DNA from: Candidatus Chloroploca mongolica
GTDB lineage: Bacteria > Chloroflexota > Chloroflexia > Chloroflexales > Chloroflexaceae
Assembly: GCF_004762035.2 (NCBI RefSeq)
Contig: NZ_SIJK02000011.1
Span: 1 to 64,000 of the forward strand
DNA length: 64,000 bases
Direction of reading: 5' to 3'
The notes beneath the pieces were generated by a model, which saw nothing but the letters and a program-made list of their open reading frames with translations, was not told where the DNA came from and did no database searches. A program made the translations under genes and the position numbers. Every line of letters starts with the position of its first letter. Within the stretch, counting starts at the first letter, position 1. Shown here piece by piece: positions 1-64,000 of this stretch.

Positions 1-970
1 CGATGATATCGGCGACGTGGGTGCCGTGGCCTTCAAAGTCAATCGGGTTGCTATCGGTGATAATGGTCGTATTGGTCGAACCATCAGGATTGAGAGAACC
101 CCACTGCTCACCGAGCCAGTCAAAGCCACCCTTGATGCGCGGGGCCGCCGGGCCAAAGAGCGCCGGATCGGCGGGTTGCGCATAGGCACAATCAGGATCG
201 TGGGCAGCTGCGCGATCACAATCAGGGCTATCGCCATAGTAGGCGGCTTCCCAGCCAGCCTCGGTTCCTGGGCCACCAAAAGCCAGGTGGCTAAAGTCAA
301 TCCCCGAGTCAATGACGGCAACTTTGACCCCAGCACCGGTGACATCCAGGCTTTGCAGCGTGCTGGCTCCGATGAAGGGCACCGTCTCGGTCAGGTCACG
401 CGTGTAATTGCGCACATGCGAAAGCCGCTCGACGCCAGCAATCCGGCTCACGCGGCCAGCAAGGTTGGCCGGCATCTGCACGGCAAGGCCACTGCTGAGC
501 GTGGTGAAACGATAGATCACCGTCCCGCCGAGGGCCTCGATCTCACTGCCGACCCGCGTCTGCACCTGGGCAATGCGGTTGGCATACGCAGCGCGCTGGG
601 CACCGCTAATGCTCACCTGCTCGACCAAGGCGGGCATATCCAGATAGACCACGACATCGATCACCTCGTCGCCCATGGCTTCGAGGGTGGGAATGGTGGT
701 GTCCTCGCCACGTTGGGCAGCCGGAATCACGGCACCACGAGGGGCGATCCGATCACGGGCAACCAGGCCAGCGATCAGCGCCGCGTCTTCAGGGGAGACG
801 CGCTCATACAGGAATGCGTCGAGATCTGCCTCTGAGACGGGGACAATCCGTTCTGGCGCGGCGGTGAACGACCCGCTGCCCAGATTGCTTTGCGCAAACG
901 TGAACGCAAAGCCCGACACTAGCATTGCCAAGGCCAGTGTGACCAACAACCAACGACCACGACCCAACAT
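1..970 (-). CDS. Secreted subtilisin-like serine protease (S8), N-terminal part
   Basis: Reading leftward from the ATG at 970, the frame stays open to the window edge, so only about the first 323 residues are present. The protein starts with a hydrophobic signal segment (residues about 7-26), followed by an I9-like propeptide region (about 85-205). The subtilase domain then begins: the catalytic Asp is D221 in VAVIDSGID and the catalytic His is H315 in HGTHVADI. The catalytic Ser lies outside the window. A strong AAGGAGG ribosome site sits just before the ATG. This is probably an exported peptidase that matures by cleavage of its propeptide. Family assignment is firm; substrate is unknown. 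Confidence 0.9.
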   Translation of the reverse strand, partial: MLGRGRWLLVTLALAMLVSGFAFTFAQSNLGSGSFTAAPERIVPVSEADLDAFLYERVSPEDAALIAGLVARDRIAPRGAVIPAAQRGEDTTIPTLEAMGDEVIDVVVYLDMPALVEQVSISGAQRAAYANRIAQVQTRVGSEIEALGGTVIYRFTTLSSGLAVQMPANLAGRVSRIAGVERLSHVRNYTRDLTETVPFIGASTLQSLDVTGAGVKVAVIDSGIDFSHLAFGGPGTEAGWEAAYYGDSPDCDRAAAHDPDCAYAQPADPALFGPAAPRIKGGFDWLGEQWGSLNPDGSTNTTIITDSNPIDFEGHGTHVADII

Positions 971-1276
971 TCGTGCCTCCTTCAATATACCCAACGAGCC
1001 AGCATTGGCCGATGAGATCAGGGGATGGACCCTGTCAGGTGGTACAACTCTGCTGTTGCGACACTTGACCGGTCTGCGCGTTCACAATCCAGATGAATTC
1101 AGGCTGCAAGGAAAGGCTGATGAGCAGTACAATTCTACAACGTACTGACATCTGAAAATGTGGAGTATAGAAATGATTATGAGTGAGGAGGGTCGAAACC
1201 ATATGTTTGATGCTTATGGGAAGCCGGTTGTCTATTGTACCATTACTTGGTTCATTTTGGAAGAGCTTTGTTTTTT
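971..1276. other. Intergenic, no gene seen
   Basis: This spacer lies between the subtilase start and the composite palindrome downstream of cca. Apart from the subtilase ribosome site (AAGGAGG near 975-982) and a T-run at 1269-1276, I see no coding frame or clear promoter. Confidence 0.5.
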
Positions 1277-1359
1277 CTGGGGGCCTGTGGCCCCCAGGTA
1301 TTCTGCTTGTGTGTGCCAAAACAGCCAGCTTCGCTGGCTGTTTTGGCACACACAAGCAG
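1277..1359. repeat. Composite palindrome (GGGGCC-type hairpin plus 27-bp hairpin)
   Basis: Two hairpins lie back to back. The first is CTGGGGGCC/GGCCCCCAG (1277-1297, 3-nt loop). The second has a perfect 27-bp stem (1303-1329 with 1333-1359, loop TTC) ending just before the cca stop. No T-run follows on the cca strand; the T-run lies upstream on the plus strand. The element could stabilise or end cca mRNA, or be a REP-like repeat; related composites occur near 17.1, 45.0, 49.3 and 55.5 kb. Confidence 0.75.
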
Positions 1360-1360
1360 T

Positions 1361-2935
1361 CTATATGTTCTGAGTGTCTGCTTCTGAACCCGCCGAGGCA
1401 AGCATGGCGCGTGCGAGTTCAAGTGCCTGGTCGCGGGTCGTGATTTCGCCCGCCGCTTGCGCTTCGGCGATAGCTTGGAGCAGTGTCCCGAGTTGTGGTC
1501 CCTGTTTTAGATTGCATGCAGCCATCAATTCATGGCCGTTGAGCAAAGGTTGGCGTTTTGTCATCGGGGGGGCATAGTAGTGTTGCAACAGCAGTTCAAC
1601 CCAGGCCAGATGGGCCTGCCATCCTGCGGGATCGAGGTTTGGCCCTCGCGTTGCCAGGTGATCGGCGAGTTCATGGAGCAAGAGGTCAGGCCCGGCGTCG
1701 CCGAGGTCACGGAAGAGGCGGGCAACCGCACGCATGGTAAGAACCTCACTGGTGCGGAGTTGGCCGGGGCGCATGTGTTCGCGGATGATCAGCGTGACGT
1801 AGCGGCCATCCCGCCGACTCAGGCGCAAACGCCGCACGGCCAGTGCGGCGCGCTCGGCACCAAGACTCTGGTGTCCATAGAAGGTAACGGTGCCGTCGGG
1901 ATGGGCGACACGGGTTAGTGGTTTGGCATTGTCGTGCAAGAGCGCGGCCAACTTGAGCAGCGCTGCACGGCGATAGTGACCTGCACCACAGGGGGTGCCA
2001 AGCAATGGGGCCAATGTTTCAGCAAAGGGCAAGTTGCGCGTTATGCCCGGGTGCGTCTGCACCGCAACGGGAAGCCAGGCAGGATCAGACTGATCATCGC
2101 TGGCAGCAGACCGGCGAACCGAGTCTTCACCAAACAAACCACTGAGCAACCAATCAAGGGCGGCGACTGTTTCCAGGCTATGGGCCAGGACAGGCAGAAA
2201 GTGGACAATCGGCTGACTACAGGTACGGGAGGCTTCGAGTTCGGGCAAAATGATGGTGAGCGCACCGCAGGCATCGAGGTAGTGCAACCAGGGTGCCGAC
2301 ACAGGGGCATCGAGCAATTTGAGCAACTCGTCGCTGATGCGTTCAGCGGCCACGGTTGCCAGCGCCGGGGCGGTGGCACGCATCAGTGGGAGCAAGGTTG
2401 CATGCGGTTGTACCCCGAGGCGCGCACAAAAGCGAGCGGCCCGGACAACACGCAATGGATCATCAGCAAGACTCGTCGGGCTACACGGACGGAGCAACCC
2501 GGCTTGTAGATCGGCGAGCCCCCCGGTTGGATCGAGCCAGGCCGCATCGGGTACGCCATCACCAAAAGTAGCAGTCGGCTGCTTCCAAAAGTCGAGGGGT
2601 AACGCCAATGCGTTGAGCGTAAAATCACGGAGTGCGAGATCTGCTTCGATGGTTGGCGCACGCAGACCTGCCAGATCGAGCGTGAGCGGCTGTGCCCCGG
2701 TGATGACGACCCGCCCAGTCGCCCGGGCTTCGTCAAGCCCGACAAACGAGGCCCCTCGCGCATCAGCATAGGCACGGGCAAGCTGATAGCCATCGGTTGC
2801 CACAGCAATATCCAGGTCAGTGGGAACCTCGCCGCGAGCGAGATCGCGGGCGGCCCCCCCGACGAGCCATGCCTCAACGCCTCGTGCGGCACAGAAATGG
2901 GCCAGTTCAGCAAGGTTTGTCTGTAGATCATGCAT
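1361..2935 (-). CDS. cca: CCA tRNA nucleotidyltransferase with HD domain
   Basis: This protein of about 524 residues adds or repairs the 3' CCA end of tRNA. The class II nucleotidyltransferase head shows LVGGAARD (about residues 25-32) and the metal-binding DLDIAV (about 41-46). The family motifs LRDFTLNALA and DDPLRVVRAARF follow, and ERISDELLKLL stands for the nucleotide-binding helix. The C-terminal half contains an HD phosphohydrolase motif (LLHDNAKP, then YGHQSLGA), as in bacterial CCA enzymes with 2',3'-phosphodiesterase activity. It reads on the minus strand as a single-gene unit, with a long palindrome right after its stop. The alternative of a poly(A) polymerase is less likely given the HD domain. 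Confidence 0.9.
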   Translation of the reverse strand: MHDLQTNLAELAHFCAARGVEAWLVGGAARDLARGEVPTDLDIAVATDGYQLARAYADARGASFVGLDEARATGRVVITGAQPLTLDLAGLRAPTIEADLALRDFTLNALALPLDFWKQPTATFGDGVPDAAWLDPTGGLADLQAGLLRPCSPTSLADDPLRVVRAARFCARLGVQPHATLLPLMRATAPALATVAAERISDELLKLLDAPVSAPWLHYLDACGALTIILPELEASRTCSQPIVHFLPVLAHSLETVAALDWLLSGLFGEDSVRRSAASDDQSDPAWLPVAVQTHPGITRNLPFAETLAPLLGTPCGAGHYRRAALLKLAALLHDNAKPLTRVAHPDGTVTFYGHQSLGAERAALAVRRLRLSRRDGRYVTLIIREHMRPGQLRTSEVLTMRAVARLFRDLGDAGPDLLLHELADHLATRGPNLDPAGWQAHLAWVELLLQHYYAPPMTKRQPLLNGHELMAACNLKQGPQLGTLLQAIAEAQAAGEITTRDQALELARAMLASAGSEADTQNI

Positions 2936-3065
2936 AGCGTTACCCGAGAGACGTCGTTCAGATGAAGCTTAGCCCCCTACGTGGTCATCTCGGCAGCATA
3001 TCAGGAGTGCGCTTGCATCTTCTGCCGTCGTCGTCATGGTCTTCGAGAAATGAATCCGCTAGACA

Positions 3066-3098
3066 AGACCTCAGAGGTCTGTCAGACCTCTGAGGTCT
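3066..3098. repeat. Perfect 15-bp hairpin at the end of the methyltransferase gene
   Basis: AGACCTCAGAGGTCT and its exact complement are separated by GTC. The right arm overlaps the methyltransferase stop codon by two bases. Each arm is itself near-palindromic. It probably marks the 3' end of the methyltransferase/ABC-F transcript, although no T-run follows on that strand. Confidence 0.6.
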
Positions 3099-3870
3099 AA
3101 CGTTTGCAGGCATGATACACGATACGTGGCGCATCAGCCGGGGCTAGCTCCCAGCGAGGGGTGCGACGGGTGACGAGGGTCAGCCCAGCGGCAGCGAGGG
3201 CGGCCTCCACATCATTGTCTGACCAGGCGCGCTCGGTATGGGTTTCGCTCCCAGGCCACCAGCGCCCGGTATCGTCACGGACAAACCAGCCAATGTGGCC
3301 TGTCGCAAGGCGACGGTCTGGATCATAGTTGAGGCGATTATACACGAGGATACCCTGGTCATCATAGACGACCTGATCGCTTTCGGTCCAGGTCTTGAAT
3401 TCGTGCTCGGTATTGAGGTCAAAAAAGAGATGACCGCCTGGCTTGAGTAGATAGCTAGCACTGGTCAAGACCTGAGCAAGCTCGTGATCAACTGTCAGAT
3501 AGTTAAGACTATCATAGAGGCAGGTGATAAGTTCGAAGCTCGCAGGTTCCAGGGCTGCTTGATGCAGTAAAGGGCCTGCTGGTGGACTGGAAGGCAACGC
3601 ACGCAGATCGGCCTCGATCAAGGTCACCGCAAAACCAGCTGCCCGGGCACGGGCGTGAGCGAAGGCAAGCATCTGGGGCGAGCGGTCAACGCCGACGGTT
3701 CTGAGCCCGGCGGCAGCAAAGACGAAGGCAGCCGCCCCCGTCCCACAGGCAAGATCAAGCACCCGTCTGGGCCTGTGGGGCAACGCTGCCAGAATGCGCT
3801 CGGCAAGGGTCGCAGCAAAAGCGGCCTGGCCGATCGCATCATAGATAGATGCGTAGTCATGGTAGATCAC
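3097..3870 (-). CDS. Class I SAM-dependent methyltransferase
   Basis: The 257-residue protein has the Rossmann methyltransferase motif I VLDLACGTG (residues about 37-45), an acidic motif II ending TVGVDRSPQML, and a motif IV region FELITCLYDSLNYL typical of small-molecule methyltransferases of the Methyltransf_25 type. The substrate cannot be deduced. It begins 3 bases after the stop of the ABC-F gene, so the two are almost certainly cotranscribed. Its stop is overlapped by a hairpin. Confidence 0.85.
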   Translation of the reverse strand: MIYHDYASIYDAIGQAAFAATLAERILAALPHRPRRVLDLACGTGAAAFVFAAAGLRTVGVDRSPQMLAFAHARARAAGFAVTLIEADLRALPSSPPAGPLLHQAALEPASFELITCLYDSLNYLTVDHELAQVLTSASYLLKPGGHLFFDLNTEHEFKTWTESDQVVYDDQGILVYNRLNYDPDRRLATGHIGWFVRDDTGRWWPGSETHTERAWSDNDVEAALAAAGLTLVTRRTPRWELAPADAPRIVYHACKR

Positions 3871-3873
3871 GGC

Positions 3874-5814
3874 TTAGGCGGCGAGTTGCTCCCACTGGGC
3901 ATATTTGGCGGCAAGTAGCGTCTCAAGCTCGGCGTATTGCGTGCCAAGGTCGGTGATCTGCTTGATATTCTGGGCCGTACTAGCGGCTTCTAGCTCGATT
4001 TTGAGCCGCTCAAGCTCTTGTTCGAGCAGGGCAACTTCTTGTTCGAGCAGGGCAAGACGCCGCTTACGCTGACGTTCTTCGGGATTCTGGCGAAGGGGCT
4101 CGGGCCGGGACGCTTGCGCCGTCGGCGAAGCGCTGGGCAACTCGGCTTCCCGTGGTTCGGGTTCCCGAGGCGCCCGGGCCGCTTCAGCTTCACGGCTCGT
4201 GACAAAATCGGTATAACCACCGATATATTCCCGGGCACGGCCCTGGTCTACGAACCAGATCTTATCGGCGAGCGCATCAATGAAATAGCGGTCGTGTGAG
4301 ACAAAGAGGATCGAACCGGGATATTCTTTGAGCACCCCCTCAAGCGCTTCACGGGCACCGATATCGAGGTGATTGGTTGGCTCGTCGAGGATCAGCAAAT
4401 TGCCAGGCAGCAACGTCAATTGGGCCAGCGCCACCCGCGAGCGTTCGCCGCCGCTCAGGTCGCCGACCCGCTTGAAGACATCATCGCCACTGAAGAGGAA
4501 ACGACCAAGAAGATTGCGGGCGGCAGGCTCCCCTAGGTTTGGCCGAACCCTGGTCAATTCTTCAATCACGGTCGCATTCCAATCGAGCACATCGTGGCCT
4601 TGCGCATAGTAGCCAGGGTGAACCTGGTGGCCGAGCCGTGGATGCCCCTGGAGGGGCTTGAGTTCATTGAGGATTGTGCGCAACAACGTCGTCTTGCCGC
4701 TGCCATTGGGACCAAGCAGCGCGACCCGGTCGCCACGATGTATCGCCAGATCATCGGCGCGGAGCAAGACGCGCGGATCAGAGACACTGGTGCGGTCGCC
4801 AGGGTACCCAATCACCAGGTTATCGAGGGCAAGCACAAGTTCACCGCTGCGCAACTGCGTATCGAGGAAGAGACGCAATTTGGCCTGATCCTTCGGGCGT
4901 TGCACCAGACTATCACGCTTGAGCCGATCGAGGCGTTTCTCACGGCCTTTCGCCTCGCGGGCACGCTGACCAGCCTTGTAGCGCCGGATAAAATCCTCGG
5001 TTTTGGCGATGTAATCCTGCTGCGCCTGAAACTCCTTGAGGCGTCGCTCCATCCGTTCAGCCTTGAGTTCCAGATATTTATTGTAGGCGGCAGGGTATTC
5101 TTCGAGACGACCGGCATCAATTTCGAGCGTGCGTTTCGTCACTCGATCAAGGAAATAGCGATCGTGCGAAATAACGATGAGCGTACCGTCCCAATTGCGA
5201 AGAAACTGCTCGAGCCACTCGAGCGCTTGCATATCGAGGTGATTGGTCGGCTCATCGAGGAGCAACAGATCAGGATCCGAAAGCAGCGTGGCCGCGAGGG
5301 CCGCACGGGTCTTCTGCCCACCAGAAAACTGACTGAGGCGCTGTTGGTGCTGAGCCTCGTGAAAGCCCAGGCCCTGGAGGGTTCGTTTGATGCGCGGCTC
5401 GATCTCATAGCCGCCGCCGTGCTCAAAGCGTGCGCTCAACTCACCATACGCTTCCATTGCCTCGGCCCAACCGGGGGCATCGGTCACGGCAATGACTGGC
5501 TCGAGCGCAAGCATCTCGGCCTGCAGATCGGCCAGATTGCTCAGCGCTGCCTCCATCTCTTCCCAGAGCGTTCGGTCACCTTGAAAGCGCACCTCTTGGG
5601 CCAGATAGGCCACACGCAAGCCACGTGCAGCGGCGACCTGGCCGCTATCGGGTGCCTCGAGACCAGCAATGATTTTGAGCAACGTACTCTTGCCGGCACC
5701 ATTAACACCAACAAGGGCTACTTTATCACCACGGGCAACCTGAAAACTCAGATCCCGAAAGATCTGCTCGGCTCCATAATACTTGCCCAGATTGCCAACA
5801 CTTAACAACGTCAT
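3874..5814 (-). CDS. ABC-F family ATPase (ribosome-associated type)
   Basis: About 646 residues with two ATP-binding cassettes and no membrane segment, the hallmark of ABC-F proteins that act on the ribosome. Walker A motifs are GVNGAGKST and GPNGSGKTT; signatures are FSGGQKTRAALA and LSGGERSRVALA; Walker B stretches are LLLLDEPTNHLD and LLILDEPTNHLD. A charged linker separates the cassettes, and the C-terminus is a predicted coiled coil rich in Leu, Glu and Gln, as in Uup/EttA relatives. I start at the ATG at 5814 (MTLLSVGNLGKYYG), preceded by TTAGG, rather than the upstream in-frame ATG at 5847. Whether it gives antibiotic protection or a housekeeping translation function is open. Confidence 0.9.
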   Translation of the reverse strand: MTLLSVGNLGKYYGAEQIFRDLSFQVARGDKVALVGVNGAGKSTLLKIIAGLEAPDSGQVAAARGLRVAYLAQEVRFQGDRTLWEEMEAALSNLADLQAEMLALEPVIAVTDAPGWAEAMEAYGELSARFEHGGGYEIEPRIKRTLQGLGFHEAQHQQRLSQFSGGQKTRAALAATLLSDPDLLLLDEPTNHLDMQALEWLEQFLRNWDGTLIVISHDRYFLDRVTKRTLEIDAGRLEEYPAAYNKYLELKAERMERRLKEFQAQQDYIAKTEDFIRRYKAGQRAREAKGREKRLDRLKRDSLVQRPKDQAKLRLFLDTQLRSGELVLALDNLVIGYPGDRTSVSDPRVLLRADDLAIHRGDRVALLGPNGSGKTTLLRTILNELKPLQGHPRLGHQVHPGYYAQGHDVLDWNATVIEELTRVRPNLGEPAARNLLGRFLFSGDDVFKRVGDLSGGERSRVALAQLTLLPGNLLILDEPTNHLDIGAREALEGVLKEYPGSILFVSHDRYFIDALADKIWFVDQGRAREYIGGYTDFVTSREAEAARAPREPEPREAELPSASPTAQASRPEPLRQNPEERQRKRRLALLEQEVALLEQELERLKIELEAASTAQNIKQITDLGTQYAELETLLAAKYAQWEQLAA

Positions 5815-5912
5815 AGCACGCCTAAAAACTTCCTCGTACGGATACAATCACCATCACTCATCATTATACCATTGCCCGTGCCAAACACCGGCCTTTGCCC
5901 CATGCCACTCGG

Positions 5913-5960
5913 CCTTCTGCGCTGGTTCGGCGAGCTTGCTCGCCGAACCAGCGCAGAAGG
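5913..5960. repeat. Perfect 22-bp hairpin upstream of the membrane protein gene
   Basis: The stem 5913-5934 pairs exactly with 5939-5960 around CTTG. It sits between divergent genes (ABC-F leftward, membrane protein rightward), where a terminator is not expected. It resembles the other gene-specific long palindromes of the window. Confidence 0.65.
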
Positions 5961-6068
5961 TCTACAAACCCTGTAACCTTTTTGTGCAACGCTGCATCAT
6001 ATCAGCAAAGAAGCGTGCAAAGCGCACAACTGGAAACAAAACGTCTCGATTCTAGGAGGATGGTCTGT

Positions 6069-7316
6069 ATGTTGAATGTTGCACAACGTTGGTTTGGTCT
6101 GCGGCGGGATCTTGGTGAGCGCTATTCACCCCTCTATTTTCTGGCCTCGCTGGGGAACGGAGGCATGGCGGTTGCGTTTTTCATTTATCTGAACTTTATG
6201 GTACCGCATCCCCAGACGCCGATTGTCACCTTCGATAGCATTGCGGCGTTCTTGAGTGGTGCTGGTGGCGTACAGAGCTTCCTGGTCTTCTTGGGCATGG
6301 CAGCCATTCTCTTCTTTGCCTTCCGCCATTTGCGCCTGCTCTTCTGGAATTTGCGCGAGTACGCAGCGTTTCGCCGTACACCGGCCTACGAGCGGATGTT
6401 GAACAACAACAGCGCCGTCGCGACCATGGCCTTGCCGTTGACGTTGGGCATGACGGTGAACGTGCTCTTTGCGACCGGGGCCGTCTTTGTGCCGGGTCTC
6501 TGGAACATTGTCGAGTATCTCTTCCCCTTCTCCTTGACCGCTCTGCTCCTGGTTGGCATTCTGGCCCTGCGGATCTTCATGAACTACTTTGGCCGGATGC
6601 TGATGGCAGGCAACTTTGATTACGACAAGAACAACAGCTTTAGCCAGCTTCAGGCGGCGATGGCCTTCTCAATGGTAGCCGTTGGTCTGGCTGCACCTGC
6701 CGCAATGAGTGGCAACAAGATCACGATTACGGTCAGCATTCTTGCTGCGATGCTCTTCCTTGGTGCCGCCGTCTTGATTGGCCTGCCCAAGATGATCCTC
6801 GGCCTGCGTGGGATGCTGCTGAACGGTCTGAACCTCGAAGCCGGCGCAAGTCTCTGGATCCCCATTCCAATCCTGACACTGGCGGGGATCGCCCTGCTGC
6901 GCATCAGCCACGGTCTGCATCACGGCTTTGGCCTGCACACCACCGAGCCGGGGATGATGTTCTTGCTAACGGGCTCGATCCTGATGTTGCAGTTGAACTT
7001 TGCAGTGGGTGGTTTCATTGTCCTGCACAAAGTCGGCTACTTCCGCACCTACCTGATGGGCGAAGGCCGCAGCCCGGCGAGCTATGCGCTGATCTGCCCC
7101 GGTGTCGCCCTCTTCGTCTTCGGAATGTTCTTCTTGCACGTTGGTTTAGTACAGAACGGCGTTGTTGACAAGTTCTCGTTTGGCTACTATGCCGTGCTTG
7201 CACCGCTGGTTGCCATCCAGATCGTCACAATTGCCTCAATTTTCCAACTGGATAGCAAACTCATTCGGCCTGAGGCCGAGGTTGCCCCAGCGGTTGATCC
7301 GGTCGCAGCGCGATAA
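6069..7316 (+). CDS. Polytopic membrane protein, possibly TsoY-like
   Basis: A 415-residue, very hydrophobic protein with roughly ten transmembrane segments. The start at 6069 is chosen because AGGAGG (6054-6059) lies 9 bases upstream; the in-frame ATG at 6060 is too close. Early features are ERYSPLYFLASLGNGG and a segment with MVPHPQTP, which recall the TsoY family of (seleno)proteins related to anion or sulfur-compound transporters. That resemblance is from memory and weak. No in-frame TGA is used. The gene stands alone between two long palindromes. Role unknown; transport is likely from topology. Confidence 0.75.
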   Translation: MLNVAQRWFGLRRDLGERYSPLYFLASLGNGGMAVAFFIYLNFMVPHPQTPIVTFDSIAAFLSGAGGVQSFLVFLGMAAILFFAFRHLRLLFWNLREYAAFRRTPAYERMLNNNSAVATMALPLTLGMTVNVLFATGAVFVPGLWNIVEYLFPFSLTALLLVGILALRIFMNYFGRMLMAGNFDYDKNNSFSQLQAAMAFSMVAVGLAAPAAMSGNKITITVSILAAMLFLGAAVLIGLPKMILGLRGMLLNGLNLEAGASLWIPIPILTLAGIALLRISHGLHHGFGLHTTEPGMMFLLTGSILMLQLNFAVGGFIVLHKVGYFRTYLMGEGRSPASYALICPGVALFVFGMFFLHVGLVQNGVVDKFSFGYYAVLAPLVAIQIVTIASIFQLDSKLIRPEAEVAPAVDPVAAR

Positions 7317-7335
7317 TCGGTGAAGTACCATAGTT

Positions 7336-7390
7336 GCTTCGTGACGAACAAGCAAGCCAGTTTAGCTGGCTTGCTTGTTCGTCACGAAGC
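7336..7390. terminator. Perfect 25-bp hairpin after the membrane protein gene
   Basis: Arms 7336-7360 and 7366-7390 pair exactly with loop TTTAG. It begins 19 bases after the stop of the 6.1-kb membrane protein gene and precedes carA, so it may end that transcript. There is no T-run after the stem. Confidence 0.6.
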
Positions 7391-7476
7391 GAAATGATTC
7401 TTTGGTCATGTTACAATAGGTTCCATCTGAGGTCGTCGTGGGTACGAACCTGGTAAATATATAGATCACAACACCT

Positions 7477-8598
7477 ATGGACGCTGTGCTTGTGCTTGAG
7501 GATGGACGAGTGTTTCCGGGGCGTTCGTTTGGGGCGACCGGTGAACGCATTGGTGAGGTTGTTTTTCATACGGGGATGACTGGCTATCAGGAGATCCTGA
7601 CTGATCCGTCGTATAGCGGGCAGTTGGTGACGATGACGGCCCCCCATATTGGCAATACTGGGGTGAATGATTTTGATCCCGAGTCGTTCAAGCCTCAGGT
7701 GGCTGGTTTCATTGTCCGTGCCTATAGCGAGGATTATAGTTCGTGGCGTGCCCGCGGCAGCCTGGCGCAGTTGCTGCGTGACCACCAGATTGTGGCGATT
7801 GCCGAGATTGATACACGCGCCCTGACGCGCCATATCCGTACGGCAGGGGCCATGCGTGGCATTATTTCAACCACTGGTGAGGCGGTGGCAACCCTGCTCG
7901 CCAAGACCCGCCAGGCCCCCTCTATGGAAGGCCTCGATCTGACGAGGGTGGTGACCTGCGATGAGTCCTATGGTTGGAGTGAAGGGTCGGCCCCGTTTGG
8001 GCCAGATTATGGCACGACACTGCTGCCACCTCTGACTCGCCATGTGGTCGCGTATGATTTCGGGCTCAAGCGCACCATTCTGCGCCGCCTGGCCGATCAC
8101 GGCTGTCGGGTTACGGTTGTTCCGGCGCAGACTCCGGCCAGCGAGGTGCTGGCGATGCTGCCTGATGGGGTCTTCTATTCCAATGGGCCGGGTGATCCTG
8201 CAGCGGCGGCCTATGCGGTCGAGACGCTGCGTGAATTGCTTGGCAAGGTGCCCGTCTTTGGTATTTGTCTGGGGCATCAGTTGATGGGCTTGGCGCTCGG
8301 CGGGCGTACCTACAAGCTTCCGTTTGGGCATCACGGGGCCAATCATCCCGTACGCTATCTGCCCACCGGGCGGGTCGAGATTACGTCGCAAAACCATGGG
8401 TTTGCCGTCGACCCCGACAGTCTGCCAGCCGAGGTGGAGATTACGCATATTAATTTGAATGATCAGACGGTCGAAGGGCTGCGCCATCCTGGCCTGCGCT
8501 GTTTCAGTGTGCAGTACCATCCCGAAGCCGGGCCCGGCCCGCACGATGCAACCTACCTCTTCCGCGACTTTGTCAACATGATGGAGGCCAAAGGTTGA
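7477..8598 (+). CDS. carA: Carbamoyl-phosphate synthase, glutamine-hydrolysing small subunit
   Basis: The 373-residue protein supplies ammonia from glutamine to CarB for carbamoyl phosphate, the precursor of arginine and pyrimidines. The N-terminal CarA domain ([14 protein letters not shown], then [17 protein letters not shown]) is followed by a class I glutamine amidotransferase with nucleophile C264 in GICLGHQ and partners H348 and E350 in [10 protein letters not shown]. Length is typical. carB is not adjacent. The downstream methylase-like gene starts within the carA stop, so it is translationally coupled. Confidence 0.96.
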
Positions 8599-9440
8599 CC
8601 GAGCCGCCAGAGGGCGACGTTGATCCGCGGAACCGCCTGAATGAATTGACGGGCCGCGAGTGGGTCTATGCGTTGCGCTCGGTGATCAGTACGGCGTATC
8701 CAACCAGCGGACCCGAGAGCTATGCCCACGATCTGCGGCGGAAGCATCCGTCGCCCAAGCCACCGCAGTTGCTGGCCGAACTGGTGCGGTTTTTTACACG
8801 ACGTGATGGGCGCGTGCTTGATCCATTTGCCGGTGTGGGGGGTACCTTGCTCGCCTGTTCCCTCGAAGGACGGCAGGCGGTAGGAGTCGACCTGGAACCA
8901 CGGTATGGCGCGATCTACCAGGCGGTCTGTGAACGTCTCGGTCTTGCCCCACAACCCTACCTGATTGGGGATGCCCGGCATCTGACGAGCATCCCCGAGG
9001 TACAGGCCGCACCGTTTGATCTGATCCTGACTGATCCGCCATACGCCGCGATGCAGGCCCGTGCGAAGACCGGGGAGCGCAAAAAACGGGGGCAAGGTGC
9101 CGCAACACCCTTTACGCATTCACCGGACGATCTGGGCAACCTCGCGTACAACGCCTTCCTCGACGCCTTGCACGACATCGTGGCTGCGGCCCTTACCCTG
9201 CTCAAACCCCGAGGGCACCTCGTCCTCTTCACCAAAGATCTCCAACCAACCGCCGAACACCACAACATGCTGCATGCCGACATTGTTGCCAGGCTGCGCC
9301 AGCTCCCAGAGCTAGAATACCGTGGCTACCGCATCTGGCACGACCAGAGCATGAACCTCTACCCGTTTGGGTATCCCTTTGCTTTTGTTGCCAACCAGCA
9401 ACATCAGTTTATTTTGATCTTTCGCTATCTCCCAGTGTAG
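8595..9440 (+). CDS. DNA/RNA N-methyltransferase with DPPY motif
   Basis: The 281-residue protein starts at a TTG that overlaps the carA TGA stop, with GGAGG at 8583-8587 inside carA as its ribosome site. It has an SAM-binding [10 protein letters not shown] (about residues 75-84) followed by AVGVDLEP, and the catalytic motif DPPY ([10 protein letters not shown], near residues 143-152), the arrangement of gamma-class N4/N6 amino-methyltransferases and TRM11-like enzymes. No restriction enzyme lies nearby, so it may be an orphan DNA methylase or an RNA guanine/adenine methylase. Substrate is not deducible. Confidence 0.8.
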
Positions 9441-9469
9441 CGGCGAAGCCCCTGCCTCAAAGAGTTTGA

Positions 9470-9500
9470 CGCAAAGGCGCAGAGGCGCAAAGGTTTGATG
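9470..9500 (+). repeat. Short GCAAAGGC-type periodic repeat
   Basis: Three near-identical 8-nt units (GCAAAGGC, GCAGAGGC, GCAAAGG) lie in the short spacer before the large membrane protein gene. Similar strings are familiar as dispersed intergenic repeats in various bacteria. Confidence 0.4.
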
Positions 9501-9544
9501 CATTGATGGCGTGATGCGTTCCCAGCGTGGATGAAAGGTCTGTC

Positions 9545-12500
9545 ATGCTGATATTGCAAGCGCTGCTTTTTAGTGCCGTGCAGTGCTGCCTTCTGATCTT
9601 CTGCGGTCTTGGCCTGGCGATGCTGGTGTTGCCAGCATCGTTGCGTGACCATGAAATGACCCTGGCGCCTGCGTTCGGGCTGGCGTTTCTGGCGATCATT
9701 GGGTTCTATGGGACAATCACTGGTTTTACGTTGCGCATGATCCTGCCGGTCGCGCTGCTCGTTAGTGGCGGTTTACTCGTTAGCGCAATGATGACCCGGA
9801 AGCACAAACGGCTTCCAGGAATCTTGCCAGCAGGTGAGCTACTGCCCTTGCTTGGGATCAGCGTGATGTGCTGGCTGCTCTGTGTTGCGCCTGCATTGGC
9901 TTTTGGCCGTTTGATGTCGTTTGGCTATGGGCTCGATGTTGAATTTTATATGTCGCTGGCGGCTTATCTCAAAGAGTATAGCTATCCGACGCTGGCCACC
10001 GCCCCGGCTGGCCCGCTCCGTTCATTGCTGCTGAATCAGCCCATTCATCTGATCGCGTTTGGCGCAACCTATGCCCAGGGTATGGCCGATCTTGCTGGGG
10101 GATGGGAGAGTTGGGATAGCTGGGTGCCGTTCCAGGCTACCCTGCGGAGCGTTGGGTTGCTGGCGCTCTATGCGTTGCTGCGAGGGGCACTCGGTGTGCA
10201 GCGAGCAGGTGCGTTGCTGGGGGTGGCCTTGACTGCCCTGAGTAGTCTATTGCTCTGGCTTACGTATAACAATTTTAGCGCGAGCCTCGCTGCGCTGGCT
10301 GTATTGCCCGCAGCGCTTGCCGTGACGCTGCTGGCCCTGCAAGAGGGGGGCAAGCGAACAATCGTTGGGGCTGGTTTGTTGATGGGCGGGCTCACCTGTC
10401 TCTATTGGCCGATCCTGACGGCTTTTGGTGCGCTGGGGCTAGGGCTGGGGCTTGCAGCGCTCATTGCCCGTCGCGATGCGCCTGGAGCAATCGTGATGCG
10501 CGGCGTTGCATTGCTGACGCTTGGCGGGATCATTGGGCTGGTGCCAAATCTGCGTGCACCCGAGGCTTTCCCTGGGATGTTTGAGGCGGAAGCCCCGTTT
10601 ATGGGCATCGACTTTCTTGTGCCGCCCCCTGTGCTGGCTGGCTGGCTGCGTTTTACCCATCCCGAGCCAAGCGATCCGACGGGTACTGAGGTATGGCTAG
10701 GCTGGCTGGCCCTGGCCGCAGGCGCACTGCTGCTTGGGCGCGGTGTCTGGCGTGGGACAACGCAGCGTGGGGCAACGCTTGGACTCGCCCTATGCGCGCT
10801 GATCTATCTGCTGGGGTTGCGTTTTGTGGTCGCCTATCCGTATGGCTACTTTCGCGGGGCCAGCTATATGGCCCCACTGCTGCTTGGGTTGGCCGGGGCC
10901 GGCATTGGTGCAACTGGTGCCGCAGTCGGTCAGCGCCGGATCGTCCAGGTCGTCGGTGCGATGTTAGCGCTGGTTGTGCTTGTAGCAAGCATCACGGCTA
11001 GCCTGGGGACAACACGAACGTATGCGAGTGGGCCACGGGGCTATAGCCTTGCGACTGATGATCTGCGCCATCTTGCGACCGATCTCGTGCAACCTGGCCC
11101 GGTCTTCTTCTCACCCGCCGCAGCTACCGCACTCTGCGGCACGACGCAGGGTGCCTGGGCCTACTGGTTACGTGATCGTCCGCTGGAGGGATTCGTGCGG
11201 GGGACTTTTGCCTCAAGTGACAATCCACGCGGCGCGGCAATGCCCGCCTACGCGATTCTGCTGCATGACGAAAACCCGCTCGACCACGGCTTTGCGACCC
11301 AGGCCCTCTGGCGCGATGAGTTGGTCGCTGTCTATCCTGCCCCCGCTGAACGCATCGCCTGGTTAAGCGGACTGAGGCCTTATCACGTCGCACCCGCCTG
11401 CCCCGCAACCGTGACGAATCGCTTCCGCGCCAGCCACGGGCTGGGAGCGTATATAGCTGCGACACCTGAAGAGCCTCTAGCAATCTATGCAACTGCTGAG
11501 AGCTTGAGCCTTGCCCCGGTCTCTGATCTCACACCAGCCAAGAACAACCTCGAACTGGCGCTTGTCTCGTTGATCACCCAGACCATCGATCTCACGATAG
11601 GCAACGAAACGCAGCGTCTTAACCTCACGCCCGGGCTGAACATTTATCAGACCGGCACCATATCAGTGCCAGTGCGCGTTGTCTTGCAACCAGCCGCTGA
11701 ACCCGTGCAGATGCACTGGGCCGCCCTCGAAAAGAGCACGCTCAAAAGCCCTAGCCTCGAACCCGCCCGCAACCGGCTCATCCTTGATGTCACGACCAGC
11801 ACGAGCCCGCTTGAGACCGAGGCAGAGATTGATCTGCGCATACGTAATCAGAGCACGCAGCAGTTACGGCTTGCCATCGAGATCTACGAAGAAGTCACCG
11901 GCTACCGTGGCATCCCAGGACATTACGCCGGCACAACAATGACCCTGCCCGCTGATGGCGACTACCAGCTGCGCCTTGATCTCCAGACCCCGGCGGCGGA
12001 TCTCGATGGCACAGATATCGATCTGCAAGCCATTGACCTGCGCGACGGGCAATACTTCGCCAGTCTCTGGGTGTACCAGGGCGAACAGATACGCCGGTTC
12101 ATTCCGCTCGCTGCCTTTGCGCGGCGCAATGGCCTGGTCGAAGATATCGAACCACTGAGTGCCAATACGGTAGCGGTAACGATTGACCCACCCGCGCAGA
12201 CGCTTGAAGCCACCTTTGGCGCGCTTGCCTCGCTGGAAGGCTACGAACTGAGTGCAGAACGGCTGCGTGGTGGCGACAACCTGCGGCTCAGCTTGCTCTG
12301 GCGGGCCGAGGCACCGGCAACGCAACCCTACCTCGTCTTTGTGCAACTGCTTGATGCCAACGAGCAAAAAATTGCCCAATGGGATGGGTTGGCAGGTGGC
12401 GACTGGCGACCAATCAGCGTATGGCAACCGGGCGAACGACTCTGGCAAGACATACCCCTGACAATCGCACCGGATGCACCACCGGGTCGTTATCGTGTTG

Positions 12501-12613
12501 GCATCGGATTGTATGATCCGGGAACGGGTGAACGGCTTGCGCTTGGCAACAACGGCGACATGCTAACCCTGACTGAGGTAGAGGTGATCGATGCATCTGC
12601 TCTGCCACAGTGA
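9545..12613 (+). CDS. Large membrane protein with C-terminal soluble beta-rich region
   Basis: About 1,022 residues. The first half (to about residue 490) is a run of a dozen or more hydrophobic helices with LAAYLKEYSYPTL and YPYGYFRGASYM in loops, resembling integral membrane glycosyltransferase-like or polymer-export proteins. The second half is soluble and appears to hold beta-sandwich modules (for example LDVTTSTSPLETEAEIDLRIRN and, near the end, LRLSLLWRAEAP and PGRYRVGIGLYDPGTGERL), a pattern seen in Chloroflexota cell-surface proteins. I prefer the ATG at 9545 (GAAAGG six bases upstream); an in-frame GTG at 9527 would add six residues. No catalytic motif is recognised. Confidence 0.75.
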   Translation: MLILQALLFSAVQCCLLIFCGLGLAMLVLPASLRDHEMTLAPAFGLAFLAIIGFYGTITGFTLRMILPVALLVSGGLLVSAMMTRKHKRLPGILPAGELLPLLGISVMCWLLCVAPALAFGRLMSFGYGLDVEFYMSLAAYLKEYSYPTLATAPAGPLRSLLLNQPIHLIAFGATYAQGMADLAGGWESWDSWVPFQATLRSVGLLALYALLRGALGVQRAGALLGVALTALSSLLLWLTYNNFSASLAALAVLPAALAVTLLALQEGGKRTIVGAGLLMGGLTCLYWPILTAFGALGLGLGLAALIARRDAPGAIVMRGVALLTLGGIIGLVPNLRAPEAFPGMFEAEAPFMGIDFLVPPPVLAGWLRFTHPEPSDPTGTEVWLGWLALAAGALLLGRGVWRGTTQRGATLGLALCALIYLLGLRFVVAYPYGYFRGASYMAPLLLGLAGAGIGATGAAVGQRRIVQVVGAMLALVVLVASITASLGTTRTYASGPRGYSLATDDLRHLATDLVQPGPVFFSPAAATALCGTTQGAWAYWLRDRPLEGFVRGTFASSDNPRGAAMPAYAILLHDENPLDHGFATQALWRDELVAVYPAPAERIAWLSGLRPYHVAPACPATVTNRFRASHGLGAYIAATPEEPLAIYATAESLSLAPVSDLTPAKNNLELALVSLITQTIDLTIGNETQRLNLTPGLNIYQTGTISVPVRVVLQPAAEPVQMHWAALEKSTLKSPSLEPARNRLILDVTTSTSPLETEAEIDLRIRNQSTQQLRLAIEIYEEVTGYRGIPGHYAGTTMTLPADGDYQLRLDLQTPAADLDGTDIDLQAIDLRDGQYFASLWVYQGEQIRRFIPLAAFARRNGLVEDIEPLSANTVAVTIDPPAQTLEATFGALASLEGYELSAERLRGGDNLRLSLLWRAEAPATQPYLVFVQLLDANEQKIAQWDGLAGGDWRPISVWQPGERLWQDIPLTIAPDAPPGRYRVGIGLYDPGTGERLALGNNGDMLTLTEVEVIDASALPQ

Positions 12614-12628
12614 TACGTTCATGCTCTG

Positions 12629-12657
12629 TTGCCAGAATTGTAAAGATGATGTATAGT
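12629..12657 (+). promoter_or_regulatory. Promoter for glutathione peroxidase gene
   Basis: TTGCCA (12629-12634), a 17-base spacer and TATAGT (12652-12657) form a good sigma-70-type promoter about 80 bases before the ATG. Confidence 0.65.
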
Positions 12658-12736
12658 GTATGCACAGGTATTGCACAATATCTTCGCAGATACGTTATCG
12701 TGAAAAATAGTGAATAGAGAGAAAGAAGAAACACCC

Positions 12737-13240
12737 ATGCAGATTTACGATTTTGAAGCACCGTTGTTGGACAACACCCCACAGTCGCTCGCCGCGTATC
12801 GTGGCAAAGTGGTCTTAATTGTCAACGTCGCCAGCAAATGTGGTTTTGCGCCGCAATACGCTGGGCTCGAGGCGCTGTATGAGCGGTATAAAGATGATGG
12901 CCTGGTCATCCTCGGCTTTCCGTGCAACCAGTTTGGCTTTCAAGAGCCAGGCAACGCCGAAGATATCCAACAGTTCTGTTCAATGACCTATGGCGTCAAC
13001 TTTCCGATTTTTGCCAAAGTTGACGTGAATGGCCCAACGACCCATCCGCTCTACGACTACCTCAAGCGTGCCCAACCTGGCTTTCTTGGGAGCGAGGCGA
13101 TCAAATGGAACTTCACCAAATTCCTGATTGATCGTAACGGAACCGTCCGGCGGCGTTATGCCCCGACTGACACCCCCGAAGCGATTGAGCGCGATCTTAT
13201 CGGCCTCCTCAAAGCCCAGGCCCCCGAAGCCGTGCTATAG
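12737..13240 (+). CDS. Glutathione peroxidase family thiol peroxidase
   Basis: A 167-residue thioredoxin-fold peroxidase. The peroxidatic residue is Cys (C35 in NVASKCGF), not selenocysteine; FPCNQF follows with Q65, and WNFTKFLID supplies the active-site Trp and Asn. Bacterial members usually reduce peroxides with thioredoxin rather than glutathione. The start MQIYDF at 12737 fits the family better than the in-frame upstream ATG at 12710. It has its own promoter and ends at a bidirectional terminator. Confidence 0.93.
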   Translation: MQIYDFEAPLLDNTPQSLAAYRGKVVLIVNVASKCGFAPQYAGLEALYERYKDDGLVILGFPCNQFGFQEPGNAEDIQQFCSMTYGVNFPIFAKVDVNGPTTHPLYDYLKRAQPGFLGSEAIKWNFTKFLIDRNGTVRRRYAPTDTPEAIERDLIGLLKAQAPEAVL

Positions 13241-13245
13241 ATGCT

Positions 13246-13296
13246 AGAGGGCAACGCAAAACGGCCAGCATTGCTGGCCGTTTTGTGTTGCCCTCT
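13246..13296. terminator. Bidirectional hairpin terminator
   Basis: A stem of about 24 bp (AGAGGGCAAC... with CCCTCT at the end, one G-T wobble, loop ATTG) lies between the convergent peroxidase gene and the small minus-strand gene. The stem contains A- and T-runs (CAAAAC/GTTTTG) that would serve either direction. Confidence 0.75.
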
Positions 13297-13303
13297 CCAA
13301 AAC

Positions 13304-13570
13304 TTACCCCTTGACGCGACGCATGATCGCATCAACATCAAGGCCAGCCTGTTTCGCAAGACGGATCTGCTCAAGCAGACGTGCTTCAGCTTCAGCTTTG
13401 CGCGTCTCGGCATCAGTGAGGCGCCGTCGGTCGTCATCAGCTATGAGCAGGCGATCTTCGCGTGCCTGCTCTTCAGTCCACTTCCACGCTTGCTCAAAAA
13501 AGAGGCCAGTTTCACGAAAGAGTAGCGTAAAGATCCCGGTATTATTCTCACCGACCGGACGATTGCTCAT
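13304..13570 (-). CDS. Small charged coiled-coil protein, unknown function
   Basis: An 88-residue protein beginning MSNRPVGENNTGIF at the ATG at 13570, supported by AAGGAG seven bases upstream and a good promoter. The C-terminal two-thirds is highly charged and alpha-helical with a heptad-like pattern (TDAETRKAEAEARLLEQI). A longer in-frame reading to 13663 lacks a ribosome site. I do not recognise the family; it is most likely soluble. Confidence 0.75.
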   Translation of the reverse strand: MSNRPVGENNTGIFTLLFRETGLFFEQAWKWTEEQAREDRLLIADDDRRRLTDAETRKAEAEARLLEQIRLAKQAGLDVDAIMRRVKG

Positions 13571-13604
13571 AAGACGCTCCTTGAAATCAAGCTCCGCTGC
13601 TCCT

Positions 13605-13633
13605 ATTGTATGACGTGGGAGGCAAAAAGTCAA
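13605..13633 (-). promoter_or_regulatory. Promoter for the small coiled-coil protein gene
   Basis: On the minus strand TTGACT (13633-13628), a 17-base spacer and TACAAT (13610-13605) precede the AAGGAG ribosome site and ATG at 13570. Confidence 0.7.
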
Positions 13634-13677
13634 CGCAAAGAACGCGACCGGTTGTGAAACCACACCACTCCTTTATA

Positions 13678-13706
13678 TTGCATTTGGGTAGATGTAATGC
13701 TATAAT
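13678..13706 (+). promoter_or_regulatory. Promoter for the SRPBCC-like gene
   Basis: TTGCAT (13678-13683), 17 bases, TATAAT (13701-13706). It is divergent from the neighbouring minus-strand promoter, with about 45 bases between the -35 boxes. The leader to the next ATG would be short. Confidence 0.7.
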
Positions 13707-13729
13707 CCAGCGAGCGAAGGTTTGCATAT

Positions 13730-14329
13730 ATGAAATGGGGGGCAGCAATGAGGGCATTGCACCAGTTTCGCTCACCGATGGCTCAGACGGGAGCGAGGCG
13801 CTATATCGATCTCGGTGGGCAAGCGGTTCACATCTTTCAATTTGCTGCACCTGTCGATCTGGCGTATGAATACTTCTGCGATGTCCCAGCCGTCTTCGAA
13901 CTCTTGCCCGATGCCCTGAGCTGTTATCCCTATGCGCCAGACCGCTATCGTTTGATCGTCGGAGCAACTGACGGGCATGGGCACAATATGGCGGCGGTCT
14001 TTGATCTTTACGCGCATCACGAGCCTGGCAAAGCTATCCGGATCCATCCAGCTAAGGATGGTCCTCCCCTTTCCGCCGACGAGGGCCTGTTCCACGGCTC
14101 ACTCTCGGCCGATGCGTTCTTTCGTCCGGGGCGTGATTGCACCCTCATTGAGTATGCCGTTGAGATTGACATGTCGATCCCGGTGCCCAATGTGCTGCGA
14201 ATGATGCCAACGGCGTTGCTTCAGTCGATCGGCGAACGCACGATGTCCTTCAAGATGACCCAGATGATCAATGGGTTCACCCGTGGTATTAGCAATGATT
14301 TCCATCTCTGGGCCAATGGGGTAGTCTAA
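13730..14329 (+). CDS. SRPBCC/DUF1997-like protein
   Basis: The 199-residue protein shows the START/SRPBCC pattern: an early beta strand FQFAAPVDLAYEYFCDVPAVFELLPD, a middle antiparallel sheet and a long C-terminal helix (LLQSIGERTMSFKMTQMINGF). It resembles the DUF1997 group known from cyanobacteria and plants, which has no established function. Such folds bind hydrophobic ligands. The ATG at 13748 (preceded by GGGGGG) is a possible alternative start. Transcribed alone from its own promoter to a terminator shared with the FHA gene. Confidence 0.75.
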   Translation: MKWGAAMRALHQFRSPMAQTGARRYIDLGGQAVHIFQFAAPVDLAYEYFCDVPAVFELLPDALSCYPYAPDRYRLIVGATDGHGHNMAAVFDLYAHHEPGKAIRIHPAKDGPPLSADEGLFHGSLSADAFFRPGRDCTLIEYAVEIDMSIPVPNVLRMMPTALLQSIGERTMSFKMTQMINGFTRGISNDFHLWANGVV

Positions 14330-14350
14330 ACGAACTCACGGCTCCTGGGA

Positions 14351-14393
14351 TGAAGAAGCGGCGCGAGAACCAGGTTCTCGCGCCGCTTCTTCA
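14351..14393. terminator. Bidirectional 20-bp hairpin
   Basis: Perfect 20-bp stem (14351-14370 with 14374-14393, loop CAG) between the convergent SRPBCC-like and FHA genes; the outer ends are TGAAGAAG and CTTCTTCA. Confidence 0.75.
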
Positions 14394-14406
14394 TCTCACG
14401 CATTCG

Positions 14407-14745
14407 TTACCAGCGCGAGTTGCCACCAACCTGACGCTCAGCAAGGCTTTCAAGCGAAGCTTTGAAGGTCACCGTGCCAATGGTGATCAGGCTTCCTTCT
14501 TCGATGCGTTGTTGGGACGTGACCGGTTCGCCATTGACAAAGACGGTTGCCCGAGGATCAAGCGGCACAATAAACCAGCGATCAAGGATCGTCCGTAACT
14601 CGGCATGAAGGGGCAAAATGAGGCGATCCAGCAAGATCATGTTACATCCCGGGGTAGAGCCGATAATAGTACTACGACCAGTTACAACGGTTGTTTCGCC
14701 AACACGTGAGCCTGAAACGCCAAGCAATGCGAGTGCGCGTGCCAT
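14407..14745 (-). CDS. Small FHA-domain protein
   Basis: A 112-residue protein made almost wholly of one forkhead-associated domain, a phosphothreonine-binding fold. The STIIGSTPGCNMILLD stretch corresponds to the conserved IGR...S region, LPLHAELRTI to SRxHAxI, and VFVNGEPV to the NG loop. The usual GR and SR are partly replaced (IGS, LPLHA), so phosphopeptide binding is uncertain. It has a near-consensus promoter. No kinase gene is adjacent. Confidence 0.85.
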   Translation of the reverse strand: MARALALLGVSGSRVGETTVVTGRSTIIGSTPGCNMILLDRLILPLHAELRTILDRWFIVPLDPRATVFVNGEPVTSQQRIEEGSLITIGTVTFKASLESLAERQVGGNSRW

Positions 14746-14797
14746 GTGACTCTACCTTTTTCTACCAGATGGGGATTTTTGTTATGGATCTTTAACT

Positions 14798-14826
14798 ACT
14801 ATAGTACTGGCGTGTGCTGATGTCAA
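14798..14826 (-). promoter_or_regulatory. Near-consensus promoter for the FHA gene
   Basis: Minus strand: TTGACA (14826-14821), 17-base spacer, TATAGT (14803-14798), about 50 bases before the start codon. Confidence 0.75.
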
Positions 14827-14850
14827 GATGGAACGAAGGAGCGAACTTTG

Positions 14851-14879
14851 TTGACGCTTATTGGTGCGCATGGTACAAT
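14851..14879 (+). promoter_or_regulatory. Promoter for the CAT tRNA
   Basis: TTGACG (14851-14856), 17-base spacer, TACAAT (14874-14879). Transcription would begin a few bases before the tRNA 5' end at 14891. Confidence 0.75.
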
Positions 14880-14890
14880 GTCGAGCGCTG

Positions 14891-14965
14891 GTCGGGGTAG
14901 CTCAGCGGTAGAGCAAACGGCTCATAATCGTTAGGTCGCGGGTTCAAATCCCGCCCCCGACACCA
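14891..14965 (+). tRNA. tRNA with CAT anticodon (Ile2 favoured; elongator Met possible)
   Basis: A complete cloverleaf can be folded: acceptor GTCGGGG/CCCCGAC (14891-14897 with 14955-14961), D stem GCTC/GAGC, anticodon stem AACGG/TCGTT with loop CTCATAA and anticodon CAT at 14923-14925, T arm GCGGG-TTCAAAT-CCCGC, discriminator A and encoded CCA (14963-14965). The G1-C72 pair rules out initiator tRNA. The C29-G41 pair, the U12-A23 pair and A73 agree with isoleucine identity elements known from E. coli, and the next gene is tilS, whose enzyme modifies the CAT tRNA-Ile. I therefore favour tRNA-Ile2, while automatic tools may call it tRNA-Met. Confidence 0.9.
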
Positions 14966-14970
14966 CCAAG

Positions 14971-15002
14971 ACGATGGAACGTAGGTACGTTCCATCGTTT
15001 TC
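14971..15002 (+). terminator. Hairpin after the tRNA
   Basis: A 12-13-bp perfect stem (ACGATGGAACGTA with its complement) is followed by TTTTCATCTTT just before the tilS ATG. It probably separates tRNA processing from tilS expression, or acts as a partial terminator. Confidence 0.7.
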
Positions 15003-15013
15003 ATCTTTAGCCT

Positions 15014-16435
15014 ATGCACGAGGCGCTCCTTTATCATGTACGCACGGTGTTGCGTCGGTACCACCTCGACCATCCTGAGGTTCTGCTGCTCGTCGCTGTG
15101 TCGGGTGGCCCCGATTCGCTGGTCTTATTGCACCTGCTGACCAAGTTGCGTGCGCAGGGCGGCTCGCAGCTCCATGTTGCCCATCTTGATCACGGGATTC
15201 GCCCTGAGGCTGCCGCCGAGGCTCAGTATGTTGCGACGCTTGCCGCAACCTGGGGCGTGCCCGCAACCTTTGCCCGCCGCGATGTGCCAGCCCTCGCCAA
15301 GGCCCACGCCGAGGGTTTGCCTGCGGCTGCACGCCGTGCCCGCTATCACTTTCTGGCCTCAACAGCGATGGAGATCGGGGCAGGCGCGGTTGTTGTCGCC
15401 CATCAAGCCGACGATCAGGCCGAAACGGTCTTGCTCCACCTGCTCCGTGGGGCCGGTCTCGCCGGGTTGCGCGGAATGCGCGAAGCGGTTCCCTGGGATG
15501 AATGGGCCCCCTCTGAGCTCTCACGTTCCACGCAGGACGCTCCGGCGCTCCTCCGCCCTCTGCTTGCTATTCCTCGTGAACAACTCCTCGCCTACGCGAC
15601 CCACCAGGGCCTCGAACCGGTTGATGATCCGAGTAACCGCGCTGAACGCTATGCCCGTACGCGGATCCGCCAGTTGTTGCCGATCCTTGCCAACGAGAAT
15701 CCCCAACTTGTCGCCGCCCTCGGGCGTACCGCGCGGGTCGTCGCTGATGATTATGCCTTTATCCAGAGCCAGCTTGATCACGTCTGGCCTGATCTCGCCA
15801 CGGTACGTGCAGGTTTCGTCGCCTTGCAACGCGAGCGCTTGCTTAACCTGCCTCTGGCCTTGCAACGCCAGGCCCTGCGTCGTGCCGCCGAACACCTTGG
15901 GGTCACTGATCTCAGCCTGACGCTGATCGAGACAGCGCGTGAGGCCATGTACCACGTCGGACGTCAGTTCCAACTTGGGCATGCGCTCGCGCTTGAGGTG
16001 GAATATGCCACCCTGCTGCTCTCTCAACCGGGATATCAACAACTTGCTGATGTTCCCCAATTGAGCAACGATGAAATCCACTTGCCGATCCCGGGTGTGG
16101 TCGAATTGGGCAACGGGTGGTGGTGCTTTGTCCAGGAAGAACCGCCCGCTGAACCAGATGCGTGGTGGGTAGCCCTGGATGCTGACCGGCTCGCTGGATC
16201 ACTCATCCTGCGCCGTCGACGCGCCGGGGATCGGTTTCGTCCCGTCGGTGGGCCGGGCAGCCGGAAAGTGCAAGATTTTATGGTTGACCGCAAACTGCCG
16301 CGCCGTCTGCGGGATGGCTGGCCGCTCCTCGTTACTCCGACAGCAATTGTTTGGCTTGCCGGGATGCGTGCTGATGAACGCTTTCTTGCCAGCCCAACGA
16401 CTCAGCGTACAATATGGGTAGGGCTTGTTTCATAA
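15014..16435 (+). CDS. tilS: tRNA(Ile)-lysidine synthase
   Basis: The 473-residue protein attaches lysine to C34 of the CAT tRNA-Ile so that it reads AUA. The N-terminal ATP-PPase P-loop is S30GGPDS35, and HxDHGIRPEAAAEAQYV plus VVVAHQADDQAETVLLHLLRGAGLAGL give the other TilS active-site motifs. The C-terminal part (RRRAGDRFRPVGGPGSRKVQDFMVDRKLPR, quoted by position about residues 398-428) is the tRNA-binding TilS-C domain. Its first codon lies 49 bases after the CAT tRNA. The next gene, hpt, is on the same strand, reproducing the frequent tilS-hpt-ftsH gene order. Confidence 0.95.
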   Translation: MHEALLYHVRTVLRRYHLDHPEVLLLVAVSGGPDSLVLLHLLTKLRAQGGSQLHVAHLDHGIRPEAAAEAQYVATLAATWGVPATFARRDVPALAKAHAEGLPAAARRARYHFLASTAMEIGAGAVVVAHQADDQAETVLLHLLRGAGLAGLRGMREAVPWDEWAPSELSRSTQDAPALLRPLLAIPREQLLAYATHQGLEPVDDPSNRAERYARTRIRQLLPILANENPQLVAALGRTARVVADDYAFIQSQLDHVWPDLATVRAGFVALQRERLLNLPLALQRQALRRAAEHLGVTDLSLTLIETAREAMYHVGRQFQLGHALALEVEYATLLLSQPGYQQLADVPQLSNDEIHLPIPGVVELGNGWWCFVQEEPPAEPDAWWVALDADRLAGSLILRRRRAGDRFRPVGGPGSRKVQDFMVDRKLPRRLRDGWPLLVTPTAIVWLAGMRADERFLASPTTQRTIWVGLVS

Positions 16436-16487
16436 CGGATACGCAGGTTTCCCGGCCAGGGAATGCCGGGGTGAGAAGAGGAGTTCA

Positions 16488-17030
16488 ATGCGCGACGACA
16501 TTGCTAGAGTCTTGATTCCATCCGATCAGATCCAGTCACGGGTTCATGAGTTGGCAAGGCAGATTACTCAGGATTATGCCGAGTGTGACACCCTCTTGCT
16601 GGTGGGGGTGCTCAAGGGATGTGCGACCTTTATGGTGGATCTGGCACGTTCCATTGACCTGCCCCTGGCGATAGACTATATTGCCATTGCGAGCTATGGT
16701 GCCAGCACCGAGTCGAGTGGCGTTGTTCGGATGATCAAGGATCTCGAGACGGATATTGCCGGTCGCCATATCTTGATTGTCGAAGATATTATTGATAGTG
16801 GTCTGACCCTTGCCTATTTGTGTGCCCAACTTCAGCGGCGGAACCCCGCCAGTCTGCGTATCTGTACCCTGCTCAATAAGCCTGAACGCCGCAAAGCCGA
16901 GGTCAAGGTTGATTATCTGGGCTTCGATATCCCCAATGAGTTTGTGGTTGGCTATGGCCTGGATTATGCTGAACGCTACCGCAATCTCCCTTATATCGGC
17001 ATTCTTCGCCCCGAAATCTATGCCGAGTGA
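16488..17030 (+). CDS. hpt: Hypoxanthine phosphoribosyltransferase
   Basis: A 180-residue purine salvage enzyme that makes IMP or GMP from hypoxanthine or guanine and PRPP. The PRPP-binding motif is ILIVEDIIDSGLTL (about residues 96-109); DYIAIASYG and FVVGYGLDYAERYRNLPYIG are also typical. I start at ATG 16488 because GAGGAG lies just upstream; the longer frame from 16425 overlaps the end of tilS without a ribosome site. Expressed with tilS. Confidence 0.95.
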   Translation: MRDDIARVLIPSDQIQSRVHELARQITQDYAECDTLLLVGVLKGCATFMVDLARSIDLPLAIDYIAIASYGASTESSGVVRMIKDLETDIAGRHILIVEDIIDSGLTLAYLCAQLQRRNPASLRICTLLNKPERRKAEVKVDYLGFDIPNEFVVGYGLDYAERYRNLPYIGILRPEIYAE

Positions 17031-17063
17031 TCTAGATTACAAATATGGTGTGATCTGGTTCCC

Positions 17064-17092
17064 TTGAAGCAGGGGCATCACTCTGTTATACT
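17064..17092 (+). promoter_or_regulatory. Promoter for ftsH
   Basis: TTGAAG (17064-17069), 17-base spacer, TATACT (17087-17092). The transcript would have a leader of about 175 bases that contains a large composite hairpin before ftsH. Confidence 0.65.
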
Positions 17093-17126
17093 GCAATATA
17101 CGTTCACAATGCCTCCGGTTAGGGTG

Positions 17127-17209
17127 TTGGGGCCTGCGGCTCCCAAAAATCGTGCTGTCGTTGGTCAAAAATGTCGGCTGTGCTGGCATTTTTGACCAAC
17201 GACAACACG
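17127..17209. repeat. Composite palindrome in the ftsH leader
   Basis: A TTGGGGCC/GGCTCCCAA hairpin (17127-17146) is followed by a long imperfect hairpin (17151-17209; TGTCGTTGGTCAAAAATG pairs with CATTTTTGACCAACGACA). It belongs to the same family as the element at 1277. It lies after the hpt stop but also downstream of the ftsH promoter. Confidence 0.7.
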
Positions 17210-17274
17210 GGTTTTAAAGACTCCCGAGCTGGCACGGAGAGAGCACAGAGCTTTTGGAAGGGTAGAAGTAACAT

Positions 17275-19212
17275 ATGGGTGACAATCGCTGGCTGAAAAA
17301 TAGTTTTGTCTATCTGATCATTCTGGTCGCGGCTCTCGCACTCTTCTTTCAGTATTTTGGTGGCTCAACAACCCAGAATAATGAAAAAGGTATCGCCGAA
17401 GTCATTACTGATATCGAGGCCGGGCGCGTTGCAACAATTCAAGCCCAGGCCGGTGATGAGCAGATCATTGTCCAATATCGTGATGGAAGTGAGTATCGCT
17501 CGCGCCTTGAGACGGGCGATAGTGTGATGTCGCTGTTGGCAAGCTATGGTATTCCTTTGAATAGCAATGATGGCGGGCCGGTGAGTGTTCAGGTTGCACC
17601 TGCACCAGCATGGGGTGGTCTGCTGAGCATATTTACAATCCTGTTGCCAACCTTGCTGCTGATTGGGTTCTTTGTCTTCTTTATGCGCCAGGCGCAGGGT
17701 TCGAATAATCAGGCGATGTCGTTTGGCAAGAGCCGCGCACGCATGTTTGCCGGTGATAAGCCAACGGTGACCTTTGCCGATGTCGCCGGACAGGAAGAGG
17801 CCAAACAGGATCTGACCGAGATTGTCGAGTTCCTGAAGTTCCCTGATAAGTTTGCCGCCCTCGGTGCCCGCATTCCGCGTGGCGTGCTGATGGTGGGTCC
17901 TCCCGGGACAGGCAAGACGCTCTTGTCGCGTGCGGTCGCCGGTGAGGCCGGGGTGCCTTTCTTTAGCATCTCTGGTTCTGAGTTTGTCGAGATGTTTGTT
18001 GGTGTTGGTGCGTCGCGTGTGCGCGATCTCTTCGATCAGGCCAAGCGCAATGCGCCGTGTATCGTCTTTATTGATGAAATTGATGCGGTTGGCCGTCAGC
18101 GTGGGGCCGGGCTCGGTGGTTCGCACGATGAGCGCGAACAGACGCTCAACCAGATCCTGGTCGAGATGGATGGCTTCGATACCAATACCAATGTGATTGT
18201 GGTCGCCGCCACCAACCGGCCCGACGTGCTCGATCCGGCGTTGATTCGGCCCGGTCGGTTTGACCGTCAGGTTGTGCTCGATGCGCCCGATGTCCGTGGC
18301 CGCATTGATATCCTCAAGGTGCATACCAAGGGCAAGCCCCTGGCTGATGATATCAACATGGAGATCATTGCCCGTCTGACGCCTGGCTTCTCGGGCGCTG
18401 ACCTGATGAATGCGGTCAATGAGGCCGCGATTCTGGCCGCCCGGCGCTCGAAGAAGAAGATCGGGATGTCTGAACTTCAAGACTCGATCGAGCGTGTCGC
18501 CCTCGGTGGCCCCGAGCGTCGCTCACGGGTGATGACTGACCGCAAAAAACTGGTGGTTGCTTACCACGAGTCAGGGCACGCGATTACCGGTGGTGCTATG
18601 CCCCGCGCCAATCGCCTCCAGAAGGTGACGATTATCCCGCGTGGTCGCGCCGGTGGGTACGCCCTCTTCTTGCCCGATGAGGATAACCTTGGCCTGCAGA
18701 GCCTGGCCTACTTCAAGGCCGATATGGTTGTGGCCATGGGCGGTCGTGCCGCGGAAGAGATTATCTTTGGGCCAGAAGAGATTACGACGGGGGCGTCGGC
18801 TGACCTGGTCAGTGTGACCCGCACCGCTCGCTCGATGGTTACACGGTATGGCATGAGTAGTAAGCTCGGGCCAATCGTCTTTGGCGAGAAGGAAGAGTTG
18901 ATCTTCCTCGGTCGCGAGATTAGCGAGCAGCGCAACTATGGTGATGAGGTTGCCCGTCAGATCGACTCGGAAGTACATCGCCTGGCGACCGAAGCCTACG
19001 AGACGGCCTATCAGGTTCTGATCAATAACCGTGATGTGCTCGACGATATGGCGAATGCCTTGCTCGAATTCGAGACGGTCGAAGGCGAACAACTCGCTGA
19101 GTTGATGAGCCGGGTCAAGCCAATGGTGATTGATATGACCCGTCAGAATGGCACCCGGCAGCAAAATACACCTTCGCTGCCACCACCTGCGTCAGGGACG
19201 TTGCCCGCGTAA
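17275..19212 (+). CDS. ftsH: ATP-dependent zinc metalloprotease FtsH
   Basis: A 645-residue membrane-anchored AAA+ protease that degrades unassembled membrane proteins and regulators. Two membrane segments (about residues 10-25 and 117-138) bracket a small periplasmic domain. Walker A is G208PPGTGKT, Walker B is [12 protein letters not shown], the second region of homology contains [18 protein letters not shown], and the zinc site is H431ESGH435 with a downstream Asp. The C-terminus is Pro/Thr rich. Own promoter, terminator right after the stop. Typical length and all catalytic residues present. Confidence 0.98.
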
Positions 19213-19229
19213 CGTCTCGCAGAAACACT

Positions 19230-19270
19230 AACGCAAAGGGGGCCACAAGGCCCCCTTTGCGTTGCTGCTT
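19230..19270 (+). terminator. Terminator after ftsH
   Basis: Perfect 15-bp stem AACGCAAAGGGGGCC / complement (19230-19244 with 19249-19263, loop ACAA) followed by GCTGCTTTTTAG. It also lies downstream of the convergent aldehyde dehydrogenase gene. Confidence 0.85.
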
Positions 19271-19303
19271 TTTAGTAGGCTGTGAACAACGTTTCCTGGT
19301 ATG

Positions 19304-20800
19304 TTAGTCGGCATTATCAATCTGCGCCCGCTGCAGGCTACCACTGTAGTCGACATAGACGCTCTTCCACTCGCTAAACACATCAAGCATTGTTGGCCCC
19401 GCCTCGCGGTGGCCGTTGCCGGTCGCTTTCACTCCGCCAAAGGGCAGGTGGATCTCGGCGCCAATCGTTGGTGCATTGATATAGACAATGCCTGCTTCGA
19501 GTTCGTGCATTGCCCGGTAGGCTGCATTGATGTCGCGGGTATAGATTGACGAAGAGAGCCCATACGCAACATCGTTGGCGACGGCAAGGGCTTCATCAAG
19601 GCTCTCGACCTCGATGACACTCAAGACCGGCCCAAAGATCTCCTCGCGGGCAATGCGCATCGTCGGACGTACACCTGTAAAGATCGTCGGCTGCACAAAC
19701 CAACCGTTGGCATACGATCCTTCGGTGAGCCGGTTCCCCCCACAGCACAGCGTCGCCCCCTCGGCCTTGCCCACCTCGATATAGCCAAGCACTCGCTCGA
19801 GTTGCGCCTCATTGACCAGCGGCCCCATCTCGGTCGCGGGGTGCAAGCCGTTGCCAACGCGCAACGCCTGCGCACGGGCTACCAGGCGCTCGATCAAGGT
19901 CGCGGCAACCTTGCGATGGACAATGACGCGGCTAGTCGCCGTACAGCGCTGCCCTGTCGTGCCAAAGGCCGCCCAGACGACGCCCTGCTCGACCAGATCA
20001 AGGTCGGCATCGTCCATGACGATCAGCGGATTCTTGCCACCCATTTCGAGGCTGACCCGCTTGATCTGCCTGGCGCCCAACTCGTAGACCAGACGCCCAA
20101 CTTCGGTGCTGCCGGTAAAAGAGAGCACTGGCACATCGGGATGCTCGACCAGGGGCTGACCGGCACTCGGCCCGTGGCCGGTCACAATATTGACGACCCC
20201 CGGCGGCAAGCCTGCTTCAACGAGGCACTCGACCAGGTTAAAGGTACTGATTGATGCATCTTCACCGGGTTTGATCACCACCGTATTGCCACAGACGAGC
20301 GCAGGCAACATCTTCCACGACGCAATCGCCATCGGGAAGTTCCACGGCGTAATCATGCCAATCACGCCAATCGGCTGGCGCATACTCATCTGAAACTTGT
20401 TGGGTAACTCTGACGGCGTGGTGACCCCGTGCATCCGGCGTCCCTCACTGCCGGCGTATTGTGCCATACCGATGGCTTCAACAATATCGCCGCCCGCCTC
20501 AAAGAGCGGCTTGCCCATTTCACGGGTCAAATCGTGGCTATAGCGGTCTTTGCGGGCCAGGAGCAGATCGGCAGCCCTCAGCAAAATCTCGCCGCGGCGA
20601 GGTGCCGGCACCTTGCGCCAGGTTGCATAGGCCGCCTTGGCCGCAGTAACGGCGGCCTCAACATCATCGGCATTGCTATCCTGAAAGATGCCGACGACAT
20701 CAGCGGTATCCGCCGGATTGCGCCGCTCAAACGTCTTGCCACCCAGACTCGGCACAAACTCCCCATTAATAAAATTCATGAACAGACGCGCCTCAGACAT
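19304..20800 (-). CDS. NAD(P)-dependent aldehyde dehydrogenase
   Basis: A 498-residue ALDH-superfamily enzyme that oxidises an aldehyde to an acid. Present are the cofactor region [15 protein letters not shown] with VIKPGEDAS, the general base Glu in [10 protein letters not shown] and the nucleophile C286 in GQRCTATS, and the C-terminal [17 protein letters not shown]. The start at 20800 (MSEARLF) is fixed by AAGGAG seven bases upstream. The family resembles semialdehyde or betaine/alpha-ketoglutaric semialdehyde dehydrogenases, but the substrate cannot be inferred. Monocistronic and convergent with ftsH. Confidence 0.95.
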
Positions 20801-20970
20801 CCTTGTCTCCTTCTTCTTCAAACGAGCCTGGGTCTATGGTACCATATGGTCAAAGCTCAAAAATCAACCCTAACATGTGACTGCTGGCGACTATGCCGCG
20901 AGCAGCCACATGACCCTTGCCCCATTCTTTAGGCCTGCGATAGCAAGCATGGAACAAACGAGGCTTCCCG

Positions 20971-21648
20971 ATGCGTGTTTCTCCACCTGAACAAGCGTTA
21001 TTAGATCAATTGCTGCATTCACCACGTTTACCCGTTGTTGCCCAGCAGCTCGAGGCGATGCTTGCTGAGGAACGAGCGAAGCGACAACAGTTCATTGATG
21101 CGATTAGTGAAGCTGAAAAAGCCGAGTTTATTAATGGAGAGAAGATCGTGCATTCCCCAGTACGTTTACGTCATAATATTACTGCAAAGCGTCTGCTGAT
21201 TTTGCTTGACACCTATGTCGGCAAGCACGATCTCGGGTATGTTGGCTATGAAAAGATGATGATCTCGCTGACACGCAATGACTATGAGCCGGATATCTGT
21301 TTCTTCAAGGCAGCGACTGCGAGCGGATTTGAGCCTGATCAGATGCGTTTTCCGGCTCCAGATCTGATTATCGAGGTTCTTTCGCCATCAACGGAAGCCA
21401 ATGACCGAGGCGTGAAGTTTGATGACTATGCGGCTCACGGGGTTGATGAATACTGGCTGCTTGATCCGGTAGCCGAAATCATCGAGCAGTACTGGCTCGT
21501 TGATGGGCAGTACGAACTTGCCATCAAAGCACGCTCAGGGGAGATACGCAGCATTGTACTCAGTGAGTTTGTTCTTCCAGTGCGGGCGCTTTTTGATGAT
21601 GCAATCAACCGTGAAACGCTGCGTAGACTCCTGCAAGGAGAAGGATAA
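20971..21648 (+). CDS. Uma2-family (DUF820) putative endonuclease
   Basis: The 225-residue protein has the PD-(D/E)XK nuclease core of the Uma2 family: YEPDICFF, LIIEVLSPSTEANDRGVKFDDYAAHGVDEYWLLDP (about residues 128-163). Such genes are abundant in cyanobacteria and Chloroflexota and are often scattered singly; function is unsettled. An N-terminal helical extension (residues 1-45) precedes the domain. GAGG lies upstream of the ATG. Terminator-like hairpin follows. Confidence 0.88.
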   Translation: MRVSPPEQALLDQLLHSPRLPVVAQQLEAMLAEERAKRQQFIDAISEAEKAEFINGEKIVHSPVRLRHNITAKRLLILLDTYVGKHDLGYVGYEKMMISLTRNDYEPDICFFKAATASGFEPDQMRFPAPDLIIEVLSPSTEANDRGVKFDDYAAHGVDEYWLLDPVAEIIEQYWLVDGQYELAIKARSGEIRSIVLSEFVLPVRALFDDAINRETLRRLLQGEG

Positions 21649-21673
21649 GGATGCTTTACTTTGTCTCAAGCAT

Positions 21674-21718
21674 CCTTGCGCACAAAAAGCCAGCGTCGCT
21701 GGCTTTTTGTGCGCAAGG
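21674..21718. terminator. Bidirectional 21-bp hairpin
   Basis: Perfect stem CCTTGCGCACAAAAAGCCAGC / complement is split by GTC and sits between the convergent Uma2 and carboxylase genes. Internal A/T runs could serve as the T-tract in either direction. Confidence 0.7.
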
Positions 21719-21732
21719 CGGTGTTTGGTGTT

Positions 21733-23286
21733 CTAAAGCGGAATATTGCCATGCTTGCGCGTAGGCATACTCTGGCGTTTGGTGCGGGCGATCTTGAGGG
21801 CTTTGATCAGGGCGGGGCGCGTTTCGCGTGGTTCAATGACCGCATCAATGTACCCGCGCTCGGCGGCGACATAGGGGTTCGCAAAACGGCTCTGGTAATC
21901 ATTGATGAGTTCGGCAAGGCGCTGCTGCGGATCGCGTGCTTCGGCAAGCTCTTTGCGGAAGATAATGCGGACAGCGGCATCCACGCCCATCACGGCGATC
22001 TCGGCAGTCGGCCAGGCAAAGTTGAAGTCGGCGCGGATATGCTTCGAGGCCATCACGTCATAGGCCCCGCCATAGGCTTTGCGGGTAATCACGGTCAGTT
22101 TGGGCACCGTCGCCTCACAATAGGCATAGAGCAACTTGGCACCGTGGCGAATAATGCCGCCATACTCTTGCTGCGTCCCCGGCATAAAACCCGGCACATC
22201 GACAAAGGTCAGCAGGGGAATATTGAAAGCGTCGCAGAAGCGCACAAAACGCGCCCCCTTGACTGAACTATCAATATCGAGGGTACCTGCCATCTGCATC
22301 GGCTGGTTGGCCACGACGCCGACGACATTGCCATCGAGGCGGGCAAAGCCAATCACAAGATTGCGTGCCCAGTAGGGCTGCACCTCAAAGAAGAAGCCAT
22401 CGTCAACCACGGCTTCGATCACGCTGACCATATCGTAGGCTTTGCGCGGATTATCAGGAACAATCGTCTGCAACGCCTCGTCCATGCGCTCGGGATCATC
22501 TTCGGGGGCCTGGTAGGGCGGATCTTCCATATTGTTCGAGGGCAAGAACGAGAAGAGCAACCGCATCTGTTCGAAGCTATCTTCTTCGCTATCGGTGGCA
22601 AAATGAGCCACACCACTGCGCGAATTGTGCGTCATCGCGCCGCCAAGCTCCTCAAAGCCGACCTCCTCACCGGTGACCGTTTTGATGACATCGGGGCCAG
22701 TAATAAACATCTGGCTAGAACCTTTGACCATCATAATGAAGTCGGTCATAATCGGCGAATAGACCGCCCCACCGGCACACGGCCCGGCAATAATCGAGAG
22801 TTGCGGAATCACCCCACTACTCAAGACATTGCGGTAGAAGATCTCGGCATAACCCCCAAGACTCACCACACCCTCTTGAATACGTGCGCCGCCCGAGTCG
22901 TTGATGCCAATGCAAGGCACACCCATGCGGAGGGCAAGATCCATCACCTTGCAGATCTTCTCGGCAAACACCTCGCCGAGACTCCCGCCAAAAATCGTAA
23001 AATCCTGGGCAAAGACACAGACCGGGCGTCCATCAATGGTGCCATGGCCGGTCACAACGCCATCACCAAGCGGCTTGCGGCGTTCCATACCAAACGCAGC
23101 GGTGCGATGGACAGCAAACGCATCAAGCTCTACAAAAGAACCCGGGTCAAGCAAGAGATCGATGCGTTCACGGGCCGTCTTTTTGCCACGCTCATGCTGC
23201 TTCTCGATGGCCTGGGGATCACCGGTCTGGGCTTTTTCGCGTCGTCGGCGTAGCTCTTCGATCTTTTCTGCGGTCGTCTGTGACAT
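21733..23286 (-). CDS. Acyl-CoA (propionyl-CoA type) carboxylase, carboxyltransferase subunit
   Basis: A 517-residue carboxyltransferase of the PccB/AccD family that moves CO2 from biotin to acetyl- or propionyl-CoA. Typical stretches are [89 protein letters not shown] and the C-terminal KHGNIPL. The start at 23286 (MSQTTAEKI) has GGAG upstream. It follows the WecG-type gene by 41 bases. If the organism uses the 3-hydroxypropionate bicycle, this could serve it, but the biotin carboxylase partner is not in the window. Confidence 0.93.
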
Positions 23287-23327
23287 CAGGATACTCCGTG
23301 AACATACGAGGGTTTGCACCCTCCAAC

Positions 23328-24062
23328 CTAATAAGCAGTAGACACGACACGCCAGCAAAAATAGGGGACGGCATCAACGATACGTCGCCAGCGACGTGGC
23401 TGGGAAACAAGACGATAGAGCCATTCTAAACCAATCTGGCGTATCCATGCGGGCGCAAAAGGCACCCGTCCGGCAAGATAATCAAAGACACCACCGACCC
23501 CCACGGCGACGGGAACCTGGAGAATCGGTTGATTACGGGCAACCCAGAGATCCTGTTTGGGGTGACCATAGGCCACCAGCAAGATATCAGGGCGAGCGGA
23601 TCGGATTACCTGTTGCAAGAAGGGCTCGTGGCGCGGGGCTGGCGAACCCGCCACACAGCCGACAATCGTCAGGCCAGCGTAGGTTGCCCGCAAGACCGCA
23701 GCGGCCTCTTCGGCAACCCCGGGCGCCGCGCCAAGCAAAAAGAGCCGATACCCTCGTTCAGCGGCGAGTTGGGCGAGGCGATGGGTGAGCCTGACGCCGG
23801 TCACGCGACCGCGCAGGGGCGTCCCAAGATAACGTGCGGCGAGCAACACCCCGATGCCGTCGGGGGTACAGAGATCGGCCTGAGCAAGCACCTCGGCAAA
23901 GCAAGGATTGCGTGCGGCCTCATTGATAAATTCAGGGTTGACCGTACAGATCTGGTGGGCACCTCCGCTTTCAAGCATCGCGGTAATCCGCGTGACGGCC
24001 TCTGATTCAAGCACATCGTCAATCGTTACGCCAAGGATCTGCACTCGTCGTGAATGAGTCAA
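23328..24062 (-). CDS. WecG/TagA/CpsF-family glycosyltransferase
   Basis: A 244-residue GT26 enzyme. It shows [61 protein letters not shown] and [32 protein letters not shown] (about residues 186-217), the classic pattern. These enzymes add N-acetylmannosamine or a similar sugar to lipid-linked intermediates of envelope polymers. The first codon is TTG at 24062; GAAGG lies nine bases upstream. It probably shares a transcript with the carboxylase gene. Confidence 0.9.
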
Positions 24063-24376
24063 GACGTTTCTACCTTCATCTTCATCAGCCCTCTAGCGTG
24101 TGTCTTAACTGGCGTTTTGACCAATTAGACAAGGTTCGTAGGCACTTGACAGGTTGCTCCCTACGTAGTGCCGACTTCAGTCGGTTGAGGCCGACTGAAG
24201 TCGGCACTCCAACGGTCATGCAAGCATACCCCATTCTGAAACATGCCTTAAGACACGACTCTTGAGGTTCGCAGGCCCCAACACCCTCGCCGGAGGGCGA
24301 GGCCCGGCTGGCATAATTATAGCGTATCCTTGCCCGTGTTATAATGAGGATTGTTTCGGTAAAAAGAGGAGAGTCT
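24063..24376. other. Spacer between divergent genes, with a palindrome and an aspS -10
   Basis: This 314-base spacer separates the WecG-type gene and aspS. It holds the REP-like palindrome at 24167-24208, a GGCCCCAACACCCTCGCC string around 24273-24290 and a TATAAT box at 24341-24346, probably the -10 of aspS, without a good -35. No coding frame is convincing. Confidence 0.5.
24167..24208. repeat. REP-like palindrome
   Basis: Perfect 18-bp stem AGTGCCGACTTCAGTCGG / complement (24167-24184 with 24191-24208, loop TTGAGG). A related palindrome starting GGAGTGCCGGCTTTAG occurs at 39988-40023. Confidence 0.7.
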
Positions 24377-26137
24377 ATGTTTCGCTCGCACACCTGCGGC
24401 GAGCTGCGCACTGAGCATATCGGCCACGAGGTAACTCTGGCGGGGTGGGTGCATCGCCGCCGCGATCATGGTGAGTTGATCTTTCTCGATTTGCGCGACC
24501 GCTATGGCATCACCCAGGTCGTTTTCGATAGCATTACGGCAATGGCCCATAAAGTGGCCGAAGAGTCGCGCTCTGAGTATGTCCTGCAGATTCGTGGACG
24601 TGTACGCGCCCGTCCGGCTGAGGCTGTGAACCCACACCTTGGGACTGGAACCATCGAAGTTGAGGCCCTCGAAGCCCAGGTTCTCAATCCTTCGCGCACC
24701 ACGCCGATCTATATTGCGCAGGAGGGTGGCGAAGATGAGATGATTCGCCTCAAGTATCGTTATCTTGATCTGCGCCGCGAACGCATGCAGCGTAATCTGA
24801 TCTTGCGCCATCGGGTCATCAAATTTATGCGTGATTTCCTCGACGAGGAGGGTTTTCTTGAGATCGAGACGCCGATCTTGATCAAGTCAACGCCCGAAGG
24901 TGCCCGTGATTATCTGGTGCCTTCACGGGTGCATCCCGGCAAGTTCTATGCCTTGCCTCAGAGCCCCCAGCAACTCAAGCAGTTGTTGATGGTCGCAGGC
25001 TATGATCGCTATTTCCAGGTCGCACGCTGCTTTCGCGATGAAGATCTGCGTGCCGATCGCCAGCCCGAGTTTACGCAGCTTGATATGGAGATGAGTTTTG
25101 TTGATCAGGAAGATGTGATCCAACTGATCGAACGCCTCTTTATTGAGCTCTGCCGCGCCGTCGTGCCCCACAAGCACGTGCCGACACCCTTTCCGCGCCT
25201 CACGTATGCCGAGGCACTGGCCCGCTATGGCAGCGACAAACCCGATCTACGCTATGGGCTTGAACTGATCAACCTGAGCGATCTGCTTATGGCAACACCG
25301 TTTCAAGTCTTTCAGCAGGCTCTCGCCAATGGCGGTGAGGTCAAGGGGCTCTGCATTCCCGGCTGTGGGAGCTACTCGCGCAAGCAGATTGATGAGTTGA
25401 CCGAGTTTGCGAAGATCGGTGGGGCCAGAGGGCTCGCCTGGGCGATTGTCCCTGCTGATGGTGGCGAGGTACGCTCCTCGTTTGGGAAAAATCTGGGCGA
25501 AGGTGAAATGAGTGCCATCGTCGAACGGATGGCCGCCCAACCTGGCGATCTGCTGTTGATCGTCGCCGATCAACCGACTGTCGTGGCCGCAGCGCTTGAC
25601 CGTCTGCGCCGCGAGTTTGCCCAGCGCCTCAAGCTCGCTGATCCCAATACGCTCAATTTTTCCTGGGTGCTCGACTTTCCGCTCGTCGAATGGAATGAGG
25701 ACGAAGCACGTTGGGACGCTGTTCACCATCCCTTCACCGCGCCGCAAGATGCCGATATGCATCTGATGGCAACTGATCCCGGCAAGGTACGGGCCAAAGC
25801 CTATGACTTGGTGCTCAACGGGTATGAGGCAGGCGGTGGCAGCATCAGAATCCATCGCCGCGATGTGCAACAACAGCTCTTTGATCTGCTTGGCATTACC
25901 CCCGAACTGGCCCAGGCACAATTTGGGCATATGCTCGAAGCCTTTGAGTATGGCGCACCTCCTCACGGTGGCATTGCCCCTGGCATTGACCGCATCGTGA
26001 TGATCCTGGCCGATGAAAGTACCATCCGTGAAGTGATGGCCTTCCCCAAGACCCAGCAGGCCGTGGATCTGATGACGGCAGCCCCGTCACCAGTCGACGA
26101 GCGGCAACTCAAAGAATTGCATATCAACCTGCGTTAG
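24377..26137 (+). CDS. aspS: Aspartate--tRNA ligase
   Basis: A 586-residue class IIb synthetase of the bacterial type. The OB-fold anticodon domain ([26 protein letters not shown]) precedes motif 1 ([30 protein letters not shown], residues about 143-172), motif 2 ([25 protein letters not shown]) and motif 3 ([13 protein letters not shown]); the large GAD insertion lies between motifs 2 and 3. The start at 24377 is backed by AGAGGAG. Whether it also charges tRNA-Asn cannot be told here. Confidence 0.97.
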
Positions 26138-26162
26138 CATCGATGCTATGTAACGGCGGCTG

Positions 26163-26250
26163 TTGGGGCACGGCGCCGCCATGCCCCAAACCCCAGTTTT
26201 TGGTTCGTTTTGGCGGCTTCGCCGCCAAAACGAACCAAAAAAATCTCGTG
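26163..26250. terminator. Tandem hairpins after aspS
   Basis: TTGGGGCA...TGCCCCAA (26163-26189) is followed by a perfect 21-bp stem (26197-26217 with 26221-26241, loop TTC) rich in A and T at its outer ends. The second hairpin can serve as an intrinsic terminator for aspS. Further short GC palindromes continue to about 26325. Confidence 0.65.
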
Positions 26251-26417
26251 GAGCGGCGAAGCCGTTCCGCACCCCACCGCCGGAGGCGGACGTTGCATCA
26301 GCCCTGGCACGGCACTGCCGTGCCCCGACACTCAGAGTGCGTTATACTACCATGACAAGATGCGGGCGTTGACCCGTTGTCTGACAGGGTTCGTTCGTGA
26401 TCCCAGGGGTATGCCAT

Positions 26418-27404
26418 ATGTTGAAGCGCATTCTGATTGTTGATGACGATCCCCATATTCGCCGGATCGTTGCGATGGCGCTCACCGATGATTCACCGTA
26501 TGAGGTTCATGCGGTCTCTTCAGGTGAGGCAGCGCTGCTGGCAATTGCACGCCAGCCTGTCGATCTGCTCTTCACCGATATTCGGATGCCAGGGATGAGT
26601 GGGCTCGAACTTGTTAAGCATGTGCATGAACTCGATCCCAAGACAGCGGTGATTGTCTTTACGGTAAGTCCCGAAGATCTGACGCCTGAACGAGCCGCTG
26701 AACTCCAGATTGATTGCTTGCTCGAAAAGCCGATTTCACCTGAACGGATGCGGCTTGCCGTCGATCTTTTGCTCGATCCAATCAAGCTCTTGCCTCGCCC
26801 GTCGCAGCGCCTTGGCACCGAGGGTACGCCCCCCCCGGCCCCTGCATCGACGCACCATTCTGCTGCGCCACCTCAACCACCAGCACCAAAAATGCCCCCA
26901 CCTTCATCCACGCGACCACTGTCGCCTCTCCCCAAACGATCAGGCGATCAGGGTGCACCGGTGACGATGCAACTCCCGACCGGGCGCCCGAGTTGGCGGG
27001 GGCGTACGTATTCGAGTGCGCAGATCCACGCGATGCGGCTGGCCCTCAAAGAGATCGTGATGGAGCCAGATGTCCAGTGTGTGCTGCTGGCCGATATCAG
27101 TGGCATTGTGCTTACGCATTGGAGCCGACGACGCGATATTAATGTCACGGCTGTTGCGGCACTGGCCGCTGGCAATACGCAGGCGTTTGCCGAGATCGGG
27201 CGCAATCTTGGGCAGCGCCAACTGGGACATCTGGTGATTCACGAAGGCCCCGAGCAGAGTATCATTATGGTGACCGTTGCCAAGCTTTTGTTGCTGATTG
27301 CCATTGGTCCGACGGTCTCGCTGGGTTGGGCCCGCCTGGCGACCCTGCGTGCCTGTGACGAAATTCTACACGTTGTCCGTGATGGTTCAGATAAGGAGCA
27401 TTGA
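26418..27404 (+). CDS. Response regulator: REC domain, Pro-rich linker, Roadblock/LC7-like domain
   Basis: The 328-residue protein starts with a complete receiver domain: acidic pair in ILIVDDDPHIRR, phospho-acceptor Asp in LLFTDIRMPGMSG, a Thr in VIVFTVSPED and Lys in CLLEKPIS. A Pro/Ser/Ala-rich linker (about residues 137-195) leads to a C-terminal domain of about 120 residues that looks like Roadblock/LC7 (VLLADISGIVLTHWSR, then LGHLVIHEGPEQSIIMVTV). There is no DNA-binding domain, so output is probably via protein contacts or a small GTPase. The start at 26418 is chosen over the in-frame GTG at 26397. The PIG-L gene follows directly. Confidence 0.85.
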   Translation: MLKRILIVDDDPHIRRIVAMALTDDSPYEVHAVSSGEAALLAIARQPVDLLFTDIRMPGMSGLELVKHVHELDPKTAVIVFTVSPEDLTPERAAELQIDCLLEKPISPERMRLAVDLLLDPIKLLPRPSQRLGTEGTPPPAPASTHHSAAPPQPPAPKMPPPSSTRPLSPLPKRSGDQGAPVTMQLPTGRPSWRGRTYSSAQIHAMRLALKEIVMEPDVQCVLLADISGIVLTHWSRRRDINVTAVAALAAGNTQAFAEIGRNLGQRQLGHLVIHEGPEQSIIMVTVAKLLLLIAIGPTVSLGWARLATLRACDEILHVVRDGSDKEH

Positions 27405-27406
27405 GT

Positions 27407-28141
27407 ATGACCAGTCCCGCTGATGAGCGACGCACCGTTCTGGCTGTTGTCGCCCATCCCGATGATGCCGAATTTAGTTGTGGGGCCACCCTCGCGGCCT
27501 GGGCGCAAGAAGGGTGGGAGGTGACCCTGGTGGTCTGTACGGATGGCAGCGGGGGCGGGCCTGATGATGCCATTGATGTGGGTTCAGCAGAGCGCCGTCG
27601 GATCAGTAACATTCGCAAAGCTGAACAATGCGCCGCAGGCGAGGTGATGGGCCTCAAGGAGGTTGTCTTTCTCGATTACCCCGATGGGATGCTCGAACCA
27701 AGTCTTGCGCTGCGCCGCGATATTGTGCGGCAGATCCGCCGTACCAGGGCCTATCGTTTTGTCTGTCAGTCACCTGACCGGGTTTGGACGCCGGGGTATG
27801 TGATTGGACGCTACCATCCCGACCATCTGGCCTCCGCCCAGGCGAGCCTGGCAGCGGTCTATCCGGCAGCTCAGAATGGCTGGGATTTCCCCGAGTTACT
27901 GGCCGAGGGCTTGCCCCCGAGTCGCGTCAAAGAACTCTTTGTCGTGGGGGCGCCGCATCTCAATTATGCGGTTGATATTTCAACGACCTTCGAGTTGAAA
28001 CTCGCGGCTCTGCGCTGCCATGTGAGTCAGCTTGGCACCGATCAGGCGGAACTGGCTGAACTGATCCGCCAGTGGGCCATTGAACGCGGCGAGCCCTTCG
28101 GCCTGCCGATGGCCGAAACCTTTCACCGCGTCGAGAATTAG
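27407..28141 (+). CDS. PIG-L/LmbE-family deacetylase
   Basis: A 244-residue zinc-dependent N-deacetylase of the family that includes GlcNAc-PI de-N-acetylase, MshB and BshB. The metal motif AHPDDAEFSCGATLA is near residues 16-30 and the third ligand region is GRYHPDHLASAQ. AAGGAG (27393-27398) fits the ATG at 27407; the stop of the REC-Roadblock gene is 2 bases before, so the two are coexpressed. Substrate unknown; a sugar or thiol precursor is plausible. Its stop codon overlaps that of the convergent selA. Confidence 0.88.
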   Translation: MTSPADERRTVLAVVAHPDDAEFSCGATLAAWAQEGWEVTLVVCTDGSGGGPDDAIDVGSAERRRISNIRKAEQCAAGEVMGLKEVVFLDYPDGMLEPSLALRRDIVRQIRRTRAYRFVCQSPDRVWTPGYVIGRYHPDHLASAQASLAAVYPAAQNGWDFPELLAEGLPPSRVKELFVVGAPHLNYAVDISTTFELKLAALRCHVSQLGTDQAELAELIRQWAIERGEPFGLPMAETFHRVEN

Positions 28142-29517
28142 CTCGCGTCAACTACCCGCGTCACCAAGGCGTCGGTTTCGTCTTCACCAACGGTGCGCAG
28201 ATCAAAGAGGATCTGCGCGTCGCTGATGCGCGCAATGACCGCAGGCTCGCCAAGGCGCAGACGTTGCATCACTACTTCGGCCCCGACCGGCCCTGGCAAG
28301 ACGGCGACGCCAACGCTTGCCAGGGTCTCGCCGGGCAACGAGCCTCCGCCGATTGCGCTGCGACACGGCGTAACGCTGGCGGCGATGCCCGCCGCTTGCA
28401 GCGCTGCGGCGAGCGCCTCGGCACGCGCCTGGAGGCGGGGCAAGGGGGCGCTGATCATCTGCCACACGGGGATCTCGTTGAGCGCCTGCCCGCGGAGGTA
28501 GCTGCGCAAGGTGGCTTCGAGGCCTGCAATCGTCGTCTTGTCGAGCCGCAGCGCACGGGCGAGAGGATGCCGCCGCAGTTGGTCGATCAAGGCTGTGCGG
28601 CCTACCAGCAGCCCCGCCTGTGGCCCGCCAAGCAATTTATCACCGCTGAAGGTCACGAGATCAGCTCCGGCTGCGACACTCTCTTGCACCATCGGCTCGG
28701 GGGCAAGGCCAAAGGGAGCGGTCGGCAAAAGGGTACCACTCCCGAGATCGTCAACCAGAGGCACCCCGTGGGCCTGTGCGACGGTCGCCAGGTCAGCGAG
28801 GCTTGCCTCGTGAACAAAGCCAAGTAGGCGAAAATTGCTACTATGCACCCGCAACAGCATCGCGGTGCGCTCAGTGATGGCTGCGGCATAGTCACGCGCA
28901 TAGGTGCGATTGGTTGTGCCAACCTCAACGAGCGTTGCCCCACTCTGGCGAAGGACATCGGGGATGCGAAAGCCGCCCCCGATCTCGACAGCCTGGCCGC
29001 GTGAGACAATCACCTCGCGCCCGGCAGCCAGCGCAATCAGCGCCAGATAGACGGCGGCTGCATTATTATTCACCGCCAGCGCCGCCTCGGCCCCGGTCAA
29101 CCGGGTCAGTAGGGCTTCAAGGTGAACATTGCGGCTTCCACGTTTGCCAACAACGAGATCATACTCAAGATTGGTATAACCAGTCCCAACCTCGTGCATT
29201 GCAGCGCGGGCCGCCGCACTGAGCGGGGCACGTCCCAGGTTGGTCTGAATAATCACCCCGGTCGCATTGATCACCGGGCGCAGACTGGGGCGAAGTTCGG
29301 TTGTTATGCGTGCGATGACCTGTTCAGCCAGGGTACGCAACAATACCTCGGGAGGCGCGGCCTCACGTTCTTCCCCAGCCTGTAAGCGTCCACGCAGATC
29401 ATCGAGTTCGGCGCGCACCGCCTCACGCAGCAACTCGCCAGGCCACGTCGGATCAGCCTTGGCCCGCACCACCTGGAGCAACCGATCAACACTGGGCAGA
29501 TCACGTCTGGTCAGCAT
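28138..29517 (-). CDS. selA: L-seryl-tRNA(Sec) selenium transferase
   Basis: A 459-residue PLP enzyme that converts seryl-tRNA(Sec) to selenocysteyl-tRNA(Sec). RPVINATGVIIQTNLGRAPLS (about residues 79-99), NNNAAAVYLAL, VSRGQAVEIGGGFRIPD and the PLP Lys in TFSGDKLLGGPQAG are all conserved. The start at 29517 (MLTRRDLPSVDRLL) has TGAGG just upstream; longer in-frame starts lack this. It is the last gene of the five-gene minus-strand operon, 13 bases after the GlmU-like gene. selB, selC and selD are not in the window. Confidence 0.95.
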   Translation of the reverse strand: MLTRRDLPSVDRLLQVVRAKADPTWPGELLREAVRAELDDLRGRLQAGEEREAAPPEVLLRTLAEQVIARITTELRPSLRPVINATGVIIQTNLGRAPLSAAARAAMHEVGTGYTNLEYDLVVGKRGSRNVHLEALLTRLTGAEAALAVNNNAAAVYLALIALAAGREVIVSRGQAVEIGGGFRIPDVLRQSGATLVEVGTTNRTYARDYAAAITERTAMLLRVHSSNFRLLGFVHEASLADLATVAQAHGVPLVDDLGSGTLLPTAPFGLAPEPMVQESVAAGADLVTFSGDKLLGGPQAGLLVGRTALIDQLRRHPLARALRLDKTTIAGLEATLRSYLRGQALNEIPVWQMISAPLPRLQARAEALAAALQAAGIAASVTPCRSAIGGGSLPGETLASVGVAVLPGPVGAEVVMQRLRLGEPAVIARISDAQILFDLRTVGEDETDALVTRVVDAS

Positions 29518-29530
29518 CAACGCCTCACTC

Positions 29531-30874
29531 TCAGCCAGCAATGGCATCATGCTCAGCCTGGGCCAGGGCACGGGGCGAAGCATATTCACGCCGTGAAACA
29601 GGGGCCTGAGCGACGGCGCCACGGCTCGCCCGGGTCAACTCAAAAGCCGCCCGCAGCAACGCTTCGTAATCAGAGGTCAACTCGCGCTTGCGCCGTCCCA
29701 TCACCGTGCGTGTGACGCTAATCATGCCATCAATGCGATACTCGCGCAGCGTATCGCCACCCCAGGTGAAATGGGGAATATTTTTGGGAATGTTCTGCGA
29801 TCCAAAAACATTGCTTCCTGTGCCGATCATCGTGCCGCCATTGAGCAAAAGGCCAATCCCGAGTTTCACATGATCGGCGAGGAACATCCCGAGCTTGATC
29901 ACCCCACTATCAAATGGTCCAAGATCTTCGAGGTTGACCCGAATATTGCCATAATTATTTTTCAGATCGCTATTGGTGGTCATCGCCCCAATATTGACCC
30001 ATTCACCGAGCCAGGAATGGCCAAGAAAGCCATCGTGATGTTTATTGCTATAGCCCTGGATAATGCTCGCTTCGACCTCGCCCCCGATGCGGCAAACCGG
30101 GCCAATCGCCGTTTCGCCGCGAATCCGAGCACTGGAAATCAGGCTCCCCCGGCCAATATAGGTTGGCCCCTGCAGAAAACTAAAGGGTTCGATATGGGCC
30201 TCGGCCTCGATAAAGATCGGGCCATCACGGGCATCCAACACCAGCGGCCCATCGAGGCGGGCGCGTGGATCAACATAGACCCGTTCGCCGCGCACCACCA
30301 CATTTGGCATCTCGGTCGTGAGCAACGGCAACCGTTGGGCGAGGAGCGGCAGATCGCGCACCAGTTGCTCACCCGACTGATTGATCAGATCCCAGGGAAA
30401 GCCAAGCAGCAGGGGCGGCTTATCGGGGCCAAGATCATGCACCCGCGCAAAGCGCAGTAACTCATCACGCGCATCGCTCGTGTGCTGTGACTGGACAAAA
30501 TAGAGCACAGCACTCGCCAGGGCCGGTGAGAGATAGGCTGCCAGGAGGGTATCGCCGGCGAGGTAGATCGTATTCAACGGCTCGTCCAGCAACCGGGGCA
30601 ACCAGGCCAGATCGAGCGCACGGCCATTGATCAGGATGACCGGCTCACCAGCCTGAAGAAAGGCCGTCAACCCTGCGGAGGGACCGAAGCACTTCATCAA
30701 ATGAGGCCGCGCCATACCCATGGCCGCTGTCTCATCGCGCCTCAACGAGCGTACGGTCGCCTCGATCCGCTCACGCACCGTATAGCCACCAATCCGCAAT
30801 TCAAAGACAGGTCGGGCCTGCACAAGCGTTGCGAAGCGCTGCCACAACTCATCTTCAAAGACAATGAGGCTCAT
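29531..30874 (-). CDS. GlmU-like sugar nucleotidyltransferase/acetyltransferase fusion
   Basis: The 447-residue protein matches the alternative bacterial GlmU-type family: an N-terminal half with a nucleotidyltransferase-like region (FEDELWQRFATLVQARPVFELRIG, residues 6-29; HLMKCFGPSAGLTAF) and a C-terminal left-handed beta helix (about residues 205-400) with hexapeptide repeats such as GPTYIGRGSLISSARIRGETAIGPVCRIGGEVE, then GYSNKHHDGFLGHSWLGEWVNIGAMTTNSDLKNNYG (residues about 275-310). Predicted reactions are acetylation of glucosamine-1-P and transfer of a nucleotide to make UDP-GlcNAc or a related sugar. It follows the YvcK-like gene by 3 bases. Confidence 0.88.
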   Translation of the reverse strand: MSLIVFEDELWQRFATLVQARPVFELRIGGYTVRERIEATVRSLRRDETAAMGMARPHLMKCFGPSAGLTAFLQAGEPVILINGRALDLAWLPRLLDEPLNTIYLAGDTLLAAYLSPALASAVLYFVQSQHTSDARDELLRFARVHDLGPDKPPLLLGFPWDLINQSGEQLVRDLPLLAQRLPLLTTEMPNVVVRGERVYVDPRARLDGPLVLDARDGPIFIEAEAHIEPFSFLQGPTYIGRGSLISSARIRGETAIGPVCRIGGEVEASIIQGYSNKHHDGFLGHSWLGEWVNIGAMTTNSDLKNNYGNIRVNLEDLGPFDSGVIKLGMFLADHVKLGIGLLLNGGTMIGTGSNVFGSQNIPKNIPHFTWGGDTLREYRIDGMISVTRTVMGRRKRELTSDYEALLRAAFELTRASRGAVAQAPVSRREYASPRALAQAEHDAIAG

Positions 30875-30877
30875 GTG

Positions 30878-32071
30878 TCACCCCCGGCGTAAGAGCGCAA
30901 GAATCGCCCGGCTCAACTTCTGATTATCGTGGCGCAACACACGCACCGCCCGTTGTTCGGCGGGATTATTGAGCGAAGCCGTATACTGGATCACCGACGA
31001 AGCGAGATCTGCCTCGATCACCAGGCTCCCCTCAATCATCACCCCACGGAGGCCTGCGGGACCTCCATTCGTCCCCGTCACAAGGGCCGTCTCTTCATAC
31101 TCTTCAGGGGAAAGCACCACCGGCGACTGCAACGCAGCTGCATAGAGCCGATAGACTTCGGGGTCAATGCGCTGGGCATTGACCAGGACAACATCGGGGG
31201 TGAAATTCCCAAACGTCTTGATCGTCCGAATATGATCCGCCACACTGAACCCCGTAGTTCGTCCGGGCTCGGTCATCAGATTGCAGACATAGATCTTGCG
31301 CGCCTTGCTACGGACAATCGCTTCACGCAGATCATCGATCAACAGATTGGGGACAATACTCTCGAAAAGGCTTCCGGGGCCAAGGATAATCGCATCGGCC
31401 TCACGGATCGCCTCAAGGGCGAGGCGAGTGACCTGGATCGACTCAGACGTAGGGTTGCGTGCGAGGTGAAGATCCACGACGTGGCGTGGGGCAATCTGCT
31501 GATTCAAAGAGAGGTGACGCACATCAATTGAGGTACCATCGTCAAGCTGCGCCATCACCTGGATTGGCTCGGGGGTTGGCACCACATAATAGACATTCTG
31601 GGTCGCAAAGAGCCCCGAGGCACGATAGTAATACTCAACCGGATCTTGCACCGGAACAATGCAGGTCAACTGGCGCACCTGTTCGCCCATCGCGCTGAGA
31701 ATCAGCATACCGGGGCCGCCCGAGAGGACGACCAACTTGGGGGGGGCATCACGGCGATACCCGAGCACCACATCATCGCTTCCATCGGTCTCACCCTGGC
31801 GGAGCGGGATAATCATCACCCCGCTCAATTGCCAGAGGCCAAAGGCGAGCACGGCAATCCCGGCCCCACTCAACAGCACCGCGCGCCAGGGGCGCGGCAT
31901 AAATTGCAACGTCAGGATCGAAAAGAAGGTGGGCAGATCCTCGAGGGAACGGTAGAGATGAATGAACAGATAAGCGACACCCAGTGACAGCAGCACCACA
32001 CCCACAAACGTCAGTGCCAGGGGCGCCGTCAGGTAACCGAGTGAAGCAAACCGACGAATAATATTACGCAT
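30878..32071 (-). CDS. CofD/YvcK-like protein with N-terminal membrane anchor
   Basis: About 397 residues. Two hydrophobic segments (about residues 12-40 and 58-83) precede a CofD-superfamily domain: KLVVLSGGPGMLILSAM, DAIILGPGSLFESIVPNLLIDDLREAIVRS, VCNLMTEPGRTTGFSVADHI. Canonical YvcK (gluconeogenesis factor, UDP-GlcNAc binding) has GGGTG and a DDGGSSGRLR motif; here the first is GGPG and the second is replaced by a QDPVEYYYRASG segment. So the ligand site is altered. The ATG at 32071 is preferred over an upstream TTG. It lies 3 bases before the GlmU-like gene and 32 after the pseudo-phosphomannomutase. Confidence 0.85.
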   Translation of the reverse strand: MRNIIRRFASLGYLTAPLALTFVGVVLLSLGVAYLFIHLYRSLEDLPTFFSILTLQFMPRPWRAVLLSGAGIAVLAFGLWQLSGVMIIPLRQGETDGSDDVVLGYRRDAPPKLVVLSGGPGMLILSAMGEQVRQLTCIVPVQDPVEYYYRASGLFATQNVYYVVPTPEPIQVMAQLDDGTSIDVRHLSLNQQIAPRHVVDLHLARNPTSESIQVTRLALEAIREADAIILGPGSLFESIVPNLLIDDLREAIVRSKARKIYVCNLMTEPGRTTGFSVADHIRTIKTFGNFTPDVVLVNAQRIDPEVYRLYAAALQSPVVLSPEEYEETALVTGTNGGPAGLRGVMIEGSLVIEADLASSVIQYTASLNNPAEQRAVRVLRHDNQKLSRAILALLRRG

Positions 32072-32103
32072 AAAAATTGGCCTAAGCAAGCGACCTGGCT
32101 TGC

Positions 32104-33246
32104 TTATGGTTTGAGCAACTGTTCACGCTGGGCATCAATCAAACTACGCAGATTGCCACCACTGCGCGCAACCATCTCGATGCAGACCAGACCTGCCAGA
32201 ATCGCATCAGCATACCCTGCATAGCGTCCGATAATAATTTCACCGTCGGGCGTAGCCCCAACAACTGGGCGTTGACGTGGAAGGGCAAGCAATTCAACGA
32301 GACGCTCGGCCGGATCACGCAGACCTTCGACCCGCAGACCAGTCTGTTCTTCCCAGGCCGTGACTCGCGGCAGACCAGCGAGCGGTGACGCCAGGTCGGG
32401 GGGCGGGATCACCACGGCCCCCCGTTGACGATACTGACGAGCCATATAGGTTGCGATCAAGAGCGCCGTCTCGGCAGGGTCAAGTTGCTCACCATTCTTA
32501 TCAACGAGTGCCAGCGCGGTTCCATCAGCTGAAATCGCCAGACCGAGGTGCGAGTCACTTTCACGGACGAGCTTTTTCAACCGATTGAGCCCGGCCGTCA
32601 ACGGTGCGGGTGTACTGCGCCCGAAGAGCGGGTCTGGTTCGCGGTTAATTTCAATCGCCCGCGTCTGCCCACTATCACTCAAGAGGGCGGGCACGACACC
32701 GGCTGCCGTCCCATTCATTGCATCAACAAAAATGGTCAGGGAGGTACGGCGGATCAGATCAAGATCAATCGCCTCACGGAGAGCAGCAAAATAGGGAAGC
32801 CGCAGATCAACCAACTGATCAGGGGGTAACGGATCAGCATGGGGAAAGAGCGGGGCAGTCACCTGGGCTGGATCTGGCTCAAGCGAAAGCTGCGCAGAAC
32901 CATCGGCGAGTAGCGCAAGGCCATTGTAGTAATAGGGCCGATTGCATGCCGACACATAGAGCGCACAGTGAGCCAGATGCTCATCAAGCGCGTGATGCAG
33001 GGCGGGCAACGGCATATGCGAACTGGCGAGACTCGCCTCAACGCCGTGGGCTTGCAAGATCTCGAGGCAATCACGAGCAAAGAGCGGCCCCATAAACCGC
33101 GTATCATACGCCACGAGGCAACTCAGATTGCGGGCACCCAAGCCACGCGCCAGCGTCATTACTCGCTGACGCACCTGATCAAGGGTAAAATCCGCGCTAT
33201 AGATAGCCTGCCAGGCCAATGCATACGGACGGTAACGCTGGGTCAT
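32104..33246 (-). CDS. Degenerate phosphomannomutase-like protein (predicted pseudoenzyme)
   Basis: A 380-residue relative of the adjacent phosphomannomutase. Domains I-III can be recognised (AYDTRFMGPLFARDCLEIL, SACNRPYYYNGLAL, IFVDAMNGTAAGVVPALL, HLGLAISADGTALALVD), but domain IV is missing. The catalytic Ser is replaced by C101 (VSACNRP against VTASHNP), and the metal loop DGDGDR is reduced to SADGTA with two of three Asp and the Arg lost. Catalysis is therefore unlikely by the usual mechanism; a regulatory or scaffold role is an inference. Start overlaps the upstream stop (ATGA). Confidence 0.88.
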   Translation of the reverse strand: MTQRYRPYALAWQAIYSADFTLDQVRQRVMTLARGLGARNLSCLVAYDTRFMGPLFARDCLEILQAHGVEASLASSHMPLPALHHALDEHLAHCALYVSACNRPYYYNGLALLADGSAQLSLEPDPAQVTAPLFPHADPLPPDQLVDLRLPYFAALREAIDLDLIRRTSLTIFVDAMNGTAAGVVPALLSDSGQTRAIEINREPDPLFGRSTPAPLTAGLNRLKKLVRESDSHLGLAISADGTALALVDKNGEQLDPAETALLIATYMARQYRQRGAVVIPPPDLASPLAGLPRVTAWEEQTGLRVEGLRDPAERLVELLALPRQRPVVGATPDGEIIIGRYAGYADAILAGLVCIEMVARSGGNLRSLIDAQREQLLKP

Positions 33247-34616
33247 AGGCGCCTTCGGAATTCGTCCACGACACCCATCATCAGATCGCGGATGGCCTGC
33301 GCTCGTTCCATCGTCTGGGCTTCAAAGCGATTGGTTAGCGCCGGTTCGGTATTCGAAGCACGGAGCAGGCCCCAGCCATCGCCAAAATCAACTCGTACGC
33401 CATCAACATCAATCACCGAGTTCGTGGCACGGAAATATTCGTACACATGCTCAATCACGCGAAACTTATCTTCCTCAGCACAAGGGATGCGCCCTTCGTC
33501 AATCGAAGGTAAGATCGGATACGGGGCGAGAACCTCGCGCAGGTTTGTTCCCAGTTGATGCAACGCATAAAGCAGATAGGCCCCGGCAAAAGCCCCATCA
33601 TCAAAATAGTGGCCTGCTTCGGGGATAATCGTATGGCCGCTGAGCTCGCCCCCAAGAACCGCGTTCGTCTCACGCATTTTGGCCGAAAGGTTGGTATACC
33701 CTGTCTTCCACATCACTGGCGTCCCCCCCAGACTACGAATCGCCTGAGGCAAGATAGCACTGCATTTTACATCAAAAATCACTGACCCTTTGCGGCGACC
33801 AAGCAGATACGTGGCGAGGGCAATCAGGTAGCGATCGGCAAAAACGATGGTACCATCGCCATCAACAATACCGAGGCGATCACCATCACCATCGAGCCCG
33901 ACCCCGAGATCAGCGTGATGGTCACGCACCGCCACGATCAACTGTTGCAGATTTTCGGCCTTGAGCGGATCGGGATGATGGTTCGGAAAGGTACCATCTG
34001 GTTCGATAAAGAGCGGGACAACCTCAAGGCCAAGTGCCTCATACATTGCCAGCGCAATGGGGCCAGCCACACCATTACCTGCATCAAGCACGACGCGGGG
34101 GCGTTTCCCGGCAAAACCGATCAAACTGGTCACATGTTGCAGATACGCCTCATCAACCGAAAGGCGGGTCACATTTCCTTTGCCCTGCACCACATCACCC
34201 GACAACGCAAGTTGCCCAACCTCCTGGATCATCTCAGAAGGGGCCGGTTCGCTCCCATATACTGGATGGGCAAGGCGCAACTTCAGGCCATTGAAGGCTG
34301 GGGGATTGTGGCTCGCCGTCACAATCGCCCCGCTATCGGCGCGCAAATGCTCGACGGCAAAATACATGACCGGCGTTGGTGCCTGCCCAATATCGAGCAC
34401 ATCACAGCCAGTCGCGCACAAACCATCAATCAGTGCGGCGGCAAAACGGGGCGAACTGAGCCGTGCATCGCGGGCGACCACGACACGCTGCCCGCCCCGC
34501 CGACGGATCAAGGTGCCGGTTGCCTGACCAAGCTGGGTATAGACCGCTTCGTCGAGATCCTCATCGACAATGCCACGAATGTCGTATGCGCGAAAAATCG
34601 TCTGATTCAGGCTCAT
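33243..34616 (-). CDS. Phosphomannomutase/phosphoglucomutase
   Basis: A 457-residue alpha-D-phosphohexomutase with all four domains. The phosphoserine is S102 in VTASHNPPAFNG; the metal loop is D242GDGDR247; the sugar-binding GGELSGH and the domain IV phosphate motif RASNTEPALTNRFEA are intact. It interconverts hexose 6- and 1-phosphates and, given a GlmU-like gene in the operon, could act as GlmM or ManB. The start at 34616 has GGAG upstream and a promoter TTGACG-17-TAGGAT. It is the first of five minus-strand genes: PMM, pseudo-PMM, YvcK-like, GlmU-like, selA. Confidence 0.95.
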   Translation of the reverse strand: MSLNQTIFRAYDIRGIVDEDLDEAVYTQLGQATGTLIRRRGGQRVVVARDARLSSPRFAAALIDGLCATGCDVLDIGQAPTPVMYFAVEHLRADSGAIVTASHNPPAFNGLKLRLAHPVYGSEPAPSEMIQEVGQLALSGDVVQGKGNVTRLSVDEAYLQHVTSLIGFAGKRPRVVLDAGNGVAGPIALAMYEALGLEVVPLFIEPDGTFPNHHPDPLKAENLQQLIVAVRDHHADLGVGLDGDGDRLGIVDGDGTIVFADRYLIALATYLLGRRKGSVIFDVKCSAILPQAIRSLGGTPVMWKTGYTNLSAKMRETNAVLGGELSGHTIIPEAGHYFDDGAFAGAYLLYALHQLGTNLREVLAPYPILPSIDEGRIPCAEEDKFRVIEHVYEYFRATNSVIDVDGVRVDFGDGWGLLRASNTEPALTNRFEAQTMERAQAIRDLMMGVVDEFRRRL

Positions 34617-34650
34617 GCTACTGCTCCCAAGGCAAAAGACGTGCGTTGAG

Positions 34651-34679
34651 ATCCTAACGTAAAGGGGCGGTTCCGTCAA
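34651..34679 (-). promoter_or_regulatory. Promoter of the phosphomannomutase-selA operon
   Basis: Minus strand: TTGACG (34679-34674), 17-base spacer, TAGGAT (34656-34651), 35 bases before the start codon. It is divergent from the greA promoter, only 5 bases separating the -35 boxes. Confidence 0.7.
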
Positions 34680-34684
34680 GGTTC

Positions 34685-34713
34685 TTTACAACTAGGCAGA
34701 CACCCGCTATAAT
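34685..34713 (+). promoter_or_regulatory. Near-consensus promoter for greA
   Basis: TTTACA (34685-34690), 17-base spacer, TATAAT (34708-34713). The leader to the greA ATG is about 170 bases and includes an ACTGAGAGTACTGCTCTCAGT inverted repeat (34769-34789). Confidence 0.8.
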
Positions 34714-34891
34714 TGGCATATGTAACGGTTGCAAGAAGCCGGTGCTAGGCCGTGCGAGCCGTCAACACAACTGAGAGTACTGCTCTCAGTTTCTTCATTT
34801 TGCATCGCCCGGGAGCAGGGATCGCCCGAGGCGACCCTTCCATACTGTCGCTCCTATGGGCCAACGTGACAGGACTAAAGGCAGCGAAATT

Positions 34892-35365
34892 ATGACAGAC
34901 AAGCCGACATATTTGACGCGTGAGGGCCGCGTAAAGCTCGAAGCTGAGCTTGAAGAACTTTCAACGGTTGAGCGCAAGCAGGTTGCCGAGCGTATTGCCG
35001 CCGCCAAAGAACTTGGTGACATTTCGGAGAGTGGTGAATACGAGGATGCAAAAAAGTCGCAGGCCCTCCTGGAAGGCCGCATCCGCGAATTGCGCAGCCT
35101 TCTTTCACGAGCCGAGACAATTGATGAAGACCAGATCAGCAATGGCGAAGTACGCGTAGGCTCTTCTGTGACCGTACGTTTCGAAGAAGACGGTGAAGAA
35201 GAGACTTGGACGATTGTGGGCAGTGCCGAGGCAAGCCCGCGTCAAGGTCGTATCTCCAACGAGTCGCCGATCGGGGCTTCGTTGCTGGGGAAGCGCGCCC
35301 GCAATAAAGTGACAGTGCAAACACCTTCAGGTGTGATGAAACTCACCATTGTGAAGGTGCGGTAA
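34892..35365 (+). CDS. greA: Transcription elongation factor GreA
   Basis: A 157-residue protein that frees stalled RNA polymerase by stimulating transcript cleavage. N-terminal coiled coil contains [17 protein letters not shown] and the tip acidic residues in [12 protein letters not shown]; the C-terminal FKBP-like domain has [24 protein letters not shown] at 34892 fits the family N-terminus. It probably runs into lysS 49 bases downstream, a common pairing. Confidence 0.96.
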
Positions 35366-35414
35366 CGAACGAGATGCTGCGCGTCAGCGTTTGCTGCAGG
35401 GTAATCGTGAACTG

Positions 35415-36887
35415 ATGGAATTAAACGATCTTCAGGCTCAGCGTGCGGCCAAACTTGAACGTCTCAAATCCGCCGGTGTCGAGCCTTATCCAACCCGCGC
35501 CCACCGTAGCCATACTCTTGCCGAGGTCATGGCTCATTTTGATACGTTGCAGGCTGAACAGGCCGAGCTTACGGTGACCGGACGCATTGTTGGTGCCCGT
35601 CGCATTATGGGCAAACTCGCGTTTGCCCATATCGAGGACGGCACGGCAACGCTCCAGCTCTGGCTGAGCCGCGCTGACCTTGGTGATCACTGGTTTGAAC
35701 GTTTTCGCGACGATCTTGACACCTTCGATATTGTGCAGGCAACTGGTACGCTACGCCGGACGAAGACCGGTGAGGCGTCTCTCTTTGTGATGAGCCTGAC
35801 GATGCTTGCCAAGGCACTCAACCCTCCTCCAGAAAAGTGGGCCGGGCTAGCTGATGTTGAAGAGCGCCATCGTCAGCGTTACCTTGACCTGATCGTCAAT
35901 GCCGAGGTACGTGAGGTCTTTCGGGCACGGGCTGCAGCCGTGACGGCGATGCGCCGGGTGCTTGATGAGCGGGGGTTCCTCGAAGTCGAAACGCCGGTGC
36001 TTCAGCCACTCTATGGGGGAGCCGCCGCACGACCATTCAAGACCTTTCACAACACGCTTGGTCAGGAACTCTACCTGCGTATCGCGACCGAGCTCTACCT
36101 CAAGCGCTTGATCGTAGGCGGGTTCCCCGGGGTCTACGAGATCGGCAAAAACTTCCGTAACGAGGGGGTCGACCGTAGTCACAACCCCGAGTTCACCATG
36201 ATGGAATGTTACCAGGCCTATGCCGATTATCATGATATGATGGATCTGGTCGAGGCGTTGATGCGAGCCATGGCAATTGCCGTGACTGGAAGCCCGCAGG
36301 CCACCTATCAGGGGCAGGTGATTGATTTCACGGGTACCTGGCCGCGACTGTCGATGACGGCTGCGCTTGTCGAACAGACCGGGATTGATATCAGTGAGGC
36401 TCATGATCTCGCAACGCTTCACCAGGCCATCACTGCCCGCACCCTCAAGGTCGAACGCAAAGAAACCTGGGCGAAACAGGTTGATGAGTTGTTCAGCGTC
36501 TATGTGCAACCCTTGCTGATCCAGCCAACCTTTATCATTGATTATCCAGTGGCTCTGTCGCCGCTGGCCAAGCGCAAGCCTGACGACCCTGCTTTCACTG
36601 AACGCTTCGAGGCTTTTGCTGTCGGTATGGAACTGGGCAATGCCTTTACCGAATTGAACGACCCCTTTGACCAGGAGCAACGTTTTCTCGATCAGGGGCG
36701 CGATTTTGCCGCCGGTGATGACGAAGCCCATCAGATGGATCGTGACTATCTGAATGCTCTGATGTATGGGATGCCGCCAACGGGTGGCCTCGGAATGGGG
36801 ATTGACCGCATCCTCATGGTACTGACTGACCGTCCTAATATTCGTGAGGTCATTCTCTTTCCCCATATGCGTCGGCGCGAATCATAA
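35415..36887 (+). CDS. lysS: Lysine--tRNA ligase, class II
   Basis: A 490-residue class IIb synthetase. The OB-fold ([24 protein letters not shown]), motif 1 ([20 protein letters not shown]), motif 2 ([25 protein letters not shown]) and motif 3 ([15 protein letters not shown]) are all present. The start [14 protein letters not shown] is chosen; the ribosome site is weak and a TTG at 35391 is an alternative. It heads a compact plus-strand run with the small antitoxin-like gene (15-base gap). Confidence 0.96.
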
Positions 36888-36902
36888 GGGGAGGTGGCGT
36901 GA

Positions 36903-37118
36903 ATGCCACGATCGTTTACGATTGAGCGTGAGAATTTGCCGGCCGTTGTGCAAGGCTGGCTTCGTGCCGCAGGGCTTGGTGAAGAGGAACTCGTTGAGTT
37001 GATCTTTACCGAGCAAGAAATTTTGCTCCGTCGCCCGATGAGCCCGCACTTGCGCGACTGGGCAAAAGGTGTGAGTGATAAGTACGACCAGGCGTTTCGA
37101 CAAATTACTGGCTTGTAA
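36903..37118 (+). CDS. Small AbrB-like putative antitoxin
   Basis: A 71-residue protein with strong GGGGAGG upstream. Residues 20-45 (LRAAGLGEEELVELIFTEQEILLRRP by position) look like the swapped-hairpin AbrB/SpoVT fold, followed by a basic-acidic tail, the usual layout of antitoxins that bind a Doc toxin and their own promoter. Its stop overlaps the start of the Doc-like gene (TAATG). Family call is tentative. Confidence 0.65.
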   Translation: MPRSFTIERENLPAVVQGWLRAAGLGEEELVELIFTEQEILLRRPMSPHLRDWAKGVSDKYDQAFRQITGL

Positions 37119-37522
37119 TGATGCACTATCTGACCAAAGATGATCTGCTTGATCTGCATGCGTATGCCGTTGAACGCTACGGTGGTCTTCTGGGCATCAA
37201 GAGCCAGGATCGTCTCCAGACCGTATTGAGTGCGCCGCAACAAGAGATGTTCGGGGCTGAACTTTATCCTGATCTGTGTAGCAAAACCGCCGTGCTTGTC
37301 TATATGCTGGTCAAGAGCCATCCCTTTGTAGGGGCAAATGATGCAACTGCATTGTTGGTTCTGTTGCGGTTTCTTGAGATCAATGGGGCCGCATTGCAGG
37401 CAGCGATCGGGGCGGCAGAACTGGCGTGGATCTTTCGGGCCTTGAATCACTCTGATCTTGATAAAGCGGGCCTCGAGCAGTGGCTGCGCGAAAGCGTCGT
37501 ACAGCCTGAGGGGGCAGCATGA
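37118..37522 (+). CDS. Doc/Fic-like toxin with degenerate active-site motif
   Basis: A 134-residue protein of the Doc (death-on-curing) group: YLTKDDLLDLHAYAVERYGGLLGIKS, LYPDLCSKTAVLVYMLVKSHPF, LLRFLEINGAAL. Doc proteins phosphorylate EF-Tu through HxFx(D/N)xNKR. Here the motif (from H68) reads HPFVGANDAT: His, Phe and Asn are kept, while the acidic residue is Gly, Lys is Asp and Arg is Ala. Activity is thus doubtful. The following SDR gene overlaps its stop (ATGA). Confidence 0.82.
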   Translation: MMHYLTKDDLLDLHAYAVERYGGLLGIKSQDRLQTVLSAPQQEMFGAELYPDLCSKTAVLVYMLVKSHPFVGANDATALLVLLRFLEINGAALQAAIGAAELAWIFRALNHSDLDKAGLEQWLRESVVQPEGAA

Positions 37523-38517
37523 CAAGGGTTTTGATCAATGGGATCGATAGTCACCTGGGGGCACAGGTGGCGCAGCGGCTCAGTGTTTTTCCTGAGGTGA
37601 GCATTATTGGGGTAGGACGCAAAACGCCGCCTGCACCAGTTGGCCGCGCTGACTGGCTTCTTGCCCATTTGAGCGGTTTGCAGATGGTCGAATTGCTTCG
37701 CGCCGAGGCGATTGATGTCGTTGTCCAGCTTGCCTTCGTTGAAAATGGGGCCAGTCGCGAAGAAGCTGTGCAGCAGAATGTGCTCGGCTCGATGGAGTTG
37801 CTGGGGGCCTGCGCCAAAGCTGACGTCCAGCGCGTGGTGTTGCGTAGCCATACGGCCCTCTATGGGGCGAGTCCGCTGAATCCAACGTATATCACCGAAC
37901 ATCGCCCGCTTGCCAAAATCAATAGCCCGGGCTGGCTTCGCGATGTCTCGGAGGTGGAACACTTTAGCGCAGAGTTTGCCGCCCGCCATCCGCAATTGTC
38001 GCTCGTGTCGGTGCGCTGTGCCCCGCTGATTGGTGATACCTCTCCTCTGGTTACCTATCTCCGGCAGCCCAACCCATCTATGCTGGCCGGATTCGATCCC
38101 TGTTTCCAGTTGTTGCATCTGGAAGATGCTGCTGCCGGGTTCGCTCTGGCAGCGTTATCACATGCACCGGGGCCATTCAATCTCGCCTCCAGCGATACCA
38201 TCTGTCTTTCGCAGGCCATCAAGCTCGCCGGTGGAAGACCAAACATGGTTCTTGAGCCAGTGGTGTCGCTGGCGTTTGCGATGGGAAATCGAGCGATCCT
38301 TGGTCGCTGGCCGTTTGAGTTGAGTTTCTTACGCCATAGCTGCATCGTTGATACCTGCCGTGCCCATGGTGACCTCGGGTGGAACCCAGAGCATAGCGCA
38401 GTCGATGCGTTGATGGCCTTGCAAGCTGATGAGCCTGATCTGGCGCGTCGTGAACTGGCCGCCGAAGCCTTGCGTGCCTTTTTAGAGCGTCGGAGCGAAG
38501 GAGTGCATGATGAGTGA
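37519..38517 (+). CDS. NAD(P)-binding epimerase/dehydratase-like SDR
   Basis: A 332-residue extended or atypical SDR. The N-terminal nucleotide site is VLINGIDSHLGAQVAQRL (G-x5-G-type); AIDVVVQLAFV and VVLRSHTALYG follow, the latter at the usual Ser/Tyr position, but no clear YxxxK is seen. C-terminal part is variable. Expressed with the Doc-like gene (overlap) and the acyltransferase (overlap of 8 bases). Possible role: modifying a lipid or nucleotide sugar; substrate unknown. Confidence 0.8.
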   Translation: MTRVLINGIDSHLGAQVAQRLSVFPEVSIIGVGRKTPPAPVGRADWLLAHLSGLQMVELLRAEAIDVVVQLAFVENGASREEAVQQNVLGSMELLGACAKADVQRVVLRSHTALYGASPLNPTYITEHRPLAKINSPGWLRDVSEVEHFSAEFAARHPQLSLVSVRCAPLIGDTSPLVTYLRQPNPSMLAGFDPCFQLLHLEDAAAGFALAALSHAPGPFNLASSDTICLSQAIKLAGGRPNMVLEPVVSLAFAMGNRAILGRWPFELSFLRHSCIVDTCRAHGDLGWNPEHSAVDALMALQADEPDLARRELAAEALRAFLERRSEGVHDE

Positions 38518-39871
38518 TGACGTGCGTCAAAACCAGCGGCCTGAAGAGCAGCCTGGTGAGATCGAGGAGGAGATCCCGGTCATGAGTGCGCCTCCACCGC
38601 CTGCGCCCCGCAAGGCCGCAGCAATGGACAAACGGAATGCGCCATCTCCGCCATTGAAGCCTTCGGTATTCCTCGAAGAAGAAGAGGAAATTGTAGTGAC
38701 GACACCACCTCCATCCCTTCAACGTGCGCGAACGCCGGCACCTCCTCCCTTCTGGAGTGATCGCCAGAACGATCACGCGCCTGACGATGATGTGCCGATT
38801 AGTGGGGCGAGCGCCAGCAGTCTCTATGAGAACGAGCTTGAATTGCGCAATCTTGCCGAGCAGACCAATACCAATGTGGATGCAATGGGCAAACTGGCCG
38901 CAGGCACACTCAAGTTGATTGCTGACAATATGCGCCAGATGACTGACCAGCAGATCGAGCGGGTCAACGAGATGCTGCGCGGCGTCGATCTGAAGGATTA
39001 TCTCGATCCGGCCTTCTGGGAGGGCATCGGGATAATTTTACGTTATCAGGTTGATGAGCAGGTGGCCTTTATCAAACGGCGGATGAGTGGTCAGTATGTG
39101 ACTGATGCGTACGGCATGGATCGCGAAATCATCGATCTTGTCCGCCCGTCACTGATGTTTCTCTACCGTACCTGGTGGCGTGTCTCGGTCGAAGGGCTTG
39201 AGCATGTGCCTGCTGAGGGTCGAGCGCTGCTGGTGGGCAACCATAGTGGTGTGCTGCCGTGGGATGGCGCGATGATTGCCACGGCGGTCGCAGAAGAGCA
39301 TCCGGCCCAGAATCAGCGCCTCGTGCGTAGTATGCACCTGCACTGGTTTAGTACCTTGCCTTTTGTGTCCCCCGCCCTCGCCGCCCTCGGCCAGGTGCCC
39401 GGTCTCCCCGAAAATGCGATCCGGTTGCTCGAACAGGATGAACTGGTCAGCGTCTTTCCCGAGGGCTTGAAGGGGGTGGGCAAGCTCTTCAAAGACCGGT
39501 ACAAACTGGCTCGCTTTGGGCGCGGTGGCTTTGTCCAGGCGGCGATTCGCGCTCAGGCCCCGATTGTGCCTGTGGCGGTCGTCGGTGCCGAAGAGATTTA
39601 CCCGATGTTTGCCAATGCCGAGAATATAGCGAAATTGCTGGGGATGCCCTACTTCCCGTTGACCCCCTTCTTCCCGTGGCTCGGGCCGCTCGGCTTTATT
39701 CCCTTGCCAACCCGCTGGAGCATTACCTTCTGTGAGCCGCTGCGCACCGATATGTATGACCCTGCGGAAGCTGATGATCCGCTGACTGTGCTTGGCCTCT
39801 CAGAACTGGTGCGGACGACCATCCAAGAGACGATCGATCGTCGCCTCGAAGAACGCTCCTCGATCTTTTGA
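38510..39871 (+). CDS. Lysophospholipid acyltransferase-like protein (PlsC/LPLAT family)
   Basis: About 453 residues. The first 120 are acidic and Pro-rich (probably disordered) and hold no membrane segment. A PlsC-like domain follows: ALLVGNHSGVLPWDGAMI (catalytic His with a distant Asp, as in the MGAT/TagX-type LPLAT group rather than HX4D), NAIRLLEQDELVSVFPEGLKGVGK (motif III FPEG), and IVPVAVVGAEEIYPMF. It probably acylates a glycerolipid or sugar lipid at the membrane. Start 38510 has GAAGGAG six bases upstream and overlaps the SDR stop. Confidence 0.85.
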   Translation: MSDDVRQNQRPEEQPGEIEEEIPVMSAPPPPAPRKAAAMDKRNAPSPPLKPSVFLEEEEEIVVTTPPPSLQRARTPAPPPFWSDRQNDHAPDDDVPISGASASSLYENELELRNLAEQTNTNVDAMGKLAAGTLKLIADNMRQMTDQQIERVNEMLRGVDLKDYLDPAFWEGIGIILRYQVDEQVAFIKRRMSGQYVTDAYGMDREIIDLVRPSLMFLYRTWWRVSVEGLEHVPAEGRALLVGNHSGVLPWDGAMIATAVAEEHPAQNQRLVRSMHLHWFSTLPFVSPALAALGQVPGLPENAIRLLEQDELVSVFPEGLKGVGKLFKDRYKLARFGRGGFVQAAIRAQAPIVPVAVVGAEEIYPMFANAENIAKLLGMPYFPLTPFFPWLGPLGFIPLPTRWSITFCEPLRTDMYDPAEADDPLTVLGLSELVRTTIQETIDRRLEERSSIF

Positions 39872-39901
39872 GTCCTCGTTCTCCCAAAACATCCACCAAA
39901 C

Positions 39902-39943
39902 GCACCCAAAAAATGCCAGTTCATGCTGGTATTTTTTGGGTGC
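39902..39943. terminator. Hairpin after the acyltransferase gene
   Basis: GCACCCAAAAAATGCCAG pairs with CTGGTATTTTTTGGGTGC with one wobble; the A/T blocks would provide the T-run. It lies 30 bases after the stop. Confidence 0.65.
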
Positions 39944-39987
39944 AAAACACGCCTTAGAGGCTGTCTGAAAAGGCGACGGTTTGCCTC

Positions 39988-40023
39988 GGAGTGCCGGCTT
40001 TAGCCGGCTAAAGCCGGCACTCC
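39988..40023. repeat. REP-like perfect palindrome
   Basis: A 36-base perfect palindrome beginning GGAGTGCCGGCTTTAG with centre CCGG. It shares the outline AGTGCCGxCTTxAG with the palindrome at 24167. Confidence 0.7.
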
Positions 40024-40136
40024 AAGGGTACACCATGTACCGTTGAAGAGGCCACATTGTCACCCTGAGGATCACATGGCCCGTGGGCCACTTGGTACTC
40101 AGCAAGACAGAGCGCTACCTTGCAGCGTCATTGGTA
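40024..40136. other. Spacer downstream of the tyrosine phosphatase gene
   Basis: Between the REP-like palindrome and the stop of the phosphatase gene. No frame or obvious signal is visible. Confidence 0.4.
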
Positions 40137-41045
40137 TCACTCGAGGAGAGCAATGCGTAGCTGCGCCAGATCCTCCTCTTGCAAACCAAGCCCCTCACGG
40201 ACATAGGCATCAAATGAGCCATAGATCCGGTCAATGGTGGTAAACGCCGTCTGCAAGTAGGCAACTTCAACCCCAAGAAGCTGGCGCACGAGGCTCGCTG
40301 CATGCTCGCCACGGGTCAGGCGAATCAACGCTAACTCACGCCGCCGTGCGCTGATGGTATACTCATTCGACCGCAAATAGTCGGCCAGAATCGTGTCGCC
40401 AGGTACACCGAGCAAGTGCAAGGTGAGTGCTGCCGCAAAACCCGTGCGGTCTTTGCCAGCAGTACAGTGAAAGAGCAACGGTGCGCCCTCAGTCGTCTGG
40501 ACGGTCTGAATAAATTGGCGAAATGACGGTGTAAAGCAGGTAATAAACTGTTCGTTGGCTTCGCTGAGCAGCGCAGCGGGATCAATGCCATCGAGGTCGC
40601 CGCGCTCAAAACGTTCGCGGAGATCAGCCATCAGGCTGCTCGTTTCTTCGAGAATGGGAATTTCGACGACATTGATGCCATGATTGGCTGGCAAGCGGTT
40701 CGGTTGCCGTAAACGCTCGGCCTCGCTGCGCAGATCAATCAGGGTGACCAGGCCCAGTTGCATCAGTACTTGCTGATCCCGACGGCTCAGATGGTACAGG
40801 TGATCGGAACGATAGAGCGCCCCCCAGCGGACCCGACGCCCGTCGTGGGTATGATAGCCACCCAGATCGCGCAAATTAGCGGCACCGGCAAGCTTGATGC
40901 GTCGGTGAGCCTCGCGACGCTCAGGCGGCATAGCTGCCGGATGAGTGGCCAGACGCCTCCGCCCCCGGTTGAACTTGTGAAGGAGCAGACCCATAACTGC
41001 CAACCCCATGCTCAAAACAGTTGTAGAACGGAGCAATGTGTGCAT
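40137..41045 (-). CDS. Tyrosine-protein phosphatase (Tyr_phosphatase3 type)
   Basis: A 302-residue protein with one N-terminal hydrophobic segment (about residues 7-23) and a dual-specificity-like phosphatase domain. The catalytic loop is HCTAGKDRTG (Cys-X5-Arg). NLRDLGGYHTHDGRRVRWGALYRSDHL (about residues 56-82) and LVTLIDLRSEAE are typical of the PF13350 group, which acts on phosphotyrosine, phosphoinositides or nucleotides. ATG 41045 is preferred; an extended frame runs upstream into the MITE and is rejected. Confidence 0.88.
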   Translation of the reverse strand: MHTLLRSTTVLSMGLAVMGLLLHKFNRGRRRLATHPAAMPPERREAHRRIKLAGAANLRDLGGYHTHDGRRVRWGALYRSDHLYHLSRRDQQVLMQLGLVTLIDLRSEAERLRQPNRLPANHGINVVEIPILEETSSLMADLRERFERGDLDGIDPAALLSEANEQFITCFTPSFRQFIQTVQTTEGAPLLFHCTAGKDRTGFAAALTLHLLGVPGDTILADYLRSNEYTISARRRELALIRLTRGEHAASLVRQLLGVEVAYLQTAFTTIDRIYGSFDAYVREGLGLQEEDLAQLRIALLE

Positions 41046-41128
41046 GGTGATGTCCCGATTTGTTGTCTGATGTTGCTTCATTCTACCATTGTACCAGTTT
41101 ACCGGTAGATAAGGCACAGGGCCGACTG

Positions 41129-41358
41129 TAGGGCGATTGCATCTTCCGTGTATGCACCCCGCCAGGGCACCCCTTGCGGGTGCCCTGGGCACCCGCAAGG
41201 GGTGCCCCTACAGGGCCGGGGGCTGGGCCCGGTGTACGGGCACCCGCAAGGGGTGCCCCGTTGTTGCCGGGGGCCGCCGTTTGCGACGCTCGTTGCATGC
41301 ACATGCTGCCAAATAGAGCGTATTTTTGTATCCGATTTCGTATGATGCAATCGCCCTA
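41129..41358. mobile_element. MITE-like element with TA-flanked terminal inverted repeats
   Basis: The 13-base inverted repeat GGGCGATTGCATC (41131-41143) returns as its exact complement at 41344-41356, and both ends are bordered by TA, the target duplication made by IS630/Tc1/mariner transposases. The 226-base interior has no transposase; it holds three 21-base copies of a GGGCACCC...GGGTGCCC palindromic unit (41165-41185, 41187-41207, 41238-41258). It lies 86 bases upstream of the phosphatase start and about 100 before the GntR gene. Confidence 0.75.
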
Positions 41359-41421
41359 GGGTAGATTGGGTGCATGTTTGGTAGCGAAACCGCCAAACAT
41401 GCATTCAATCTGTGGTATGAT

Positions 41422-41435
41422 TGACACTGTTGTCA
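41422..41435. promoter_or_regulatory. Inverted repeat TGACA-N4-TGTCA before the GntR gene
   Basis: TGACACTGTTGTCA forms a dyad 30 bases before the regulator start, with TTGACA and a TATGAT box nearby. It could be an autoregulatory operator. By eye only. Confidence 0.4.
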
Positions 41436-41466
41436 CTATGATATCTATGCCAATGATGGTGCCTCA

Positions 41467-42582
41467 ATGGAGTGGTTACACCTCGACCGCCATGCTGACG
41501 AACCAATGTATCGGCAGATTGTGGCTCAGGTCAAAGCAGCGTGTGCGCGTGGTCAGTTACGGCCAGGTGATCGTTTGCCAACGATACGCGTCCTTGCCGA
41601 ACGCCTCGGCCTGCATCGCAATACGGTGCTGCTCGCCTATCAAGAACTGAGCACCCAGGGCGTGATCGAAAGCCGCCCTGGGCGCGGGGCCTCTATTGCT
41701 GAACCCGTCCGCTCACCTGAGGCAGCCGTTCGTCTCCAGGCAACGGTTGAGACCCTGGTGCGCGATGGCCTGGCTGCTGGTATCAGCATCGAGGTTCTGA
41801 CTGCGCTGGTACGCGAAGAGGGTGAGCGCTGGCGTCCTGCGCCGCTCGCCACACGGCAAGCGGTGACAGGACACGAGCGACATATCCGCTTCGAGGGGAG
41901 TCACGACTTCTCGCTTGATCTGCTCGGGCGCGAGTTGCACAAACTCGATCCTGGTCTTGACCTGAAATGGCAGGCGGTGGGGAGCATGGCTGGGCTGCGG
42001 GCACTCGTAAATGGCGAAGCCGATCTGGCGGGGATGCATCTGCTTGACCCCATCACGGGAATCTACAATCAAGCGGCGATCGCGGCGCTTGCGCCTGCTG
42101 GCACCATTCAACTGATCACCCTGGCCGAACGCGAGCAGGGCTTGATTGTCCGCCATGGCAACCCCTTTGGACTACGCAGTATCGCAGACCTAGCCCAGCC
42201 AGGGCTACGTTTTGTCGCACGTCAGCCAGGATCGGGAACCGCCGCACTCTATCACCACCTGCTCACCCAGGCTGGTCTCGCACCTGGCCTGCTTGAGCCT
42301 CCCGTTCGCACTGTGACAACCCACCTTGCGGCAGCCGCAGCGGTTGCCTCGCACCGTGCCGATGTCGCCCTGGGCCTGCATACTGCGGCAAAAGCTATGG
42401 ATCTCGCTTTTATCCCCTTAACCATCGAACGTTATGACCTTGCTGTGCGCACGAGTGATATGGATACCCCGTGGTTTGCCTCATTGCTCGAAACGCTCGT
42501 AACACCTGCATTGCATTCTGCCATTCAGGCGCTGCCCGGATATGATGCGATGCATACGGCGTGGATGCCTCATATGCCGTAG
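41467..42582 (+). CDS. GntR-type regulator fused to a PBP-like ligand domain
   Basis: The 371-residue protein starts with a GntR winged helix (MYRQIVAQVKAACARGQLRPGDRLPTIRVLAERLGLHRNTVLLAYQELSTQGVIESRPGRG spans about residues 14-75). The rest (about 140-365) resembles the PBP-like domain used by molybdate/tungstate-type sensors: MAGLRALVNGEADLAGMHLLDPITG, GLIVRHGNPFGLRSIADLAQPGLRFVARQPGSGTAALYHHLL. It is followed 22 bases later by tupA, so it likely controls tungstate or molybdate uptake. Ligand is inferred from context. Confidence 0.85.
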   Translation: MEWLHLDRHADEPMYRQIVAQVKAACARGQLRPGDRLPTIRVLAERLGLHRNTVLLAYQELSTQGVIESRPGRGASIAEPVRSPEAAVRLQATVETLVRDGLAAGISIEVLTALVREEGERWRPAPLATRQAVTGHERHIRFEGSHDFSLDLLGRELHKLDPGLDLKWQAVGSMAGLRALVNGEADLAGMHLLDPITGIYNQAAIAALAPAGTIQLITLAEREQGLIVRHGNPFGLRSIADLAQPGLRFVARQPGSGTAALYHHLLTQAGLAPGLLEPPVRTVTTHLAAAAAVASHRADVALGLHTAAKAMDLAFIPLTIERYDLAVRTSDMDTPWFASLLETLVTPALHSAIQALPGYDAMHTAWMPHMP

Positions 42583-42603
42583 GCCACCAACCGCCGATGG
42601 AAG

Positions 42604-43506
42604 ATGCTTCGATTGAAAGTGAGAAGTCTCTTGAGAAACGTCATTCACACAGTAGTCGCAGTGATCATGCTGGGGGCGCTGGTAGCCTGTGGTACGGCAC
42701 CGCAAGTTACCCCTGCAGAACCTGCAGCACCACAGGTGTTGCGTCTGGCGACAACAACCTCCACCGCCGACTCGGGTCTGCTCGAGGCGATCCTGCCGGA
42801 TTTTGAAGCGCGCTTCAATGCACGCGTCGAAGTGATTGCGGTTGGCACAGGCCAGGCTCTAGCGCTTGGGCAGAGTGGGGATGTTGATGTGGTGCTGGTG
42901 CATGCTCGTGCCCGTGAAGATGCTTTTGTGGCTGAGGGCTATGGCGTTAATCGTCGCGATGTGATGTATAACGATTTTGTGGTGGTTGGCCCTGCGGCTG
43001 ATCCAGCCGGGATTGCGGGCATTGCAACCGCGGCTGAGGCCTTCGCGATGATTGCCGAGACGGGGTCGCTGTTTGCCGCACGGGGCGATGACAGCGGGAC
43101 ATCAACCGCTGAACTGGGCATCTGGCGATCAATCGGAATTACACCGACCGCTGAATTGAACTGGTATCGTTCACTCGGGCAAGGCATGGGTGAAACATTG
43201 ATTACCGCAAACGAGCAAGAAGCTTATACGCTCACTGATCGCGGCACGTTCCTTGCGATGCGTGACAGTGTGCCTGACCTCACGATCCTGGTTGGTGGAG
43301 CGACGGTCGCCGAGAATCAGGATCCGCGTTTGCGCAATCCGTATGGCGTTATCCCCGTCAACCCAGAACGACACGAAGGCATTCAGGCGACCCTGGCTGA
43401 AGAGTTTGCGGCCTGGCTCACCTCACCCGAAACGCAGGCGATGATTGGTGAGTATGGTACCGAGCGTTTTGGGCAACCGCTCTTTTATCCTGCAGCAACG
43501 CAATGA
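42604..43506 (+). CDS. tupA: Tungstate ABC transporter substrate-binding lipoprotein
   Basis: A 300-residue lipoprotein: helix to LVAC lipobox near residue 29, then a Pro/Ala linker and the periplasmic binding protein. LRLATTTSTADSGLLEAILPDFE matches the TupA signature TTTSTxxSGL that binds the oxyanion; ALGQSGDVDVVLVHARA and DDSGTSTAEL are other typical blocks. It delivers tungstate (or a similar anion) to TupB. Next gene is separated by a 20-bp hairpin. Cognate regulator upstream. Confidence 0.9.
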   Translation: MLRLKVRSLLRNVIHTVVAVIMLGALVACGTAPQVTPAEPAAPQVLRLATTTSTADSGLLEAILPDFEARFNARVEVIAVGTGQALALGQSGDVDVVLVHARAREDAFVAEGYGVNRRDVMYNDFVVVGPAADPAGIAGIATAAEAFAMIAETGSLFAARGDDSGTSTAELGIWRSIGITPTAELNWYRSLGQGMGETLITANEQEAYTLTDRGTFLAMRDSVPDLTILVGGATVAENQDPRLRNPYGVIPVNPERHEGIQATLAEEFAAWLTSPETQAMIGEYGTERFGQPLFYPAATQ

Positions 43507-43524
43507 GTCTGTGAACGAGGTCTG

Positions 43525-43575
43525 GTTGCCCTCCTGAGCGTGCGAGCCAGAGGCCCGCACGCTCAGGAGGGCAAC
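43525..43575 (+). promoter_or_regulatory. Intercistronic hairpin between tupA and tupB
   Basis: A perfect 20-bp stem (43525-43544 with 43556-43575) caps an inner GCC/GGC. No T-run follows, so it is not a standard terminator; it may protect the tupA end of the mRNA. Confidence 0.6.
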
Positions 43576-43590
43576 ATCAGAAAAGATAGC

Positions 43591-44280
43591 ATGAACTACT
43601 GGCAAGAAGCAATCGACCTGCTGGTTGGTGGCAACAGCGATGTCTGGGCGATCATCATCCTCTCTTTGCAAGTCTCTGGGCTTGCGTTGGTGGTCAGCGC
43701 AATTATTGGCGTTCCGCTTGGTTCATTGATCGGTTTACATACCTTTCCAGGGCGCCAACTGGTCATTGCCATAGTCTATACGGGGATGGGGTTTCCCCCG
43801 GTCGTGATCGGGCTAGCCGTCTTTCTGTTGCTTTCGCGTTCAGGACCGCTCGGTTTTCTTGGTTGGCTTTTCACCCCAAGCGCGATGGTGCTTGCCCAGG
43901 TCATCCTCGCGCTCCCCCTGGTGATTGGCTTTACGATGTCGGCAGTGCTCGCGGTGGATCCAGCGCTACGCACACAGATCCGCGCCCTGGGGGCGAGCCC
44001 AACCCAGACGACGCTCGCGGTGCTCTGGGAAGCGCGGGTCGGCGTGCTGGTGGCGCTGATCGCCGGTTTTGGTGGAATCATCTCGGAAGTAGGTGCGGTG
44101 ATGCTGGTTGGGGGCAATATCCAGGGTTCAACGCGGGTGCTGACGACTGCGATTGTGCTCGAAACGCGCAAAGGCGCGTTTGATGTTGCGATCGCGCTTG
44201 CTCTTGTATTGCTCGGCATTACGTTCGTGATCAACCTGGCGCTACTGCAACTCCAGGGTACATTGCTCAAAGCGAAGTAA
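43591..44280 (+). CDS. tupB: Tungstate ABC transporter permease
   Basis: A 229-residue inner-membrane permease with five or six helices. The EAA-like loop is LRTQIRALGASPTQTTLAVLWEARVGVLVALIAGFG (about residues 125-160). Close to TupB/ModB type. ATG 43591 follows the hairpin; an in-frame GTG at 43540 lies inside it and is not favoured. tupC starts within its stop (TAATG). Confidence 0.9.
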   Translation: MNYWQEAIDLLVGGNSDVWAIIILSLQVSGLALVVSAIIGVPLGSLIGLHTFPGRQLVIAIVYTGMGFPPVVIGLAVFLLLSRSGPLGFLGWLFTPSAMVLAQVILALPLVIGFTMSAVLAVDPALRTQIRALGASPTQTTLAVLWEARVGVLVALIAGFGGIISEVGAVMLVGGNIQGSTRVLTTAIVLETRKGAFDVAIALALVLLGITFVINLALLQLQGTLLKAK

Positions 44281-45005
44281 TGAAGGCCGAGCCAATCTAT
44301 CAACTTGAGGCCATCCAGCAGCGCTACGGTGAACGACTGGTGCTCGATATCCCATCGTTGCAGATCGAACGAGGCGAGTTACTGGCGCTCGTGGGGCCAT
44401 CGGGGGCGGGTAAAAGCACCTTGCTGCGCCTGCTCAACTTTCTCGAGTCGCCGACGCAAGGTCAGCTACGTTTTGCCGGACACGCGCTTGGCTCACGGGT
44501 TCCGCTCGCGCTCCAACGGCGGGTGACTACGGTCTTTCAACGGCCTGCCCTGCTGAGTGGCAGTGTGCTCGACAACGTCGCCTATGGCCTGCGCCTGCGG
44601 CGGCATCCAGAGGCACGCGAGCGTGCGCGTGAAGCTCTCACGGAAGTGGGCCTGGCCCACCTAGCGCGGGCGGCAGCCCATACCCTCTCGGGAGGCGAAG
44701 CGCAACGGGTTGCCCTTGCGCGGGCGCTCGTGATTGCACCAGAGGTCTTGCTGCTCGATGAGCCAACGGCCAACCTGGATCCGGCGAACATCGCCGCCAT
44801 CGAGCGCACGGTCGCTGAGGCACACCGCCGTGGCACGACGATCATCCTCGTCACGCACAACATCTTTCAGGCACGGCGCCTCGCTCAACGTGTCGCCTTG
44901 ATGCTCGACGGGCGCATCATCGAACTCGCCCCCACCGAAACCTTTTTTGAAACCCCACGCGACCCCCGGACAACGGCCTTTATCAAAGGGGACATGCTGT
45001 ATTAA
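44280..45005 (+). CDS. tupC: Tungstate ABC transporter ATPase
   Basis: A 241-residue ABC ATPase: Walker A LVGPSGAGKST, signature TLSGGEAQRVALARAL, Walker B VLLLDEPTANLD, and the H-loop VTHN. Length lacks the C-terminal molybdate-binding domain of ModC, consistent with TupC. Translationally coupled to tupB. A 27-bp palindrome follows. Confidence 0.92.
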   Translation: MKAEPIYQLEAIQQRYGERLVLDIPSLQIERGELLALVGPSGAGKSTLLRLLNFLESPTQGQLRFAGHALGSRVPLALQRRVTTVFQRPALLSGSVLDNVAYGLRLRRHPEARERAREALTEVGLAHLARAAAHTLSGGEAQRVALARALVIAPEVLLLDEPTANLDPANIAAIERTVAEAHRRGTTIILVTHNIFQARRLAQRVALMLDGRIIELAPTETFFETPRDPRTTAFIKGDMLY

Positions 45006-45027
45006 GGGCCTGCGGCTTGCAATAATC

Positions 45028-45084
45028 TTGCCTATGCAGGTGAAAACGACCAGCGAAGCTGGTCGTTTTCACCTGCATAGGCAA
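45028..45084. terminator. Bidirectional 27-bp hairpin, with a GGGCCTGCGGC arm
   Basis: Perfect stem 45028-45054 with 45058-45084 (loop GAA) between the convergent tupC and moaA; a GGGCCTGCGGC string just before (45006-45016) links it to the composite palindrome family. Confidence 0.75.
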
Positions 45085-45092
45085 CGATTTCT

Positions 45093-46154
45093 CTACCCGC
45101 CAAGTTGCGACATGCCACGTACCGTGGGGCGGACACCCTCGGGCAAGCCGTGGCCCCAGGGTTTGATCTGCACGGCGTGGCGCACAATCTGCTCGATCTC
45201 GGCGAGCGTCGCACCATTGCGAATGGCCGAACGGAGATCAACCTCGTCGTCACGCAAGAGGCAGAGGTGCATCCGCCCGTCAGCCGTGAGGCGCATCCGA
45301 TTGCACGTTGCACAAAAAGGATCGGTGACGGCACTGATAAAACCAAGCTTGCCGGGGGCACCGGGGATGCGATAGCGACGGGCAGGATCAGCGGGATCCT
45401 GCCCATACGGGGTCAGGGTGCCAAAATGGGCCTCGATGCGGGCAATCAATTCAGCCGTACTGATGACGCCCTCTTCGGCGAGACCGGCAACGCCCGTCAG
45501 CGGCATCACCTCGATAAAACGGAACTCCCAGGGATGCCGGGTTGTCAGGGCCGCGAGTTGCACGACTTCATCGTCATTCATGCCCCGCACAATAACGGCA
45601 TTGAGCTTGATTGGGTGGAGGCCGGCCTCATCAGCGGCCTGAATACCCGCCCAGACCTCATCGAGATTGCCACCGCGGGTCATCTGCCGAAACTTGACGG
45701 GATCGAGGCTATCAATGCTCACATTGACCCGGTCGAGGCCGGCTTCTTTGAGCGGCCCGGCGAGGCGACGGAGGCGCAGCGCATTCGTCGTCATCGCCAC
45801 ATGCTCAATGCCTGGCACTGCTTTCATCGCAGCGATCAGTTCGACGATATCCTGACGCAGCGTCGGTTCGCCACCAGTCAAGCGGAGCTTGCGGAAACCG
45901 GCTGCGGCAGCCGCCTGGATCACCAGCAACAGCTCATCGTTGGTCAGCAACTCGGGGCGCGGGGCAAACTGCATCCCAACGGCGGGCATGCAATAGACAC
46001 AGCGCATATTGCAGCGATCAGTCAGTGAAACCCGCAGATAATCAATGCGCCGCCCGAAGCTATCACGGGCCGGCTCATCGGTCGCATAGGTCGGGATCTC
46101 CCGTGGCTCAAAAAAGGTCAACGGGATGGTCGCCTTGATTGGATCACGTTCCAT
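45093..46154 (-). CDS. moaA: GTP 3',8-cyclase MoaA
   Basis: A 353-residue radical-SAM enzyme for the first step of molybdenum/tungsten cofactor synthesis. The radical cluster is C48NMRCVYC55; FRKLRLTGGEPTLRQDI follows; the second cluster region is FCATCNRMRLTADGRMHLCL; the protein ends in the conserved GG (MSQLGG). It lies 73 bases after mrp and is convergent with tupABC, which supplies the metal. Confidence 0.95.
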   Translation of the reverse strand: MERDPIKATIPLTFFEPREIPTYATDEPARDSFGRRIDYLRVSLTDRCNMRCVYCMPAVGMQFAPRPELLTNDELLLVIQAAAAAGFRKLRLTGGEPTLRQDIVELIAAMKAVPGIEHVAMTTNALRLRRLAGPLKEAGLDRVNVSIDSLDPVKFRQMTRGGNLDEVWAGIQAADEAGLHPIKLNAVIVRGMNDDEVVQLAALTTRHPWEFRFIEVMPLTGVAGLAEEGVISTAELIARIEAHFGTLTPYGQDPADPARRYRIPGAPGKLGFISAVTDPFCATCNRMRLTADGRMHLCLLRDDEVDLRSAIRNGATLAEIEQIVRHAVQIKPWGHGLPEGVRPTVRGMSQLGG

Positions 46155-46227
46155 AGCTGCATGACCTCATTGTCACTTTTATCCAACAGGTACCTGGCGC
46201 TCAGCAGCGCCAGATACCCTCCAATGC

Positions 46228-47319
46228 TCAGGCTGAGACAAACTTCAAGACACTGATCCTAGCAGCGAGCTTGCGGGCAACATCGCGGAACCGATCGGCA
46301 TAGGCATCATCGGCATCACTGATCACTGCTGGCGCACCAGTATCACCACCAGCGCGAACAGCCATACCCAGGGGGATCTGACCGAGCAACGGCACACCCA
46401 ATTGCTCAGAGAGACGCGCCGCGCCACCGCTGCCAAAGATATCATAGCGCGTCCCGGTATCAGGTGCCTGGAAATAGGCCATATTCTCGACAATGCCGAG
46501 CAACGGCACATTCACCTTCTTGAACATCTCCATTGCCTTGACGACATCAACTGTCGCAACGGCCTGCGGCGTCGTGACAATGAGGCTCCCGGTGAGGGGC
46601 AGGCTCTGGGCGAGGGTCAGCGCAATATCACCGGTACCGGGGGGCATATCAATAATCAAATAATCGAGCGGTGCCCACTCCACATTGTAGAGAAACTGCC
46701 GCAACAACTGGCTGACCATCGGCCCACGCCAGATCACCGGCTGGGTCTCATCAATTAGAAACCCGACCGAGATCAACTTGATGCCGTGGCCGGTGAGCGG
46801 GATCATCATTGCTTCGCCCTGCTCATTCTGGAAGGCCTCGGGCTGACCTTTGACACCCAGCATCAGGGGCAAACTCGGGCCAAAGACATCCGCATCGAGC
46901 AAACCAACCTGTGCGCCCTCTTGCGCGAGGGCGACCGCCAGATTCACGGCAATGGTACTCTTGCCCACCCCACCTTTGCCAGCGGCGACTGCGATCACAT
47001 TCGCCACGCCGGGAATAGGGGCCTGCTCGGGAATGCCCGCCGGACGACGGGTATTGGCCGTAAACTCGATCATCACCTGTTCAACACCAGGAACGGTCCG
47101 TACCGCCGCCTCGGCCTCGGCATGGATTTGATCTTTCAGCGGACAGGCCGGGGTCGTCAATTCAATGGTGAAATTGACGTTGCTACCATTGATCCGTACA
47201 TCTTTGATCATCCGCCGCGAGACAAGGTCACCACCAAGCTCGGGCTCTTGAACAGTACTCAGCGCCGCCAGCACCTGTTGCTCGGTCAGCGGCGCACTTT
47301 GCTGTGAAAAAAGACCCAT
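46228..47319 (-). CDS. Mrp/NBP35-family iron-sulfur carrier ATPase
   Basis: A 363-residue protein with an N-terminal MIP18/DUF59 domain (TVQEPELGGDLVSRRMIKDV) and a deviant Walker A VAAGKGGVGKSTIAVNLA (about residues 114-131), then DADVFGPSLPLMLG and IDMPPGTGDIALTLAQ. It likely transfers Fe-S clusters. The position where many members carry CxxC reads FQAPDTG, so the bridging Cys pair is absent, as in several bacterial Mrp proteins. It is probably in one transcript with moaA, whose product needs two clusters. Confidence 0.9.
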   Translation of the reverse strand: MGLFSQQSAPLTEQQVLAALSTVQEPELGGDLVSRRMIKDVRINGSNVNFTIELTTPACPLKDQIHAEAEAAVRTVPGVEQVMIEFTANTRRPAGIPEQAPIPGVANVIAVAAGKGGVGKSTIAVNLAVALAQEGAQVGLLDADVFGPSLPLMLGVKGQPEAFQNEQGEAMMIPLTGHGIKLISVGFLIDETQPVIWRGPMVSQLLRQFLYNVEWAPLDYLIIDMPPGTGDIALTLAQSLPLTGSLIVTTPQAVATVDVVKAMEMFKKVNVPLLGIVENMAYFQAPDTGTRYDIFGSGGAARLSEQLGVPLLGQIPLGMAVRAGGDTGAPAVISDADDAYADRFRDVARKLAARISVLKFVSA

Positions 47320-47370
47320 AATGGGAAACGCTCCACGTACGATTGCGAACTATCTCAAGGGGTTGGTTTC

Positions 47371-47379
47371 ATTATACCA
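47371..47379 (-). promoter_or_regulatory. Extended -10 promoter for mrp-moaA
   Basis: On the minus strand TGGTATAAT (47379-47371) makes an extended -10 about 50 bases before the mrp ATG; no good -35 is visible. Confidence 0.5.
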
Positions 47380-47398
47380 GATTGTGTGTTGAAACTCT

Positions 47399-48511
47399 TC
47401 AGAGGAGGCTCCGGTAGACGGCGAGCGTTGCCTGGGCGGCGCGTTGCCAGGTGAACCGGGCTGCGTGGGGTGGTCCCCGCCGAACTAAAGCGGTGCGTGC
47501 GGCTTCATCATGCCAGAGCGAGGCGATTGTATCGGCCCAGGCCATAGGATCTTGTGGCGGGAGACAGATCCCGGCCTTGCCAACAATTTCGGGCAGGCTG
47601 CTTGTATCAGCCACGATCGTTGGCGCTCCACAGGCAAGCGCTTCGAGCACAGGGAGGCCGAAGCCTTCGTAGAGCGACGGATTGACATAGAGGCGACAGG
47701 CATTGTAGAGCCAGATCAACTCGTCGTGCGCCACTTTGCCCGCAAACCAGACATGATCAGCCAGGTGCAACTCGCGCACAAGGCGATAGATTGGCTCATC
47801 GAGCCAACCCGGTGCGCCGGCGGCAACGAGTTGGTAGGGGACACGGGGATCGCGATCGAGCAGGAGGCGAAGCGCGTGGAGCAGTGTTTCCAGGTTCTTG
47901 CGGGGTTCGATCGTGCTCACAAAGAGCAGGAAGCTCGCTGCGGTCAGTTGACGCCCATTGATGGTGCGAGTGGCGTCAGGCCTCAGGCCAAGCGGTTGAA
48001 AGCTCGGATCGGCTGCTTCATAGATCACCGTGATCTGTTCGGCGGGCAGATCGAGCAGACTGACGATATCATTGCGTGTTGCTTCCGAGACCGTAATGAC
48101 CCCATCGGCATCGTGGGCTGCAGCGCGGATCTGGGCATAGAAGCGGCGCGCATCAGCATCGAGAATGTCAGGATAATGAAGAAACGCCAGATCATGGATC
48201 GTGATCACCGCCGGGCAGCGCCGCCTGCGAGGGGCAATGAAATCGGGACAATGCAAGAGTGACAGCCGTTGCGGCCAGAGCTCAAGCGGCAGGCTCAGTT
48301 GCTCGTAGCGATGATGGGGCGGCGTGATCATCGTAGCACGGCGGAGATTGGGGCCAACGGCGAGCGGCTCGCGTTGACGATAGTGCTGGAGCGCGACAAA
48401 CTCAAGGTCGGGCGCGAGCGTCGCCATTGCGCCGAGTAACTGGCGGGTATACTGGGCGATGCCACCTTGACGATACGCATTGAGGCGTGCATCAACACCG
48501 ATCCGGGTCAC
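47399..48511 (-). CDS. Glycosyltransferase family 4
   Basis: A 370-residue GT-B enzyme. N-terminal RIGVDARLNAYRQGGIAQYTRQLL is the acceptor-side signature; TIEPRKNLETLLHAL and YEGFGLPVLEALACGAPTIVADTSSLPEIVG (about residues 282-312) form the nucleotide-sugar site (E-x7-E). It transfers a sugar, probably mannosyl or glucosyl, to an envelope glycan. It overlaps the MBL hydrolase gene by 4 bases, so they are cotranscribed. Confidence 0.92.
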   Translation of the reverse strand: MTRIGVDARLNAYRQGGIAQYTRQLLGAMATLAPDLEFVALQHYRQREPLAVGPNLRRATMITPPHHRYEQLSLPLELWPQRLSLLHCPDFIAPRRRRCPAVITIHDLAFLHYPDILDADARRFYAQIRAAAHDADGVITVSEATRNDIVSLLDLPAEQITVIYEAADPSFQPLGLRPDATRTINGRQLTAASFLLFVSTIEPRKNLETLLHALRLLLDRDPRVPYQLVAAGAPGWLDEPIYRLVRELHLADHVWFAGKVAHDELIWLYNACRLYVNPSLYEGFGLPVLEALACGAPTIVADTSSLPEIVGKAGICLPPQDPMAWADTIASLWHDEAARTALVRRGPPHAARFTWQRAAQATLAVYRSLL

Positions 48512-49269
48512 AGCGCCACCTGAACTTCCAACCCATCATAGGCAAACGCCACCCCCTCGGGCAAGTCGAGGCTGGCAAGCGCGTGGTCAATGTTGTGGTT
48601 CATATGGACAAAGAAAGCGCGGCGCGGCTGCAGCGCGGCGACAACTTCGAGGGCCTGCGCAACCGAATAGTGCGTCGGATGGGGTTCGTAGCGTAACGCA
48701 TTGAGCACGAGCACATCAAGGTCGCGCAGCAGTGCCCAGGCTGTCGGCGACAGCGCACTTGCGTCAGTGATATAACCAAGCCGCCCCACTCGATACCCCG
48801 TGATCGTCCAGCTTCCGTGCAGCACATCAAAGGGTTGAATCGTCAGTGAGCCGACCGTAAAGGGCTCCACGACTGGGCGCAGATCAAGACTCGGGCGCGT
48901 CGACCCGGCCGATGTGTCGGTAAACGCATAGGCAAAGCGCTCACGCACATCACCGAGCGTCTGGGGACTCCCATAGATCGGAATGGCGGTACCACTCCAG
49001 CAGAGTGGACGGAGATCGTCGATGCCTGCGGTATGATCAAAGTGAGAATGGGTAATCAAGACCGCATCAAGACGACAGAGATCTGCAATCAGGGCCTGTT
49101 CACGAAAATCGGGGCCCGCATCAATCAGAATAGTCTCGATACCAGTGGAAAGCAAGGCTGCCGTGCGGAGACGCCGATTGCGCGGATCAGACGATGTACA
49201 GACGGCGCACTTGCACCCAATGACCGGCACCCCCATCGAGGTGCCAGTTCCCAAAAAACGTAGCCACAT
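48508..49269 (-). CDS. MBL-fold phosphodiesterase-like hydrolase (PhnP type)
   Basis: A 253-residue metallo-beta-lactamase-fold enzyme. FLGTGTSMGVPVIGCKCAVC carries a PhnP-type Cys-rich loop that can bind a structural zinc; the catalytic motif is THSHFDHTAGID. Later VHMNHNIDHAL supplies further ligands. It may cleave cyclic phosphodiesters. ATG 49269 has GAGG upstream; an extension to 49425 is not coding. -10 box TGCTATACT at 49312-49304 on the minus strand. Confidence 0.9.
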   Translation of the reverse strand: MWLRFLGTGTSMGVPVIGCKCAVCTSSDPRNRRLRTAALLSTGIETILIDAGPDFREQALIADLCRLDAVLITHSHFDHTAGIDDLRPLCWSGTAIPIYGSPQTLGDVRERFAYAFTDTSAGSTRPSLDLRPVVEPFTVGSLTIQPFDVLHGSWTITGYRVGRLGYITDASALSPTAWALLRDLDVLVLNALRYEPHPTHYSVAQALEVVAALQPRRAFFVHMNHNIDHALASLDLPEGVAFAYDGLEVQVAL

Positions 49270-49303
49270 ATGGCGATCCTCAATGGCTAAGAGACCTGTG
49301 TAA

Positions 49304-49312
49304 AGTATAGCA
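49304..49312 (-). promoter_or_regulatory. Extended -10 for the MBL/glycosyltransferase pair
   Basis: TGCTATACT read on the minus strand, 35 bases before the ATG; no -35. Confidence 0.45.
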
Positions 49313-49327
49313 TGCTGTGTAATCTCT

Positions 49328-49395
49328 GGGGGCCTGCGGCCCCTTTCCCGCGATGGTGGGTTTCGTTGTGGTGGCTTCGCCACCACAACGAAACC
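49328..49395. repeat. Composite palindrome between divergent genes
   Basis: GGGGCC-TGC-GGCCCC (49329-49343) followed by a perfect 17-bp stem (49359-49375 with 49379-49395, loop TTC). It lies between the two divergent -10 boxes, so it cannot be a terminator of either unit. Confidence 0.75.
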
Positions 49396-49446
49396 GAAAA
49401 GAGGATCAGCTATAATGATGCCCAACTGTTGCCAATGGGAGTGGTT

Positions 49447-52400
49447 ATGCTGGTGGTGACGCTCTTTGGTGTGCCGAGGCTTGTGCGCGATGGGGTTGCC
49501 GTTGAGTTACCTCGCCGCCGCGCCCGGGCACTTGTCTATTACCTGGCCGCCCAGACTGCGCCGGTGAGCCGCGAGCAGTTGCTGGGTCTCTTCTGGTCTG
49601 ATCATGACCGTAGCGGGGCTCAGCAGTTGTTGCGCACCACGTTGCACGCGGTGCGGCGTGCGCTTGGCCCGGCCCTTGTGGCTGGTGAGTATCAACTTGG
49701 CCTGGAGGCTGACGTTGATTATCGCACGTTGCTGGCGACGATCCAGAAGCCCAGTGCTGATGAGGCTGCCCTTGCTTGGGCATTGCGTGGCTATCGTGAT
49801 GATCTGCTAGCCGATTTCACTCTTACCGATGCTGAGCCGTTCGAGGATTGGCTGGCGGCCGAGCGTGAACGAGCGCGGATGCTGGCAATTCGCGGCTTTA
49901 CGCGCCTGGCACGACTCGCCGAGGGGCGCGCTGCCTATGAGGTGGCGCTTGAGGCGTTACGTCAGGCCCTTGCGTTTGATCCGCTCCAGGAGGATCTGCA
50001 ACGTGATGCGATGCGCCTCCACTATTATGCCGGTGACCGGGTAGGCGCGATCCGGCGCTACGAGCATCTGCAGGATCTGCTTGATGCCGAGGTGGGGGTG
50101 CCGCCGATGCAGGCAACCCGTGAACTCTATGATGCGATTATTACCGATGCGCTTGTGCGGCCTCCTGCTGAACATGGTGCCGTCGAGTTGTCGCGGGCAG
50201 GTGAAGCTTCCCTGGTCACGCGGACGTCTGCACCGGCACCGCTCCAATCTCCGTCGTTGCTTGCCTTGCCATTTATTGGGCGGCAGACAGAATTGGCGCT
50301 GATCGCCGAGGCGGTGACGCAAGGGCAATTGGTGTTGATCGAGGGTGAACCGGGGATTGGCAAAACGCGACTGGCGACCGAGTTCCTGGGGCAACATGTT
50401 GCCGAGCACGGTCTGGTGCTGGTTGGTGCTGCACGTGAACTCGAGCAGAGTCTGCCGTATCAACCGGTGATTGCAGCATTGCGCATGCTAGCAACTCACC
50501 CCAGGTGGCCTGCGCTCCGTGCTCAACTTGATCTGGCCCCTGTCTGGTTGCGTGAAGTTGCGCGTCTGGTGCCCGAACTGGCAGAAGCGCTTCCTGGGCA
50601 GTTGATGGCGCTGGGCAATGCTGAAGAGGCTCGTCTGTGGGAGAGTGTTGCGCAACTGGTGATGGCGCTGGTACGTCACGTTCCGGTCGGGTTGTTGTTT
50701 GACGACCTGCACTGGGCCGATGTCAGTACGCTCGGTTTGGTGAGCTACCTCCTTCGGCGTAGCCAGGGCACCCAGGTCAGCGTGCTGGCAACGACGCGCC
50801 CCGTTCGCCCTCGTCATGCGCTGGCAACCCTGATGGCCGGTCTGACGCGTGAGAACCATCTGAAGAGGCTGGCGCTGCAACGCCTTCACCCCACGGAAAC
50901 GGCCTTCCTCGCCCAACAACTCTGCCCCCATGATGCGGAAGTAACGGCAGCCTGGATTCAACAAACGACCGAAGGCAATCCGTATATTCTGGTTGAAGTG
51001 ATTAGCCACGCGCTCGCTACGGGGATGCTCGGCCCTGATGGGCATCTGCACCTCGATGGCGCAACGGCACCAATCGTCCCCCCTACCGTCTATAGTTTAA
51101 TCGAAGCGCGGCTTACGCGGCTTGCCGAAGGTGCGCGGCGGGTGCTTGATGCGGCTGTGGTGGCCGGGCGCGAATTTGAGTTTGAAGTCGCCGCCCGCGC
51201 AGCCGCACTCTCTGAGCAGGCGGCCCTTGATGCCCTCGACGAATTGCAGGCCGCTCGTCTGGTCGAGCCGCTTGATGAGGGGCGGTATCGTTTTGACCAT
51301 AGCCTGACCGTCGAAGTCGCAGGGCACGAGCTTGGGGTTCCTCGTCAGCGGAGCCTTCATCGCCGGATCGCTGAAGCGATGGAGGCGCTGCATCGCAACG
51401 AGCTCGATACTGTGGCAGGGATGATCGCGTGGCATTTTGCTCAGGGTGGCGTGCCCGATCGCGCCGCCGAGTATGCCTTGCGCGCTGCACGCAGGGCCAC
51501 TGCGGTTGCGGCATGGAGTGAGGCAACGGGCCTGTTTGAGCAGGCACTGGCGGGGAGCCAGTCTGTCGAGCGGTTTGCCATTCTGCTTGACCTGGGCGAG
51601 GCGCTGGCGCAACAGGGCGAAGGCGCACGCGCAGCAGAACGTCTTCGTGAAGCGCTGGCGCTTGCCGCCAACGAGATGCAGGCCAATCACGCACGTCTCA
51701 AACTGGCCGGGGTTCTTGTCGTGCAGGCGCGTTATGCTGAGGTGATCGATCTGGTACGTGATCTGGCGACCCAAGGCACGCCCGGCGAACGTGCACAAGC
51801 GCTCTTCCGCTGGGGCACAGCGCTCTCGTTGGAAGGCGCCGATCTCGGCGAGGCGGCACTGCGTCTCGGCGAAGCCGAGCAGTTGGTGATCGAGCAGGCC
51901 AGCCTCGACCAGATGGCGCTGGCTCAGGTACGCTTTGAGCTTGGCAGCGTAGCGGCGCAGCAAGGCGATTTGCCCCGGGCGGTCGCCTACTATCACGAAG
52001 CAAAGCATGTTGCTGATGCGGTCTCAGAAGCACCAGACAGATTGAATCAGGCCATGATGTGGCGCATTCTTGCCCGTAACAATCTGGCGTACCATTTGCA
52101 CCTGCTTGGTGACCTTGAACCAGCGGAAGCGCATCTTGGTGAAGCACTCAAGCTTGCTGAAGCTGCGGGCTTCCTTGGTCTGCAACCCTACCTGCTCTCG
52201 ACCAAGGGTGAACTTGCGCTGGCCCAGGGGCATCTAGAGCACGCCGAGCAGGCCTTCAACGCGGGCCTGGCGCTGGCCGAACGCCTTGAAGTGCCCGAGC
52301 GCATTGCGGGCCTGGTTGCGAACCTCGGCCTGGTCGCGCTGCGACGGGGTGAAACGAGTCTCGCGATTCACCGGCTTTCAACAGCACAGGCGCAAGCCGA

Positions 52401-52572
52401 TGCTCTTGGCACCCATCATCTGGCTGCACAGATCCGCATCTGGCTCGCGCCGCTCTTGCCGCCCCACGAAGCGCGTATCCTCTTTACTGAAGCCCGTGGT
52501 ATCGCCGAAGCAGGCAAGCGCCAGCGTCTGCTTGATGAGCTTGCCCACATTGAAGCACTGTTGCCGCGCTAG
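49447..52572 (+). CDS. BTAD/AAA/TPR transcriptional regulator (AfsR/MalT-like)
   Basis: About 1,041 residues. An N-terminal winged helix (VTLFGVPRLVRDGVAVELPRRRARALVYYLAA) and BTAD repeats (to about residue 245) are followed by an AAA/STAND module with Walker A EGEPGIGKT and Walker B LLFDDLHWADVS, and a long C-terminal array of TPR-like helices (LKLAEAAGFLGLQPYLLSTKGELALAQGHLEHAEQAFNAGLALAERL region). It is a one-component regulator of the SARP/AfsR group. The start at 49447 has GGGAG six bases upstream; ATG 49435 is an alternative. A TATAAT at 49411-49416 may be its -10. Target genes unknown. Confidence 0.88.
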   Translation: MLVVTLFGVPRLVRDGVAVELPRRRARALVYYLAAQTAPVSREQLLGLFWSDHDRSGAQQLLRTTLHAVRRALGPALVAGEYQLGLEADVDYRTLLATIQKPSADEAALAWALRGYRDDLLADFTLTDAEPFEDWLAAERERARMLAIRGFTRLARLAEGRAAYEVALEALRQALAFDPLQEDLQRDAMRLHYYAGDRVGAIRRYEHLQDLLDAEVGVPPMQATRELYDAIITDALVRPPAEHGAVELSRAGEASLVTRTSAPAPLQSPSLLALPFIGRQTELALIAEAVTQGQLVLIEGEPGIGKTRLATEFLGQHVAEHGLVLVGAARELEQSLPYQPVIAALRMLATHPRWPALRAQLDLAPVWLREVARLVPELAEALPGQLMALGNAEEARLWESVAQLVMALVRHVPVGLLFDDLHWADVSTLGLVSYLLRRSQGTQVSVLATTRPVRPRHALATLMAGLTRENHLKRLALQRLHPTETAFLAQQLCPHDAEVTAAWIQQTTEGNPYILVEVISHALATGMLGPDGHLHLDGATAPIVPPTVYSLIEARLTRLAEGARRVLDAAVVAGREFEFEVAARAAALSEQAALDALDELQAARLVEPLDEGRYRFDHSLTVEVAGHELGVPRQRSLHRRIAEAMEALHRNELDTVAGMIAWHFAQGGVPDRAAEYALRAARRATAVAAWSEATGLFEQALAGSQSVERFAILLDLGEALAQQGEGARAAERLREALALAANEMQANHARLKLAGVLVVQARYAEVIDLVRDLATQGTPGERAQALFRWGTALSLEGADLGEAALRLGEAEQLVIEQASLDQMALAQVRFELGSVAAQQGDLPRAVAYYHEAKHVADAVSEAPDRLNQAMMWRILARNNLAYHLHLLGDLEPAEAHLGEALKLAEAAGFLGLQPYLLSTKGELALAQGHLEHAEQAFNAGLALAERLEVPERIAGLVANLGLVALRRGETSLAIHRLSTAQAQADALGTHHLAAQIRIWLAPLLPPHEARILFTEARGIAEAGKRQRLLDELAHIEALLPR

Positions 52573-53468
52573 GGCAGTTGCGCAAGCACCGAGCTTGCTT
52601 GCGCTGCATTTGAGGGCGCAGCCCCATCCGCCCCGGAGGCGCCCCGTCACCCGTAGGGGGGAAGCACTCCTTTTGGGGGTAGGTTTTTTTATCCAAGCGC
52701 CGAGGGAGCGACATGACGTTCGTTTTTTTCGCACGAAGGTGGCGGTGTCGTTGGCCAAGGTTCGGGGCACAAGCGTCGCGGCATGGGGATGGGTTGCTGG
52801 TTCAGTGCCCGCACGGCAGGGGTGCCAACGCCATCCATGTCATTCCGAACGGAGTGAGGAATCTTCACTGCGGCGCATGGAAGACCCCTCGCTCCGCTCG
52901 GAGTGCCAGGGCGAGCGCAGCGGGGTGCCAGAGCGGGCGCGGCGGGGTGCCAGGGCGGGCGCAGCGGGGTGCCACGGCGGGCGCAGCGGAGTGCCAGGGC
53001 GGGCGCAGCGGGGTGCCAACGCCAGCCATGTCATTCCGAACGGAGTGAGGAATCTCCGCTGCGGCGCATGGAAGACCCCTCGCTCCGCTCGGGGTGACAC
53101 GGAGGATGCCTTGGGGTGGCAAGGGCGCGCAGCGGGGTGCCAGGGCGGGCGCGGCGGGGTGCCAGGGCGGGCGCGGCGGGGGTGCCAACGCCAGCCATGT
53201 CATTCCGAACGGAGTGAGGAATCTTCGCTGCGGCGCATGGAAGACCCCTCGCTCCGCTCGGGGTGCCAGGGCGGGCGCAGCGGAGTGACAGGGCGAGCGC
53301 AGCGGGGTGCCAGGGCGGGCGCAGCGGAGTGCCAGGGCGGGCGCGGCGGGGGTGCCAACGCCAGCCATGTCATTCCGAACGGAGTGAGGAATCTTCCCTG
53401 CGGCGCAGGGAAGACCCCTCGCTGCGCTCGGGGTGACAAGGAGGATGCCTTGGGGTGCTTCCCCCCTC
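52573..53468. repeat. Repeat array: four long units plus 22-base tandem units
   Basis: Between the BTAD gene and oppC lie four copies (starting near 52821, 53012, 53181 and 53351; 169-191 base spacing) of a unit containing TCATTCCGAACGGAGTGAGG and CCTCGCTCCGCTCGG. Between them run 22-base GC-rich tandem units of the type GTGCCAGGGCGGGCGCAGCG with small changes. The region has open frames only because of its repeat composition. 52573-52820 holds nothing clear beyond a short T-run at 52683-52691. Confidence 0.85.
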
Positions 53469-54452
53469 CTAACGCCCCGCATCCCGCGGATCAAGCGCAT
53501 CGCGCAACCCATCGCCAAGGAACGTGAAAGAGATCACAAGGGTCGAGAGCATCAAGACGGGGAAGAGCAGCATCCACGGTCCAGAACTGAGATTATTGAA
53601 CCCATCAGTCATCATCTGACCAAGGCTGGTCGGCAACGGATTGGCTGGATCCACCGAAGGCCGCATCCCGACCCCGAGAAAGGTCAGAATCGCTTCGGCC
53701 AGGATCAGGCTGGGAATACTGAACGAAACCGCCACAATGATCGGGGCGAGGGTGTTGGGCAAAATATGGCGCACGAGAATGCGGCTCGTCGGTATGCCGA
53801 GCGCTTTGGCTGCCTCGACAAACTCCTTCTCCTTGAGCGAGAGCACCTGCCCACGCACAAGGCGGGCGAGGCTCGTCCAGCCAACCACAGCCAGGGCGGT
53901 AAAGATCAACAGCAGACCATTGAACGCCTTGCCAAATAAAGTCTCGCGGAAGGCCACCGTGAGCGTAATAATGAAGAGCAGATCGGGGAAGGATGCGACA
54001 ATTTCAGTCAAGCGCATCAAGAGATTATCAACCCACCCGCCTCGAAACCCGGCCACGAGGCCAATGCCGACCCCGATCACCACAATAATAATCTGTGGCA
54101 CCACCCCCACGATCAAGGAGACGCGTGTCGCAAAGATCAGGCGGCTCAGAATATCGCGGCCATTGGTATCGGTACCGAGAATATGTTCAGGATTCGGCTG
54201 GCGGTTTGGATTGTCGGTGACCCAGATCGGGGGGCGAAGGCTGTTATTGGAAGTCTGGGTGACCGGATTTTTGGGCGCAAGCCAGGGTGCCGCAAGTGCG
54301 ACAAGCACATAAAGCAGCACCACCGTGATCCCAAGCATGGCCGCCTTATTGCGGCGGAGCCGTCGCCACGCATCCCCCCAAAGGCTTCGAGGTTTTGTTG
54401 CCGTGAGGTTGAGCTCTTCAAGCGCTGACGCTGGACGGGCCGTAGTTGCCAT
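53469..54452 (-). CDS. Peptide-type ABC transporter permease (OppC)
   Basis: A 327-residue permease with an N-terminal cytoplasmic tail, about six helices and the OppC/DppC pattern: HILGTDTNGRDILSRLIFATRVSL and the EAA loop EFVEAAKALGIPTSRILVRHILPN, ending DGLRDALDPRDAGR. ATG 54452 is supported by GGAG. Preceded by oppB with a 58-base gap. Imports peptides or nickel-like ligands with OppA; no ATPase gene follows, the repeat array does. Confidence 0.92.
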   Translation of the reverse strand: MATTARPASALEELNLTATKPRSLWGDAWRRLRRNKAAMLGITVVLLYVLVALAAPWLAPKNPVTQTSNNSLRPPIWVTDNPNRQPNPEHILGTDTNGRDILSRLIFATRVSLIVGVVPQIIIVVIGVGIGLVAGFRGGWVDNLLMRLTEIVASFPDLLFIITLTVAFRETLFGKAFNGLLLIFTALAVVGWTSLARLVRGQVLSLKEKEFVEAAKALGIPTSRILVRHILPNTLAPIIVAVSFSIPSLILAEAILTFLGVGMRPSVDPANPLPTSLGQMMTDGFNNLSSGPWMLLFPVLMLSTLVISFTFLGDGLRDALDPRDAGR

Positions 54453-54510
54453 ATGGTTGTACTCCGTTGGTGAGGGCTGTGCCCCGCGTAGTGGGGACAG
54501 AGGCTCGCCC

Positions 54511-55515
54511 TTATTTATAGCTGATTCGCGGATCAACCACACCGTAGGCAATGTCTACGATCAGATTGGCGAGGCCAAGAAAAAAGACAAAGACGAGTGC
54601 GCCGGCCATGATCATCGAATAATCACGTTTGCCGATGGCTTCGATCAAGAGCGAGCCCATGCCGGGAACCTGAAAAATAATTTCGGTGTAGAGCGTGCCG
54701 GTAATCAACGCAGCCGAGAGTGGCCCAAGGATTGTAATGACGGGCAGCACCGCATTTTTCAACATATGCCGCCAGACAACGACCTGATCATTGAGGCCCT
54801 TGGCTTGCGCGGTGCGCACATAATCTTGCCGTTTGACCTCAAGGACACTCGAGCGAGTCAGGCGGGTAATAAAGCCGAGCGAGGTTGAGCCGAGCGCAAT
54901 CGTGGGCAGAATCCACGGGCGGATCGGGTCATTCCAATTGGGCAAGACGGTAAACCACTTCAACCAGCTTGCAAAGATCAAGACAAGCAGAAAACCAACA
55001 ATCAAGGTTGAAAGCGACACAAAGAAGGTTGAGGTCAGGAGCACCAGATAATCAATCCAGGTATTCTGTTTAAGCGCGGCAAGCACGCCCATCGGAATGC
55101 CAAGCAGCACGGCAAAGAGCAGTGCCTGTACCCCCAAGCGTGCCGAATAATAAAAGCGGCTCGGCTTGCCTCCACGATCGCCAAATAGCTCTTGCTGCAC
55201 CGTACGCGCCCCACGCGAGCTATAGGTTGGCCCGAAGTTTCCACCGATCGCGCCCCAGCGGATCGCTTGTTCACCAGTCTTTGGATCGGTGACGACATCG
55301 AGAAACATATACCGCGTAAATTGGCGCCAGAAGGGCAGATCCATGCCAAAGCGATCCCGTAACACCGCCTCTACCTGTGGTGACATCTGACGGCGCGTTG
55401 GATCGGTATCAAATGGTCCCCCAGGCGTCATTTTAGCGATACCAAAGGTCAGCAGACCAACAATAACCAGCACTGGGATCTGCCAGAGAATGCGACGAAT
55501 AATATACGCCGTCAT
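54511..55515 (-). CDS. Peptide-type ABC transporter permease (OppB)
   Basis: A 334-residue permease: YIIRRILWQIPVLVIVGLLTF, TPGGPFD, the EAA loop DYVRTAQAKGLNDQVVVWRHMLKN, and the C-terminal VVDPRISYK (usual VDPRIxY). A longer periplasmic loop than usual (about residues 60-120) is present. Second gene of the oppABC unit. Confidence 0.93.
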   Translation of the reverse strand: MTAYIIRRILWQIPVLVIVGLLTFGIAKMTPGGPFDTDPTRRQMSPQVEAVLRDRFGMDLPFWRQFTRYMFLDVVTDPKTGEQAIRWGAIGGNFGPTYSSRGARTVQQELFGDRGGKPSRFYYSARLGVQALLFAVLLGIPMGVLAALKQNTWIDYLVLLTSTFFVSLSTLIVGFLLVLIFASWLKWFTVLPNWNDPIRPWILPTIALGSTSLGFITRLTRSSVLEVKRQDYVRTAQAKGLNDQVVVWRHMLKNAVLPVITILGPLSAALITGTLYTEIIFQVPGMGSLLIEAIGKRDYSMIMAGALVFVFFLGLANLIVDIAYGVVDPRISYK

Positions 55516-55838
55516 AACGTTATGCTCCGCTCAAGGGGTTTGGGGCCTGCGGCCCCATGCGCATCATGTTGAGGGCGGTCGCCCTAACAACCCGGTGCGT
55601 ATGTTGGGGCAAACGGCCAACTTCGCTGGCCGTTTGCCCCAGCATACGTGAAAAGACTGGAGGCTGCGCCCCCAAAACCAACTGCTTCGCTTGGGAAAAG
55701 ACTGGGGGTTGCCCCCCTAACCGGTTCCTTCGCTTGGAAAATGGCCTGGAGGCTGCGCCCCCAAAACCCGACTTCTTCGCTGGAGCAGCGCCAGCTATGC
55801 TGGCGCTGCTCCAGCGAAAAACCCCCCCTAAACCCTAA
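55516..55838. repeat. Palindromes and 44-base tandem repeats between oppA and oppB
   Basis: TGGGGCC-TGC-GGCCCCA (55541-55557), a short GGGCG/CGCCC stem, a 20-bp-class hairpin (55598-55648), then three tandem copies of a roughly 44-base unit (55651-55694, 55696-55737, 55738-55783) each with CTGG...GGCTGCGCCCCC and TTCGCTTGG, and a perfect 18-bp hairpin (55778-55816). A composite palindrome family member plus repeats; no gene. Confidence 0.75.
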
Positions 55839-57632
55839 TTAGGGCTGGACATCGACATTCGGCATGTTGAAGAAGCCGTACCAGTAATCAATCGGCGTAA
55901 TCGTCTCGCCGGTGACACCCTGGACATAGGGCTTGACAAGTTCGTAGCCACCGTCGTTGCGGGTGAAGGCAACCGGTGCATCCGTCACCAGGATCTCTTG
56001 CGCCTGAGCATAGAGCTCGGCCCGTTTGACGGGATCCTGCTCGACATCAGCCTGGATGACCAGGGCATCAAACTCGGGGTTGGAATAGCCGACCCGGGTG
56101 CTCAGCAGACCATTGGTCTGGAAGAGTGAGATCCAGTTCTGGGGATCGGGATAATCGGCGCACCAACCGAGTGAGAACATCTGGGGTGGATTGTCCTTGG
56201 TCGCTGCCGAGAAAGCGGTGGGATCAATCGGGTCAAGGACAGCATCAATGCCCAGGTTGGTCTTCAACTGACCAGCCATCCACTCGAAGCGGGCATTATT
56301 GCGGGCACTGGCCGAGTAGGTCAACTTGATCTCGGGCAAGTTTTCGACGCCACCATACGAAGACTCGGCGATCAGCGCTTTGGCCGCTTCAGGATCAAAT
56401 TCCCACAGGCGCAACTCGGGCTGGTAGCCAGGGAAGCCAGGGGGGATAAAGCTGTAGGCCACGCTGCCGAGGCCACCAAAGATATCACGGTTCCAGGCTT
56501 CGCGGTCAAACGCCTGGGCAAAGCCCTGCCGCACCTTGAGATCCTCGAAGGGTGCTTTGGTCGTATTGAAGCCAAAGTAGAACGTACAGGAACCACTGAC
56601 CGGCAAGAGCTCCTGGCTCAGCGTCGGATCGCTTTGCACAGCTTGGAGATCTTCGGGGGCCACGGCGAGCATATCGAGTTCACCGTTTTGATAAGCCTGG
56701 AAGGCGACCTGGCTTTCGGTGATCATATAGTACTCGACACGCTGCAGCGCGACGGGGCCAAGTGGCCCGGCATAATTGGGATTGGCTTCCCAGACAGCCC
56801 GATTGCCGTGGTCCCACTCGGTCATAATAAAGGGGCCGTTGCCGATATAATTCTCGGGGTAGTACCACCAGTCGTCACCCTTGGCGATATCCTGCTCGCG
56901 TGCTGGGGCACCAATCCAGAGGGCGGCCATCGAGAGGAAATAGGGGGCCGGGGCGACGAGTTCAATTTCGAGGGTCAGGTCATCAATGGCCTTGACGCCG
57001 AAGTTCGCCAGCAACTCGTCCTGGTCACGCGCCAGGGCTTCCTCCATCTCCATGCCTTCACAGGCCGTGGCGGAATACTCGCTATAGCCCTTGATGATGC
57101 CACATGGCAATGACTGATACTCACCGGCCGTCTCGGGGTCAGCGAGGCGGCGCCAGGCATACTCAAAATTCTGGGCCGTCACGGGTGTACCATCGCTATA
57201 CTGACCATCGGGGCGCAGCTTGAAGGTGTACTTCAAGCCATCAGCCGAGGTCTCGACGCTTTCAGCGGCAGCAGGGATGGGTTCCATATTGCCATCGAAC
57301 GTCATCAAGGCCTGATAGGCCATCATGATGAACTGAATCTCAGACACGAAGCTTGACTTCTGTGGATCGACATTATCAGGTTCATTCCCGGTATTGATCC
57401 GCAGCACACCGGCTTGAGCCGTACCGGTACTGGGGGCCGGGGGCGTCGTGGGCGTATCAGGGGCCGGGGGCGTCGTGGGCGTATCAGGGGCCGGTGCAGT
57501 CGTAGCTGCCTCGGGTGCGGGTGGCGTGGTCGGGACAGTTGCCGTCCCACCACCACATGCGGCCAGGATGGGCAAGAGCAGCGCCAGCAGCATACCTACG
57601 GCCAGGCTGCTACGCCAGTTCAATTTGTTCAT
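55839..57632 (-). CDS. Peptide ABC transporter substrate-binding lipoprotein (OppA)
   Basis: A 597-residue lipoprotein: signal peptide with lipobox LAAC near residue 25, then a Thr/Pro/Ala-rich tether with duplicated APDTPTTPP units, and the SBP_bac_5 domain (EPDNVDPQKS, KLRPDGQYSDGTPVTAQNFEYAWRRL, WDHGNRAVWEANPNY). It captures oligopeptides for OppBC. ATG 57632 has AAGGAG nine bases upstream. Its promoter lies about 260 bases upstream. Confidence 0.94.
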   Translation of the reverse strand: MNKLNWRSSLAVGMLLALLLPILAACGGGTATVPTTPPAPEAATTAPAPDTPTTPPAPDTPTTPPAPSTGTAQAGVLRINTGNEPDNVDPQKSSFVSEIQFIMMAYQALMTFDGNMEPIPAAAESVETSADGLKYTFKLRPDGQYSDGTPVTAQNFEYAWRRLADPETAGEYQSLPCGIIKGYSEYSATACEGMEMEEALARDQDELLANFGVKAIDDLTLEIELVAPAPYFLSMAALWIGAPAREQDIAKGDDWWYYPENYIGNGPFIMTEWDHGNRAVWEANPNYAGPLGPVALQRVEYYMITESQVAFQAYQNGELDMLAVAPEDLQAVQSDPTLSQELLPVSGSCTFYFGFNTTKAPFEDLKVRQGFAQAFDREAWNRDIFGGLGSVAYSFIPPGFPGYQPELRLWEFDPEAAKALIAESSYGGVENLPEIKLTYSASARNNARFEWMAGQLKTNLGIDAVLDPIDPTAFSAATKDNPPQMFSLGWCADYPDPQNWISLFQTNGLLSTRVGYSNPEFDALVIQADVEQDPVKRAELYAQAQEILVTDAPVAFTRNDGGYELVKPYVQGVTGETITPIDYWYGFFNMPNVDVQP

Positions 57633-57892
57633 AAGAAGATACTCCTTCAGCAAGCAAAGCTATCACAAAAGCCAGCGCAAAGAACACCATAAATAGCGCG
57701 ATAGGCATTCTCCTGGGTGCGTGAGAGCGCCCCCATTGCAAGGCGGCAAATTCAGCGGCCCGCAGCTTCATTGCGTTCAGCCGAGGAGTTTCTGTAGAGC
57801 AAATGGTCGTTACTCCGACACATCAGTGGGTCGGCACATGGGGAAGAAATACCCGTGTCTTGGGTGAGTTTATCCATTATTGAAGTGGCGGA
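57633..57892 (-). other. Long leader of oppA
   Basis: About 250 bases between the predicted transcription start and the oppA ATG. No coding frame is convincing, and no known riboswitch consensus was recognised. Apart from the ribosome site I see nothing definite. Confidence 0.4.
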
Positions 57893-57921
57893 ATCGTACC
57901 ATGTCCGTTTCGTGCTGTCAA
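57893..57921 (-). promoter_or_regulatory. Promoter for oppABC
   Basis: Minus strand: TTGACA (57921-57916), 17-base spacer, TACGAT (57898-57893). Confidence 0.7.
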
Positions 57922-57943
57922 GGTTCCATATTGGGCAGTGGCG

Positions 57944-57952
57944 TGGTATAAT
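57944..57952 (+). promoter_or_regulatory. Extended -10 promoter for the FmdB gene
   Basis: TGGTATAAT, about 50 bases before the FmdB ATG; no clear -35 element. It is divergent from the oppA promoter. Confidence 0.5.
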
Positions 57953-58004
57953 CAAGGTACGGAAGCTACAAACTGGAAATCAGGTTCTATTTCGAGGTAG
58001 CCCT

Positions 58005-58253
58005 ATGCCAATGTATGAGTATGGCTGTGCCGTGTGTCATAGTCACTTTGATCTCTTGCGCCGGATGGATCAGGATGACAAGGGCATTGCCTGTCCCGCC
58101 TGTGGAAGCGAGCATGTTCACCGCCAGTTATCGGTCTTTGCTGCGCATAGCCGTGGGGGTTCATTGCCTTCAGAGGTGTCGGCAATGAGTGCGCCTGCTG
58201 GTGGGGGATGCGGATCAGGATGTTGCGGCGGTACGTGCGCATCAAGGAACTGA
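58005..58253 (+). CDS. FmdB-family zinc ribbon protein
   Basis: An 82-residue protein: MPMYEYGCAVCHSHFD and CPACGSEHVHRQ form a four-Cys zinc ribbon typical of FmdB-like putative regulators; the C-terminus is Gly/Cys rich (GGGCGSGCCGGTC). ATG 58005 has GAGG upstream. The nucleotidyltransferase gene begins 5 bases after its stop. Function in this family is not established. Confidence 0.9.
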   Translation: MPMYEYGCAVCHSHFDLLRRMDQDDKGIACPACGSEHVHRQLSVFAAHSRGGSLPSEVSAMSAPAGGGCGSGCCGGTCASRN

Positions 58254-58257
58254 AGCT

Positions 58258-59235
58258 ATGCGGGTTATGATCTTGACGGCGGGGTTGGGTACGCGTTTGC
58301 GGCCTCATACGTTTAGCAAGCCAAAACCGCTGGTGCAGGTTGCAGGCAAACCAGTACTCGCGCATATTATTGATGATCTCCTCCATTTGCAGATTGACGA
58401 ACTTATTTGTGTGACAGGCTATTTAGGCAAGCAGATCGAAGAATTTGTCTGTCAAAATTACGGTCATATTCCGCTGCGCTTTCTTGTGCAAAAGGAAATG
58501 CGTGGTCAGGCCGATGCGATTTATCTTGCCAATGAAATTAGTGGCCCGTTGCTGGTGGTGTTTGGTGATGGCCTCGTTGGCATTGACAAAGAGCGCCTGG
58601 CTACCCATCCCAGCGAAGGCATTATCTACTGCAAAGAAGTTGATGACCCACGTCGTTTTGGCGTAGCCGTCGTTGAGCAGGGGCGCATTGTTCGTCTGGT
58701 GGAAAAACCAATCGAGCCGGTCTCGAACCTGGCGGTCGTGGGCTTCTATTATGTGCCTGAAGCGCAGCGTTTGATGGATGCGATCTGCTATATTATGGAG
58801 CACAACATCCAGACGAAAGGCGAGTACTATCTGGCCGATGCGTTGCAGGTGATGATTGAACGGGGTGAGATTTTGCATGCCGAAGCAGTGCCGATGTGGC
58901 GTGATTGCGGCACCGTCGAGGCGCTGTTGGATACCAATCGGTATCTGTTAGACCACGGGCATAGCCTCATGGTGGATGGGATGCGCTCGGTGATTATTCC
59001 CCCCGTGCATATCGCACCCAATGCGGTGATTGAAAATTCGGTGGTTGGTCCGTATGTTTCGGTCGCAGAGGGGGCGGTCATTCGTACATCTATTATCCAA
59101 AATACGATTGTGAACGCTGGTGCGCAAATCCAATCTGTGATTATGTCGGGGAGTCTGATAGGAGATAAGGCTTATGTCGATGGGATCAGTCACGAACTGA
59201 ACATTGGTGATGCCTCAGATATTCGCCTTGGATAG
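58258..59235 (+). CDS. Sugar-1-phosphate nucleotidyltransferase
   Basis: A 325-residue enzyme of the RmlA/GCD1 type: MILTAGLGTRLRPHTFSKPKPL is the nucleotide-binding motif; VVFGDGLVGID carries the catalytic Asp; VGFYYVPEAQRL follows. A short left-handed beta helix forms the C-terminus (about residues 245-320, with HIAPNAVIENSVVGPYVSVAEGAVIRTSIIQNTIVNAGAQI region). It makes a nucleotide sugar, TDP-, UDP- or GDP-linked. AAGGA lies before ATG 58258. Part of a run FmdB, this gene, ATPase-like gene. Confidence 0.9.
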   Translation: MRVMILTAGLGTRLRPHTFSKPKPLVQVAGKPVLAHIIDDLLHLQIDELICVTGYLGKQIEEFVCQNYGHIPLRFLVQKEMRGQADAIYLANEISGPLLVVFGDGLVGIDKERLATHPSEGIIYCKEVDDPRRFGVAVVEQGRIVRLVEKPIEPVSNLAVVGFYYVPEAQRLMDAICYIMEHNIQTKGEYYLADALQVMIERGEILHAEAVPMWRDCGTVEALLDTNRYLLDHGHSLMVDGMRSVIIPPVHIAPNAVIENSVVGPYVSVAEGAVIRTSIIQNTIVNAGAQIQSVIMSGSLIGDKAYVDGISHELNIGDASDIRLG

Positions 59236-59241
59236 GAGCCT

Positions 59242-60321
59242 ATGATTGCTTATAACTTCCATACCATTGGCAAAGACGCCAGTGGTCAGGCCAGTGTAGG
59301 CCAGGGGAAGTTGACGCACCCTGTCAACACAATGACCTCGCCTGGTTCAGTCTATCGCGCTCGTTGTGCTGGCAGTGGTGAGCAACAACTCGTTGCCAGG
59401 CTGGTTGATGATCTCGGAAGCCTCTTTTCACGTTCCCTGCTTGTTGCCTACTATGTGTCATTGAAGACGAACCCGTTTGTGGTGCTGACTGGCCGCGAAG
59501 GCGCGGGCAAGGCAGCCCTGGCGGCTGGGGTGGCGGCTTCGCTCGTCGGCCAGGATAGTGGGCAGTTTGTGACAATCGGGTCGGATAGTTGGACAGGCCA
59601 CGGTACGCAGAGTACCTACTACCGCGATATTCATGCGCGCTTTGGTATCAGTCAGTTGCTCGAAACGATGCACGAGGCGGCGGTGCCAGAAAACGCGGGC
59701 AAAGCCTATCTGGTGCTGCTCAAAGGGCTGACCCTCGAAGAACTCGATCTCTATCTGAGTCGGCTGTTGCGGGTAGAGCCACACGGCGAGCGGCGTCTCG
59801 TCTTGAGTGGGTTGCCACCAGCGCAACATCCGGTGGTACCGCGTAATTGCTTTCTGACGGCGACGATCAATGTGCCGCAGGTCAATTCCCCCCTGGCTGA
59901 TCAGGTGTTACGCCACGCAGGACAGATCCAGTTTAGTCCTTCCCTCGCAACGGGTACCGTTGTTCCCAGGCTCCTCCCGCCACCGGTGGGGCTGCAGCGG
60001 GTGATGCTGGCAGCAACTACGCGCGATCCTGGTGAGGCCCGCGCACGTCTGCTCGCGATCCTCGGGCGGCGCGAACTCCGTAATCTCAGGCCGTCACCAG
60101 AATTGATGCGGCATCTCTATCGTCAACACCTGGCGCTTGAGCGCGAGGTGCGCGAAGAGGCGCTGGTGTATGTGGCGAATAGTTTTGACGCCGAAGGCCG
60201 TGGCCTCTTTGAGCCAACCGATCCGCAGCAGAATGCGCAGGTTGCGTTTGATGCGCAGGTGGTGCAGCGCATCCTCTGGCGGCTTGAAGGGCACGCGCAA
60301 CAATTGCCACGCGACGCGTGA
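59242..60321 (+). CDS. ATPase-like protein with altered P-loop, unknown function
   Basis: A 359-residue soluble protein, TAGGAG four bases before ATG. Around residues 79-95 it reads VVLTGREGAGKAALAAG, a P-loop with the last Ser/Thr replaced by Ala (G84REGAGKA91). YLVLLKGLTLEELDLYLSRLLRVEP stands where related McrB-type AAA proteins have the hhhhDE Walker B, but the acidic pair is absent. C-terminal half is helical. Probably a nucleotide-binding domain that has lost ATP hydrolysis. I do not recognise the family with certainty. It follows the nucleotidyltransferase gene by 6 bases. Confidence 0.75.
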   Translation: MIAYNFHTIGKDASGQASVGQGKLTHPVNTMTSPGSVYRARCAGSGEQQLVARLVDDLGSLFSRSLLVAYYVSLKTNPFVVLTGREGAGKAALAAGVAASLVGQDSGQFVTIGSDSWTGHGTQSTYYRDIHARFGISQLLETMHEAAVPENAGKAYLVLLKGLTLEELDLYLSRLLRVEPHGERRLVLSGLPPAQHPVVPRNCFLTATINVPQVNSPLADQVLRHAGQIQFSPSLATGTVVPRLLPPPVGLQRVMLAATTRDPGEARARLLAILGRRELRNLRPSPELMRHLYRQHLALEREVREEALVYVANSFDAEGRGLFEPTDPQQNAQVAFDAQVVQRILWRLEGHAQQLPRDA

Positions 60322-60329
60322 GATGCGCT

Positions 60330-60358
60330 GGAAAAAGCCAGCGTAGCTGGCTTTTTCC
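60330..60358. terminator. Bidirectional 13-bp terminator
   Basis: GGAAAAAGCCAGC-GTA-GCTGGCTTTTTCC between convergent genes, with an A/T block on each side for the T-run. Confidence 0.8.
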
Positions 60359-60363
60359 GGGAG

Positions 60364-61122
60364 TTATTGCGCATCACGCCAGCGCAAGGCTTCTTCCACC
60401 GGGCCAAAATCCCATGGCTCACCCATCCCATAGATGAAATGGGTTACACCTGCTTCAAGATAGGCTTCGAGGCTTTCACCTTTGCTCGGCGAGATACTGC
60501 GCTCAATCTCGGCAGGGTCGCGGCCAAGCTCGGCGCACCAGGCATCCAGGACAGCATGTTTGTGGCGTATAACATCGGGGGTGCCAAAGCCATGCCAGAT
60601 CTGGGCATGCTGGGCGGTGAGCTTGAGGGTGACTTTTTCGCCACCTCCACCAATCAAAATGGGAATCGGGCGTACAGGGGGCGGAATTTCCACCTCCCAA
60701 CGCTGCTTGATAATTGGTAGCGCCTCTTTGAGGGCTCGCAGCCGATCAGGTGCGGTGCCAAAAGGATAGCCATACTCCTCATAATCGCGCTCGAACCAGC
60801 CCGCCCCGATGCCAAAGATGAGGCGTCCGCCACTGATATGATCAATCGTCTTGGCCATGTTCGCGAGCAGCGCAGGATTGCGATAGCTATTGCACGAGAC
60901 TAGACATCCGATTTCAGCACGGGTCGTCAGCGTTGCCATGGCGGTCAACACGGTCCACCCTTCAAAATGAGGACCCTGGGGATCACCATAGAGTGGAAAG
61001 AAATGATCCCAGTTCCAGATCGTATCACATCCCAGGGCCTCGGCGTGGCGCACGGCATCGGCAAACGAGGCCCATGTGGTATGCTGAGGATGGAGTTGCA
61101 CCCCTACTTTGATCCGTTTCAC
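60364..61122 (-). CDS. LLM-class F420/FMN-dependent oxidoreductase
   Basis: A 252-residue luciferase-like TIM barrel. KRIKVGVQLHPQHTTWASFADAVRHAEALGCDTIWNWDHFFPLYG (about residues 2-46), EIGCLVSCNSYRNPALLANMAKTIDHISGGRLIFGIGAGWFERDYEEYGYPF and PIPILIGGGGEKVTLKLTAQHAQIW match the F420-dependent group. The start is GTG at 61122 with AAGGAG five bases upstream. Substrate unknown. The upstream 61123-61270 carries a hairpin at 61179-61215. Confidence 0.9.
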   Translation of the reverse strand: MKRIKVGVQLHPQHTTWASFADAVRHAEALGCDTIWNWDHFFPLYGDPQGPHFEGWTVLTAMATLTTRAEIGCLVSCNSYRNPALLANMAKTIDHISGGRLIFGIGAGWFERDYEEYGYPFGTAPDRLRALKEALPIIKQRWEVEIPPPVRPIPILIGGGGEKVTLKLTAQHAQIWHGFGTPDVIRHKHAVLDAWCAELGRDPAEIERSISPSKGESLEAYLEAGVTHFIYGMGEPWDFGPVEEALRWRDAQ

Positions 61123-61178
61123 TGTGTCTCCTTGGTCATGATCGTCATGACGAACAAAAGATACCTTGGTGAAGGGCC

Positions 61179-61215
61179 GTATACGTGCCCGCAGCGTCGC
61201 TGCGAGCACGTATAC
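61179..61215. repeat. 17-bp palindrome upstream of the LLM gene
   Basis: GTATACGTGCCCGCAGC pairs with GCTGCGAGCACGTATAC (one mismatch, loop GTC) between the divergent LLM and MBL genes. Confidence 0.6.
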
Positions 61216-61250
61216 AAACACCTTTAGAAACTGGTAAACTACCACACAGA

Positions 61251-61280
61251 TTGCATTTATCCTGTACACTATAGCATACT
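61251..61280 (+). promoter_or_regulatory. Possible promoter for the MBL pair
   Basis: TTGCAT (61251-61256), 18-base spacer, CATACT (61275-61280). A TGCTATAGT extended -10 for the LLM gene overlaps on the other strand. Confidence 0.4.
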
Positions 61281-61306
61281 ATGCGAAGGACTTCTGGATC
61301 GAGGGC

Positions 61307-62218
61307 ATGAGAGTACGTATCTGGGGAACCCGTGGCTCGTACCCGGTAGCACATCGTTCAATGCTTCGTTATGGAGGCAATACAACGTGTGTCGAGGTGC
61401 GTACCACTAATCGGTGCATTGTGCTTGATGCGGGGACGGGACTGCGGCTGCTGGGGGAAGCGCTGGCGGCTGAGTCTGCGCCGCCACGGCAACTTGACCT
61501 GTTGATGACCCATACCCACTGGGATCATATTATTGGTTTTCCTTTTTTTCAGCCCATTTATCAACCAGAGTACCGCATTGATATCTTTGGTATGGCTCGT
61601 ACCCAATCGACGCTGCGTACGACGATTGCCAATGCCTTGACTGATCCGTTGTTACCGATGAGTCTCGAGGATTTACGGGCCGAATTACACTTCCACGAAA
61701 TTGATCAGGGATCTTGTTTCAACCTTGGTTCGGTGCAGGTAAGCACGGCACGGACAAATCACCCGTACCGGGCGCTCGCGTATCGTCTGGAGACCGAGGC
61801 AGCGAGCCTGGTTTTTATTCCTGATACGGGGCCATTTCACACCGTACTTTTTGGTGATGAACGGATCAACTGGCGAGGGCGGCCGACTGATTCGGATGTA
61901 GAGTTGCAAGAACTGGCCGCCATGCGTGAGGCGATTATTGAACTCGCCCGTGATGCGGATTGGATGCTCTATGATGCTCAGTTTACCGATGCTCAGTATG
62001 CGCAGTTTCCCCACTGGGGGCATAGCACCGCAAGTCAGGCGCGTGAGATCGCTGAAGCAGCAGGCGTACGCGAATTATTACTCTTTCATCATGATCCGCA
62101 CCGATCGGATGATGAAGTTGACCAGATCCTCGCCGAGCAGTCAGCCCTAGCCAGGCCACCCCTTGTGATCCGCGCTGCCTTTGAGGGAATGGTACTAGAC
62201 AAAGAGGAAGCGCTATGA
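61307..62218 (+). CDS. MBL-fold metallohydrolase, intact metal motif
   Basis: A 303-residue member of the metallo-beta-lactamase fold: MRVRIWGTRGSYPV, YGGNTTCVEVRT, VLDAGTGLRLLG and the metal site H69THWDH74, then FIPDTG, HWGHSTASQAREIAEAAGVRELLLFHHDPHRSDDEVD. Close to the cyclic nucleotide phosphodiesterase-like MBL group. Overlaps the next gene by 4 bases (ATGA). Substrate unknown. Confidence 0.9.
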   Translation: MRVRIWGTRGSYPVAHRSMLRYGGNTTCVEVRTTNRCIVLDAGTGLRLLGEALAAESAPPRQLDLLMTHTHWDHIIGFPFFQPIYQPEYRIDIFGMARTQSTLRTTIANALTDPLLPMSLEDLRAELHFHEIDQGSCFNLGSVQVSTARTNHPYRALAYRLETEAASLVFIPDTGPFHTVLFGDERINWRGRPTDSDVELQELAAMREAIIELARDADWMLYDAQFTDAQYAQFPHWGHSTASQAREIAEAAGVRELLLFHHDPHRSDDEVDQILAEQSALARPPLVIRAAFEGMVLDKEEAL

Positions 62219-63057
62219 AGCTTCAGTTCTGGGGGGTGCGTGGGTATGTGCCAACCCCGGGGGCGGCGTATCTGGAGTATGGGGGCAATACGTGTTGTGT
62301 CGTGATCTATGGTGCCCACGACGAATTGCTGGTACTTGATAGTGGAACCGGCTTTTGTCGCTTTGGCGATGAGTTGATGCAACGGGAATTTGGCGAAGGG
62401 CGGGGTGAGTTGACCCTGTTGATCAGCCATACGTACTGGGATCACCTGCTAGGCTTGCCGTTTCCGGGGTTGGTTCACACACCGGGCAATAAACTAAAAA
62501 TTTATGGCCCCGACAGTACCCGCGGTTCCTTGCGCATGGTTTATGATGGCATTCTCTCGCCGGTCTATTCACCAGTCTATGGCCTGGCGCATATGGCGGC
62601 CACGCATAGCTTTGAGCCGATCTCAACGCATCCCCTTCAGATCGGAAGGCTGACGGTACGGGCGATGCCGCTGTCGCAGCACAAGCATTCGCCAATCTGG
62701 GCCTATCGGATCGAAGAGCACGGGCGAACGGTGGTCTATATGACCGATGTGCGCTACAGTGATGAGCAGATCTGGCGGAAGGCCGTGCATTTTGCCGAGG
62801 GGGCGACGGTGCTGATCCACAGTGCCCCGTATACGCGGGCCGAAGAGGTCGAAGATTATGGGCATAGTCGCGTCGAAGATGCGATCGAGGTGGCACAGCA
62901 AGCGCGGGTTGAACAACTCTTGCTCTATCACCATGCACCAACGCGTACCGATGCCCAACTCGATGCCCTGGTGGCGCAGTACCGGGCTGAACTCGTGGCG
63001 CTAGGGTCGTCGTTGCGACTTGAGGCGGCCCGCGAGGGGCCGATCCTTGAGGTCTAA
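62215..63057 (+). CDS. MBL-fold paralogue with altered metal motif (HTYWDH)
   Basis: A 280-residue homologue of the gene before it (MKLQFWGVRGYVPTPG, YGGNTCCVVIYG, VLDSGTGFCRFG). The core metal motif is H72TYWDH77, the second His replaced by Tyr. Other landmarks remain: VYMTD and YGHSRVEDAIEVAQQARVEQLLLYHHAPTRTDAQLD. It may bind one metal or act as a regulatory or substrate-binding partner; the tandem overlap suggests a joint role. Confidence 0.85.
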   Translation: MKLQFWGVRGYVPTPGAAYLEYGGNTCCVVIYGAHDELLVLDSGTGFCRFGDELMQREFGEGRGELTLLISHTYWDHLLGLPFPGLVHTPGNKLKIYGPDSTRGSLRMVYDGILSPVYSPVYGLAHMAATHSFEPISTHPLQIGRLTVRAMPLSQHKHSPIWAYRIEEHGRTVVYMTDVRYSDEQIWRKAVHFAEGATVLIHSAPYTRAEEVEDYGHSRVEDAIEVAQQARVEQLLLYHHAPTRTDAQLDALVAQYRAELVALGSSLRLEAAREGPILEV

Positions 63058-63096
63058 GTGAGATGCTTGGGGGCCGTAGGCCCCCAAGCATCTCAC
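63058..63096. terminator. Bidirectional 18-bp hairpin
   Basis: GTGAGATGCTTGGGGGCC-GTA-complement directly after the stop of the second MBL gene and just before the convergent small gene. Confidence 0.7.
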
Positions 63097-63104
63097 CTAT
63101 GCGC

Positions 63105-63320
63105 TTAGCGCGACTGTTTGCGTTCGCGCATGATGCGGTTGACTTCCTTGCCCCATTTGCGACCCTCTTGACGGCGTTGCAGGGCAACCGGGTTGATTGG
63201 CCGCTTTTCTTTTTCTTCACCGCCCCGCTCTTCACGTTCGAGCAGTTCGTCCGTCTCTTCGATCAGATCCAGAGCGTCCAGGTTATTCAGTTCACGCAGA
63301 TTGATGCGAATTTTCGGCAT
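63105..63320 (-). CDS. Small highly charged protein, unknown function
   Basis: A 71-residue protein rich in Glu, Lys and Arg (NNLDALDLIEETDELLEREERGGEEKEK, then RPINPVALQRRQEGRKWGKEVNR). GGGAG lies upstream of the ATG, and it follows rsgA by 18 bases, so it is probably cotranscribed. No family recognised. Confidence 0.65.
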   Translation of the reverse strand: MPKIRINLRELNNLDALDLIEETDELLEREERGGEEKEKRPINPVALQRRQEGRKWGKEVNRIMRERKQSR

Positions 63321-63338
63321 GATCAGTTCTACTCCCGT

Positions 63339-64000
63339 TTAACTTTCGCCCTGGCGCAGCCTCACATAGCTGTCGTAGCGGGCGTGATCAATCTTGCCAG
63401 CGGTCACAGCGGTACGAACGGCGCAGTCTGGTTCGTGAATATGGCTACAGCCAGCAAAATAGCACTGGCCGAGGTAGGGACGTAGTTCGCGATAACACCA
63501 GTCGAGCTCTTCGGCAGGGACTTGCCAGAGGCCGATTTCGCGAATGCCGGGGGTGTCGGCAACATAGCCCTTGTCAGGTAGCTCGAGGGCGATCAACTCG
63601 GCAACGGTGGTGACATGGCGACCTTTGTTGAGCGCTGTGCTGATGGTTCCCGTGTCGAGGTGGAGGTCGGGTTGCAGCGCGTTGAGTAGGCTTGATTTGC
63701 CGACCCCGGATTTGCCGGTGACGACGCTGATGCGCCCGGCGAGGGTGTCGCGGACTGCCTGCAGGCCCTGCCCGGTCTGATTTGAGACATAGAGTACACG
63801 GTAGTTGATGTGTTCGTAGGGGGCAAAGAGTTGGGTCGCAACCGCCTGATCCACTAGGTCAATTTTGGTCGCGACGATAATGGCTTCAAGGCCGCTATGC
63901 TCGCAGATCACAAGGTAACGATCGAGCATACGAGGCGTAAAGGCGGGTTGGGCGCATGCGAATGTGAGCAGAACCTGGTCAACATTCGCCACGAGGACAT
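63339..64000 (-). CDS. rsgA: Ribosome small subunit-dependent GTPase RsgA, C-terminal part
   Basis: The frame is open to the window edge, so the N-terminal OB fold is missing. The order of motifs is circularly permuted as expected: G4 ATKIDLVD, then G1 VTGKSGVGKSSLLNAL, then G3 VADTPGIREI, and the zinc region CYFAGCSHIHEPDCAV. RsgA is a late 30S ribosome assembly factor. An in-frame GTG at 63992 is not the start: upstream codons continue as expected in family members (VLVANVDQVLL). Confidence 0.95.
   Translation of the reverse strand, partial: VLVANVDQVLLTFACAQPAFTPRMLDRYLVICEHSGLEAIIVATKIDLVDQAVATQLFAPYEHINYRVLYVSNQTGQGLQAVRDTLAGRISVVTGKSGVGKSSLLNALQPDLHLDTGTISTALNKGRHVTTVAELIALELPDKGYVADTPGIREIGLWQVPAEELDWCYRELRPYLGQCYFAGCSHIHEPDCAVRTAVTAGKIDHARYDSYVRLRQGES

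Follow-up and report, generated by a model that had tools for sequence, protein, structure and literature searches.

Insertion sequences (IS) of the ISAs1 family usually duplicate 8-10 bp of their target. Miniature elements (MITEs) have been attributed to other IS families, as in the case of MITEPye1 of Paracoccus yeei, which was assigned to IS1182 (PMC11578231, in the portion available), and three MITEs of Aeromonas are mentioned in the accessible part of PMC5756416, where their family is not seen, so that we claim no priority here. GTAG-tagged palindromes have been reported in Chloroflexi (PMC3733652, in part). An ISAs1-type MITE is not described in the available portions of PMC3281130, PMC3542288, PMC9208149, PMC4133298, PMC5756416, PMC9330008, PMC11578231, PMC10907252, PMC3733652, and PMC10969869; ISfinder and most subscription papers lay outside this search.

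The window analyzed here is a stretch of 64,000 nucleotides from Candidatus Chloroploca mongolica (NZ_SIJK02000011.1), in which a first-pass annotation, made from the letters alone, had described a 226-bp MITE of IS630/Tc1/mariner type with a TA duplication. The element is indeed a MITE, as its many copies, shared ends, duplications, and empty sites attest, and very probably one of the ISAs1 group.

Materials and Methods

The genome of the window organism (G000; 6.32 Mb, 160 contigs) was compared with those of two sister species, whose element flanks recur in loci of Candidatus Chloroploca asiatica B7-9 (G001) and Candidatus Chloroploca sp. Khr17 (G002). The duplication test used only two-ended copies in fetched loci, with at most 3 mismatches in the ends and 100-420 bp between them, and excluded one-ended, contig-broken, and nested copies; its input (76 G000 loci plus the window, 20 G001 loci, and 20 G002 loci) was picked from match lists and is thus non-random. 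Fifteen ISAs1 loci were found and ten were checked for duplications, the other five (L174, L175, L179, L183, and L184) being excluded for a missing or poor end. Two hairpin loci, L152, which probably holds a degraded MITE end, and L164, were not counted as free of MITE ends.

Results

The element and its surroundings

The inverted termini noticed in the first pass proved to be 20-base ends that are 90% complementary in the window sequence (Table 1), and the length grew from 226 to 230 bp, since the terminal TA consists of the element's own bases. The element is thus short, with terminal inverted repeats and without a transposase gene; a 101-aa ORF spanning it had no Pfam match up to an E of 1, and no Rfam family reached the gathering threshold in 40900-41600. 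Its position between divergent phosphatase and tungstate-regulator genes was also correctly described: one neighbor is a minus-strand Y_phosphatase3 gene, the other a divergent regulator gene (GntR + PBP_like) starting at 41467, followed by a gene for a TupA-like tungstate-binding protein (TupA score 200.5, under the NCBIfam cut-off of 400).

Table 1. Features of the MITE and its target site in the window
Feature	Position	Strand	Description	Evidence
Whole MITE	41129..41358	+	230 bp; on each of its own strands the outermost base is T	Inverted ends, further copies, empty sites
Left terminal inverted repeat	41129..41148	+	TAGGGCGATTGCATCTTCCG	
Right terminal inverted repeat	41339..41358	-	TAGGGCGATTGCATCATACG (minus-strand reading)	
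Left copy, 10-bp target duplication	41119..41128	.	GGGCCGACTG	Family-wide 10-bp duplication; empty sites
Right copy, 10-bp target duplication	41359..41368	.	GGGTAGATTG	Empty sites; duplication counts
Hairpin unit 1	41165..41185	+	GGGCACCC CTTGC GGGTGCCC	
Hairpin unit 2 with GTAG tag, REP-like	41187..41211	-	GTAGGGGCACCCCTTGCGGGTGCCC (minus-strand reading); 21-base part 41187-41207	
Hairpin unit 3	41238..41258	+		

With the insertion, the divergent genes stand 240 bp farther apart; it may affect both promoters, as the first-pass annotation suggested, and an insulating or RNA-level effect on these neighbors is possible. Two promoter-like sites were found (0.7 expected), at 41430-41457 on the plus strand and 41467-41438 on the minus strand, both of them outside the element. 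The stretch from the MITE to the regulator gene includes a long hairpin (41362-41412), with one match in each of the three genus genomes; at the same place Khr17 has a different sequence with a longer stem and B7-9 a shorter predicted stem, and this hairpin may possibly be regulatory.

Copies in the genus

In G000 we found at least 97 BLAST matches to the 230-base element (with 40 of 178 candidates scored), and merging of neighboring rows left at least about 40 places. Searching with the terminal sequence, the check proposed by the first-pass annotation, bore this out: a 15-base end gave 223 matches at up to 2 mismatches as opposed to 2 for a backward-pattern control, and the version of the end with C instead of T as its first base had 76 exact matches. 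Across 100 genomes (the window organism's own included), a 20-base end at up to 1 mismatch had 163 matches in G000, 187 in B7-9, and 121 in Khr17, a single match each in G018 (an IS end) and G046 (a lone end), and none in the other 95. The lone MITE-like end of G046, a genome of the same order as the window organism, lies around position 1501 of its locus (L105); no second end was seen, and G046 has no ISAs1 match. Matches to the end sequence also lie within about 130 bases of the ends of six G000 contigs (C5, C12, C34, C75, C38, and C70), which suggests that the draft assembly breaks in these repeats and that such repeats may break assemblies.

Target duplication and empty sites

Among 45 two-ended copies in G000, the flanks were alike at 370 of 450 positions (82%) when a 10-bp duplication was assumed, as compared to 21-32% for the remaining lengths between 2 and 14 bp; 19 of these duplications were perfect and 35 had at most 3 mismatches. 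In a set of 41 copies, the figure was 336 of 410 positions. The same length stood out in B7-9 (156 of 210 positions, 74%, in 21 copies, 9 perfect) and in Khr17 (98 of 170, 58%, in 17 copies, 4 perfect), where other lengths from 2 to 14 bp reached 21-38%. At the window copy itself, left and right duplications agree at 7 of 10 bases.

The orthologous region of both sister species lacks the element, and both MITE flanks are collinear with these empty sites. When the window flanks were joined (..41128 to 41369..), the 135 bp aligned without gaps, with 7 mismatches to B7-9 and 31 to Khr17, and from these gap-free sites it follows that the insertion comprises 230 bp plus 10 bp. Empty sites in relatives, which the first-pass annotation had suggested comparing, thus do exist, but they are restored by removing the element and 10 bp, not TA. 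Either the window's lineage acquired this insertion or the other two species lost it. Other insertions are common to species, with all 40 flanking bases identical in 5 of 11 pairs compared (L009/L197, L017/L198, L021/L205, L033/L196, and L082/L195). A further pair, L019_1038/L220, was discarded as wrongly paired (9 of 40 flank bases).

Elements with the same ends

The 16 bases that follow the outermost base of the window MITE also form both ends of ISAs1-family elements in the two sister species. In Khr17 (L132, the same element as L171), this is a 1233-bp element that matches the MITE end at 16 of 16 bases on both sides and has two transposase pieces with NF033564 scores of 153.1 and 177.8 bits (cut-off 70); the damage to this element consists of an in-frame stop and a change of frame in the last part. 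The B7-9 element (L173), a 769-bp deletion derivative, has both ends identical to the MITE at 16 of 16 bases. With both elements damaged, no intact partner with 16/16 ends was seen in the genus. A likeness between MITE and IS was seen at the ends only. Further afield, one MITE-type end stands beside the start of an ISAs1 transposase at a contig end in G018 (L104), a member of the window organism's family. A record with the title Candidatus Gracilibacteria SM1_231_1 (L174) has the same IS end and flank; this title may not fit the record's DNA. A lack of both further copies and a related transposase had been named at the outset as the result that would speak against the annotation; copies were found, as was an ISAs1-family transposase with the same ends.

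A perfect 10-bp duplication flanks 5 of the 10 ISAs1 elements checked (L177, L178, L181, L182, and L185), whose ends are all more diverged (4-5 mismatches); the other five, including the Khr17 and B7-9 elements with identical ends, have no recognizable duplication. G000 has one ISAs1 transposase above the cut-off, on C84, plus one fragment. The C84 element (1327 bp, ends CAGGGCTTGAGCAAAGTC) has a perfect 10-bp duplication, and it was rejected as the direct partner of the MITE, as the only stretch it has in common with the MITE ends is its start, CAGGGC. No ISAs1 element with MITE-matching ends was found in the 6.32 Mb of G000. The only full-length ISAs1 element found in that genome (L034, 5061-6387) is directly beside a MITE copy (6403 onward), the right end of which was not found.

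A 1402-bp MITE-ended unit in L079 was also considered as the parent IS and rejected: its transposase is IS4-like (122.8 bits on NF033591, below the cut-off of 152) and belongs to a 1227-bp element with ends of its own (CTCAAAGGGTTTCAC; 882-2108) that is nested within a MITE copy.

The hairpin interior

The three 21-base palindromic units seen in the first pass were recovered at the positions in Table 1; such GGGCACCC/GGGTGCCC units averaged 0 in 100 shuffles. The GTAG-tagged unit has 267 matches in G000 at up to 2 mismatches (control, 0), and the interior units thus have the tag beside a hairpin and the high copy number of GTAG REP palindromes. Hairpin number and orientation differ from copy to copy: G000 copies hold 0 to 7 units, most often two (27 of 45), and one copy of 45 has none. 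Interiors also diverge where sister species carry an insertion at one and the same site. The pair L014/L204, orthologous by the left flank only, shows one hairpin with a flipped loop; the loop and adjoining bases differ in L016/L200, about 50 bases including one unit are missing in L033/L196, and unit repeats differ in L082/L195. The array therefore changes after insertion, and hairpin flipping, slippage, or gene conversion between copies are possible routes.

Among 20 fetched hairpin loci, 14 had a clear MITE end (at most 4 of 30 mismatches) no more than 260 bases from the hairpins and 6 did not, the cleanest free hairpins being those of L153, L158, and L161. In the last of these, two GTAG hairpins lie back to back at 586-635, without MITE ends, in apparent coding sequence.

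Discussion

The family of the element at 41129-41358 has multiple copies, target duplications, and empty sites, and we are highly confident that it is a non-autonomous miniature element of the ISAs1 group. Its ends match at 16 of 16 bases, on both sides, two ISAs1-family elements (transposase NF033564), and the 10-bp duplication found in the MITEs is also that of the C84 element and of half the related ISAs1 copies checked (5 of 10). The ends, Y-AGGGCGATTGCATCTT..., would be recognized by an ISAs1 transposase supplied in trans, and insertion at a 10-bp staggered cut followed by fill-in would leave the 10-bp duplication. Between the ends, GTAG-tagged hairpin units form an array that varies from copy to copy. 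Both the mobilization in trans and the staggered cut are what we infer. Because no matching transposase was found in the window genome, the MITE is presumably inactive there now, and its copies look orphaned.

Of the other explanations, the one that fares best, although still very improbable, is that a REP/RAYT (Y1 transposase) system spreads GTAG palindromes, so that the hairpins are the mobile part and the MITE ends mere passengers. The GTAG-plus-hairpin architecture with its 267 genome matches, the 6 of 20 hairpin loci without a clear MITE end, the three Y1_Tnp matches in G000, and the GTAG repeats reported in Chloroflexi (PMC3733652, in part) are all consistent with it. However, none of the three Y1_Tnp loci has a hairpin within 3 mismatches in the stretches examined, the MITE ends are where the duplication and empty sites were measured, and one copy of 45 holds no hairpin unit. 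Since no Y1 transposase locus carries the GTAG unit, or is flanked by the same palindrome, within those stretches, a REP-type origin of the interior units is only a resemblance. A compound reading, which we consider unlikely but less so than the preceding one, is that of a two-tier element, in which the GTAG REP-like hairpins of Candidatus Chloroploca have come to be carried mainly by the ISAs1-moved MITE, multiply and flip inside it, and occasionally escape to other sites, perhaps via a Y1 transposase.

The IS630/Tc1/mariner assignment of the first-pass annotation, with a duplicated TA, now has a very slight probability. TA does stand at both ends of the window copy, and G000 has three DDE_3 transposase matches, but TA is found on both sides in only 12 of the 45 two-ended copies, and over their 90 ends the outermost base is C nearly as often as T (T 44, C 39, A 5, G 2). 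As the outermost base varies, and 10 bp are duplicated, the TA of the window copy is read as part of the element, namely an outermost base that varies (T or C) and the A next to it, and not as a target duplication. Nor did the search for an IS630-like transposase with the same ends, as that annotation had advised, succeed: at the three IS630-type DDE_3 loci the 14-base end had no exact match in the stretches examined, the best having 3-4 of 14 mismatches, so that no ends in common with the genome's IS630-type elements were found there. The 10-bp duplications in three genomes and the empty sites obtained by removing the element and 10 bp are decisive against this reading, and the same ends are found on ISAs1-family elements. 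It is scarcely credible that the element is a regulatory or terminator structure of the intergenic region with inverted ends by chance, as its intergenic position and very stable DNA fold (z -7.6) would allow, given that it is repeated in many other places, has zero terminator-like sites around it in 40950-41520, and does not occur at this site, with its collinear flanks, in either sister species; these empty sites speak against an original role.

The MITE described here, assigned to ISAs1 in place of IS630, is ordinary in kind, and its hairpin interior is unusual. For phototrophic Chloroflexota it adds an ISAs1-type MITE family whose 10-bp duplication has been measured and whose empty sites are clean. 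It also illustrates how variable outermost bases can give a copy TA at both of its ends, so that assigning a family from a single copy can mislead.

Compared with ISAs1-family IS (NCBIfam NF033564; PF13808 + PF01609), the MITE has ends that likewise begin C/T-AGGGC and a duplication of the same length, whereas it lacks a transposase gene and was seen to resemble the IS at the ends only. GTAG-tagged REP palindromes, as the available part of PMC3733652 presents them, are similar in having GTAG by a G+C-rich hairpin in many copies, some here apparently outside the MITE; they differ in that most of the hairpin loci fetched here lie beside a clear MITE end and no Y1 locus has the unit. MITEPye1, to judge from the portion of PMC11578231 available, is alike in being short and without a transposase gene, with inverted ends, direct repeats, a strong fold, and the ends of an IS family. 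In contrast to MITEPye1, the Chloroploca MITE has ISAs1 as its partner family, dozens of copies as opposed to 1-3 per chromosome, and a variable hairpin array as its interior.
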